The notes below the pieces were generated by a model. The model was not told where the DNA came from, did no database searches, and saw only the letters and a program-made list of their open reading frames with translations. A stretch of DNA of 34,871 nucleotides from Oscillatoriales cyanobacterium PMM_0008 (GTDB taxonomy: Bacteria > Cyanobacteriota > Cyanobacteriia > Cyanobacteriales > Aerosakkonemataceae). A program made the translations under genes and the position numbers. This document shows, in pieces, positions 1-34,871 of the stretch. Every line of letters begins with the position of its first letter. Within the stretch, counting starts at the first letter, position 1. Location of the stretch: positions 1 through 34,871 of the forward strand of contig CASBRD010000219.1 in NCBI GenBank assembly GCA_949128025.1. Direction: 5' to 3'.

Positions 1-790
1 AGCTGGCACTGACGTTCAGTTCTATTCCAAGGCTGGCGGCACTTTCTAAAGGGCCCATAAAACTGGTATCGCGGTCTAGAAAATAGGGCTGCCTACTCCA
101 ATGGTTCATTTGCGAAACATTCAAGAAATAGCAACCAGCGTGGGGGTTACTAGCACGACGGAAAGTTACTGGGCTACCCATGATTTGCCCGATCAGTTCT
201 GGTTGCTCTTGCAAATTCTGAAATTTAGCTGTTAGCTGCGATACCAGGTTCCCGTCGATATAGGTTTTTTGGCTTGTGGCACTGACGTCCCGCCGCTGAT
301 TACCGGGCGAGATTTCATAGCGATTTGGTTGCAGCAGGCACATATCACCCGCTTGATTGGTAAACCACTTGAGTTTGACAAAAAACCAAGGGTCGTGCAA
401 AATCAGGTCGTCTTCCATGTAGCAGAAGTAGTCATAACTACCAAGACAGTCTCTCAGTAGTGCCTGACACTCAAAGCCCAATAGCATCGGTTCGGAATTG
501 GTACGGTAATGCTTGTAGAAATGTGACGGAAGTGGAATCCGATCCAGAAGGTGAGAATCTTTAGTAGTAGAGATAACTATATCTATGTCATGAGCTTGGG
601 ACTGATTGACAGGCAAGGTAGCCCCCTTGGCAATGTCCATGCTGGTCTGGGACTTGCCGAATAACTGTTGCAAAGCAGTGATAGAAGCAGTTAGCGCCTG
701 GATGCGCGGCTGAGGATCTTTACCTTGAGAACCGTGCTTTCCGTTATCGGTTGGGTTGAAGAAGTGAGGAAGAGTGAACAGAATCCGCAT
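1..790 (-). CDS. Glycosyltransferase-like protein, C-terminus off the window
   Basis: An open frame starts at ATG 790-788 and stays open to base 1, giving 263 codons with no stop, so the 3' end lies outside the window. The protein begins MRILFTLPHFFNP and is soluble-looking, with no signal peptide. Residues 124-128 read YMEDD, an acidic cluster after a hydrophobic strand (GSYDYFCYMEDDLIL) that resembles the metal-binding DxD site of GT-A glycosyltransferases. This supports a nucleotide-sugar transferase role, but I cannot name a family from sequence alone. The gene diverges from the secretion cassette at 997. The assignment as a glycosyltransferase is inference from the acidic motif and the nearby sugar locus. 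Confidence 0.72.
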   Translation of the reverse strand, partial: MRILFTLPHFFNPTDNGKHGSQGKDPQPRIQALTASITALQQLFGKSQTSMDIAKGATLPVNQSQAHDIDIVISTTKDSHLLDRIPLPSHFYKHYRTNSEPMLLGFECQALLRDCLGSYDYFCYMEDDLILHDPWFFVKLKWFTNQAGDMCLLQPNRYEISPGNQRRDVSATSQKTYIDGNLVSQLTAKFQNLQEQPELIGQIMGSPVTFRRASNPHAGCYFLNVSQMNHWSRQPYFLDRDTSFMGPLESAASLGIELNVSAS

Positions 791-996
791 AAGGTTGGTT
801 ACAATAGTTTATTAACAAAATCTTGACAAGCTGGATAACAACTTGTGGAGGTTGTGAGTTTTTCAAGTGCTATATTAAGCTTTTGGTGACGATTTATGCC
901 TTCTTTTTATTTTGTGACGATTACGCACCAAATTGACCAGGGGTGATGTGGGCGCTAAAAACAGTTGGACTACAGGGTAAGTGTAAGTTCTAAGCA
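791..996. other. Divergent intergenic region
   Basis: This gap of about 200 bases separates two divergent genes and must contain both promoters. A TTGACA hexamer lies at 823-828 on the plus strand, but no good -10 hexamer sits at the normal spacing, so I do not call a promoter. Nothing else is recognised. Confidence 0.4.
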
Positions 997-1755
997 ATGA
1001 CAGGATTGTTTCAAGCTGGCAACAGAGTAATTCAAGCGGATGAAATGCTGGTACTGCTAAATCGGTATCAGTTAATGCCGCAGTTTTTGCGTGGACTGAT
1101 CTTAGACGAGGCGATCGCCGATATCGATCTCAGCGAGGAAGAGAGGAAAAGCGCTGTAGCTCAAACTGAAGCGCAATATCAGATCTCTTCACCAGAAGCT
1201 AGGGAAGCTTGGCTGGAAAGCCAAGGGTTAAGCCAAGAACAGTTTGAGGAAATCGTAGTACGCCCCTTCGAGCTGGAAAAATTTAAGCAGGGGACTTGGA
1301 GTTCAAAAGTCGAATCCTATTTCCTCACACGCAAATCCTATCTAGACCAGGTAGTCTACTCTCTGATCCGCACCAAAGACCTGGGACTGGCCCAAGAAAT
1401 CTACTTTCGCATCCAAGAAGGCGAACAAAACTTTTCCGAGCTAGCCAAACAATATTCTCAGGGGCCAGAAGCCAATACGGGAGGAGTATTGGGGCCAGTG
1501 CCGATCCGGCAGCCCCATCCCCTGATCGGTCAACTGCTCTCAGTCAGTCAACCGGGTCAACTTTGGCAACCGCGAGCCCTAGCGGAATGGTTTGTAATCG
1601 TTAGGTTAGAAAAGTTTATGCCAGCTCAGCTAGACGACGCAATGCGCCGCCGCCTGATCGACGAAATGTTTGAAACTTGGCTCTCTGAGCAGGTGAAAAA
1701 AATGGGAAATCTGCATTTAGCGGAGAAAACTGAGGAGTCAGTGGCGATCGTGTAG
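997..1755 (+). CDS. Parvulin-type peptidylprolyl isomerase of a type I secretion cassette
   Basis: The 252-residue protein carries a PpiC/rotamase-like domain at about residues 118-208 (from DQVVYSLIRTKD through FSELAKQYSQGPEA, TGGVLGPVP and EWFVIVRLEKF), the usual parvulin order of strand, helix and GG turn. The first 110 residues are helical and resemble the N-terminal region of SurA/PpiC-type chaperones. There is no signal peptide or lipobox, so it is probably cytoplasmic, unlike periplasmic SurA. It lies directly upstream of an ABC exporter and an HlyD adaptor on the same strand, which suggests that it helps keep an export substrate unfolded or primes it for secretion; that role is inference. 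The 329-base gap to the exporter may hold a separate promoter. Confidence 0.85.
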   Translation: MTGLFQAGNRVIQADEMLVLLNRYQLMPQFLRGLILDEAIADIDLSEEERKSAVAQTEAQYQISSPEAREAWLESQGLSQEQFEEIVVRPFELEKFKQGTWSSKVESYFLTRKSYLDQVVYSLIRTKDLGLAQEIYFRIQEGEQNFSELAKQYSQGPEANTGGVLGPVPIRQPHPLIGQLLSVSQPGQLWQPRALAEWFVIVRLEKFMPAQLDDAMRRRLIDEMFETWLSEQVKKMGNLHLAEKTEESVAIV

Positions 1756-1801
1756 GGGCCCTTCGTGCGGGAAACCAATATTCCGATCCAATCGTCCCAC
1801 A

Positions 1802-1943
1802 TTTTGGTAAGCTATCCTAAATTTATACTCTCCACGCGCATAAAATTACAGTTTGGTAAAGAATAAAGGGTAAAGGGGAATAAGTTAGGATAGTTCTTCC
1901 TGACCCTTACCAAAAGCACTATCTAGAACTGCGTGGAGTATCC
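1802..1943. repeat. Nested imperfect inverted repeats in the 1756-2084 gap
   Basis: This 329-base gap has no gene. TTTTGGTAA at 1802-1810 is mirrored by TTACCAAAA at 1907-1915, CTATCCTAA at 1812-1820 by TTAGGATAG at 1885-1893, and ATACTCTCCACGC near 1825 by GCGTGGAGTAT at 1931-1941. The crossing arms suggest a degenerate palindromic element, not a single terminator. Short CCCTAG heptamer-like words follow at about 2018-2032. Confidence 0.5.
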
Positions 1944-2084
1944 TTGGTCAGAAATATGAAGGAAAAACAATGAAGAAAAAATATATAAGTAAAGACAGCT
2001 AAGCTATAAACCCTTCTTCCCCTAGTCCCTAGCTATAGTTCCCATTTGCCTCTGAAATCTGACAGCTAATTATTCTGGTGGCGT

Positions 2085-5072
2085 ATGACCCAAACAGTTT
2101 CGCGATCGCAAATTCAAACCTTTCTGGCGGAAATAGAGCCATTTAACCGACTAAACGCCAGAAGTCTAGAGGGTTTTGCCGCTCAATGCCAGTTATTGCG
2201 CTATCGCATCGGGCAAACAATCCTGCAAAGGGAAGTGATGCCCACACAGGTAGCGATCGTCTATACAGGACAGGCGCGACTGTTGGGCTACGACCAGCGC
2301 ACCCAAAGCCCCGCCAGCTTGCAAGTGGTCGGGCCAGGGGAAGCCCTGGGCTGGGTAGGATTGGTAAGGGGAGTCGCCTGCGAAACAGCGATCGCATCCA
2401 GCGAAGTCATCTGCATCACACTCCCAGCAGCAGAGTTCTTATCCTACCTCGATAAAGAACCAATTCTCAATGAAGCCTTCCGAGAGCGTTCTAGCCGCAT
2501 CGAACTATTTGAACTATTAAGCCTAGAATTGCAGCGCCGAGCATTAGCAAGCGTAAATCTCAAAGAACTAACCTTCCAAGTTTGGCAAGACACCGAAGTC
2601 CTGAACTTACCAAACGGTCAAGTAACCCTTCCCGAATTAGACCGGAATAGGGTTTGGCTAGTCAGCAGCGGCTTCATCGGCGCATTCTCCACCGGCAGCA
2701 GATTTCCGGCCAGTGAATCAGGCCCTTGGGTGCCCGTCAAAGGCAAACATGGTGCTAGGTTGTTGGGAGTGCGACTTCCGGTTGAGCCGTCGCCAGTCAT
2801 AGATGTGACGCCACCCGTACAGCAGATGGAGAGGGATGCGCCAACAACAGATTTTGAAGATGTTCCTCTAGCACCTCCCATCCAGCCAGCACCCCCAGAA
2901 GCCGTAGCTACACACCAGAAATTCCCCTATTTTCGGGGTCGCGGCAAAATAGAAGCCCCGCTAGCTTGCTTCAAAATGCTGGGAAAACAGATGGGCGTAC
3001 CCTTCCGCAAAGATGTCATTCGCAAAGTGTTGGATAACCAGCTCAAAGCCAGAGGAAGCATTACACTCCTAACCTGCGGTGGCGTAGCCGAGATCATGGG
3101 CATCAGCGCCCAACTGGTGGAAGTACAAGCTCAGGCAATACCCAGATTAAAAGCACCAGCAATGGTTCAATGGCAAGATAGCTTCGCCATTATTTACAGC
3201 ATCAGCGAAAAAGAACTGGTGATAGCGACGCCAGAAGAGGGAATTCGCCGCCGACATCCACGGGAGTTTGCCGAAACTTGGGGAAATGAAGGGCCGGTAC
3301 TGCTGCTGCAACAGCGTGCTGAAGAACAGAGAGAAAAATTCGGCCTCGGCTGGTTTTTGCCCGCCATATCCAAATATCGCAAAACCTTAATAGAAGTTTT
3401 TATCGCTTCGTTCTTAGTGCAGCTGTTTGCCTTGGCAAACCCACTAGCTACCCAGGTGATTATCGACCAAGTAATCAAGGATCGCAGCGCAACCATCCTA
3501 CATAGCGTGGGGCTGCTGTTGCTGGTAGTGGCAGTGTTTGAGGCGCTGCTGACTTACGTGCGGACAACTTTATTTGTCGATACCACCAACAGGATTGACA
3601 TCACCCTGGGTGCGGAGGTAATCGACCACCTGGTACGACTGCCGCTCAACTATTTCGACCATCGTCGGGTAGGGGAACTGGCAGGTCGGGTGAACGAACT
3701 GGAAAATATTCGTCAGTTTCTCACCGGCACAGCTTTGACGGTTGTACTTGATGCCTTTTTCTCGATATTTTATATCGCCTTCATGCTGGTTTATAGCGTG
3801 CCGCTGACGATCGTAGCTTTGTCAACCATCCCGCTATTTGCCATTCTGACGTTAATTGTCTCCCCGATCGTACAGCGTCAGTTACGCACCAAAGCCGAAC
3901 GCTACGCCGACGCCCAATCCTATTTAGTGGAAGTTCTTTCCGGGATTCAAACGGTCAAAGCCCAAAATATCGAGCTAAAATCGCGTTGGCAGTGGCAAGA
4001 ACGCTATGCCCGCTATGTCGCGGCAGGGTTTAAGACGGTGCTGACGTTTAGCACCGCTAGCGCTCTCAGCGGCTTTTTTAATAAGTTGTCCGGTCTGCTG
4101 CTTTTGTGGGTGGGAGCTTATATGGTGATAGCCAACCCACCTCAGCTAACTTTGGGGCAGCTGATTGCGTTCCGCATTATTGCAGGTTATGTCACTAGCC
4201 CTCTGCTGCGCTTGGTGCAGTTGTGGCAAAACTTCCAAGAAACGGCTCTGTCTATCGAACGGCTCAGCGACGTTCTGGATGCTAAACCAGAGGCAGACGA
4301 AAACAATCGCAACAATATCACTATGCCTTTAATTGAAGGGGCTGTGAAGTTTGAAGATGTTTCGTTCCGGTTTAATACCAGCGGACCGCTGCAACTGGTA
4401 AATGTCAATGTAGAATTTCCTGCCGGTACGTTTGTTGGGATTGTCGGTCAGAGCGGTTCTGGTAAGAGTACGCTGATGAAATTGCTACAGCGGCTTTACG
4501 AGCCTAACGCCGGACGGATTCAAGTTGATGATTACGATATCGGCAAAGTAGAACTTTATTCTCTGCGCCGTCAAGTTGGGATGGTGCTACAGGATACGCT
4601 GCTATTTAATGGCAGCGTCCGGGACAATATCGCCCTGACCAATCCTGAAGCTGGCGATGAGGAAATTATTGAGGCAGCCAAGGTGGCGGTAGCTCACGAT
4701 TTTATCATGAGCTTATCTAACGGCTACAACACTATAGTGGGAGAGCGCGGCTCCAGTTTATCGGGGGGACAAAGACAGCGGATTGCGATCGCCCGCACCG
4801 TTCTGCAAAACCCCAGACTGCTGATTTTAGACGAAGCTACCAGCGCCCTAGACTACCATTCCGAGCGCCAAGTCTGCGATAACCTCGCGATCGCATTTCA
4901 GGGTCGCACTGTCTTTTTCATCACCCACCGACTCAGCACCGTTAGAAGTGCCGATGTCATACTGATGATGGATCAAGGTTCTGTAGTCGAGCAAGGTACT
5001 CACAAGGAATTAATGGCGCTTAAAGGACGTTACTATTGCCTCTACCAGCAACAAGAGTCCGAAATTTCTTAA
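2085..5072 (+). CDS. ABC exporter with cNMP-binding-like and inactive C39-like N-terminal domains
   Basis: The 995-residue protein is a type I secretion ATPase/permease of the inner membrane. In order: a cyclic-nucleotide-binding-like fold at about 10-130; a linker rich in Pro at 235-275; a C39 peptidase-like domain at about 285-410; six probable membrane helices at about 432-720; and an ATPase domain. The ATPase is intact: Walker A GQSGSGKST (788-796), signature LSGGQ (892-896), Walker B LLILDE (912-917) and switch His 948. The C39 region lacks its catalytic residues: where active peptidases read DCGxACLxM this protein has EAPLACFKM (290-298), and the usual catalytic His position is in QDSFAII. 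It therefore resembles the C39-like domain of HlyB, which binds substrates without cleaving them. A GGTGG sequence precedes the ATG. The likely partner is the HlyD protein just downstream; the substrate is unknown. Confidence 0.92.
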   Translation: MTQTVSRSQIQTFLAEIEPFNRLNARSLEGFAAQCQLLRYRIGQTILQREVMPTQVAIVYTGQARLLGYDQRTQSPASLQVVGPGEALGWVGLVRGVACETAIASSEVICITLPAAEFLSYLDKEPILNEAFRERSSRIELFELLSLELQRRALASVNLKELTFQVWQDTEVLNLPNGQVTLPELDRNRVWLVSSGFIGAFSTGSRFPASESGPWVPVKGKHGARLLGVRLPVEPSPVIDVTPPVQQMERDAPTTDFEDVPLAPPIQPAPPEAVATHQKFPYFRGRGKIEAPLACFKMLGKQMGVPFRKDVIRKVLDNQLKARGSITLLTCGGVAEIMGISAQLVEVQAQAIPRLKAPAMVQWQDSFAIIYSISEKELVIATPEEGIRRRHPREFAETWGNEGPVLLLQQRAEEQREKFGLGWFLPAISKYRKTLIEVFIASFLVQLFALANPLATQVIIDQVIKDRSATILHSVGLLLLVVAVFEALLTYVRTTLFVDTTNRIDITLGAEVIDHLVRLPLNYFDHRRVGELAGRVNELENIRQFLTGTALTVVLDAFFSIFYIAFMLVYSVPLTIVALSTIPLFAILTLIVSPIVQRQLRTKAERYADAQSYLVEVLSGIQTVKAQNIELKSRWQWQERYARYVAAGFKTVLTFSTASALSGFFNKLSGLLLLWVGAYMVIANPPQLTLGQLIAFRIIAGYVTSPLLRLVQLWQNFQETALSIERLSDVLDAKPEADENNRNNITMPLIEGAVKFEDVSFRFNTSGPLQLVNVNVEFPAGTFVGIVGQSGSGKSTLMKLLQRLYEPNAGRIQVDDYDIGKVELYSLRRQVGMVLQDTLLFNGSVRDNIALTNPEAGDEEIIEAAKVAVAHDFIMSLSNGYNTIVGERGSSLSGGQRQRIAIARTVLQNPRLLILDEATSALDYHSERQVCDNLAIAFQGRTVFFITHRLSTVRSADVILMMDQGSVVEQGTHKELMALKGRYYCLYQQQESEIS

Positions 5073-5081
5073 TAATTTCCC

Positions 5082-5123
5082 AAAAGCAGATTGAAGATTT
5101 GAAATTAAATTTAATCTGCTTTT
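5082..5123 (+). terminator. Hairpin between exporter and HlyD genes
   Basis: AAAAGCAGATT (5082-5092) pairs perfectly with AATCTGCTTTT (5113-5123), leaving a 20-base AT-rich loop. The T stretch is short and belongs to the stem. It could be a weak terminator or an RNA-processing site that changes the ratio of exporter to adaptor. Confidence 0.4.
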
Positions 5124-5173
5124 CTGAAATCTTTAATTTGCAATTAACCATTACCAATTACCAATAAAAAATC

Positions 5174-7189
5174 ATGACCAACAAACAAATAGTCGATCGT
5201 TCAAATGGCAACGGCAACGGCAACGGCAAACACAACGGTATAGCTCAAGTAAAAGATTTCAATACCGTTTGGGTTCCTCCCGAACCAGTTTCCCCTCCTC
5301 CGCCTCCTTTTGAGCCAGACAACCAACCCATCCTATTAGAGCGACCTTCTTGGTGGTCGCACGCCTTTGTTTGGTTAATTCTCAGCGTAACTGGTTCCGC
5401 TCTACTTTGGGCAGCATTTGCCCCGATCGAGCAATCAATCCCAGCTATGGGTAAATTGGAAGCGGAAGGTGCTGCCAAAGAAGTGAAAGCACCCAACGGC
5501 GGCGTGGTACGCGAGATTTTTGTCAAAGATGGAGAGCGGGTGACAAAAGGTCAGCTTTTGATTACGCTTGACCCCACAGCACCCCAAGCAGATTTGGACT
5601 CGCTCTTCAAACAGCGCGAAACGCTTCTGCGGGAAAATCAATTTTACAACGCGCAAGCTAATGGCGCAAGCACAGGAGGCAGTCCCGAATTACAAGCGCT
5701 AACCCAGTCTAGATCTGCCCTAATCGCAGAAAATCAATACTACAAGGCTCAGCTGAATGGGGCAAAAGTAGCAGGCGGCAGCGGGGGCGAATTCTTTGCC
5801 AACCAAGAGGGACTTTTAGCCGCCAGCCGCGCCGAATTGCGGTCTCGCGTGCAAGCAGCTCAGTTGCAAGTTCAAGAGTTACAAAAGCAATTTGACCAGG
5901 TGCAGGTGCAATTAGCGGCTGGCTCGGCACAATTGCCATTGGCCGGTACGCAATTAGCGACGACCAAAGATCGATTAGAACTGGCTAAGGTGCAGTTTGA
6001 AACGGCCCAGGCGCAATTACCCAGAGCAGTCCAGCAGTTTGAAACGTCCAAGGCGCAATTACCCAGGGCGATCAAGCAGTTTGAAACGGCCCAGGCGCAA
6101 TTACCCAGAGCGATCGAGCGATCGCAAACGTCTAAAGCTCTGCTCGCTACAGATCAAGCCCTTCTAAATCAGATCCAATCCGCAGTGGCGGAAGGAGCGA
6201 TATCTAAGCTGCAATCTCAACGGCAGGAGCAACAAGTTTTGACCCGCAAAAATGATATTGCCGAAAGAGAATCGGAAATTTTGACGCGCCAAAATGAGGT
6301 TACGCAAAGTGAATCGGAAATCTTAAGACGCCGCCAGGAAATCACGGCAAGCGAAACGGAAATCTTGAGACGCCGCCAGGAACTCGCAGCCAGCCGATCT
6401 GAAATATCAAACCGCCAAGGTGAAGTTGCCAACCGCGAAGCCGAACTTTTGAAAACTCAAGCTGAAATCGATCGCCTGAAGGGAGACCAACAACGCATCA
6501 CTGTGTCCATCGATCGGGCGAAGCAACAGTTGAAAAATACTATTGATTTATCTGCCAAAGATATCTTCACGAAAATTGCCGATAACCACCAAAAGATTGC
6601 CGAAATTGATAGCCAGCTAGCTCGATTGAGATTGGAAAATAAGAAAAAGCTAGACGAAATTGAGAGCCAAATCCAAAAGGCAAAACAGGTTCTTCAGTAC
6701 CAAGAACTCCGAGCGCCAGTTGATGGGATGGTGTTTAATCTAAAACCAAATTCGCCGGGATATGTTGTCAGACAAATTGACGCGGAACCAGTGCTGTCAA
6801 TTGTGCCTACCGATAAACTGGTGGCAAAAATATATCTTACAAACCGGGATATCGGTCAGATTGTGGATAAATTGAAAAAGGAAAAAGAGTTGAAGGTCGA
6901 GGTAAATGTGGAATCGTTCCCATCCACCGAATTTGGCACCGTCACCGGCAAATTGACTTCAGTTGGTTCTGATGTTTTGCCTCCAGATCAACAGGAACAA
7001 CGTCCTTATTACGCTTTTCCTGCCACAATAGAACTGGAAAGTCAATCTTTGAAAGTGGGTGAAAGGAAAATTCCGCTCCAGTCCGGTATGGCGATCAATG
7101 CCAGTATAAAAGTGCGTAATCGGACAGTTCTGAGTATCTTTACAGAGTTGTTCCAAAAACAAGTTGATGACCTTAAGACCGTCAGGTAA
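5174..7189 (+). CDS. HlyD-family type I secretion membrane fusion protein
   Basis: The 671-residue protein bridges the ABC exporter and an outer-membrane channel across the periplasm. A cytoplasmic N-terminus with an NGNGNGNG tract (from hexamers) and a Pro-rich stretch precedes one membrane helix at about 63-82. A lipoyl/barrel-sandwich half follows (VKAPNGGVVREIFVKDGERV, about 104-123), then a very long coiled coil, the second lipoyl half (QELRAPVDGMVF) and a beta-barrel domain to the end. It is longer than E. coli HlyD (478 residues); the extra length is coiled coil built from 14-residue repeats, both in QFETAQAQLPRA units and in SEILRRRQEITASE units. It lies 101 bases after the exporter and surely works with it. 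No TolC gene is in the window. Confidence 0.93.
   Translation: MTNKQIVDRSNGNGNGNGKHNGIAQVKDFNTVWVPPEPVSPPPPPFEPDNQPILLERPSWWSHAFVWLILSVTGSALLWAAFAPIEQSIPAMGKLEAEGAAKEVKAPNGGVVREIFVKDGERVTKGQLLITLDPTAPQADLDSLFKQRETLLRENQFYNAQANGASTGGSPELQALTQSRSALIAENQYYKAQLNGAKVAGGSGGEFFANQEGLLAASRAELRSRVQAAQLQVQELQKQFDQVQVQLAAGSAQLPLAGTQLATTKDRLELAKVQFETAQAQLPRAVQQFETSKAQLPRAIKQFETAQAQLPRAIERSQTSKALLATDQALLNQIQSAVAEGAISKLQSQRQEQQVLTRKNDIAERESEILTRQNEVTQSESEILRRRQEITASETEILRRRQELAASRSEISNRQGEVANREAELLKTQAEIDRLKGDQQRITVSIDRAKQQLKNTIDLSAKDIFTKIADNHQKIAEIDSQLARLRLENKKKLDEIESQIQKAKQVLQYQELRAPVDGMVFNLKPNSPGYVVRQIDAEPVLSIVPTDKLVAKIYLTNRDIGQIVDKLKKEKELKVEVNVESFPSTEFGTVTGKLTSVGSDVLPPDQQEQRPYYAFPATIELESQSLKVGERKIPLQSGMAINASIKVRNRTVLSIFTELFQKQVDDLKTVR
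5993..6118 (+). repeat. Three tandem 42-bp repeats inside the HlyD gene
   Basis: Three nearly identical 42-base units begin at 5993, 6035 and 6077, each encoding QFETAQAQLPRA plus two residues. Fourteen residues equal two heptads, so copy-number change keeps both frame and coiled-coil register. Confidence 0.9.
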
Positions 7190-7200
7190 TTGTTTGGAAA

Positions 7201-7233
7201 TTAGCTCAAGAACGGCGCTAAGTTTTGTTTTTT
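7201..7233 (+). terminator. Weak terminator-like hairpin after the HlyD gene
   Basis: TTAGC (7201-7205) pairs with GCTAA (7217-7221) and is followed by a T-rich run interrupted by one G. It lies just after the stop of the adaptor gene. The stem is only five bases, so the call is tentative. Confidence 0.3.
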
Positions 7234-7292
7234 GGGGAAGGCATTAGCTGACCCCAAATTGTTTTATTTAGCAATATCCTTCAACCTCTTTA

Positions 7293-7319
7293 GTATGTTG
7301 TTGCGCTTTAGCGCTCTTT
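7293..7319 (+). repeat. Half copy of the GTTGTTGCGCTTTAGCGCT repeat
   Basis: This stretch matches one arm of the perfect hairpin at 25903-25955, with GTATG in place of GTACG. It has no opposite arm nearby, so it looks like a solitary half element. The rest of the 7190-7498 gap holds this, the hairpin at 7201 and the palindrome at 7363. Confidence 0.7.
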
Positions 7320-7362
7320 AATATCATGTCCGCGACGATTACCCCCTTTATGTCTCTAGGCT

Positions 7363-7390
7363 GTAGAGACGTTTCATGAAACGTCTCTAC
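7363..7390. repeat. Perfect 28-base palindrome (GTAGAGACGTTTCA family)
   Basis: GTAGAGACGTTTCA is followed immediately by its exact reverse complement. Palindromes of this kind are dispersed in many cyanobacterial genomes. It could also act as a transcription end hairpin for the secretion cassette, though no T-run follows. Confidence 0.8.
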
Positions 7391-7498
7391 AATCTTTATG
7401 CCAAAAATTCTCATGGGGTAACAAACCCGGATTTGGTATAAAAATAATTTACACGGTTTAGTGTAATATGGTTAACAAAGTTAAACGGGACACTGCAA

Positions 7499-9685
7499 GT
7501 GCCAGCAACTCTCTACAAGTATTTTAAAGTCTGTATGCTATTCCTAATCTGGGCACTTCCAGTAGCATACTGCTTCATCGCTTTTCTACCAATGCCGAAT
7601 GGAATAAGAATAGGTTTAGACCCATCTTGGCAATATGCCCTCAGTCGTGCCTCAGCAGATCAACTGATTTTTGGACGAGACATTGTGTTCACGTATGGCC
7701 CGATCGGATACCTAACTTCTGGGGCTGTATTAGATAAAAACTTTTTTTCTATAGTATCTTTTCGCTTTTTAGTATACTTTGTATTATTTGGATTGGTTTG
7801 GATAAAGTTCTTAAAGCTAAGGACAAAATTGACAAAGGCATCTCTCATTCTCAGCTTATTATTTCCTTTTATTTTTAGTAAATTATCATCAAATACGACA
7901 AATGAAATTTTATTTATATTTATAATTATTTTGTTATTTTATGATGGTATTTTTATAAGATATTGGTCTTTGGGGCTGGCAGTATTTGCCGGTCTTTGCT
8001 TGAGTTTGAAGCTGAATCTAGGAGTTACTATACTTGGTTCGCTCCTTTTATTACTGTCGGAAAAGCTTTATTCATCCCTGAAACATAAAAAAAATATAAG
8101 CTTGATAGTATTCGCCATTATAGATTCATTATTGGTAACCAACTCCGTGCTATTTATAACCTTAGATAAATCATATATAAACAGTTTTATGAAGCTGATA
8201 ATTTGTATTATTTTATCAGGAATATTTGGCTTATCAACATGGTGGGTTACCCGGCAAGTAATTAGCCGTAAAATTTTACTCACCCTGGGGGAAGTTATTA
8301 ATAGCAATCAAGTTTTAACCAGAATATTAAAGCCAAGAATTACAGGATGGTGCGTATTTTATTTTGTCTACTGTTTTTGCTTTATATTAATAATTTTTTA
8401 TTTCAATCATCCCCTTATAGACTATTTGAGAGGCGCTCTAGAAATTTCTTCTGGTTACTCCAGTGCAATGAGTTTGGTGGGCTCAAAATTGGAGCTAATA
8501 GTTGGAATTTCTGAAATGTTTTTAATCTTTGCACTTTTAATTTTAGGTAGCCGGGAATATTCCGTAGGTCTTTCCCTATCTATAGCGTTTATATTATGGA
8601 TGACTTTTAAACACGGGTTTGTTCGTCAGGATGGGCACATTATTGGGTTTATAAGTTCTACCCCTCTCCTAGTTTCTATATGTATTACTAAAGCTAAAAC
8701 ACTTCCTACAATCAAATTTTCCTTTTTAATCCATATCTACCTGTTGCTCATTATGCTAATATATGGATTTACTTCTAACCCATTTGGAAATCAGTCATTT
8801 CCCCAAGGTACAAACAGACTTGCAGACTTTGCTCCCGAACGGGTAGCTGCTAGGGTATCAGGCTTGATTAACTTGAACAAGCTGCAAGACGAAGTGAATG
8901 CCAAAAGTAAGGCCAAACTCTCTAAAATCAAACTACCAGACAGTGTAATAGAGCTAGTAAAATCTAAAGAAATAGATATTATACCTTGGGAAATTTCCTT
9001 GGTAGAAGCTAACAAACTTAACTGGAAGCCAAGACCAATATTTCAGTCATACTCTGCTTATACAGCGTTTCTTGACCACTTAAACATGAAAAGCTTATCA
9101 AAAAAACCAAGAGAATACATTTTTTATAATTTTGAGAGCATAGATGGCAGATATCCTTTTTTTGACGAACCAGAAACTTTCTTTTATCTCTTTTGCAATT
9201 ACAGAATAGCCGATAAATTTTCGGAATTTATCAATATGCCTGGGCTCTCAAAATTGATGCTATTGGCCAAACTTAATTCAAGTCAGTGTTCGACAGGTAC
9301 TTTAGCAAAGAAAACATCCCTGCCCTGGAATACTTCTCAGTCAATAGAAGTTGGTGATGGACAGGTGGTTCGTGCAGATGTTGATTTTAAATATTCTTTT
9401 TTTGGTAAAATATATAAAACTCTTTTTAGAGTACCGCCTATAAACATAGTTGTAATTGATGTGAATGGTGTGAAAAGTGAATATAGAATTGTGCCAGACA
9501 ACGCCAAAAACGGTATTATAATCAGCCACTTGCCGAAAAATCCTGATGATGCTCTATCCTTTTTTAAAGGACAGTTTCCTGTTCCAGTCAAGTCATTTAG
9601 TTTTTCGATAAGTAACTCTTTATTGTACAAAGGTGATATAGATGTAAGTTTAACTTCATATCCTGTTGCAGAAATTTTAAGATAA
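7499..9685 (+). CDS. Large polytopic membrane protein of unknown function (possibly GT-C-like)
   Basis: The 728-residue protein has about ten hydrophobic segments in residues 1-430 and a soluble C-terminal part of about 290 residues. A short loop after the first helix reads GLDPSWQYALSRA followed by GRDIVFTYGPIGYL; an acidic residue in the first extracytoplasmic loop is typical of GT-C lipid-linked sugar transferases, so a transferase role is possible but unproven. The start used is GTG 7499; ATG at 7535 (residue 13) is an alternative. The gene is clearly richer in A and T than its neighbours, as often seen in variable polysaccharide loci acquired by transfer. Downstream rhamnose genes support a role in surface glycan assembly. 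I do not recognise the family. Confidence 0.75.
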   Translation: MPATLYKYFKVCMLFLIWALPVAYCFIAFLPMPNGIRIGLDPSWQYALSRASADQLIFGRDIVFTYGPIGYLTSGAVLDKNFFSIVSFRFLVYFVLFGLVWIKFLKLRTKLTKASLILSLLFPFIFSKLSSNTTNEILFIFIIILLFYDGIFIRYWSLGLAVFAGLCLSLKLNLGVTILGSLLLLLSEKLYSSLKHKKNISLIVFAIIDSLLVTNSVLFITLDKSYINSFMKLIICIILSGIFGLSTWWVTRQVISRKILLTLGEVINSNQVLTRILKPRITGWCVFYFVYCFCFILIIFYFNHPLIDYLRGALEISSGYSSAMSLVGSKLELIVGISEMFLIFALLILGSREYSVGLSLSIAFILWMTFKHGFVRQDGHIIGFISSTPLLVSICITKAKTLPTIKFSFLIHIYLLLIMLIYGFTSNPFGNQSFPQGTNRLADFAPERVAARVSGLINLNKLQDEVNAKSKAKLSKIKLPDSVIELVKSKEIDIIPWEISLVEANKLNWKPRPIFQSYSAYTAFLDHLNMKSLSKKPREYIFYNFESIDGRYPFFDEPETFFYLFCNYRIADKFSEFINMPGLSKLMLLAKLNSSQCSTGTLAKKTSLPWNTSQSIEVGDGQVVRADVDFKYSFFGKIYKTLFRVPPINIVVIDVNGVKSEYRIVPDNAKNGIIISHLPKNPDDALSFFKGQFPVPVKSFSFSISNSLLYKGDIDVSLTSYPVAEILR

Positions 9686-9737
9686 AGAGAGCAAGTATTT
9701 TCCAACTAATGTAGTTTTCATTTAGGAGTATAAACGA

Positions 9738-10037
9738 ATGCGAAAAAATCCTGAAGGGGCGATCTTTGTTTTTATTGTTGTCTACTCTGCTGTTTTTATA
9801 GGACAATTGATTATAAAGTTAGGATGGAGCATCGGTTTTATGGCTTATACAAGAACAAAAAGGGAGGAGGTTGCCAAAATAACGAAAAAAGACAGATACT
9901 TTATGTCAGGCTGGCAAAAATCATTTTCTGCAAGTAAACTGCCAAAGGGCCAGGTAAAAATAAATGCTTGGGCATTTGACACGAACACGGGAAAAGCTTT
10001 TAAGTTAAACGGTACTCACATATTGCAAAGTCAATGA
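9738..10037 (+). CDS. Small one-helix membrane protein, unknown
   Basis: The 99-residue protein has one N-terminal membrane helix (AIFVFIVVYSAVFIGQLIIK, about 8-27) and a basic soluble tail. AGGAG lies seven bases before the ATG, a good ribosome binding site. Its end overlaps the rfbC start by four bases (ATGA), so the two are likely translated together. The tail sentence INAWAFDTNTGKAFKLNG resembles nothing I can name. Placement between the large membrane protein and the dTDP-rhamnose genes suggests a part in the same surface-sugar locus; this is inference. Confidence 0.65.
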   Translation: MRKNPEGAIFVFIVVYSAVFIGQLIIKLGWSIGFMAYTRTKREEVAKITKKDRYFMSGWQKSFSASKLPKGQVKINAWAFDTNTGKAFKLNGTHILQSQ

Positions 10038-10579
10038 AAGTTGTCAACACTGAAATTTCCGATGTTTTGCTGATTGAACCGCAAGTATTTGGCGATGCGC
10101 GTGGTTTTTTCTTTGAAAGTTACAATGAGCGATCGTTTGCCGATAAAATAGGCGTAACGGCACATTTAGTCCAAGACAATCACTCTCGTTCTAGCCAAAA
10201 GGTTCTGCGTGGCTTACACTATCAGATTCAACAGCCGCAAGGAAAATTAGTGCGGGTGGTAATGGGTGAGATATTTGATGTGGCGGTGGATATAAGAGAA
10301 AGTTCGCCTACGTTTGGGCAATGGGTCGGTTATCTGCTGAGTGCTGAAAACAAACGCCAACTGTGGATTCCAGCCGGTTTTGCCCACGGCTTTTTGGTTG
10401 TTTCGGAAGTTGCTGAGGTGTTGTACAAAACTACTGACTACTATGCTCCGCAGCACGAAAGGTGTATTCTGTGGAATGACCCGGATTTGGCGATCGCATG
10501 GCCCATAGAAGCAACTCCAATATTATCCGCCAAAGACCAAGCTGGTAAACCATTCAAAACAGCAGAAGTATTTCCATAA
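10034..10579 (+). CDS. rfbC: dTDP-4-dehydrorhamnose 3,5-epimerase
   Basis: RfbC/RmlC converts dTDP-4-keto-6-deoxyglucose to dTDP-4-keto-L-rhamnose in the cytoplasm, the third step of dTDP-L-rhamnose synthesis. At 181 residues the length is normal for the family. The hallmark residues are visible: FGDARGFFFESYN near the N-terminus, catalytic His62 in RGLHYQ, Lys71, the FAHGF motif (116-120) and Tyr131 in YKTTDYY. The start overlaps the preceding stop as ATGA, and the stop overlaps the next start by one base, so translation of this block is tightly coupled. Confidence 0.97.
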   Translation: MKVVNTEISDVLLIEPQVFGDARGFFFESYNERSFADKIGVTAHLVQDNHSRSSQKVLRGLHYQIQQPQGKLVRVVMGEIFDVAVDIRESSPTFGQWVGYLLSAENKRQLWIPAGFAHGFLVVSEVAEVLYKTTDYYAPQHERCILWNDPDLAIAWPIEATPILSAKDQAGKPFKTAEVFP

Positions 10580-11460
10580 TGCGAATCTTAGTAACAGGCA
10601 TCGCCGGACAGTTGGGAAATGAATTGCAGCAGACTCTTATGCCTGTGGCTGAAGTAATTGGTTTAGGAAGGGAAAAGTTGGATTTAACGCTGCCAGACGC
10701 TATTCGTCAGGTTATAAATGAAGTAAAACCCGACGTTGTTGTGAATGCGGCAGCATATACGGCGGTGGATAAAGCGGAAAGCGAACCAGAATTGGCTGAT
10801 CAAATAAATGCGATCGCACCCGCTATCATAGCCCACGAATGTCAAAAGTTGGGCGTACCCCTGATTCATATTTCCACCGATTACGTCTTTGACGGTAGCC
10901 AAAGCCACCCTTACCGGGAAAGCGACGCCACCAATGCCCTAAGTGTCTACGGCAAATCCAAACTCGAAGGCGAGATAGCAATTCAAAAAACCTGCGACAA
11001 TTATATTATCCTGAGAACTGCTTGGGTTTATGGCGTTGGCGGTAAAGGAAATTTTGTCAAAACTATGCTGAGATTAGGGGCACAACGCGAAGAACTTCGA
11101 GTAGTTGCAGATCAGATTGGTAGCCCCACCTGTACAGCAGATTTGGCAAGTGCAATTGCACAACTGATTCCTCGATTTACTCCAGAAATTGTCGGAATCT
11201 ACAATTATACAAATAGTGGCGTTGCCAGCTGGTACGACTTTGCCGTTACTATATTTGAAGAAGCAAAACAGTTAGGCTGGGATTTGAAAGTTCAGCGGGT
11301 AATTCCGATTACAACAGCTGAATATCCCACCCCAGCGCGTCGCCCTGCCTATTCTGTTCTATCCTGTGCCAAAATATCAGCAGTCCTGGGAACTTATCCC
11401 CCGCACTGGCGACAGGGATTAAGAAAGATGTTAGCCGAACTCTATACTTGTAGTTTATGA
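10579..11460 (+). CDS. rfbD: dTDP-4-dehydrorhamnose reductase
   Basis: RfbD/RmlD reduces dTDP-4-keto-L-rhamnose to dTDP-L-rhamnose with NAD(P)H, the last step of the pathway. The 293-residue protein has the nucleotide-binding GIAGQLG motif (7-13), NAAAYTAVDKAE (56-67), the ISTDYVFDG strand (98-106) and the short-chain dehydrogenase pair Tyr124/Lys128 in YGKSK. Length and domain order are normal. The ATG shares one base with the rfbC stop, and the stop overlaps the rfbA start as ATGA. Confidence 0.97.
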   Translation: MRILVTGIAGQLGNELQQTLMPVAEVIGLGREKLDLTLPDAIRQVINEVKPDVVVNAAAYTAVDKAESEPELADQINAIAPAIIAHECQKLGVPLIHISTDYVFDGSQSHPYRESDATNALSVYGKSKLEGEIAIQKTCDNYIILRTAWVYGVGGKGNFVKTMLRLGAQREELRVVADQIGSPTCTADLASAIAQLIPRFTPEIVGIYNYTNSGVASWYDFAVTIFEEAKQLGWDLKVQRVIPITTAEYPTPARRPAYSVLSCAKISAVLGTYPPHWRQGLRKMLAELYTCSL

Positions 11461-12533
11461 AAGCATTAATTCTCTCCGGCGGTAAAGGAACTCGTTTGCG
11501 ACCCCTCACTTACACGGGGGCGAAGCAACTCGTTCCCGTCGCCAATAAGCCAATTCTTTGGTATGGGATTGAAGGGATTGTCGCCGCTGGTATTACGGAT
11601 ATTGGGATTATTATTAGCCCCGAAACTGGGGAGGAAGTTAAAGCTAAGACGGGAAATGGCGATCGCTTCGGTGCTAAAATTACTTACATCCTGCAAGACC
11701 AACCCGCCGGTTTAGCCCACGCCGTCAAAGTTGCCCAGCCTTTTTTGGGAGATTCGCCCTTTATTATGTATCTGGGCGACAACTTGATTCAAAGCGATTT
11801 GGGTGTATTTTTAGACAACTTTAAAAGCCAGCAGACAGATGCTTTAATTTTGCTGCGGCAAGTGTCTAATCCAAGTGCGTTTGGTGTTGCCAAAGTTGAT
11901 GAAAATGGGCGAGTTTTGCAGTTGGTGGAAAAACCAAAAGTTCCCCCTTCCAATTTAGCACTGGTGGGAATTTACTTTTTTTCTACTGCGATTCATGATG
12001 CGATCGCTGCTATCCAACCCTCCGCCCGTGGCGAACTGGAAATTACCGATGCTATCCAATGTTTGATCGATCGGCAAAAAAAAGTTGAAGCTTGTCAACT
12101 AGAAGGTTGGTGGTTAGACACCGGCAAAAAAGATGATTTGCTGGAAGCAAACCGAATTATTCTTGATACCACCTGTCTGACAAAATCTGTCCTTGGTGAA
12201 GTAGACGATCGCAGTCAGGTAATTGGGCGAGTGCAAATTGGTGACGGTACTAAATTGATTAACTGTACTATTCGCGGCCCCGTTATTATTGGTAGCAACT
12301 GCTATTTAGAACATTGTTTTATTGGCCCTTACAGTAGCATTGGCGATCGTGTCACCTTGATTGATGTTGAACTCGATCATAGCGTGATTTTGCAGAGTGC
12401 TAAAGTTGTAGGCATTCATCAACGAATTGTGGATAGCGTGATTGGGCAACGGGCCCAGTTAACTGTTGCCCCACAACGTCCGAAAGCCTTGCGTTTTATG
12501 ATTGGCGATGACAGTCAAATTGAACTAGCGTGA
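11457..12533 (+). CDS. rfbA: Glucose-1-phosphate thymidylyltransferase, long form
   Basis: RfbA/RmlA joins dTTP and glucose-1-phosphate to form dTDP-glucose, the first step to dTDP-rhamnose. The nucleotidyltransferase signature LSGGKGTRLRPLT (6-18) and KQLVPVANKPI are intact, as is YLGDNL. At 358 residues it is the long form: after residue 240 there is a hexapeptide-like left-handed beta-helix tail (GDGTKLINCTIRGPVIIG). This long form is common in cyanobacteria and archaea, while the enterobacterial RmlA has about 290 residues. Overlaps with rfbD (ATGA) and with the next gene (GTGA) place it in one operon. The dehydratase rfbB is not in the window. Confidence 0.95.
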   Translation: MKALILSGGKGTRLRPLTYTGAKQLVPVANKPILWYGIEGIVAAGITDIGIIISPETGEEVKAKTGNGDRFGAKITYILQDQPAGLAHAVKVAQPFLGDSPFIMYLGDNLIQSDLGVFLDNFKSQQTDALILLRQVSNPSAFGVAKVDENGRVLQLVEKPKVPPSNLALVGIYFFSTAIHDAIAAIQPSARGELEITDAIQCLIDRQKKVEACQLEGWWLDTGKKDDLLEANRIILDTTCLTKSVLGEVDDRSQVIGRVQIGDGTKLINCTIRGPVIIGSNCYLEHCFIGPYSSIGDRVTLIDVELDHSVILQSAKVVGIHQRIVDSVIGQRAQLTVAPQRPKALRFMIGDDSQIELA

Positions 12534-13414
12534 TTTACTTTGTCATAGTTAACTATTATTCCAGTGATTTCATCGCTAGTTTAATTAGATCAATTCAAGC
12601 AAGCAAAGGTGTTCCATACACAATTATCATTATCAATAACTCCCCAGATGATGTCTCTATCCATCATCTGGAAGGTGATGATATCCTCATTCTTGAAGCT
12701 GGGAGTAACCTGGGTTTTGGTCAAGCTTGCAACTTAGGATTAAATTGGATTTATACTCAAGATACCCAGGCAATTGTGTGGATTATTAATCCAGATACCT
12801 ACCTACTCCCAGACGTTTTGGAGAAAGTACCGACATTTTTTGCGTCGCATCCCGAACTTTCAATTGTCGGCACGATCGTTTACACGCCAACTGGTGAAAT
12901 TTGGTTTGCTGGAGGTGAATTTATTCCCGAAAAGGGAGAAATTCGAGCCAAAAAGATCTATAGTAATTCTGGATCTAGCTATTTAGAAACTCCCTGGATC
13001 AGCGGATGTAGTCTATTAATTAATTTTAAGAAATTTGATATATGTCCTCAGTTCGATCGAGATTACTTTCTATATTACGAAGATTTTGATTTTTGCCGAC
13101 GCTATGCCAGTCTGGGACATTTAATTGTAATTACCCATCAAATGGGCGTGGTTCACGAAGTTTCGGCAATCACCAGCAAAAATCTGGCTGCAAAATTTAA
13201 GTACAGCACATATAGTTATTTATTAACGATTGAACGGTATAGTAGTAAAATTATTTTAACGGTCAGATTCACTCGTTTGTTTTTAAATGCAATATACTTA
13301 ATTACAGTCAAACCGCAAGTTGCTTTTGGTAAACTGCATGGGGTGTGGCTTTATTTGAGGAGAGTACTTAGAATCTCTCAGAAACCCGGTTTCTCAAAGA
13401 AACCCGGTTTCTAG
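12530..13414 (+). CDS. Family 2 glycosyltransferase (rhamnosyltransferase-like)
   Basis: The 294-residue protein is a GT-A transferase of the WbbL-like group: it starts with the FVIVNYYSSDFI strand, has IIINNSPDD and SNLGFGQACNLGL, the metal-site equivalent NPDTYL (about 87-92) and the acceptor-side FDRDYFLYYEDFDFCRR. It likely moves rhamnose from the dTDP-rhamnose made by its neighbours to a surface glycan; the sugar is inferred from context. GTG at 12530 overlaps the rfbA stop as GTGA. The last residues, SQKPGFSKKPGF, are encoded by two copies of a dispersed repeat (AGAAACCCGGTTTCT), and the stop codon lies at the end of the second copy, so the natural C-terminus has been replaced or extended by repeat DNA. 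Confidence 0.88.
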   Translation: MIYFVIVNYYSSDFIASLIRSIQASKGVPYTIIIINNSPDDVSIHHLEGDDILILEAGSNLGFGQACNLGLNWIYTQDTQAIVWIINPDTYLLPDVLEKVPTFFASHPELSIVGTIVYTPTGEIWFAGGEFIPEKGEIRAKKIYSNSGSSYLETPWISGCSLLINFKKFDICPQFDRDYFLYYEDFDFCRRYASLGHLIVITHQMGVVHEVSAITSKNLAAKFKYSTYSYLLTIERYSSKIILTVRFTRLFLNAIYLITVKPQVAFGKLHGVWLYLRRVLRISQKPGFSKKPGF

Positions 13415-13450
13415 AGGACTTAGAATCTCTCAGAAACCCGGTTTCTCAAA
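13366..13450. repeat. Direct repeats containing AGAAACCCGGTTTCT
   Basis: A 33-base unit beginning ACTTAGAATCTCTC occurs at 13366-13398 and again at 13418-13450. Each contains the near-palindrome AGAAACCCGGTTTCT (13380-13394 and 13432-13446), with a further copy at 13398-13412. A variant with CGCG in the centre lies at 13578-13592, and another full copy is at 33900-33914. Confidence 0.9.
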
Positions 13451-13451
13451 C

Positions 13452-13572
13452 AATACCTTCGCCAAACCGAAAAATGGACGCGCTTTGTAGGTTGGGTTGA
13501 GGCACGAAACCCAACAATTGCGTTGGGTTTCGCTTCACTCAACCCAACCTACAAAGAAATGGCGAAGGTATT
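13452..13572. repeat. 121-base inverted-repeat element (possible MITE)
   Basis: The ends AATACCTTCGCC (13452-13463) and GGCGAAGGTATT (13561-13572) are exact inverted repeats. Inside, TTTGTAGGTTGGGTTGA (13484-13500) pairs with its complement at 13539-13555, and CGAAACCCAAC (13505-13515) with GTTGGGTTTCG (13522-13532). The element can fold almost end to end and sits within an array of AGAAACC repeats, which suggests insertion there. The TAGGTTGGGTT core recurs in the elements at 23907, 25998 and 30669. Confidence 0.8.
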
Positions 13573-13621
13573 TTCAAAGAAACCGCGTTTCTAAAACCGT
13601 ACTTCAACCTTGTTGAATCGA

Positions 13622-14683
13622 ATGCTATTAAATCTTGCTTTTTTGATGTCTAAACCAACGGGTATTAGTACTTACGCAGTCAATCTATTTCCTCACCTTC
13701 AATTCCTCAATCCGACTTTATTGGTTTCCCAAAAGATAGATAACTTTACCTGCTACCCAATCCCGCCAAATTTAACGGCAGAACAGGGGACAAAAGGACA
13801 CTTATCCCGCCTTTTGTGGACGCAGTTCCAGCTGCCCAAAATTTACCAAAAGCTGAAATCGAATCTTTTATTTTCTCCTCTTCCGGAAGCGCCTTTATAT
13901 TCTGGTTGCCGATATGTAGTGACGGTTCACGACTTGATTCCGCTGCGTTTTCCCAAGCAATTTTCGCCCTTAACTAGCTACAATCGATATTTCCTTCCCT
14001 TAGTGTTGTCACAAGCACAGCATATTATTTGCGATTCAGAATCAACGGCGAAGGATCTTACTAATTTTTTCGACATTCCATCTGAGAAAGTTACGGCTGT
14101 TTTGTTAGCACATGACGAGAATAATTTTCGATTTTTAGACTTGCCGAATCGCAATTATTTTCTGTACATAGGCAGACACGACCCCTACAAAAATCTGCGG
14201 CGAGTGATTGCAGCTTTTGCTGCTTTGCCTAACTGCTGTGATTGCGAATTGTGGATAGCTGGATCGTTTGACAAACGCTTCACTCCGCTTTTGAAGGCAT
14301 CTGTAGAACAATTGAATATAAGCGATCGAGTGAAATTTTTGGAGTATGTTCCTTATGGTGAATTGCCTATAATAATAAATCAGGCGATCGCACTCGTTTT
14401 TCCCAGCCTTTGGGAAGGATTTGGACTGCCGGTTTTGGAAGCAATGGCTTGCGGTACTCCGGTAATTACTTCTAATATTTCTTCTTTGCCAGAAGCGGCT
14501 GGTGATGCGGCTATTTTAGTCAATCCATATAATGTTGGAGAAATCACAGAGGCGATGCAAGCTGTGGCTAATGATGCGGGATTGCGATCGCACTTACGTC
14601 AAGCGGGGATTGCTAGATCCAAACTATTCAGTTGGGAAAAAACGGGACTGGCTACCGCTGGGGTGCTACAGCGATATCTGTAA
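13622..14683 (+). CDS. Family 4 glycosyltransferase
   Basis: The protein (353 residues from the ATG; a TTG at 13610 would add four) is a GT-B retaining transferase. It opens with [19 protein letters not shown], has VTVHDLIP in the N-terminal half, the donor-site [11 protein letters not shown] and the GT4 motif E-x7-E in [21 protein letters not shown], followed by [11 protein letters not shown]. These mark the family clearly, but not the sugar. It follows the rhamnose operon after a 200-base repeat block, so it belongs to the same polysaccharide locus but may be expressed separately. I prefer the ATG because [14 protein letters not shown] gives the compact start usual for this group. Confidence 0.9.
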
Positions 14684-14763
14684 CAGGAGTTAGATCAATA
14701 TATAGCCGCTTTTTTTTGCTAGTCTTTCTATACCCAAAGTTACATTCAAGCGTCATTTTAATT

Positions 14764-14781
14764 CTTCCCTGGGGGGGAAGA
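14764..14781 (+). other. Small hairpin after the glycosyltransferase gene
   Basis: CTTCCC pairs with GGGAAG around a G-rich loop, 80 bases after the stop at 14683. It has no following T-run, so it is only a possible transcription end. Confidence 0.25.
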
Positions 14782-14847
14782 CTGCTTTATCAGTTAATAC
14801 TAAATTATCAAAAGATTAGTAGATACCGATAAAAGGAAGCAAGTATT

Positions 14848-15345
14848 ATGAGTAACGAACCTGATGCAAACCGCGACCCGCTTTCTGGCGAAACAGGGGC
14901 TCATCCAGTAGGGACGGGGATTGGTGCAGCAGGCGCTGGTGCTGTGGGTGCGGCGATCGGCGGTGCGATCGGTGGCCCTGTTGGCGCGGCTGTTGGTATT
15001 GCGGTAGGATCGGTGGTTGGCGGTTTGGCTGGTAAGAGTGTCGCCGAATCGATCGATCCCACAGTAGAGGATAGTTACTGGCGCGATCGCTACGTCTCTG
15101 AGCCTTACGTTGAGCCCGGTCTGGGTTATGATGACTATGAACCGGCCTATCGCACTGGCTATGAAGGTTACAGCCTCTACTCCGGCAAAACCTACGATGA
15201 GATCGAGCCGCATCTACAGCGTGACTACGAAACGAAGCGTGGCGGGTCAAATTTAAATTGGGAAAAGGCTAAACACGCCACTCGTGCTGCTTGGGATAAG
15301 GTTGAACGCACTATTCCTGGCGACATCGATAAGGATGGAAAGTAG
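14848..15345 (+). CDS. Glycine-zipper protein, conserved hypothetical
   Basis: Residues about 20-72 are a Gly/Ala-rich stretch (GAAGAGAVGAAIGGAIGG, then AVGIAVGSVVGGLAGK) with small residues every fourth position, a glycine zipper expected to form a membrane or oligomerising hairpin. The C-terminal part is charged and Tyr-rich (TGYEGYSLYSGKTYDEIEP, then RAAWDKVERTIPG), a pattern seen in conserved bacterial proteins of unknown role. AAAGGAAG lies upstream of the ATG at suitable spacing. There is no signal peptide at the extreme N-terminus. Function is unknown; a stress or envelope role would be a guess. Confidence 0.85.
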   Translation: MSNEPDANRDPLSGETGAHPVGTGIGAAGAGAVGAAIGGAIGGPVGAAVGIAVGSVVGGLAGKSVAESIDPTVEDSYWRDRYVSEPYVEPGLGYDDYEPAYRTGYEGYSLYSGKTYDEIEPHLQRDYETKRGGSNLNWEKAKHATRAAWDKVERTIPGDIDKDGK

Positions 15346-15353
15346 CAATCAGT

Positions 15354-15590
15354 TGTAGGATGCGTTAACGACAAACGCATCTAAATAAACTGTTGAGGGT
15401 GCGTTAGGCTACCAGTCTAAGCCGGGACAGTGGAACCCTTGCCCCAGCCCCCAGCCCCCAGCCCCTCCCCGCAACAAGGAGGGGAGTATTTCTCCCCCCT
15501 CTCCGAGGTCGGAGAGGGGGGTTAGGGGGGTGAGGTTTGTCCGGGCGATAGTTGGTAGCCGTGCGTTACACTGCGTTAACGCACCCTACA
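15354..15590. repeat. Composite intergenic repeat with strong GC hairpin
   Basis: The outer arms TGTAGGATGCGTTAACG (15354-15370) and CGTTAACGCACCCTACA (15574-15590) are inverted with one mismatch. A second imperfect pair lies inside (GTTAGGCTACCA near 15411 against TGGTAGCCGTGCG near 15553). The centre has CCCCAGC heptamers (about 15440-15463) and a hairpin with 13-base perfect arms at 15494-15506 and 15509-15521, made of C6/G6 blocks. It looks like repeats inserted within repeats, and it fills the whole gap between the glycine-zipper gene and the next gene. Confidence 0.8.
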
Positions 15591-15954
15591 AAAGTTTTTT
15601 AGGGGGTGATATCTGGGAAGTTACAGAAGCGGAACTTTGCTGAATGGCATTTTGTAAGGCTTGTTTGTTGAGTTGGTAGTCTGAAGAATTGACATCACCA
15701 ACATTACTGTCTGAAACTCTATTAAAATTGGTGCCAGAACTCAAGTGATTATTGAGGATATCGAGTTGAGCGTCGAGGATTTTCGGGCGTTTTTCGTACC
15801 AAGCTGCGATCGCGAGCGAGAGTTTTTCGATATCATCTGGTAACGAGTCGATTAACTTAGTTAAGCTAGCGATATCTTGAGGAGTAAATAAGCGCGATCG
15901 CTTATCGTTTAATAATTCAATGAAAGCTTCCAGATTTTGTTCGTCAAATGACAT
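15586..15954 (-). CDS. Conserved hypothetical protein, 122 aa
   Basis: The protein starts MSFDEQNLEAFIELLNDKRSR and is helical and acidic in its first 70 residues, with a Ser/Asn-rich low-complexity tail. There is no signal peptide, membrane helix or known motif. TAGGAG lies eight bases before the ATG, a good ribosome binding site that supports a real gene. Its stop codon (TAG, from CTA at 15586-15588) falls inside the outer arm of the composite repeat, so the C-terminal end may have been set by repeat insertion. Function unknown. Confidence 0.65.
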   Translation of the reverse strand: MSFDEQNLEAFIELLNDKRSRLFTPQDIASLTKLIDSLPDDIEKLSLAIAAWYEKRPKILDAQLDILNNHLSSGTNFNRVSDSNVGDVNSSDYQLNKQALQNAIQQSSASVTSQISPPKKLL

Positions 15955-16168
15955 GATTTAGACTCCTATCGATCGAATTTTGATGCAATACTTAAGTTGA
16001 TGCCACTTGCTAGAATAGACATTTGATTAGCATCCAGAAACTATAGTTGACAACTAGGAGCGTATTTCACACTCCGGTAAAATATTCTTGTAGGGGGCGA
16101 AGCATTTGCGCCAATAGCCTTTGGATATTAAGCGGGATTGATATTCGCAAATGCTTCGCCCTATAATA

Positions 16169-17008
16169 TTAACTCAATTCATCAGGATTAATTCCTTGAG
16201 AACGCAAATACTCTGCTAAACGTTCAGCGCGTTGACGTTCCTGTTCAGCGCGTTGAGCTTCCTGTTCCGCCCGTTGAGCTTCCTGTTCCGCCCGTTGATG
16301 TTCCTGTTGAGCGCGTTGAGCTTCCTGTTCAGCGCGTTGACGTTCCTGTTCAATTTGTTCGACTGCCCAAGGTAGCAAATTCCCGGCTTCATCCCACCAG
16401 CGCAACCAATAACCCGTTCGTTCTTCCTTTTTGCCGTGCCATGTTCCTAAAAATAACCCCAGTTCCGGTAGCCAATGGCGGCCATTTTCATTCGGTAATT
16501 CCAATTCATACCGTGTTTCTTGTAAACGATAGACTTCCAAAAGTCCCGCTTCTGGCTCAAAAACTACATAAATCGTAACCTTCAGAATTTGCTCATAGAA
16601 AAACCATTTTCCCGGTGGATAGGTTCGTTTCACTGAATATTCGCCGCCATCATTTTCGGAGAGAAATTCCATCACCACCTGCGGTACTTCTCCTTCTAAA
16701 TTCGGCGTATAACTCCTCCGGGCTTTTGCCACTGCCAGCGGCTTAACCGACGGAACATAAACCCAATCCGGGGCTTTAATAATTAACTGTTCATCGACCG
16801 TAGCACAGAGTCCAAAATTGGAGGCGATTAACATTTCTGGTTTGATAAACCCGCTCAATTCTAGGGTTTCTCGTAAAGCACCAGCAATCAGCGGCTGACC
16901 AGTATTTTCCACAGGTTCCTCTTCTAATTGATAGTCGTCGGGGAGTTTTTCCCAGGTTATTTTGAGTGTTGCTGTTCTGAATAGGGGAGGGGCTTGTGTC
17001 ACGACCAT
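16169..17008 (-). CDS. Uma2 family (DUF820) PD-(D/E)XK nuclease-like protein with coiled-coil tail
   Basis: The 279-residue protein matches the Uma2/DUF820 family, abundant in cyanobacteria and folded like restriction endonucleases. The core runs from about residue 60 to 205, with the strand VVMEFLSENDGGEYSVKRTY and the following VTIYVVFEPEAGLLEVYRL and YWLRWWDEAGN. Residues about 218-270 are a coiled coil of seven-residue QRAEQEA repeats ending in LAEYLRSQGINPDE, a common Uma2 tail. TAGGAG precedes the ATG. The biological role of the family is unsettled. Another Uma2 gene lies upstream on the same strand. Confidence 0.88.
   Translation of the reverse strand: MVVTQAPPLFRTATLKITWEKLPDDYQLEEEPVENTGQPLIAGALRETLELSGFIKPEMLIASNFGLCATVDEQLIIKAPDWVYVPSVKPLAVAKARRSYTPNLEGEVPQVVMEFLSENDGGEYSVKRTYPPGKWFFYEQILKVTIYVVFEPEAGLLEVYRLQETRYELELPNENGRHWLPELGLFLGTWHGKKEERTGYWLRWWDEAGNLLPWAVEQIEQERQRAEQEAQRAQQEHQRAEQEAQRAEQEAQRAEQERQRAERLAEYLRSQGINPDELS
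16219..16350 (-). repeat. 21-bp tandem repeats encoding the Uma2 coiled-coil tail
   Basis: About six units of 21 bases (GTTCAGCGCGTTGA-type on the plus strand) follow one another and encode heptads of the form QRAEQEA. They are coding repeats, not a CRISPR: the units touch with no spacers. Confidence 0.85.
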
Positions 17009-17037
17009 TGCTTTCGATCTCCTAGTAGGGAATAGAG

Positions 17038-17274
17038 TTATCGTTGTTTGCGCTGTGTTTTAATTGTTAAGGAATGATTTAGGATTGCTATATCAATTAA
17101 TTTTATCTTATTTGAACGCGCTATGTCAGAAGTGAGGAAAAGGAAGACACTCATAGTTGAGGATAAAGAAAGTGCGATCGCAAATTCTGTAGCTTTTACC
17201 TGATAAACAATTTTCAGCAGCCCTCGTTCCAAGTTTAAAACAGTGTTTGTTGTTTCTTCCGGTAATTCTGCCAT
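17038..17274 (-). CDS. Doubtful small ORF, 78 aa
   Basis: This frame lies between two Uma2 genes and starts MAELPEETTNTVLNLERGL, followed by a hydrophobic stretch (FAIALSLSSTMSVFLFL, about 31-47). No clear ribosome binding site precedes the ATG and I recognise no family. It may be a small membrane protein or a decayed gene. The 17009-17329 interval holds nothing else. Confidence 0.3.
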   Translation of the reverse strand: MAELPEETTNTVLNLERGLLKIVYQVKATEFAIALSLSSTMSVFLFLTSDIARSNKIKLIDIAILNHSLTIKTQRKQR

Positions 17275-17329
17275 TGCAGCTTATATCTCAAAATCTACAT
17301 CTAATAGATTACAGTTAAATTACCAGACT

Positions 17330-17890
17330 TTATCCCAAAACCTCATCTACAGTAATAGTAATATCGGGAAAAGCTAGTATCGATAAACTTTGCCCTCGCT
17401 GAAACCTCTGCACATTCTGATAACCTGTTGGCGATGGTGAGCGATAAACTTCAACGCATTGCTCGTTGATATTTACCAGCCAAGTTTCTACAATTCCATT
17501 TTCAGCATAAAGCGGAATTTTCACATTTCGATCGCTTTCTACCGTTGTATCTGCAACTTCTACTAATAAAATAATATCTTCTGGTTGAGGATGACCTGAT
17601 TCATAAAAATCGGCGCGTCGTCGCAATAATGTAACATCTGGCTGAGGTTCAGAATTCTCATCCAATTCAACTGGATTCTGGGGCCAAACAATTACCATTT
17701 GTGCCAGACGCACAATAAACAATTCGGTAAGACGACCAACACAAGCAGCGTGTCTTCTACCAATTGATGCCATTTCAACAATTTCTCCTCGAATCAATTC
17801 AACTCTGTCATCCTCATTGAGGATACCAGACTCGCCCATTTTGTGATACTGCTCTACTGTAAATTTTCGTCTCAGTAATTGGACAGACAT
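17330..17890 (-). CDS. Uma2 family (DUF820) PD-(D/E)XK nuclease-like protein
   Basis: The 186-residue protein shows the family order clearly: MSVQLLRRKFTVEQYHKM, DDRVELIRGEIVEMASIGRRH, the acidic EPQPDVTLLR strand, LLVEVADTTVESDRNVKIPLY and YAENGIVETWLVNI. The Asp in QPDV and the Glu in LVEVADTT are the likely PD-(D/E)XK metal ligands, with the Lys in DRNVKIPLY nearby. The start is ATG 17890, because GGAGGT lies five bases upstream; the frame also opens at 17905, but those extra codons would overlap the ribosome binding site. Function beyond predicted nuclease fold is unknown. Confidence 0.92.
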   Translation of the reverse strand: MSVQLLRRKFTVEQYHKMGESGILNEDDRVELIRGEIVEMASIGRRHAACVGRLTELFIVRLAQMVIVWPQNPVELDENSEPQPDVTLLRRRADFYESGHPQPEDIILLVEVADTTVESDRNVKIPLYAENGIVETWLVNINEQCVEVYRSPSPTGYQNVQRFQRGQSLSILAFPDITITVDEVLG

Positions 17891-17894
17891 TGCT

Positions 17895-17900
17895 ACCTCC
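17895..17900 (-). promoter_or_regulatory. Strong ribosome binding site deciding the Uma2 start
   Basis: GGAGGT on the minus strand sits four bases before ATG 17890-17888. It shows that the upstream in-frame ATG at 17905 is not the main start. Confidence 0.8.
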
Positions 17901-17957
17901 ACCATTGGATATTATTTGATTTTTCAATTATTTGATTGAATTTTAACACGAGTTTAT

Positions 17958-19172
17958 CTATTCTATCACCTCTAACACCGTCTTGGGCAATAACTTATCC
18001 TTAAACCAGATAATTTTCGCTGGCGTATCGCTCACCTTTACCCCAGCTTTCTCCAAATTCAATCTTTCCGAAACAGCCAAGATCAAATTATCGCATTCAG
18101 CCTTTCGCGCTTGGGCGAATTTCTTTTGCAGATATTCAGGACGCCAGTAACCAACTATTTCTAATAAGTAGGTTCTTCCATCGGGATGCACCAGGCGAAA
18201 ATCGGGAATCATTACGCTACCGGGAATAGGAATAAGGTCAACTTCTCGCTCTAAAACCCAATCTGTTTTTAAGGAATCCCAGCGGTTAGCAAATGATGCT
18301 TCCAACATACTATCATAAGGCTTACCGGGTGGATAATGAGACACCAAACCGCAATCGGAATTAAGAGTGAATCTGCCAGTTTTTGATGCACCAGTATAGA
18401 AATCGCGAGTTTGCAAAGTGGCGCTGAGACTCCATTTGGTAACATGAAGCAAAGCTGGGAGCATTTTAGCGATCGCTAACCCATATCTCGTGCTAGGCTT
18501 AAACAAACTTGTCGGCCCATCAATAGTAATTGTAAAACCGTGGTCGGCATCACCCTCAATGTATGTCATCAATTGAAATAGTTTTAGATAGCGAAATAAC
18601 AACTTATACTCACCCGGAACATTGCGATGAGCATTCAGCGTCATCTGACTGGCGCGGTAAAAAACTCCTTGCACTTGCGATACATTGTAACGATGTAATA
18701 AATTTTCTGGTATGGGAGCATCAAACTGAGTTAAAATACGATTTTCTTGCAAATCCGCATACAAACCAGTCCGAATTTGTTCTGGCAGAACTTCTCGATT
18801 TAGTTCTTCACTGAGCTTGTCAGCTAAGCCGCTCAATGTTTTAGCAGTTGCGGGCAAACTAGGAATAGATCGGGCCGATAAAACAAACACGCGATCGCGC
18901 AATTCTTGGGGGTCTAAAGGACTAACAACCTCAAAAGTACAAAAACTGCTTTTGAGCAGATGAACTAATCCTCTAATTAGGCGATAATCAGGACTATCGC
19001 CTTCAAATTCTGACAACTTATTATCTAATTCTCCCTGAGTTTTACCGACTAATTCTTCAAAATAAGTAATCAAATCGATCGCCAACTCTAAATTGCGATC
19101 GTCAATCTTCAGGCGCTTCGGAATTATCGTCTCCCCATTTTGCCGGTGACTCAGCAACTCGCTTGGTAACAT
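17958..19172 (-). CDS. DUF790 (Bax1-like) nuclease
   Basis: The 404-residue protein starts MLPSELLSHRQNGETIIPKRL, the usual N-terminus of DUF790 (COG3372). This family includes archaeal Bax1, a nuclease partner of the XPB helicase in DNA repair. A PD-(D/E)XK-like core is visible near residues 320-365: IPDFRLVHPDGRTYLLEIVGYW, where the Asp of PDF and the Glu of LEIVG are probable metal ligands. The gene overlaps the 3' end of the XPB-like helicase gene by 71 bases in a different frame, so the two are translationally linked and probably form a complex. The frame continues upstream to 19241, but those 23 codons (MKILLLLLRNIQSKIQN) come from heptamer repeats inside the helicase gene and only mimic a signal peptide. 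Confidence 0.88.
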   Translation of the reverse strand: MLPSELLSHRQNGETIIPKRLKIDDRNLELAIDLITYFEELVGKTQGELDNKLSEFEGDSPDYRLIRGLVHLLKSSFCTFEVVSPLDPQELRDRVFVLSARSIPSLPATAKTLSGLADKLSEELNREVLPEQIRTGLYADLQENRILTQFDAPIPENLLHRYNVSQVQGVFYRASQMTLNAHRNVPGEYKLLFRYLKLFQLMTYIEGDADHGFTITIDGPTSLFKPSTRYGLAIAKMLPALLHVTKWSLSATLQTRDFYTGASKTGRFTLNSDCGLVSHYPPGKPYDSMLEASFANRWDSLKTDWVLEREVDLIPIPGSVMIPDFRLVHPDGRTYLLEIVGYWRPEYLQKKFAQARKAECDNLILAVSERLNLEKAGVKVSDTPAKIIWFKDKLLPKTVLEVIE

Positions 19173-20778
19173 TTGGATTTTGGATTTTGGATTTTGGATT
19201 TTGGATTGAATATTTCTCAGGAGTAGCAGGAGGATTTTCACCCCAAGATTCTGGCGACTCAGCAGCTAAATAACCACTTTGGTGATTTACCTCATAAATT
19301 GGTTTAGACGGCACAACCTTTAAATTGCCTTTCTTCTTCTTCTTCTTATCCTTTCCTATTTCTTGTGGTACAGGCGTCTCGCCTGTAACTCTGATTGGTT
19401 CGTTTTTCTTCTCAACTCCCCGCCGACGTTCAGAAGTACCCTCCTCACTCGTATTTTCCGCCACCACCTCATAAAGTACAGCGCGTTTATTCTCATCATT
19501 CCCCTTACGCAAAATCCGCCCCAGTCGCTGAATAAACTCGCGCTGGGAACCCGTACCGGATAAGATAATGGCAATACTGGCAGCCGGAACATCAACACCT
19601 TCATTTAAAACATGAGAAGCTACCAGACTTTTGTATTCCCCTTCCCGAAAGCGCGTTAAGATTTCGTGGCGTTCTTTTACCGGAGTTTGATGAGTAATTG
19701 CCGGGATTAAAAACTCCTGGGAAATCCGGTAAACAGTAGCATTGTCGGCTGTAAATATAAGAGTGCGTTCGGGATAATGTTCGGCAATCAAATTACCGAG
19801 AACCCGCAACTTGCCGTCAGTACCCAAAGCAATTTCCCTAGCTTCTCGGTGAGCTAGCATAGCACGGCGTCCGCCTGGAGATCTAGCACTCATTTGCACA
19901 AATCGCTGCCAACCTTCCAAACTGCCTAAACTAATCTTTTCTGATTTCAAAAAGTCATTGCGAATTTTGATAAGTTCGGTGTAGCGATCGCGCTCCAGTT
20001 GCGATAACTTCACTTTAATCGGGATAATCTCATGCTGCGCTAGCGCTAAACCAGCCAATTCCTCAGCCGTTTTGCGATAAACCACCGGGCCGATGAGATG
20101 ATTGAGATCGGTATGCTTGCCATCCGATCGGTCCGGCGTTGCAGATAATCCCAGACGATAAGGTGCGATCGCATATTCCGCGATCGCACGATAAAATTCT
20201 GTTGGCAAATGGTGACACTCATCAAAAATTAACAGCGCATAGCCATTTCCCAACGCCTCAGCATTAATTGCCGCACTATCGTAAGTAGCAACAAGAATCG
20301 GCGTCCTATCCCGCGAACCGCCACCCAGCAACCCCACCTCTACATCGGGAAAAGCCGCCACCAATTGAGCATACCACTGGTGCATCAAATCCAACGTTGG
20401 CACCACAATCAGCGTACTGCGAGGCGTTCCCTGCATCGCCAGTTGAGCCAAATAAGTCTTACCAGCAGCAGTGGGAAGCACCACCACCCCCCTCCTTCCT
20501 GCCAACTTCCAAGCCATCAACGCCTCACTCTGGTGCAGATAGGGTTCCATTTCCACACTAGGGATCAATTCCAGCGGCGCAAATGCCTTCGCCTCATCGA
20601 TAAAGTTAGTTCCTTCGGCTTGCAGTGCTTCCACCAGAGGGCGATAGTGGATAGCGGGGATGCGAAATTTCTCCACGCGATCGTCCCAAGTAGCGAATTC
20701 CACCCAGATTTTGCCCCTTGGGGGGGGATGCAAAATCAGAGTGCCCCTGTCAAAAGATAATGTGGGAGTACGAACCAT
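19102..20778 (-). CDS. XPB-like superfamily 2 DNA helicase
   Basis: The 558-residue protein is an ATP-dependent helicase of the XPB/Ssl2 type. A small N-terminal domain (1-75) like the XPB damage-recognition region precedes HQSEALMAW, motif I PTAAGKT (102-108), motif II DECHH (186-190), motif III SATPDR (212-217), and motif VI QRLGRILR (417-424). With the overlapping DUF790 nuclease it matches the archaeal XPB-Bax1 pair, implicated in nucleotide excision repair. The tail after about residue 445 is unusual: it contains GETPVPQ encoded by a palindromic repeat, a poly-Lys run, and two similar acidic units (AAESPESWGENPPATPE at 505-521 and VAESPAKWGDDNSEAPE at 541-557) separated by heptamer-encoded IQNPKSKIQNPN. 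The core is intact; the tail is probably dispensable. Confidence 0.93.
   Translation of the reverse strand: MVRTPTLSFDRGTLILHPPPRGKIWVEFATWDDRVEKFRIPAIHYRPLVEALQAEGTNFIDEAKAFAPLELIPSVEMEPYLHQSEALMAWKLAGRRGVVVLPTAAGKTYLAQLAMQGTPRSTLIVVPTLDLMHQWYAQLVAAFPDVEVGLLGGGSRDRTPILVATYDSAAINAEALGNGYALLIFDECHHLPTEFYRAIAEYAIAPYRLGLSATPDRSDGKHTDLNHLIGPVVYRKTAEELAGLALAQHEIIPIKVKLSQLERDRYTELIKIRNDFLKSEKISLGSLEGWQRFVQMSARSPGGRRAMLAHREAREIALGTDGKLRVLGNLIAEHYPERTLIFTADNATVYRISQEFLIPAITHQTPVKERHEILTRFREGEYKSLVASHVLNEGVDVPAASIAIILSGTGSQREFIQRLGRILRKGNDENKRAVLYEVVAENTSEEGTSERRRGVEKKNEPIRVTGETPVPQEIGKDKKKKKKGNLKVVPSKPIYEVNHQSGYLAAESPESWGENPPATPEKYSIQNPKSKIQNPNVTKRVAESPAKWGDDNSEAPED
19172..19206. repeat. Five tandem heptamers (TTTGGAT) in the helicase-nuclease overlap
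   Basis: Five perfect TTTGGAT units run from 19172 to 19206. Heptamer arrays of this kind (short tandemly repeated repetitive sequences) are typical of cyanobacteria. They encode NPKSKIQ in the helicase frame and lie exactly at the DUF790 start codon. Confidence 0.9.
19370..19386. repeat. Palindromic repeat coding GETPVPQ in the helicase tail
   Basis: ACAGGCG (19370-19376) and CGCCTGT (19380-19386) are inverted around TCT. This is a dispersed cyanobacterial repeat sequence and here it is read as protein in the helicase C-terminus. Confidence 0.6.
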
Positions 20779-20830
20779 TACTTCTTCATATTCTCGTTCA
20801 CCCCGATAATTTTAAGGCTAGCAACATAAG

Positions 20831-20888
20831 GCGGGACAGTTTGATAGGGGGACAAGAAAGACTGGTTCTTTTCTACGGTGTGTCCCGC
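20831..20888. repeat. Inverted repeat in the helicase/folK-pabB divergent gap
   Basis: GCGGGACA (20831-20838) and TGTCCCGC (20881-20888) face each other in the 157-base gap between the divergent genes at 20778 and 20936. It could be a small repeat element or an operator; nothing else is visible there. Confidence 0.4.
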
Positions 20889-20935
20889 TTTAAATTGGTA
20901 GCCAACTTACAAAAAATCTCAATCTTTGAAAAGCA

Positions 20936-22960
20936 GTGTTTCTTGCTGTAATTGCTTTTGGTTCTAACTATAAAGCTGAGTCCAACCTGGTCAAAGGGTT
21001 AAAAGCTTTGGATCGACAGGTACGGATATTGGCTGTATCTCCAGTTTACGAAAACCCAGCCATTGGCAAAACGACTAGCCCACCTTATCTCAATGGTGCC
21101 TGCTTAGTAGAGACAAATTTGCCAGCAATAGATCTGTACCAGCAGGTGTTGCGCTCTATAGAGGATGGCTTAGGTAGAATCCGAGGAGAAGAAGGCAAAG
21201 CCAAATGTAGCATAGACCTAGATCTTGTACTTTACGACGCATTGGTTCTGTCAACCCCTAACCTGCAATTACCAGCGCCGGATATACTACGGTATGCCTA
21301 TGTAGCTTCGCCCTTGGGGTTTCTGGTGCCTGATTGGATTCATCCGCTCACAAAAGAGACGATGGCTCAAATTGGAAATCGATTTTCCCCACAGAAGGCG
21401 ACCTTTTACGAGCGAGTAGAGGTGAATGCCGCGATCGCAGTCGAGTTATTTAGTCCAGCGCTATCCAGCATGAAACCCATACAACCTTGGCATTGGCGAA
21501 AGCTTCCTCTTGCTAATCGTAGTGGATCGCAAGTCTTCGAGGCGCTATTTCTTAATCCCAGAGATGAAACCAGCGACAATCTCGCAACAGTACAAAGTCA
21601 TTCCCGTCAGCGTATTGCCACCCTCCTAGAAAGCCCAGTTACACCAAACAGCACCCATCTGGCTCGATATTCTATTTGTGCGGGTTCTCCTCGCTATATT
21701 GAGGGTCAACCGCAGCTATGGACACCCCCTGTAGGAGACATTCTTCCCTTCCTGCGCCGCCTGCTCAACTCTCACGATCGGGATGAAGATGGGAATATGA
21801 AAGTGGAGTCGATCGGGCCTGCTGAATTTCCCTTTACAGGTGGCTGGCTAGGATGGCTGGGATATGACTTGGCGTGGGAGATTGAGCGACTTCCCCAACT
21901 CAAAGCCGATCCGCTTCCTTTCCCAACTGCTTACTGGTACGAACCAGAATCCTTTGCAGTTGTGGATAGTCAAGAGCAAATTCTATGGTTAGCAGCTACT
22001 GACTTCGCTCAACTCGATTCTATGCAAAGTCAGCTAGATCGAGAGACAGGAACGCAAAATTCACCGTCAGCCTGCAAAACTAATCCCGTCATTCCCATTT
22101 TCCAAATGTCTCAGGAGGATTATGAAGCGGCGGTACGACAAGCTCAGAAATATATTCAAGCAGGCGATATCTTTCAAGCTAATTTGTCCTTGCGGTTTGA
22201 AGCGCATACCCCAAGTGATAGCTGGTCAATTTATCGAGCTTTGCAGCAGATCAATCCTTCCCCCTTCGCCAGTTATTGGCAGACTCCTTGGGGGGCAATT
22301 ATTAGCTGTTCCCCAGAAAGGTTAGTTCAATTATCAGGGAGGCAAGTTGAGACTCGACCGATCGCAGGAACGCGATCGCGTGGCCCTACCTCCACTGCCG
22401 ATCAGCAGTTAGCCGAAGAATTAATCGCCAACATCAAAGAAAGAGCCGAACACATCATGTTAGTTGACCTAGAGCGCAATGACATCGGCAGAGTATGCGA
22501 ATGGGGGTCTGTAAAAGTCAATGAACTCCTCACCATCGAACGCTACAGCCACGTCATGCACCTGGTCAGCAACATCATTGGTACACTACGTCCGAATTAT
22601 GACGCAGTAGACTTGATTCGATCTGTGTTTCCTGGGGGGACAATTACTGGTTGTCCAAAAGTTCGCTGCATGGAAATTATTGAAGAACTCGAACCCGTAA
22701 AGCGCAACTTATTCTACGGTTCCTGCGGTTATCTAGATTGGCGGGGAAACCTCGACTTAAATATCCTGATTCGCACTTTACTGTATACTGACGCAAGCGA
22801 CCCTACACTAGGGGCAACTGTTTGGGGACAAGTCGGTGCTGGCATTGTTGCAGACAGCGACCCGGAAAAAGAATGGTATGAGTCTCTCAATAAAGCACAA
22901 GCTCAAGTCAACGCCCTAAACCTAGCTAAAATATTTCAGCAAAATACCGCCAGTCAGTGA
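20936..22960 (+). CDS. pabB: FolK-like (HPPK) domain fused to PabB/TrpE-type chorismate enzyme
   Basis: The 674-residue protein starts at GTG 20936, the only start after an in-frame TGA at 20927. Residues 1-148 look like 6-hydroxymethyl-dihydropterin pyrophosphokinase (FolK): AFGSN, PVYENPAIG, YLNGACLVET, GLGRIR and the metal-binding IDLDLVLYD with D94 and D96. It lacks the Arg before that motif (C91 where E. coli has R92) and the PH motif (PAPD instead), so its activity is doubtful. Residues 180-665 are anthranilate/aminodeoxychorismate synthase component I: LLESP, SCSPERLV, ETRPIAGTRSRG (473-483), HIMLVDLERNDIGR, FPGGTITGCPKVRCMEII. PITGCPK-type sequence is PabB-like, but A477 stands where E. 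coli PabB has its catalytic Lys (PIKGT). Both halves point to folate synthesis, yet TrpE activity cannot be excluded. Confidence 0.88.
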   Translation: MFLAVIAFGSNYKAESNLVKGLKALDRQVRILAVSPVYENPAIGKTTSPPYLNGACLVETNLPAIDLYQQVLRSIEDGLGRIRGEEGKAKCSIDLDLVLYDALVLSTPNLQLPAPDILRYAYVASPLGFLVPDWIHPLTKETMAQIGNRFSPQKATFYERVEVNAAIAVELFSPALSSMKPIQPWHWRKLPLANRSGSQVFEALFLNPRDETSDNLATVQSHSRQRIATLLESPVTPNSTHLARYSICAGSPRYIEGQPQLWTPPVGDILPFLRRLLNSHDRDEDGNMKVESIGPAEFPFTGGWLGWLGYDLAWEIERLPQLKADPLPFPTAYWYEPESFAVVDSQEQILWLAATDFAQLDSMQSQLDRETGTQNSPSACKTNPVIPIFQMSQEDYEAAVRQAQKYIQAGDIFQANLSLRFEAHTPSDSWSIYRALQQINPSPFASYWQTPWGAIISCSPERLVQLSGRQVETRPIAGTRSRGPTSTADQQLAEELIANIKERAEHIMLVDLERNDIGRVCEWGSVKVNELLTIERYSHVMHLVSNIIGTLRPNYDAVDLIRSVFPGGTITGCPKVRCMEIIEELEPVKRNLFYGSCGYLDWRGNLDLNILIRTLLYTDASDPTLGATVWGQVGAGIVADSDPEKEWYESLNKAQAQVNALNLAKIFQQNTASQ

Positions 22961-23113
22961 ATTGTGTATATCGTTGTTTTACCAACACACTAATAAGTAT
23001 GGTTTCACATAAGAGTTTTTTCTTCGAGCCTATGGTCTAATATTTGCGGATATTTTGGCGAACTATCAAATGGTTAAAGTTATCCCTTCTAATCCCTATA
23101 CTCAGAATGCCTT

Positions 23114-23860
23114 ATGCCGTCAGATAACGCGATCGCTGTCGAATTCCGCGATGTCACCTACTCCCTAAACCGCCGTCCTCTAGTATCTAATCTCAGTTTC
23201 ACGATCGGGCCTGGGGAAACCGTCGTATTGCTGGGACGCAGCGGTAGTGGCAAAACGACGACTATGAAGCTAATTAATAGCCTGCTGACACCGACTACAG
23301 GGGAGGTTCGCGTTGAGGGAATTTCCACGGTTGAATGGAATCCCATTAAGTTGCGGCGACAGATTGGTTATGTGATTCAAGAAACTGGCTTGTTCCCGCA
23401 TTTTACGGTTGAGCGTAATGTGGGATTAGTACCTAGTTTAGAGGGTTGGAATAGCGATCGCATTCGCCAGCGCGTTTTTGAACTACTGCATCTAGTCGGT
23501 TTAGATCCCCAGGTATTTGCACGCCGCTATCCCCACGAACTATCCGGCGGACAACGCCAGCGCGTCGGCGTCGCACGTTCACTGGCGGCAGATCCCCCCA
23601 TATTGCTGATGGATGAACCCTTCGGCGCACTCGATCCCATCACGCGCCTGGAACTGCAAGGGGAGTTTCGTCGGTTGCAACAAGACTTGGGTAAAACGGT
23701 TGTCTTTGTCACCCACGATATTCAAGAAGCGTTTGTCTTGGCATCAAGAATTGGTTTGATGCAGGAGGGACGCTTGCTGCTGTTGGGGACTCAGGAGGAA
23801 TTTTTGCGATCGCAACTACCAGAAGCACAAGCTTTCATGCAATGTCTAAAAAGGAACTAG
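23114..23860 (+). CDS. Osmoprotectant-type ABC importer ATPase
   Basis: The 248-residue ATPase energises uptake of a quaternary amine, probably glycine betaine or choline, with the permease and binding protein downstream. It has Walker [10 protein letters not shown] (41-49), the Q-loop [13 protein letters not shown], signature [16 protein letters not shown], Walker [14 protein letters not shown] and switch His in [21 protein letters not shown] is typical of the OpuCA/ProV branch. It lacks the C-terminal CBS domains of OpuCA. A second ATG at 23107 is out of frame. The rest of the operon begins 398 bases further on, after a mobile-looking element. Confidence 0.93.
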
Positions 23861-23906
23861 GAAAGTTTAAAAAAATAGTTTATATCTTGTCCGGTTGTAT
23901 CTTTAG

Positions 23907-24054
23907 TATAGTGTTTCCATTTGAGATGTAAACAATGGTAGGTTGGGTTAGACGCGGTAATTAACTTATAATACTCACAGATACGTCTTTGACCGCGTCG
24001 TAACCCAACATTCACTATTAAATATGTGTTCACGACTCATTTTAAAATGCTATA
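23907..24054. repeat. MITE-like element, copy A
   Basis: The element starts TATAGTGTTTCCATTTGA and ends with the imperfect inverse (CTCATTTTAAAATGCTATA), and carries an inner pair: TTGGGTTAGACGCGGT against ACCGCGTCGTAACCCAA. TA flanks both ends, as with Tc1/mariner-IS630 type insertions. It is about 148 bases long, has no ORF and is almost identical to 30669-30817. Confidence 0.85.
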
Positions 24055-24104
24055 TATGAGTGATATCGTCAAATTGTCTGTTGTCATCGTTGGTTACATT
24101 TTTA

Positions 24105-24180
24105 CCGCAGATGAAGACAGATGTAGGCGAAGCCTTCCCGAAGGGTACGCAGATGAACGCAGATAAGAATAATCACAGAT
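24105..24180. repeat. CGCAGATGAACGCAGAT repeat interrupted by a palindromic segment
   Basis: The words CCGCAGATGA, ACGCAGATGAACGCAGATAA and CACAGAT are a dispersed cyanobacterial repeat. It is interrupted at about 24123-24146 by AGGCGAAGCCTTCCCGAAGG, itself a palindromic repeat. With copy A of the MITE this fills the 398-base gap between the ATPase and permease genes; TGGTTACA near 24091 and GGTAACC near 24188 may be its outer ends. Confidence 0.55.
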
Positions 24181-24258
24181 TTTTTTAGGTAACCGATGCG
24201 TAAGGATATGATATTTTTGAATAACTCGCTAATTTGTCAATAGTTAATACACAAAACC

Positions 24259-24912
24259 ATGAAAGATTTCTTCCTATTTAAGTATGGCTGGGAAATTTTA
24301 TCCCACACCGGCGAACATTTGTTTCTCGTAGGCATTTCTATTGGCATTGCTACACTCGTTGGCATTCCGCTTGGCATCCTCATCACCCGCCAACCGAAAT
24401 TTAGCCAACCGATTTTAGGCTTTGCGAATATCATGCAAACTATTCCCAGTTTGGCACTGTTTGGTTTTCTGATTTCCGTACCGCCGCCAATTGGGGGAAT
24501 TGGTGACACTCCAGCAATTGTCGCCCTCACACTTTATTCTCTCCTGCCCATTATCCGCAATACCTACGTTGGCATTAACAGCGTCGATCCTGCTATCCGC
24601 GAAGTTGGAAGAGGTATGGGTATGACCGATCGACAACTGTTATTTCAGGTCGAAATTCCATTAGCAATAGGTGTTATTTTGGCGGGGGTGCGCGTAGCTA
24701 CAGTCATTGCCATTGGTGTCGCCACTATTGCTGCTGCAATAGGCGCTGGAGGTTTGGGAGTGTTCGTTTTCCGGGGGATCGCCGTGGTGAATAATCAACT
24801 CATTCTTGCCGGTGCAGTTCCAGCTGCTGTAATGGCTGTTTTGGCGGATTTTGCTATTGGTTGGTTGGAATATCGCCTCACACCTACTGGCACAAGGAAA
24901 AATGAAAAATGA
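24259..24912 (+). CDS. Osmoprotectant-type ABC importer permease
   Basis: The 217-residue inner-membrane protein has five or six hydrophobic helices and the permease loop EVGRGMGMTDRQLLFQVEIPLA, which docks onto the ATPase. TIPSLALFGFLI and GVATIAAAIGAGGLG are typical of the ProW/OpuCB/OsmW group. Length is normal for this family. Its stop overlaps the start of the binding-protein gene by four bases (ATGA). The 5' gap holds repeats, so the promoter for this pair may be separate from that of the ATPase. Confidence 0.92.
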   Translation: MKDFFLFKYGWEILSHTGEHLFLVGISIGIATLVGIPLGILITRQPKFSQPILGFANIMQTIPSLALFGFLISVPPPIGGIGDTPAIVALTLYSLLPIIRNTYVGINSVDPAIREVGRGMGMTDRQLLFQVEIPLAIGVILAGVRVATVIAIGVATIAAAIGAGGLGVFVFRGIAVVNNQLILAGAVPAAVMAVLADFAIGWLEYRLTPTGTRKNEK

Positions 24913-25814
24913 AACAAAATAAAATTTGGGTATTGTGTCTTTTAGCTTTGGCTTTGATAGTTGCGATCGCAAGTTGCAACCCCAATGTTAATAGCCGTGG
25001 TGCAGACATCGTTATCGGCTCAAAAGATTTCACAGAACAAGACATTTTGGCAGAAATTTTAGCCCAGCAAATTGAAACAAAAACTAATCTCAAAGTAGAC
25101 CGCCGCTTTCGTCTTGGTTTCACTTATGTATGTCATAAAGCTCTATTGGCAGGTCAAATTGATGCCTATGTTGAATATACGGGAACAGCCTTGACTGCTG
25201 TTTTGAAACAAAAGCCGATTAGCGATCCGAAACTTGTTTATGAACTCTTGAAAAAAGCTTACGCCAACCAATTTGAGTTGTCAGTGATGCCATCGCTAGG
25301 TTTTGAAAACACTTTCGCCATAATTGTGCGAGGAGAAGATGCGCGGAGGCTAAATCTGCAAACTCTTTCCCAAGCTGCTAAATATACACCCCAATGGCGG
25401 GGAGGATTCGGCTACGAATTTTTAGAACGCGAAGATGGATTTCCCGGATTAGCCAAAACCTACAATTTACAGTTTGCCAAACCACCCCGCGTGATGGATT
25501 TGGGGCTGGTGTACCGGGCGTTAATCCAGAAGCAAGTAGACATGATAGCGGGAAACTCAACTGATGGACAAATTGCTCGATTGAATTTAGTAGTATTAAA
25601 GGACGATAAGCAATATTTTCCACCTTATGAGGCTGTGCCGATCGTGCGTTCTGCTACTTTAAAAAAATATCCCCAACTGCGTCAGGTAATTCAGCAATTG
25701 GGCGGATTGATTACGGCAGACGAAATGCGACATTTAAACTACCTGGTAGAGGGAGAACTTCGAGATGTTAAAGAAGTGGTGCGAGAGTTTCTCCAATCGA
25801 AAGGTTTGGTATAG
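24909..25814 (+). CDS. Osmoprotectant-type substrate-binding lipoprotein
   Basis: The 301-residue protein is the solute-binding part of the importer. It has a lipoprotein signal peptide with the lipobox IASC (Cys at about residue 23), so it is anchored in the inner membrane facing the periplasm. The fold matches the OpuC/OsmF family: IVIGSKDFTEQDILAEILAQ, then DAYVEYTGTALTAVL, TLSQAAKYTPQWRGGFG and the conserved ending DEMRHLNYLVEGE. The substrate is likely glycine betaine, choline or a related compound; which one cannot be read from sequence. ATGA overlap with the permease marks a two-gene unit. Confidence 0.92.
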   Translation: MKQNKIWVLCLLALALIVAIASCNPNVNSRGADIVIGSKDFTEQDILAEILAQQIETKTNLKVDRRFRLGFTYVCHKALLAGQIDAYVEYTGTALTAVLKQKPISDPKLVYELLKKAYANQFELSVMPSLGFENTFAIIVRGEDARRLNLQTLSQAAKYTPQWRGGFGYEFLEREDGFPGLAKTYNLQFAKPPRVMDLGLVYRALIQKQVDMIAGNSTDGQIARLNLVVLKDDKQYFPPYEAVPIVRSATLKKYPQLRQVIQQLGGLITADEMRHLNYLVEGELRDVKEVVREFLQSKGLV

Positions 25815-25902
25815 TAAAGTGCTGAGTACAAACACAGTCGCTTCCTTGCTTTGAGTTTTGCATCGGAATATAGACTATTTAACGTAAGTTGCTAGTTATA
25901 TA

Positions 25903-25955
25903 GGTACGTTGTTGCGCTTTAGCGCTAAAAGAGCGCTAAAGCGCAACAACGTACC
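25903..25955. repeat. Perfect 24-base-arm hairpin (GGTACGTTGTTGCG family)
   Basis: Arm 25903-25926 begins GGTACGTTGTTGCG and is followed, after a five-base loop (AAAAG), by its exact reverse complement at 25932-25955. Flanking AAGTTGCT (25887) and AGCAACTT (25961) extend the symmetry. It lies downstream of the binding-protein stop and could end transcription from either side, but it belongs to a dispersed family. Confidence 0.85.
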
Positions 25956-25997
25956 CAATTAGCAACTTGAGTTATTTAGATCAATACAGCCATTTCT

Positions 25998-26070
25998 TTG
26001 TAGGTTGGGTTGAGCGAAGCGAAACCCAACCTACTCTCGCTAAAAGAGCGCTAAAGCGCAACAACGTACC
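25998..26070. repeat. TAGGTTGGGTT hairpin plus half copy of the 25903 arm
   Basis: GTAGGTTGGGTT (26000-26011) pairs with AACCCAACCTAC (26023-26034) to give a hairpin. From 26036 to 26070 follows the right arm of the 25903 element without its left arm. These two and the hairpin at 25903 account for most of the 307-base gap before the gamma-glutamyltransferase gene. Confidence 0.75.
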
Positions 26071-26121
26071 GATTATCCATTCCGAACAATAGCCAATTGA
26101 ACTACTAACTTTATAAAAATC

Positions 26122-27897
26122 ATGAGTCTGTTTGGCAAGCAATTCCCGATCTTTTCTAGATACACTCGCTTTTTCCTATTCCTATTTATTCTTTGCTTCT
26201 CGATTTCCCTGTTTTGGTGCCAGTCATCGGCAAAATCCGCCTTTGTCCCGCCGCTGCGAACTAAAAAAGGTATGGTAGTTTCAGCTCATCCCCTCGCTTC
26301 TGATGCGGGACTTTCCATGCTACGCAAGGGCGGCAATGCCGTAGATGCAGCAGTAGCAACAGCTTTTGCGATTTCAGTGGTGGAACCTTTTTCGGCGGGG
26401 ATTGGCGGCGGTGGCTTTTTGATGCTGCATTTGGGACAAACTGGCGAGATGAAGGCGCTCGATTTCCGGGAACGGGCCCCCCTCCGGGCTACGCAGAATA
26501 TGTATCTAGATGAAGAGGGGAAAGTGCTACCAAATGCCAGCGTTACAGGCTATTTGGCGGTGGGGGTTCCCGGTACGGTGGCTGGACTTTATGAAGTGCA
26601 TCGTCAGTATGGTAAGCTTCCTTGGCAAGAGACGATCGCACCTGCTATTCGTCTGGCTAATGAAGGCTACGTCATCAGTTCTCTCGCCTCTGAGCGTTTT
26701 GTGCCGATGTCGCAAAAGCGCAAGGATGACATTCTCAATAATCCGGCAGCACGTCAAATTTTCGCTCCCAATGGTACATTGTTGGGGCGGGGAGATCGTG
26801 TGGTGCAGCGGGATTTAGCACGCACTTTACAGAGGATCGCTAAAGATCCGCAAAGTTTTTACACTGGGGAAATTGCTCGTACCATTGCCGATGATATGGC
26901 AAAAAACGGCGGTCTGATTACTCTTGAAGACCTCAAAACTTACAAACCAACTTGGCGATCGCCTTTATGCGGTACTTTCCGAGTTTACCGCATCTGTTCA
27001 ATGCCACCGCCTTCTTCTGGAGGCGTTCACCTCTTGCAAATTTTGAACATTATTGGCGATACCGATCTAAAATCCTTGGGATGGCATCACCCCGATGCGC
27101 TGCACTTGCTTGTGGAAGCAATGAAAATTGCTTATGCCGATCGCGCAGTTTATCTGGGCGATCCGGATTTTGTCAATGTTCCGGTTGCAGCGCTCACCAG
27201 TCGCGCCTATGCTGTTAAAAGGCGTCAGGAAATTTCTATGCAAAGGGCGCGACCTGCAAGCGAGGTTATAGCAATCGATCAAGAGACTTTGCAGCGTTTT
27301 GCTAATTCCAAAGAATCATCTGACACCAGTCATCTCAACGTTGTGGACGAACAGCGAAATGCTGTTAGCCTCACCTTTACTATTAATTATGGTTTCGGTG
27401 CGGGTGTGGTGGTGCCTGGAACTGGCATTTTGCTAAACAACGAAATGGACGATTTTGCAATTGCACCGGGTGTACCCAACCTTTTTGGTTTGGTGGGTGG
27501 AGATGCAAATGCGATCGCACCTCGCAAAATTCCGCTTTCCAGCATGACTCCCACGATCGTGACTCAAGACGAACGCTTGCGTTTGGCAACTGGTGCGCCT
27601 GGGGGCAGCACTATCATCACAACGGTACTGCAAGTCGTACTCAATGTATTAGAATACGACATGAATGTTGGTGCGGCTGTTTCTGCTCCCCGCATTCACC
27701 ATCAGTGGTTACCCGATCGACTCAGGGTTGAACCTTTTGGTTTGGATGTTGCCACTCTGGAAGAATTGCGTCGTCGCGGACATCCGATCGAGCAACAATT
27801 TCCTTGGGGTAATGCTAATGCGATCGCACTCACCTCAGACGGTTTTTTAGAAGGCGCTGCCGATCCTCGTGCGGAAGGTTCGCCTAGTGGTTATTAA
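26122..27897 (+). CDS. ggt: Gamma-glutamyltransferase
   Basis: The 591-residue protein is an N-terminal nucleophile hydrolase that transfers the gamma-glutamyl group of glutathione or releases it to water. An N-terminal hydrophobic segment (FFLFLFILCFSISLFWC, about residues 17-34) signals export or membrane anchoring. The family signatures are all present: GGNAVDAAVATAFAI, GGGGFLMLH, DFRERAP, and the cleavage site in SSDTSHLNVVD, where Thr402 becomes the nucleophile at the start of the small subunit. GGG and LSSMTPTIV follow, and the end LEGAADPRAEGSPSGY is typical. The length is normal. The gene ends convergent with, and overlapping, a small minus-strand gene. Confidence 0.95.
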   Translation: MSLFGKQFPIFSRYTRFFLFLFILCFSISLFWCQSSAKSAFVPPLRTKKGMVVSAHPLASDAGLSMLRKGGNAVDAAVATAFAISVVEPFSAGIGGGGFLMLHLGQTGEMKALDFRERAPLRATQNMYLDEEGKVLPNASVTGYLAVGVPGTVAGLYEVHRQYGKLPWQETIAPAIRLANEGYVISSLASERFVPMSQKRKDDILNNPAARQIFAPNGTLLGRGDRVVQRDLARTLQRIAKDPQSFYTGEIARTIADDMAKNGGLITLEDLKTYKPTWRSPLCGTFRVYRICSMPPPSSGGVHLLQILNIIGDTDLKSLGWHHPDALHLLVEAMKIAYADRAVYLGDPDFVNVPVAALTSRAYAVKRRQEISMQRARPASEVIAIDQETLQRFANSKESSDTSHLNVVDEQRNAVSLTFTINYGFGAGVVVPGTGILLNNEMDDFAIAPGVPNLFGLVGGDANAIAPRKIPLSSMTPTIVTQDERLRLATGAPGGSTIITTVLQVVLNVLEYDMNVGAAVSAPRIHHQWLPDRLRVEPFGLDVATLEELRRRGHPIEQQFPWGNANAIALTSDGFLEGAADPRAEGSPSGY

Positions 27898-28154
27898 GCT
27901 ACATCTGCGTCTGGATTTGCATTCAGGAATAAAGGTTGCTGCACTTCGCTGCTGGGTACTAACTTCCAGCCTGCTTTGGTTAATTTCTGGTAAGTTGCCC
28001 AACCTTTAGAACCATCGGGTTCGCGGTAATCTACTACAGCATATTGACGAAAAGCTGTATAAGGTCGCCACCCTTCATTGGATGATAATTGTAAATGCAA
28101 TATTTTTTGCCCGTTTGTACCAAAGGCAGGTAACCAGCACATCTGTCCAGCCAT
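27894..28154 (-). CDS. Conserved cyanobacterial hypothetical, 86 aa
   Basis: The protein (MAGQMCWLPAFGTNGQ...) has no membrane helix or known motif and is rich in aromatic residues, with YQKLTKAGWKLVPSSE near the end. AAAGGAG lies seven bases before the ATG, a strong ribosome binding site, and the frame looks protein-like throughout. Its stop overlaps the gamma-glutamyltransferase stop by four bases on the other strand. Function unknown; similar short proteins occur in many cyanobacteria as far as I can judge from its style, which is inference. Confidence 0.7.
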   Translation of the reverse strand: MAGQMCWLPAFGTNGQKILHLQLSSNEGWRPYTAFRQYAVVDYREPDGSKGWATYQKLTKAGWKLVPSSEVQQPLFLNANPDADVA

Positions 28155-28386
28155 AAATAAACTCCTTTGCGTAATTAAGGGAGGTGAAGCTGCAAGCAGG
28201 CTGTGTGAGGATGCGCTTTTTAGCTTCTGTTTTCAGCTAACCTAGCCTATGTTGACTAATTTGTCAATATCATCGCAAAAATTTATGAATACCTACCTCA
28301 TCCTTACAGGGTAGTTTTGCGTTAGTTCTTATCCAAAGGATATCAATCTTACGCAAGATTTAATAATTATTGGCGATATTGGCAGC

Positions 28387-28464
28387 GGATTTTGTAGCGG
28401 ATCTATCAAATGGGTGACTTCGCCTCCAACAAATTATTTATCTGTTACATCCGCTACAAAATCC
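28387..28464. repeat. Inverted repeat in the 28155-28491 gap
   Basis: GGATTTTGTAGCGGAT (28387-28402) and its exact reverse complement (28449-28464) face each other 46 bases apart. It lies just downstream of the DUF1802 gene and could act in transcription ending, but no T-run follows. The rest of this 337-base gap is AT-rich and holds nothing I recognise. Confidence 0.7.
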
Positions 28465-28491
28465 ATCCCCCAACTTCTGAATTTTTAATTT

Positions 28492-29088
28492 TTAAGCTTT
28501 AATTTGTAATTGATCCGATCGGGGGTTAGCAATCGCGGCACGGATGGTATTTGCTTGTTTGACGTACTCACCATCACTCAGTACTGGTGTGGCATCCGCG
28601 ATCGAAACCTCTTCGACTAAATCAATCCAAGACTTGCAGCCGCCATATTCTGGTTGATAGGGAATTAATTGGGGTTGAGCGAGTTTGTAAGTCCGCAGCA
28701 ATAAAATATACACAGGCTGACGGTGTTTCCATTTGAGACGATCGCTCACAAATTGCTCATTCCAAATGTGGTAAGGTAGCAGTGCTTTGACGCTGGGCTC
28801 GTAACTCACCATAAAAATATCAGTTATCTTCGCCCAAGCACCGATTCGCACAGTTTCTGGGTGCCAACCGGATTCTACTGGGCTTACTTTGCCAGCATAT
28901 TCTGGTTTGAGCAAATCCGGTTGTTGATGTTCAAAAGTCGGATAAAGTAAAATCTCGTCCTGGGCAACTTTGAACTGGTTCCCCTCCTCGCGAATGCCGC
29001 CTTTACGAAGCAGCACAATGGTTTTGCCTGACTCCAAGGCATCGACAGCAACTGCCCATTCCTTGAGTGCGTGAGTAGTCGATCGCAT
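28492..29088 (-). CDS. DUF1802 family protein
   Basis: The 198-residue protein begins HALKEWAVAVDALESGKTIVLLRKGGIREEG, the typical opening of DUF1802, and continues with LLYPTFEHQQPDLLKPEY and VSYEPSVKALLPYHIWNEQFV. It is soluble, without signal peptide. AGGTGA precedes the ATG. The function of the family is not known. It sits in a run of minus-strand genes with the 97-residue membrane protein upstream (62-base gap), with which it may be co-transcribed. Confidence 0.88.
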   Translation of the reverse strand: MRSTTHALKEWAVAVDALESGKTIVLLRKGGIREEGNQFKVAQDEILLYPTFEHQQPDLLKPEYAGKVSPVESGWHPETVRIGAWAKITDIFMVSYEPSVKALLPYHIWNEQFVSDRLKWKHRQPVYILLLRTYKLAQPQLIPYQPEYGGCKSWIDLVEEVSIADATPVLSDGEYVKQANTIRAAIANPRSDQLQIKA

Positions 29089-29149
29089 AGCTTTTCACCT
29101 GAGTTCTTCTTCCAGGCTAGCGGTTACAACACCAGTCAGCAGGCTGGAT

Positions 29150-29443
29150 TCACCGATAGTTGTCCCGGTTAAGGAAGAGTTTGTATCTGACATACGCTAC
29201 CCCGCCTGCGATCGCCAAACCCAAAATTATGGAAACGAAACTCACAGCTGTGCCAAAAACCCAAACGCCAACCAGTCCGGTAGCGACAAGTGCTGTAGCC
29301 TTCGCCACTTTCTTCAGTTTTGCGTAAGAAAGCTGGAAGCGGTTGGGCTCAGGTTTCGCGGATCTAGGTATATGCTGTATAGAGATTTCTGCCTCTAGTT
29401 CTTTGAGCCGCTGCTCTATGGGGTCATCATTTTGAGGACTCAT
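29150..29443 (-). CDS. Small membrane protein, conserved hypothetical
   Basis: The 97-residue protein has a charged N-terminal half (QRLKELEAEISIQHIP) and two adjacent hydrophobic segments (ATALVATGLVGVWVFGTAVS and FVSIILGLAIAGGVAYVRY), likely a membrane hairpin, with a basic C-terminus. The ribosome binding site is weak. It is upstream of the DUF1802 gene on the same strand. I recognise no family and the role is unknown. Confidence 0.65.
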   Translation of the reverse strand: MSPQNDDPIEQRLKELEAEISIQHIPRSAKPEPNRFQLSYAKLKKVAKATALVATGLVGVWVFGTAVSFVSIILGLAIAGGVAYVRYKLFLNRDNYR

Positions 29444-29625
29444 TAGTAGTCACCGAGTTGAAGACTATGACTTTGTTATACAGTCTATCCTCCCAAAGAC
29501 GAGGATTTGTGAATGTAAGCAGAAATTTACACCCCAGCTTTTAGCACATAAGACAGATGTTGCATCCACAGCCGCTTGCTGCAAGTCAAGATAGTTAAGA
29601 AGGCACAATAAACTCGGTATCAGAC

Positions 29626-30588
29626 ATGGAAATGCGACGTTTGGGCACCTCCGATGTGTATATCTCGCCCATCATTATGGGTACTTGGCAAGCTGGGAAA
29701 GCTATGTGGGTAGGAATTGAGGATTCCGAAACTATCAAAGCTATCCGGGCAGCTTTTGAGGCGGGTATTACAACGATCGACACTGCGGAAGTATACGGTC
29801 AGGGTCATTCTGAGCAGATTGTCGCACAAGCTTTATCAGATGTGCGCGATCGGGTGGTTTACGCCACCAAAGTTTTCGCCAATCATCTCAAGTATGACCA
29901 AGCGATCGAGGCGTGCGATCGGTCCCTGAAAAACCTCAAAACCGACTATATCGACCTCTACCAAATTCATTGGCCTTCCGGCGCTTTCAAAAGTGAAGTT
30001 GTACCGATCGAAGAAACGATGAGGGCGATGAACGATTTGAAACAGCAAGGCAAAATTCGGGCAATTGGCGTTTCCAATTTTGACCGCGCCCAGATAGCAG
30101 AAGCCAACCAGTACGGACGCATCGATAGCCTACAGCCGCCCTACTCTTTATTCTGGCGTCAGGTAGAAAAAGATGCTATGCCCTACTGCATCGAAAACAA
30201 TATTTCTATCCTTGCTTATTCCTCTCTGGCGCAAGGATTATTGACGGGAAAATTCAGCCCCAATCACAAGTTCGAGGCAGCAGATAACCGCGCTAAGAAC
30301 AAGCTGTTTATGGGTGAGAATTATGAGCGGGCGCAGTCAGCTTTAAACAAACTGGGGCCCTTCGCAGCACAACATGAATGCACTCTTGCCCAACTGTCCC
30401 TAGCTTGGTTAATTGCCCAACCACAAACGAATGCGATCGTCGGTGCGCGTAATGCCGAACAAACAGTACAAAATGCCAAAGCAGCTGATGTGAAACTATC
30501 TCCCGATCGACTAGCCGAAATAGACGCCATTGGCCGCACTGTCACCGATTATCTAGATGACAGTCCAATTATGTGGGATTGGAATTAA
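29626..30588 (+). CDS. Aldo/keto reductase
   Basis: The 320-residue protein is an NADPH-dependent oxidoreductase with the TIM-barrel of the aldo/keto reductase superfamily. The catalytic tetrad is visible: Asp52 in TIDTAEVYG, Tyr57, Lys82 in ATKVF and His115 in QIHWP. The cofactor-binding end VGARNAEQTVQNAKA and the N-terminal MEMRRLGTSDVYISPIIMG fit the family. ATG occurs twice at the start (29626 and 29632). The substrate is unknown. It is convergent with the exo/endonuclease-type gene, separated by a large repeat element. Confidence 0.95.
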   Translation: MEMRRLGTSDVYISPIIMGTWQAGKAMWVGIEDSETIKAIRAAFEAGITTIDTAEVYGQGHSEQIVAQALSDVRDRVVYATKVFANHLKYDQAIEACDRSLKNLKTDYIDLYQIHWPSGAFKSEVVPIEETMRAMNDLKQQGKIRAIGVSNFDRAQIAEANQYGRIDSLQPPYSLFWRQVEKDAMPYCIENNISILAYSSLAQGLLTGKFSPNHKFEAADNRAKNKLFMGENYERAQSALNKLGPFAAQHECTLAQLSLAWLIAQPQTNAIVGARNAEQTVQNAKAADVKLSPDRLAEIDAIGRTVTDYLDDSPIMWDWN

Positions 30589-30598
30589 AAGAAATTTT

Positions 30599-30872
30599 GG
30601 TACGTTGTTGCGATGCCGCGCTCTTTATTCCTTTCGGGCTACCAGATTATGTAAGGGCTCTCGCATTATATAGTGTTTCCATTTGAAATGTAAACAATGG
30701 TAGGTTGGGTTAGACGCGGTAATTAACTTAATAATGCTCACAGATAAGTCTTTGACCGCGTCGTAACCCAACATTCACTATTAAATATGCGTTCACGACT
30801 CATTTGAAAACGCTATACATAGTCTTCCACAACCGTTGGGAGTAAGATAGCGCGGCATCGCAACAACATACC
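30599..30872. repeat. 274-base element with 24-base inverted ends, containing MITE copy B
   Basis: The left end (30599-30622, GGTACGTTGTTGCGATGCCG...) and right end (30849-30872) are inverse with one mismatch. The outer 14 bases equal those of the hairpin at 25903, while the inner part differs. A whole MITE-like element (30669-30817) lies inside, so one repeat seems to have jumped into another. No ORF is present. Confidence 0.8.
30669..30817. repeat. MITE-like element, copy B
   Basis: This 149-base element matches 23907-24054 along its whole length with only scattered differences, including the TATAG[T/C]GTTT ends and the inner TTGGGTTAGACGCGGT inverted pair. It has no ORF and TA at both outer edges. 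The high similarity suggests recent movement. Confidence 0.85.
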
Positions 30873-30898
30873 TGAATAGTTTTATTATGGGCTACTAG

Positions 30899-31849
30899 CT
30901 ATATAGCTAAATCCGTAATTAGAGGCAGATGATCCGAACCAACATTCCCGCCAGTCCGAACCTTCAAAACCTTAATTTCTGGACTTACCAGACAATGATC
31001 TATCGGAATGGATAATAGCGGCATATAATAAGTTGGCCAAGACGGTAGGACGCCAAAGCCATATCGCGCATTCCGCAAGCCTGTCTGATGTACAAAATGC
31101 TTGTAATACGGCGACCACATCGTTATATTGAAATCGCCGATCGCCAAAACAGGAGTTTTGATTTTTGCTATATAATCTCCCAGTTCTGCTAGCTCTTTAT
31201 TTCGGAAATTAAAACTAGATTTTTTGGTGGGAATGCTAGTATGAATAGTTAAAACTGAAAGAGTTTTATCTTTAAGTTTTATCTGAGCAAATATAGTTTT
31301 TTTGCCTTCACCCAAATATTGAATTGATGATTTTTGCAGCGGTATTTTACTATAAATAGCTGTTCCGAATCGCGAGTCATCTCGGTGAACAACAGAATAG
31401 GGAAGAATCTCTTGTAAAACTGTTAATTCTTTTTCCCAAGACTCGCTGACCTCTACAAAAACTGCTAGATCTGGGTCTTCTCGCTTTACTAGGGATATTA
31501 CCTGAGAATACTGTTTGTTTTTATATAAAACATTGGACTGCCAAAGTCGCAATTGTTGTGCGGCTGTTGGAGTGGCGATCGCAGTTTGAGGCAGATACCA
31601 CGGCAGCACTTCAACCAAGTTAATTAAAATGCAAAAAAGACTAACAATACACCAAGCTTTTTGGCGAATAATCAAAAAGAAAAAGAAGGTACAGAATCCA
31701 ATAACCAAATATTGCAGTTTAAAGCTGGAGGTGAGGTCTAGAATGTAGTGTAATTCTCCCAGATACCCAGTTAGAGAAAATAAACAAGTTAAAACCGTTG
31801 CGAAAATAAACGTCGGGCCGATCGCACGGGACGCTAGTTTGGCTATCAT
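30899..31849 (-). CDS. Membrane-anchored endonuclease/exonuclease/phosphatase-family protein
   Basis: The protein has three hydrophobic segments in its first 95 residues (ATVLTCLFSLTGYL, LVIGFCTFFFFLII, CIVSLFCILINLVEVLPW) and a hydrolase domain after. The domain belongs to the endonuclease/exonuclease/phosphatase superfamily: LRLWQSNVLYKN, DPDLAVFVEVSE, VLTIHTSIP, AIGDFNITMWSPYY and the ending GSDHLPLITDLAI, which hold the metal-binding Asn, Glu, Asp and His. The target could be nucleic acid or a phosphoester and is unknown. The ATG at 31849 is used; TTG at 31855 is possible and has the better-spaced AAAAGG. Confidence 0.9.
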   Translation of the reverse strand: MIAKLASRAIGPTFIFATVLTCLFSLTGYLGELHYILDLTSSFKLQYLVIGFCTFFFFLIIRQKAWCIVSLFCILINLVEVLPWYLPQTAIATPTAAQQLRLWQSNVLYKNKQYSQVISLVKREDPDLAVFVEVSESWEKELTVLQEILPYSVVHRDDSRFGTAIYSKIPLQKSSIQYLGEGKKTIFAQIKLKDKTLSVLTIHTSIPTKKSSFNFRNKELAELGDYIAKIKTPVLAIGDFNITMWSPYYKHFVHQTGLRNARYGFGVLPSWPTYYMPLLSIPIDHCLVSPEIKVLKVRTGGNVGSDHLPLITDLAI

Positions 31850-31868
31850 TTGCAATATAACCTTTTAG

Positions 31869-32290
31869 TTATTGATTTTGATTACTTTTCAATTCAGTCT
31901 CTTGGTCAGAAGTAACCTCAATCGGCATGAGATTGACTTCAATCTGCTTTTCGGCTACCAATTGAGTCGTTTGTTTATTCTCCGTACTGTTATCTAATTC
32001 AGTCTCTTGGTCAGAAGCAACATCCAGCGGCATGGGATTGACTTCAATCTGCTGTTCTGGTAGCGATTGAGTAGTTTGTTGATATTCCGAATTGCTTGAC
32101 AATTCCGTATATTGGGAGAAAGCAACATCAAGCAGCATGGGATTGATTTCGATCTGCTGTTCTGCTAGCAACTGAGCCGTTTGTTGATATTCTGAATTGC
32201 TTGACAATTCAGTTTCGCGGTCAGAAGTAACCTCAATGGACATGGGGGTGACTTCAATCTGCTGTTCTGGTAGCAACTGAGTAGTTCGAT
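31869..32290 (-). repeat. Four tandem 105-bp coding repeats
   Basis: Units of 105 bases (35 codons) repeat almost four times at the 3' end of the coiled-coil gene; for example AATTCAGTCTCTTGGTCAGA recurs at 31891 and 31996. The last unit is shortened by two codons. Divergence between units is modest, so copy number may vary among strains. Confidence 0.88.
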
Positions 32291-33794
32291 CGCCTACAGG
32301 AACCACCGTCTCTACCTCCGGCTGCTGGCGCTGTCTGCTATCGAAGAGTTGGAAGAATCCGGCGACTAATGATTCTGTCACATTAGTGAGAACAGCATCA
32401 ACTTTTTTCTGCGCTGATTCGATTCCACTAAGGTTAACAGTTTCTTGCTCTAGGGTATAGTTATAAGTAGTTGCTTGAGATTGGCCTGATAAATTCTCCA
32501 CCTCAGAGTGTATCCCCGTCTGGGGATCGTCCTCACTAACTTGTTGCGATCGCACTTCTTGCTCCGCTACAGCAGTCTCCGACTGTACCTTAAACAGATG
32601 AGCGGCGCATTCCACCAGTCGCTGAAGTTTGGAGCGCCAAAACTCACCCGGATTGGCGATTGGAGCGTTTAATTTTGTGTGAACCGAATCAATTTCGCTA
32701 GTATTTCGCGAACTTTGGATCGCTTCGTGTAGAAATTGGAGTTCTTTTCTAAGCTGTTGAATTTCATCTTCCAGATAACTGGGATCGAAACGATCGCCAA
32801 TTGCAGAAATTTGCTGTTGAACTTCAGACCCTATCTGGGTTAACTCTTGTGCTTCACTAGATTTCCACACCTGGGAACCCATAGAACCAGCAACTCCAAG
32901 GTTCTGTTCTTCTAGCTGAGTTAGGTTAGAGCGGGTAATTTCTTCAACCTCGGTGAGCGATCCCTTTAATTCTTCAATCTGTCGCTCTAAATAACTGGGG
33001 TCAAAGCGTGGAGTTGGTGGAGGTGATGGAGGAAGTGCAGAAAGATGATATTGAAATTGAGATGTAATTTGCCTAACTTCTTCTAGGCGCTGGTTAAAAG
33101 TCTCACTTACTAAAGATACATTTGTTTGGACTTGCTGAATCTGTTGTTCCAGGTAACTGGGATCGAAGGGTGCAGGTGGTGGAGCAAATGCAGACAACTG
33201 CTGTTGAACTTCCGCTGCGATTTGTCTGATCTCTTCTATACGAATAAGATCTTCCCGGTGGTTAAACGCCTCTGTTAGAGAGGAAACATTTCCTTGCAGT
33301 TGCTGGATTTGTTGCTCTAAGTAATTGGGGTTAAACGACGCCGGAAGTTGAGCTATTTGCTTTAATTGGTCGATCGGCAAAGCGAAGTTTTCGCCGCTAG
33401 CTGAGGAAATCAGACTGGTTATGGCGAGTTCTAAAGTATCAAACCGCTGTCCCATCTGGGAGAGTTCTTCCTGGATGGGATTAAGATTAACGGGTTTGGG
33501 CGAAAGAGACAGATTTTGAACCGATCCTTTTAAAGCTTGCATCTCCTCTGATATTTCCCGATCTACTTGTCTGACGCGAGTTCCCATCTCAGACAAGACA
33601 GCAGTCATATTCTGCTGGAACGTCTGCTCGAATCGGCGTCGGTTGATCAGGCTCAGGGAAAGAGCTAAAGTCAGGGGAGCAGCCGCATAGATCAGCTGCT
33701 GGGAAAAAACTGCAACTACCGTCCCTGCAACAGAACCGGCTACGGAAACGTACTCTGTTACCTCTAAGCCATTGCGCTCCGTGGTGTCTGTCAT
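31869..33794 (-). CDS. Coiled-coil repeat protein with N-terminal membrane segment, unknown
   Basis: The 641-residue protein starts at ATG 33794, placed by AGAAGGTG six bases upstream; a GTG at 33803 overlaps that site. Near the N-terminus a hydrophobic stretch (VSVAGSVAGTVVAVFSQQLIYAAAPLTLALSLSLI) probably anchors it in a membrane. A long coiled-coil region follows, marked by four units of F[D/N]PxYLExxIxxL, each followed by Pro-rich linkers. The last 140 residues are four tandem 35-residue repeats (TTQLLPEQQIEV...), acidic and Glu/Gln-rich. I recognise no enzyme motif; it looks structural or cytoskeletal. It is transcribed after lipB and before the phosphatase-like gene, 13 bases apart from the latter. 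Confidence 0.85.
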   Translation of the reverse strand: MTDTTERNGLEVTEYVSVAGSVAGTVVAVFSQQLIYAAAPLTLALSLSLINRRRFEQTFQQNMTAVLSEMGTRVRQVDREISEEMQALKGSVQNLSLSPKPVNLNPIQEELSQMGQRFDTLELAITSLISSASGENFALPIDQLKQIAQLPASFNPNYLEQQIQQLQGNVSSLTEAFNHREDLIRIEEIRQIAAEVQQQLSAFAPPPAPFDPSYLEQQIQQVQTNVSLVSETFNQRLEEVRQITSQFQYHLSALPPSPPPTPRFDPSYLERQIEELKGSLTEVEEITRSNLTQLEEQNLGVAGSMGSQVWKSSEAQELTQIGSEVQQQISAIGDRFDPSYLEDEIQQLRKELQFLHEAIQSSRNTSEIDSVHTKLNAPIANPGEFWRSKLQRLVECAAHLFKVQSETAVAEQEVRSQQVSEDDPQTGIHSEVENLSGQSQATTYNYTLEQETVNLSGIESAQKKVDAVLTNVTESLVAGFFQLFDSRQRQQPEVETVVPVGDRTTQLLPEQQIEVTPMSIEVTSDRETELSSNSEYQQTAQLLAEQQIEINPMLLDVAFSQYTELSSNSEYQQTTQSLPEQQIEVNPMPLDVASDQETELDNSTENKQTTQLVAEKQIEVNLMPIEVTSDQETELKSNQNQ

Positions 33795-33800
33795 CGGGTA

Positions 33801-33808
33801 CACCTTCT
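33801..33808 (-). promoter_or_regulatory. Ribosome binding site deciding the coiled-coil protein start
   Basis: AGAAGGTG on the minus strand lies six bases before ATG 33794-33792. It overlaps the alternative GTG at 33803, which makes the ATG the better start. Confidence 0.7.
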
Positions 33809-33899
33809 ATATATGCCTATCAAGCAAAACTTATCACAGAAATCTGGGTGATTGGGAGAGGGAAAGGAAAAAGTCATAGGATTTACGCACTGTCACCTC

Positions 33900-33914
33900 A
33901 GAAACCCGGTTTCT
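33900..33914. repeat. AGAAACCCGGTTTCT dispersed repeat
   Basis: This is the same near-palindrome found three times at 13380-13446. Here it stands alone in the short gap after the lipB stop and may serve as its transcription end. Confidence 0.75.
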
Positions 33915-33925
33915 GGAAACCTCAC

Positions 33926-34645
33926 TCACCTGTAGATATCACTCTGTTTTTCAATCAGGTGAACTCCAAACACTTCAGCAAAGGAGGCTGCTACTTGCTG
34001 ACGCACTTGGTTTATATCGATTTCGGGAATAAATTCTGCTAAACTGCCTACCGGCTTGTCTGAAATCCCACAAGGCACTATTTGCTTAAACCCTTCCAAA
34101 TCTGGACAAACGTTTAAAGCAAAGCCGTGCATGGTAATCCAACGGCTGACTTTAATGCCTAGAGCAGCTACTTTGCGTCCTTGCAGCCAGACGCCTGTAA
34201 AACCGGCCAGCCGTTCCCCTTTCAATCCGTAATCAGCCAGCACGCGGATTAACACCTCTTCCAGCTGTCGCAGATACCAGTGCAGGTCTTGCTGGTAATA
34301 TCGTAAATTCAGAATCGGGTAGCCGACAAGTTGACCGGGACAATGGTAAGTCACTTCACCACCCCGTTCTATCCGGTGTACCTCCCAGCTTGTTTGCTCC
34401 AAAGCAAACTTGAGAAATTCTAGACTGGCTCCCTGTCCCAGAGTATACACGGGTGGATGTTCCAGCAATATGAGGATGTCCTCTAGGCTGGGGTTGTCTC
34501 GGCGTTGGGCCATTCGATCGCGCTGCCATTCCCAAGCCGTTGAATACTCCACTATTCCTTCGTTGTACAGCCAACAGATCCGATCTGGCGGCTCATTATT
34601 ACAAGCAAACCGTTTACTAGTACTTGAAATCACCACAAAAATCAA
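33926..34645 (-). CDS. lipB: Lipoyl(octanoyl) transferase
   Basis: LipB moves the octanoyl chain from acyl carrier protein to the lipoyl domains of pyruvate dehydrogenase and related enzymes, the first step of lipoate assembly. The 239-residue protein has [17 protein letters not shown] (94-110), Lys158 in [21 protein letters not shown] and the catalytic Cys192 in [13 protein letters not shown], all family hallmarks. There is no ATG at the expected place: the frame opens at TTG 34645, with GTG codons at 34636 and 34633 as other possible starts; the conserved part begins at RICWLYN (residue 22). Length is normal. LipA is not in the window. Confidence 0.95.
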
Positions 34646-34694
34646 GAGTAATTTACGTTAAATTTCGTTAGAATCCTGGAACGAAAATCAAGAA

Positions 34695-34796
34695 ATGTCA
34701 ACAGATGCAAAAGATTTTGAAGAGAAGCCAAAGGGCTATGTACTCCAGAATACAAAATGCTACTGTTTTATATATAGCAACCACCAAGGCGGTTAG
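34695..34796 (+). CDS. Very small ORF, doubtful
   Basis: A 33-codon frame (MSTDAKDFEEKPKGYVLQNT...) starts 49 bases beyond the lipB start on the other strand. The first half looks protein-like, the second does not, and no strong ribosome binding site precedes it. It may be the remains of a longer gene or chance. The rest of 34646-34871 holds only heptamer repeats. Confidence 0.2.
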   Translation: MSTDAKDFEEKPKGYVLQNTKCYCFIYSNHQGG

Positions 34797-34842
34797 GACG
34801 TTCTTAATTCCTGAAACGTTGGCGGATTCTAGACCCTTCTGA

Positions 34843-34871
34843 CCCTAGCCCCTAGCCCCTAACCCCTAGCC
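34843..34871. repeat. CCCTAGC-type heptamer array at the window end
   Basis: Four consecutive heptamers (CCCTAGC, CCCTAGC, CCCTAAC, CCCTAGC) run off the end of the window. They belong to the short tandem heptamers typical of filamentous cyanobacteria, and related words occur at about 2018 and 15440. Confidence 0.85.

Follow-up and report, generated by a model that had tools for sequence, protein, structure and literature searches.

An altered HPPK paralog joined to a PabB-type chorismate enzyme in scattered cyanobacteria

Here, we describe a gene in the window (the whole stretch of 34,871 nucleotides of cyanobacterial DNA that was analyzed) in which a domain of the HPPK (FolK) family is joined in frame to a chorismate enzyme of the PabB type. 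The HPPK-PabB fusion is real, and both halves match their families far beyond chance. The HPPK-like domain, which we refer to as HPPK2, differs from canonical FolK at the same key positions in all copies that we found, and each of the nine genomes with HPPK2 also encodes a canonical FolK separately. On balance, and with modest confidence, we favor the reading that the protein is a working PabB of the type with Ala in its PIAGT motif (Ala type), which bears at its N terminus a non-catalytic, ligand-binding paralog of HPPK.

Results

A single frame encodes HPPK2, a linker, and a complete PabB

A preliminary description of the sequence had claimed that an HPPK domain and a chorismate enzyme are joined in one frame. 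Based on Pfam, the 674-aa frame indeed comprises HPPK, a linker, and a complete PabB, with the following features, all but the last two on the + strand:

20936..22960, +: HPPK2-PabB fusion gene (open reading frame), GTG start, 674 aa, stop included
20948..21322, +: HPPK domain (HPPK2), residues 5-129 (Pfam PF01288)
21206..21208, +: C91 codon, at the place of E. coli HPPK R92; Cys in 9/9 HPPK2 (ungapped alignment)
21215..21223, +: D94-L95-D96, metal Asp pair kept (alignment)
21275..21277, +: A114 codon, at the place of HPPK H115; Ala in 9/9 (alignment)
21293..21295, +: Y120 codon, at the place of HPPK R121; Tyr in 9/9 (alignment)
21386..21469, +: linker, residues 151-178; remnants of this region survive in some unfused relatives
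21470..22957, +: PabB (PRK05940 / PabB-clade2), residues 179-674
21602..21991, +: Anth_synt_I_N domain, residues 223-352 (Pfam)
22112..22894, +: Chorismate_bind domain, residues 393-653 (Pfam, E 1.4e-89)
22364..22366, +: A477 codon in PIAGT (residues 475-479)
22640..22660, +: TITGCPK motif, residues 569-575
20930..21456, no strand: stretch of ~527 bp absent from congener G001 (DNA alignment; ends uncertain by a few bases)
20801..21428, no strand: stretch of ~628 bp absent from congener G002 (DNA alignment; ends differ from those in G001)

The domain search of the N-terminal part that had been proposed as a check returned the HPPK profile at residues 5-129 with an E value of 1.9e-21 (77.1 bits against a cut-off of 25.7 for Pfam PF01288), and the folK model of NCBIfam (TIGR01498) matched with 81.1 bits against a cut-off of 54.1. 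These scores and the other fused loci rule out a chance or read-through frame. The start of the gene, GTGTTTCTTGCT, is identical in loci L093 and L096, and GTG also occupies the start position in L097, L199, and L125. Of 33 frames ≥100 aa long, 20 neighbors of the gene were scanned and yielded no folate family.

The frame is continuous across six intact copies. In genome G600, the junction contains no Met, the nearest start codons being ATG143 (inside HPPK2) and TTG182, and a second gene of this PabB type was not found in that genome (818 bits for the fusion versus ≤268 for the other chorismate enzymes); thus, unless ATG143 or TTG182 serves as a start, the PabB of G600 can only be made as a fusion. 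The Acaryochloridaceae copy also lacks an ATG at the junction. The alternative that two genes lie in one frame by coincidence and that translation of PabB begins at M179 draws on the retention of an ATG at this place in the window, both Rhizonema, Spirirestis, Hassallia, and G439, and on the location of M179 near the start of the unfused relatives. However, neither the junctions without ATG nor the unbroken frame in the six intact copies fits with it, and we regard it as extremely unlikely. An additional PabB-only product may be made from M179.

The chorismate half is very probably PabB

The fusion protein scores 426.5 with the NCBIfam model for PabB-clade2 (TIGR01824; cut-off 408.55) and 386.8 with trpE_most (TIGR00564), that is, below the cut-off of 517.7. 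Its best match, from residue 181, is PRK05940 (794.3 against a cut-off of 568), the name of which, anthranilate synthase component I, conflicts with that of TIGR01824 on the same protein. Among solved structures, 7pi1 ranks first, 7qu9 second, and 4grh third; 7pi1 is deposited as aminodeoxychorismate synthase component 1, 4grh as aminodeoxychorismate synthase, and 7qu9 as 'Anthranilate synthase component I family protein'.

The genome of the window (G000; 5.83 Mb, 98.75% complete) contains three chorismate enzymes by family search, namely the fusion, a TrpE-like protein on contig C269, and an isochorismate synthase on contig C134 (331.9 against a cut-off of 224.75). The TrpE-like protein, which answers the proposed search for trpE in the same genome, has 535 aa, the motifs PIAGT and TVSGAPK, and a trpE_most score of 515.6, just under the cut-off of 517.7. 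No other PabB was found in the genome search of this 98.75% complete assembly. Because a separate TrpE and an isochorismate synthase are present, the fusion is most likely the PabB of this genome. A single TrpG/PabA amidotransferase scores above cut-off (236 bits) and is encoded away from the fusion gene.

The preliminary description had left the choice between an unusual PabB and a TrpE. An anthranilate synthase would be in line with PIAGT, which is a TrpE state too and occurs in the TrpE of G000, with the PRK05940 match, and with the deposited name of 7qu9. Against this stand the two NCBIfam models, the best- and third-ranked structures, and a genome that encodes another TrpE, has an isochorismate synthase as its third chorismate enzyme, and offers no other PabB. 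Altogether, we consider TrpE very unlikely and PabB highly probable. The word unusual does not hold, since PIAGT is standard in this family.

The same is true of the catalytic residue. The TITGCPK motif is at residues 569-575 as described, and the catalytic Lys of PIKGT is absent, with Ala in its place. This Ala had been taken as an altered catalytic residue peculiar to the protein; however, PIAGT is present in 91/91 PabB rows of this type, window included, and in 7pi1 and 7qu9 in the printed alignments. FPGGTITGCP is found in 88 of the 91 rows and FPGGTISGCP in 3. Lys marks only one type of PabB, and Ala477 is compatible with PabB; judged from its distribution, it is the family state rather than a defect, and the PabB half looks ordinary. 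PabBs of the Ala type use a non-covalent route, for which we found no paper in the open-licence literature; the PIAGT motif was likewise not found there, and PIKGT was found in one paper. A crystal structure of a PIAGT-type PabB from Stenotrophomonas has reportedly been published. Over the whole chain, PIAGT and T-I-T-G-x-P-K included, the PabB half resembles the Ala type (TIGR01824, 7pi1), from which it differs in bearing HPPK2 at the N terminus.

Separately, two Rhizonema genomes (L210, L200) encode a PabA-PabB protein with PIKGT beside the fusion.

HPPK2 has lost phosphate contacts and kept most of the pterin pocket

Three points previously read from the window protein hold up: D94 and D96 occupy the positions of the two metal-binding Asp, D95 and D97 (E. 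coli numbers); PA, with A114, replaces the PH motif; and no Arg is present at the place of R92, which is taken by C91 in an ungapped and by K90 in a gapped MAFFT alignment. Three changes were absent from the earlier account, namely R121 to Y120, T42 to N40, and W89 to K88 (ungapped) or G87 (gapped).

We compared nine HPPK2 sequences with canonical FolKs from cyanobacteria (61 distinct sequences from 62 loci). W89, R92, H115, and R121 (E. coli numbers) are invariant in all 61 canonical proteins. In all nine HPPK2, H115 is replaced by Ala, R121 by Tyr, and T42 by Asn (canonical FolKs: Thr in 60, Ser in 1), and W89 is absent. The R92 column reads Cys in 9/9 in the ungapped alignment and Lys in five, Gln in three, and Arg in one in the gapped alignment, the one with Arg being the Acaryochloridaceae copy. 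In E. coli HPPK, the R92A substitution is reported to cause a large catalytic defect. N10, Y53, N55, E77, R82, R84, D95, and D97 are retained in all nine, and the F123 place is Tyr in six and His in three.

In a published HPPK ternary complex, Lys80, Arg88, Arg98, His121, and Arg127 are described as contacting the beta and gamma phosphates, and Ser43, Val46, Asn61, Trp95, Phe59, and Phe129 as contacting the pterin (PMC2994781). By numbering offset, the phosphate contacts map to E. coli positions 74, R82, R92, H115, and R121 and the pterin contacts to T42, L45, N55, W89, Y53, and F123. Three of the four comparable phosphate contacts are lost in HPPK2 (R92, H115, and R121; R92 by the ungapped alignment), position 74 having been kept out of the comparison because it is Leu in 57/61 canonical FolKs as well. 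Five of the six pterin contacts are kept or swapped for a similar side chain (N40, I/V43, Y51, N53, and Y/H122 are present; W89 is lost). At the 27 positions that we take to form the HPPK pocket, 17 are invariant in HPPK2 compared with 53 of 121 elsewhere (odds ratio 2.2, p 0.09); the pocket thus tends to be more invariant than the rest of the domain, a difference that falls short of significance and is suggestive only.

A structural model of HPPK2 (residues 1-160) has a mean pLDDT of 84.6, its least certain blocks being residues 81-90 (loop 3, mean 57) and 151-160 (mean 46), and its ten best fold matches in the PDB are all HPPKs (TM normalized to the query, 0.84-0.89). The model of the full-length fusion was poor (mean pLDDT 55) and was left out of the fold search. 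HPPK2 therefore resembles HPPK/FolK (PF01288, TIGR01498) in predicted fold, profile match, Mg Asp pair, and most pterin-pocket residues; it differs in lacking the equivalents of W89, R92, H115, and R121, in its fusion to PabB, and in branching as a clade of its own (98/98) from a long stem in the HPPK phylogeny, where long branches meet. A recent copy of the host's own folK is ruled out by the identity of 37% and the separate HPPK2 clade. The proposed search for a second complete folK found a canonical one in G000, and the eight other HPPK2 genomes have one too (129-139 bits versus 72-81 for HPPK2). The suggestion that the FolK domain is a binding or regulatory module is thereby borne out in its direction: three phosphate contacts and the loop Trp are gone in 9/9 (ungapped), the fold and most of the pterin pocket are kept, and a separate folK is found in 9/9. 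The role itself remains our interpretation.

The fusion is scattered among cyanobacteria, and HPPK2 is under purifying selection

HPPK2 homologues with >70% identity occur in 3 of 386 genomes of the phylum (G000, G433, and G439). In an order-wide search (388 genomes, E ≤1e-150), the fusions among the matches listed were those of G000, G600, and G439 (a 687-aa frame). A scan of contigs gave at least six HPPK2 loci (two Rhizonema, Spirirestis, Desmonostoc, Hassallia, and Acaryochloridaceae), a lower bound because the scan relies on exact peptide words; the Desmonostoc match is identical to that of G433. The eight fused loci (the window, L092, L093, L094, L096, L097, L088/L199 in G439, and L125 in G600) are scattered among cyanobacteria. 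The frames of L094 and L097 are broken in their contigs; both are metagenome assemblies, L097 with a coverage of 2.8 by title, and the break may be an artefact. Carriage of HPPK2 by plasmids or phages received no support, as the matching records, 24 from plasmids and 9 from phages, all stay below 60% identity.

Using the Nei-Gojobori method on 15 pairs among six intact fusions, we found dN/dS ratios of 0.10-0.33 in HPPK2 and 0.06-0.26 in PabB, with HPPK2 higher in 15/15 pairs; in the five pairs with G600, dS is ~1.4-2.5 and near saturation. None of the nine HPPK2 copies has a stop inside the HPPK2 part. By these codon comparisons, HPPK2 is under purifying selection.

HPPK2 has been deleted in relatives that keep PabB

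With an HMM of HPPK2, we examined the upstream DNA (1.1 kb at most) of 99 pabB loci, a non-random sample of near hits to the window protein. Eight copies were complete, and remnants were found in G012 (model 141-177, E 5.9e-8), G470 (model 121-175, E 3.5e-6), and G560 (model 155-174, E 0.014, reading YHRMDVNTAIAPELF). Shuffled controls, three per locus, gave no match up to E 0.1. Based on DNA alignment with the window, congener G001 lacks ~20930-21456 with the upstream DNA kept, this alignment being the sole basis for its 'remnant' label. Congener G002 lacks ~20801-21428 and retains the last codons of the HPPK2-linker region, AITVELFSPALSS, a short remnant that the HMM missed; it is evident from the DNA alignment, and tblastn detects it only weakly (E 0.11). 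A gain of HPPK2 in the window only is ruled out by the HPPK2-linker remnants in sister species and by deletions with different ends.

The phylogeny of the chorismate domain that had been called for was inferred from 36 and from 91 PabB rows, and the fused rows cluster. In the 36-row tree, the bootstrap of which is unsettled and the 15-row clade not starred, a clade of 15 rows (90/80) contains 8/8 fused rows, 4/5 remnant or deletion rows, and L099, L100, and L103, which have no trace of HPPK2. G470 (L107) falls just outside, beside L109, and all lie within a clade of 26 rows (100/99). The quick 91-row tree has a 15-row set (83) that includes L107 and L109; the two frame-broken rows are absent from that tree. 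The window is sister to G002 in the 36-row tree (98/97), and the losses in the two congeners are thus independent. Trace versus no trace requires three changes, a count that cannot separate gain from loss; repeated loss is argued by the remnants and deletions instead. A single gain of the fusion is the simplest reading of these sequences. Moreover, pabB rows from f1, the family of the window, and from f33 fail to cluster by family. Trees that hold them together are rejected (p-AU 0.019 and 0.0025; four and three rows, in groups defined once the tree was known), and the simplest explanation would be that the fused gene was transferred horizontally. Because sister species kept PabB after losing HPPK2, PabB does not need HPPK2.

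Desmonostoc shows the reverse arrangement. In this genome (L095/G433), HPPK2 is an intact frame of 199 aa; of the PabB half, only ~60 residues are left, in shifted frames and with a stop. Apart from this remnant, a search with the PabB half found no other PabB of the fusion type, only TrpE-like and other chorismate enzymes at 39-50% identity or less, among them a PabA-PabB with PIKGT (L204). The Desmonostoc HPPK2 nests with Rhizonema in the HPPK tree (94/91), and its branch has a dN of ~0.05 and a dS of ~0.28 over 150 codons (derived from pairwise values), with no sign of relaxation in this estimate. This hints that HPPK2 may act without PabB.

Discussion

We propose that the gene is translated into a single polypeptide. 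Its C-terminal part would be a functional PabB of the Ala (PIAGT) type, acting as aminodeoxychorismate synthase component I together with the TrpG/PabA amidotransferase encoded elsewhere. HPPK2 would be an old HPPK paralog in which the fold, the Mg Asp pair, and the larger part of the pterin pocket were retained and residues that grip the ATP phosphates were lost. Because of this loss, it is most likely non-catalytic and would no longer pyrophosphorylate the pterin, leaving the kinase step to the canonical FolK; we consider the loss of kinase activity likely, and with R82, R84, and both Asp kept, weak activity may persist. Attached to PabB, HPPK2 would then act as a structural module or as one that binds a ligand (pterin and/or nucleotide), and PabB can do without it. 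The fusion presumably has a single origin within a clade of cyanobacterial pabB genes and probably spread across families by horizontal transfer; HPPK2 has been deleted repeatedly.

Binding of a pterin by HPPK2 is possible, and we hold it tentatively; regulation of PabB we find rather doubtful. We speculate that a disabled enzyme may here have become a sensor of pterin (or of pterin plus nucleotide): HPPK2 would bind 6-hydroxymethyl-dihydropterin or its pyrophosphate and tune PabB, a proposal that on present evidence we consider rather unlikely. HPPK of S. aureus is described as binding pterin weakly without nucleotide, at ~100 uM by SPR (PMC3261883), and a sensor of pterin alone is therefore not the obvious interpretation. 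HPPK2 may also be a passenger, that is, an inactive paralog that does little harm and is slowly being lost. This would agree with its absence, with different ends, in G001, G002, G012, G470, and G560, and with its consistently higher dN/dS. However, dN/dS is still 0.1-0.3 and no copy has a stop in the HPPK2 part, the changes at key positions are identical in 9/9 copies rather than scattered, and in Desmonostoc HPPK2 has stayed open despite the decay of the PabB half. We therefore find a passenger unlikely.

Still less likely, in our view, is that HPPK2 is an active enzyme, working either as an HPPK through other residues or as a pyrophosphokinase for another substrate, with Cys91 and Tyr120 as marks of a changed site. 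The Mg Asp pair, R82, R84, N55, Y53, and E77 are kept in 9/9 copies, C91 and Y120 are invariant, and FolK duplicates of open activity are already known (PMC1971073, as far as its available sections go). Nevertheless, the loss of three of the four mapped phosphate contacts and of W89 and the canonical FolK in all nine genomes argue against catalysis. Our preferred reading thus remains a PabB of the Ala type with a non-catalytic HPPK2.

Fusions of folate genes are common. The available portions of the respective papers describe FolK-FolP (PMC2994781), FolB-FolK-FolP (PMC4224340), and, besides a FolK duplication with FolB, PabAa-PabAb and PabAa-PabAb-PabAc (PMC1971073). HPPK2-PabB resembles these in joining folate enzymes, some of the known fusions having an HPPK half. 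It differs in that the HPPK-like half has an altered site and its partner belongs to the pABA branch; the active sites of FolK-FolP are described as like those of the separate enzymes (PMC2994781). FolK1/FolK2 paralogs provide a precedent for a second folK-like gene beside a canonical one; however, one copy is mostly in a pantothenate operon, and the available sections mention no FolK-PabB fusion (PMC1971073). In the open-licence literature, we found no FolK-PabB fusion, including HPPK with PabB in cyanobacteria. The protein also calls for caution in annotation, as the NCBI folK model names an HPPK activity that it may not have and PRK05940 an anthranilate synthase activity that it probably does not have.

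The domain that connects the pterin branch with the pABA branch in this fusion lacks the phosphate-gripping residues in every copy found. Sister species without HPPK2 and a species with HPPK2 kept and PabB decayed provide natural controls, which make cross-branch control of folate synthesis directly testable. If HPPK2 were a sensor, the pABA branch would be matched to the pterin branch by an allosteric pseudoenzyme within one chain, and HPPK2 of Desmonostoc would act in trans or have a second job.

Naming of the fusion protein and neighboring genes

The NCBIfam models disagree in the name they give to the HPPK2-PabB fusion protein (20936-22960): it reaches the cut-off of PRK05940 (equivalog), named anthranilate synthase component I, and also that of TIGR01824, named aminodeoxychorismate synthase component I. 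Other genes in the window include:

17958-20778, two overlapping minus-strand genes that diverge from the fusion gene and encode an XPB-like helicase (XPB_DRD) and a DUF790 protein
2085-5072, ABC exporter carrying cNMP-binding and C39 domains
5174-7189, HlyD protein
7499-9685, 728-aa frame after the ABC exporter and HlyD protein

For the 728-aa frame, a Pfam search at E 1e-4 gave zero matches.

Loss and coexistence in relatives

Two PabBs lacking the fold of the FolK-like domain HPPK2 (loci L107 in genome G470 and L104 in G012) retain part of its C terminus upstream of pabB as an in-frame N-terminal extension; neither has a Met at the place of the junction residue M179. The reverse loss is seen in Desmonostoc muscorum FACHB-395 (L095:4992-5700; G433:C23), where HPPK2 is a separate intact frame of 199 aa and ∼60 residues of the PabB half are left, with shifted frames and a stop; this genome encodes a PabA-PabB with the Lys-type motif PIKGT elsewhere. 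In two Rhizonema genomes, two ADC-synthase types coexist, HPPK2-PabB (Ala-type, PIAGT) and PabA-PabB (PIKGT), the latter at:

L210:226-2364, PabA-PabB fusion with PIKGT
L200:214-2379, PabA-PabB fusion with PIKGT
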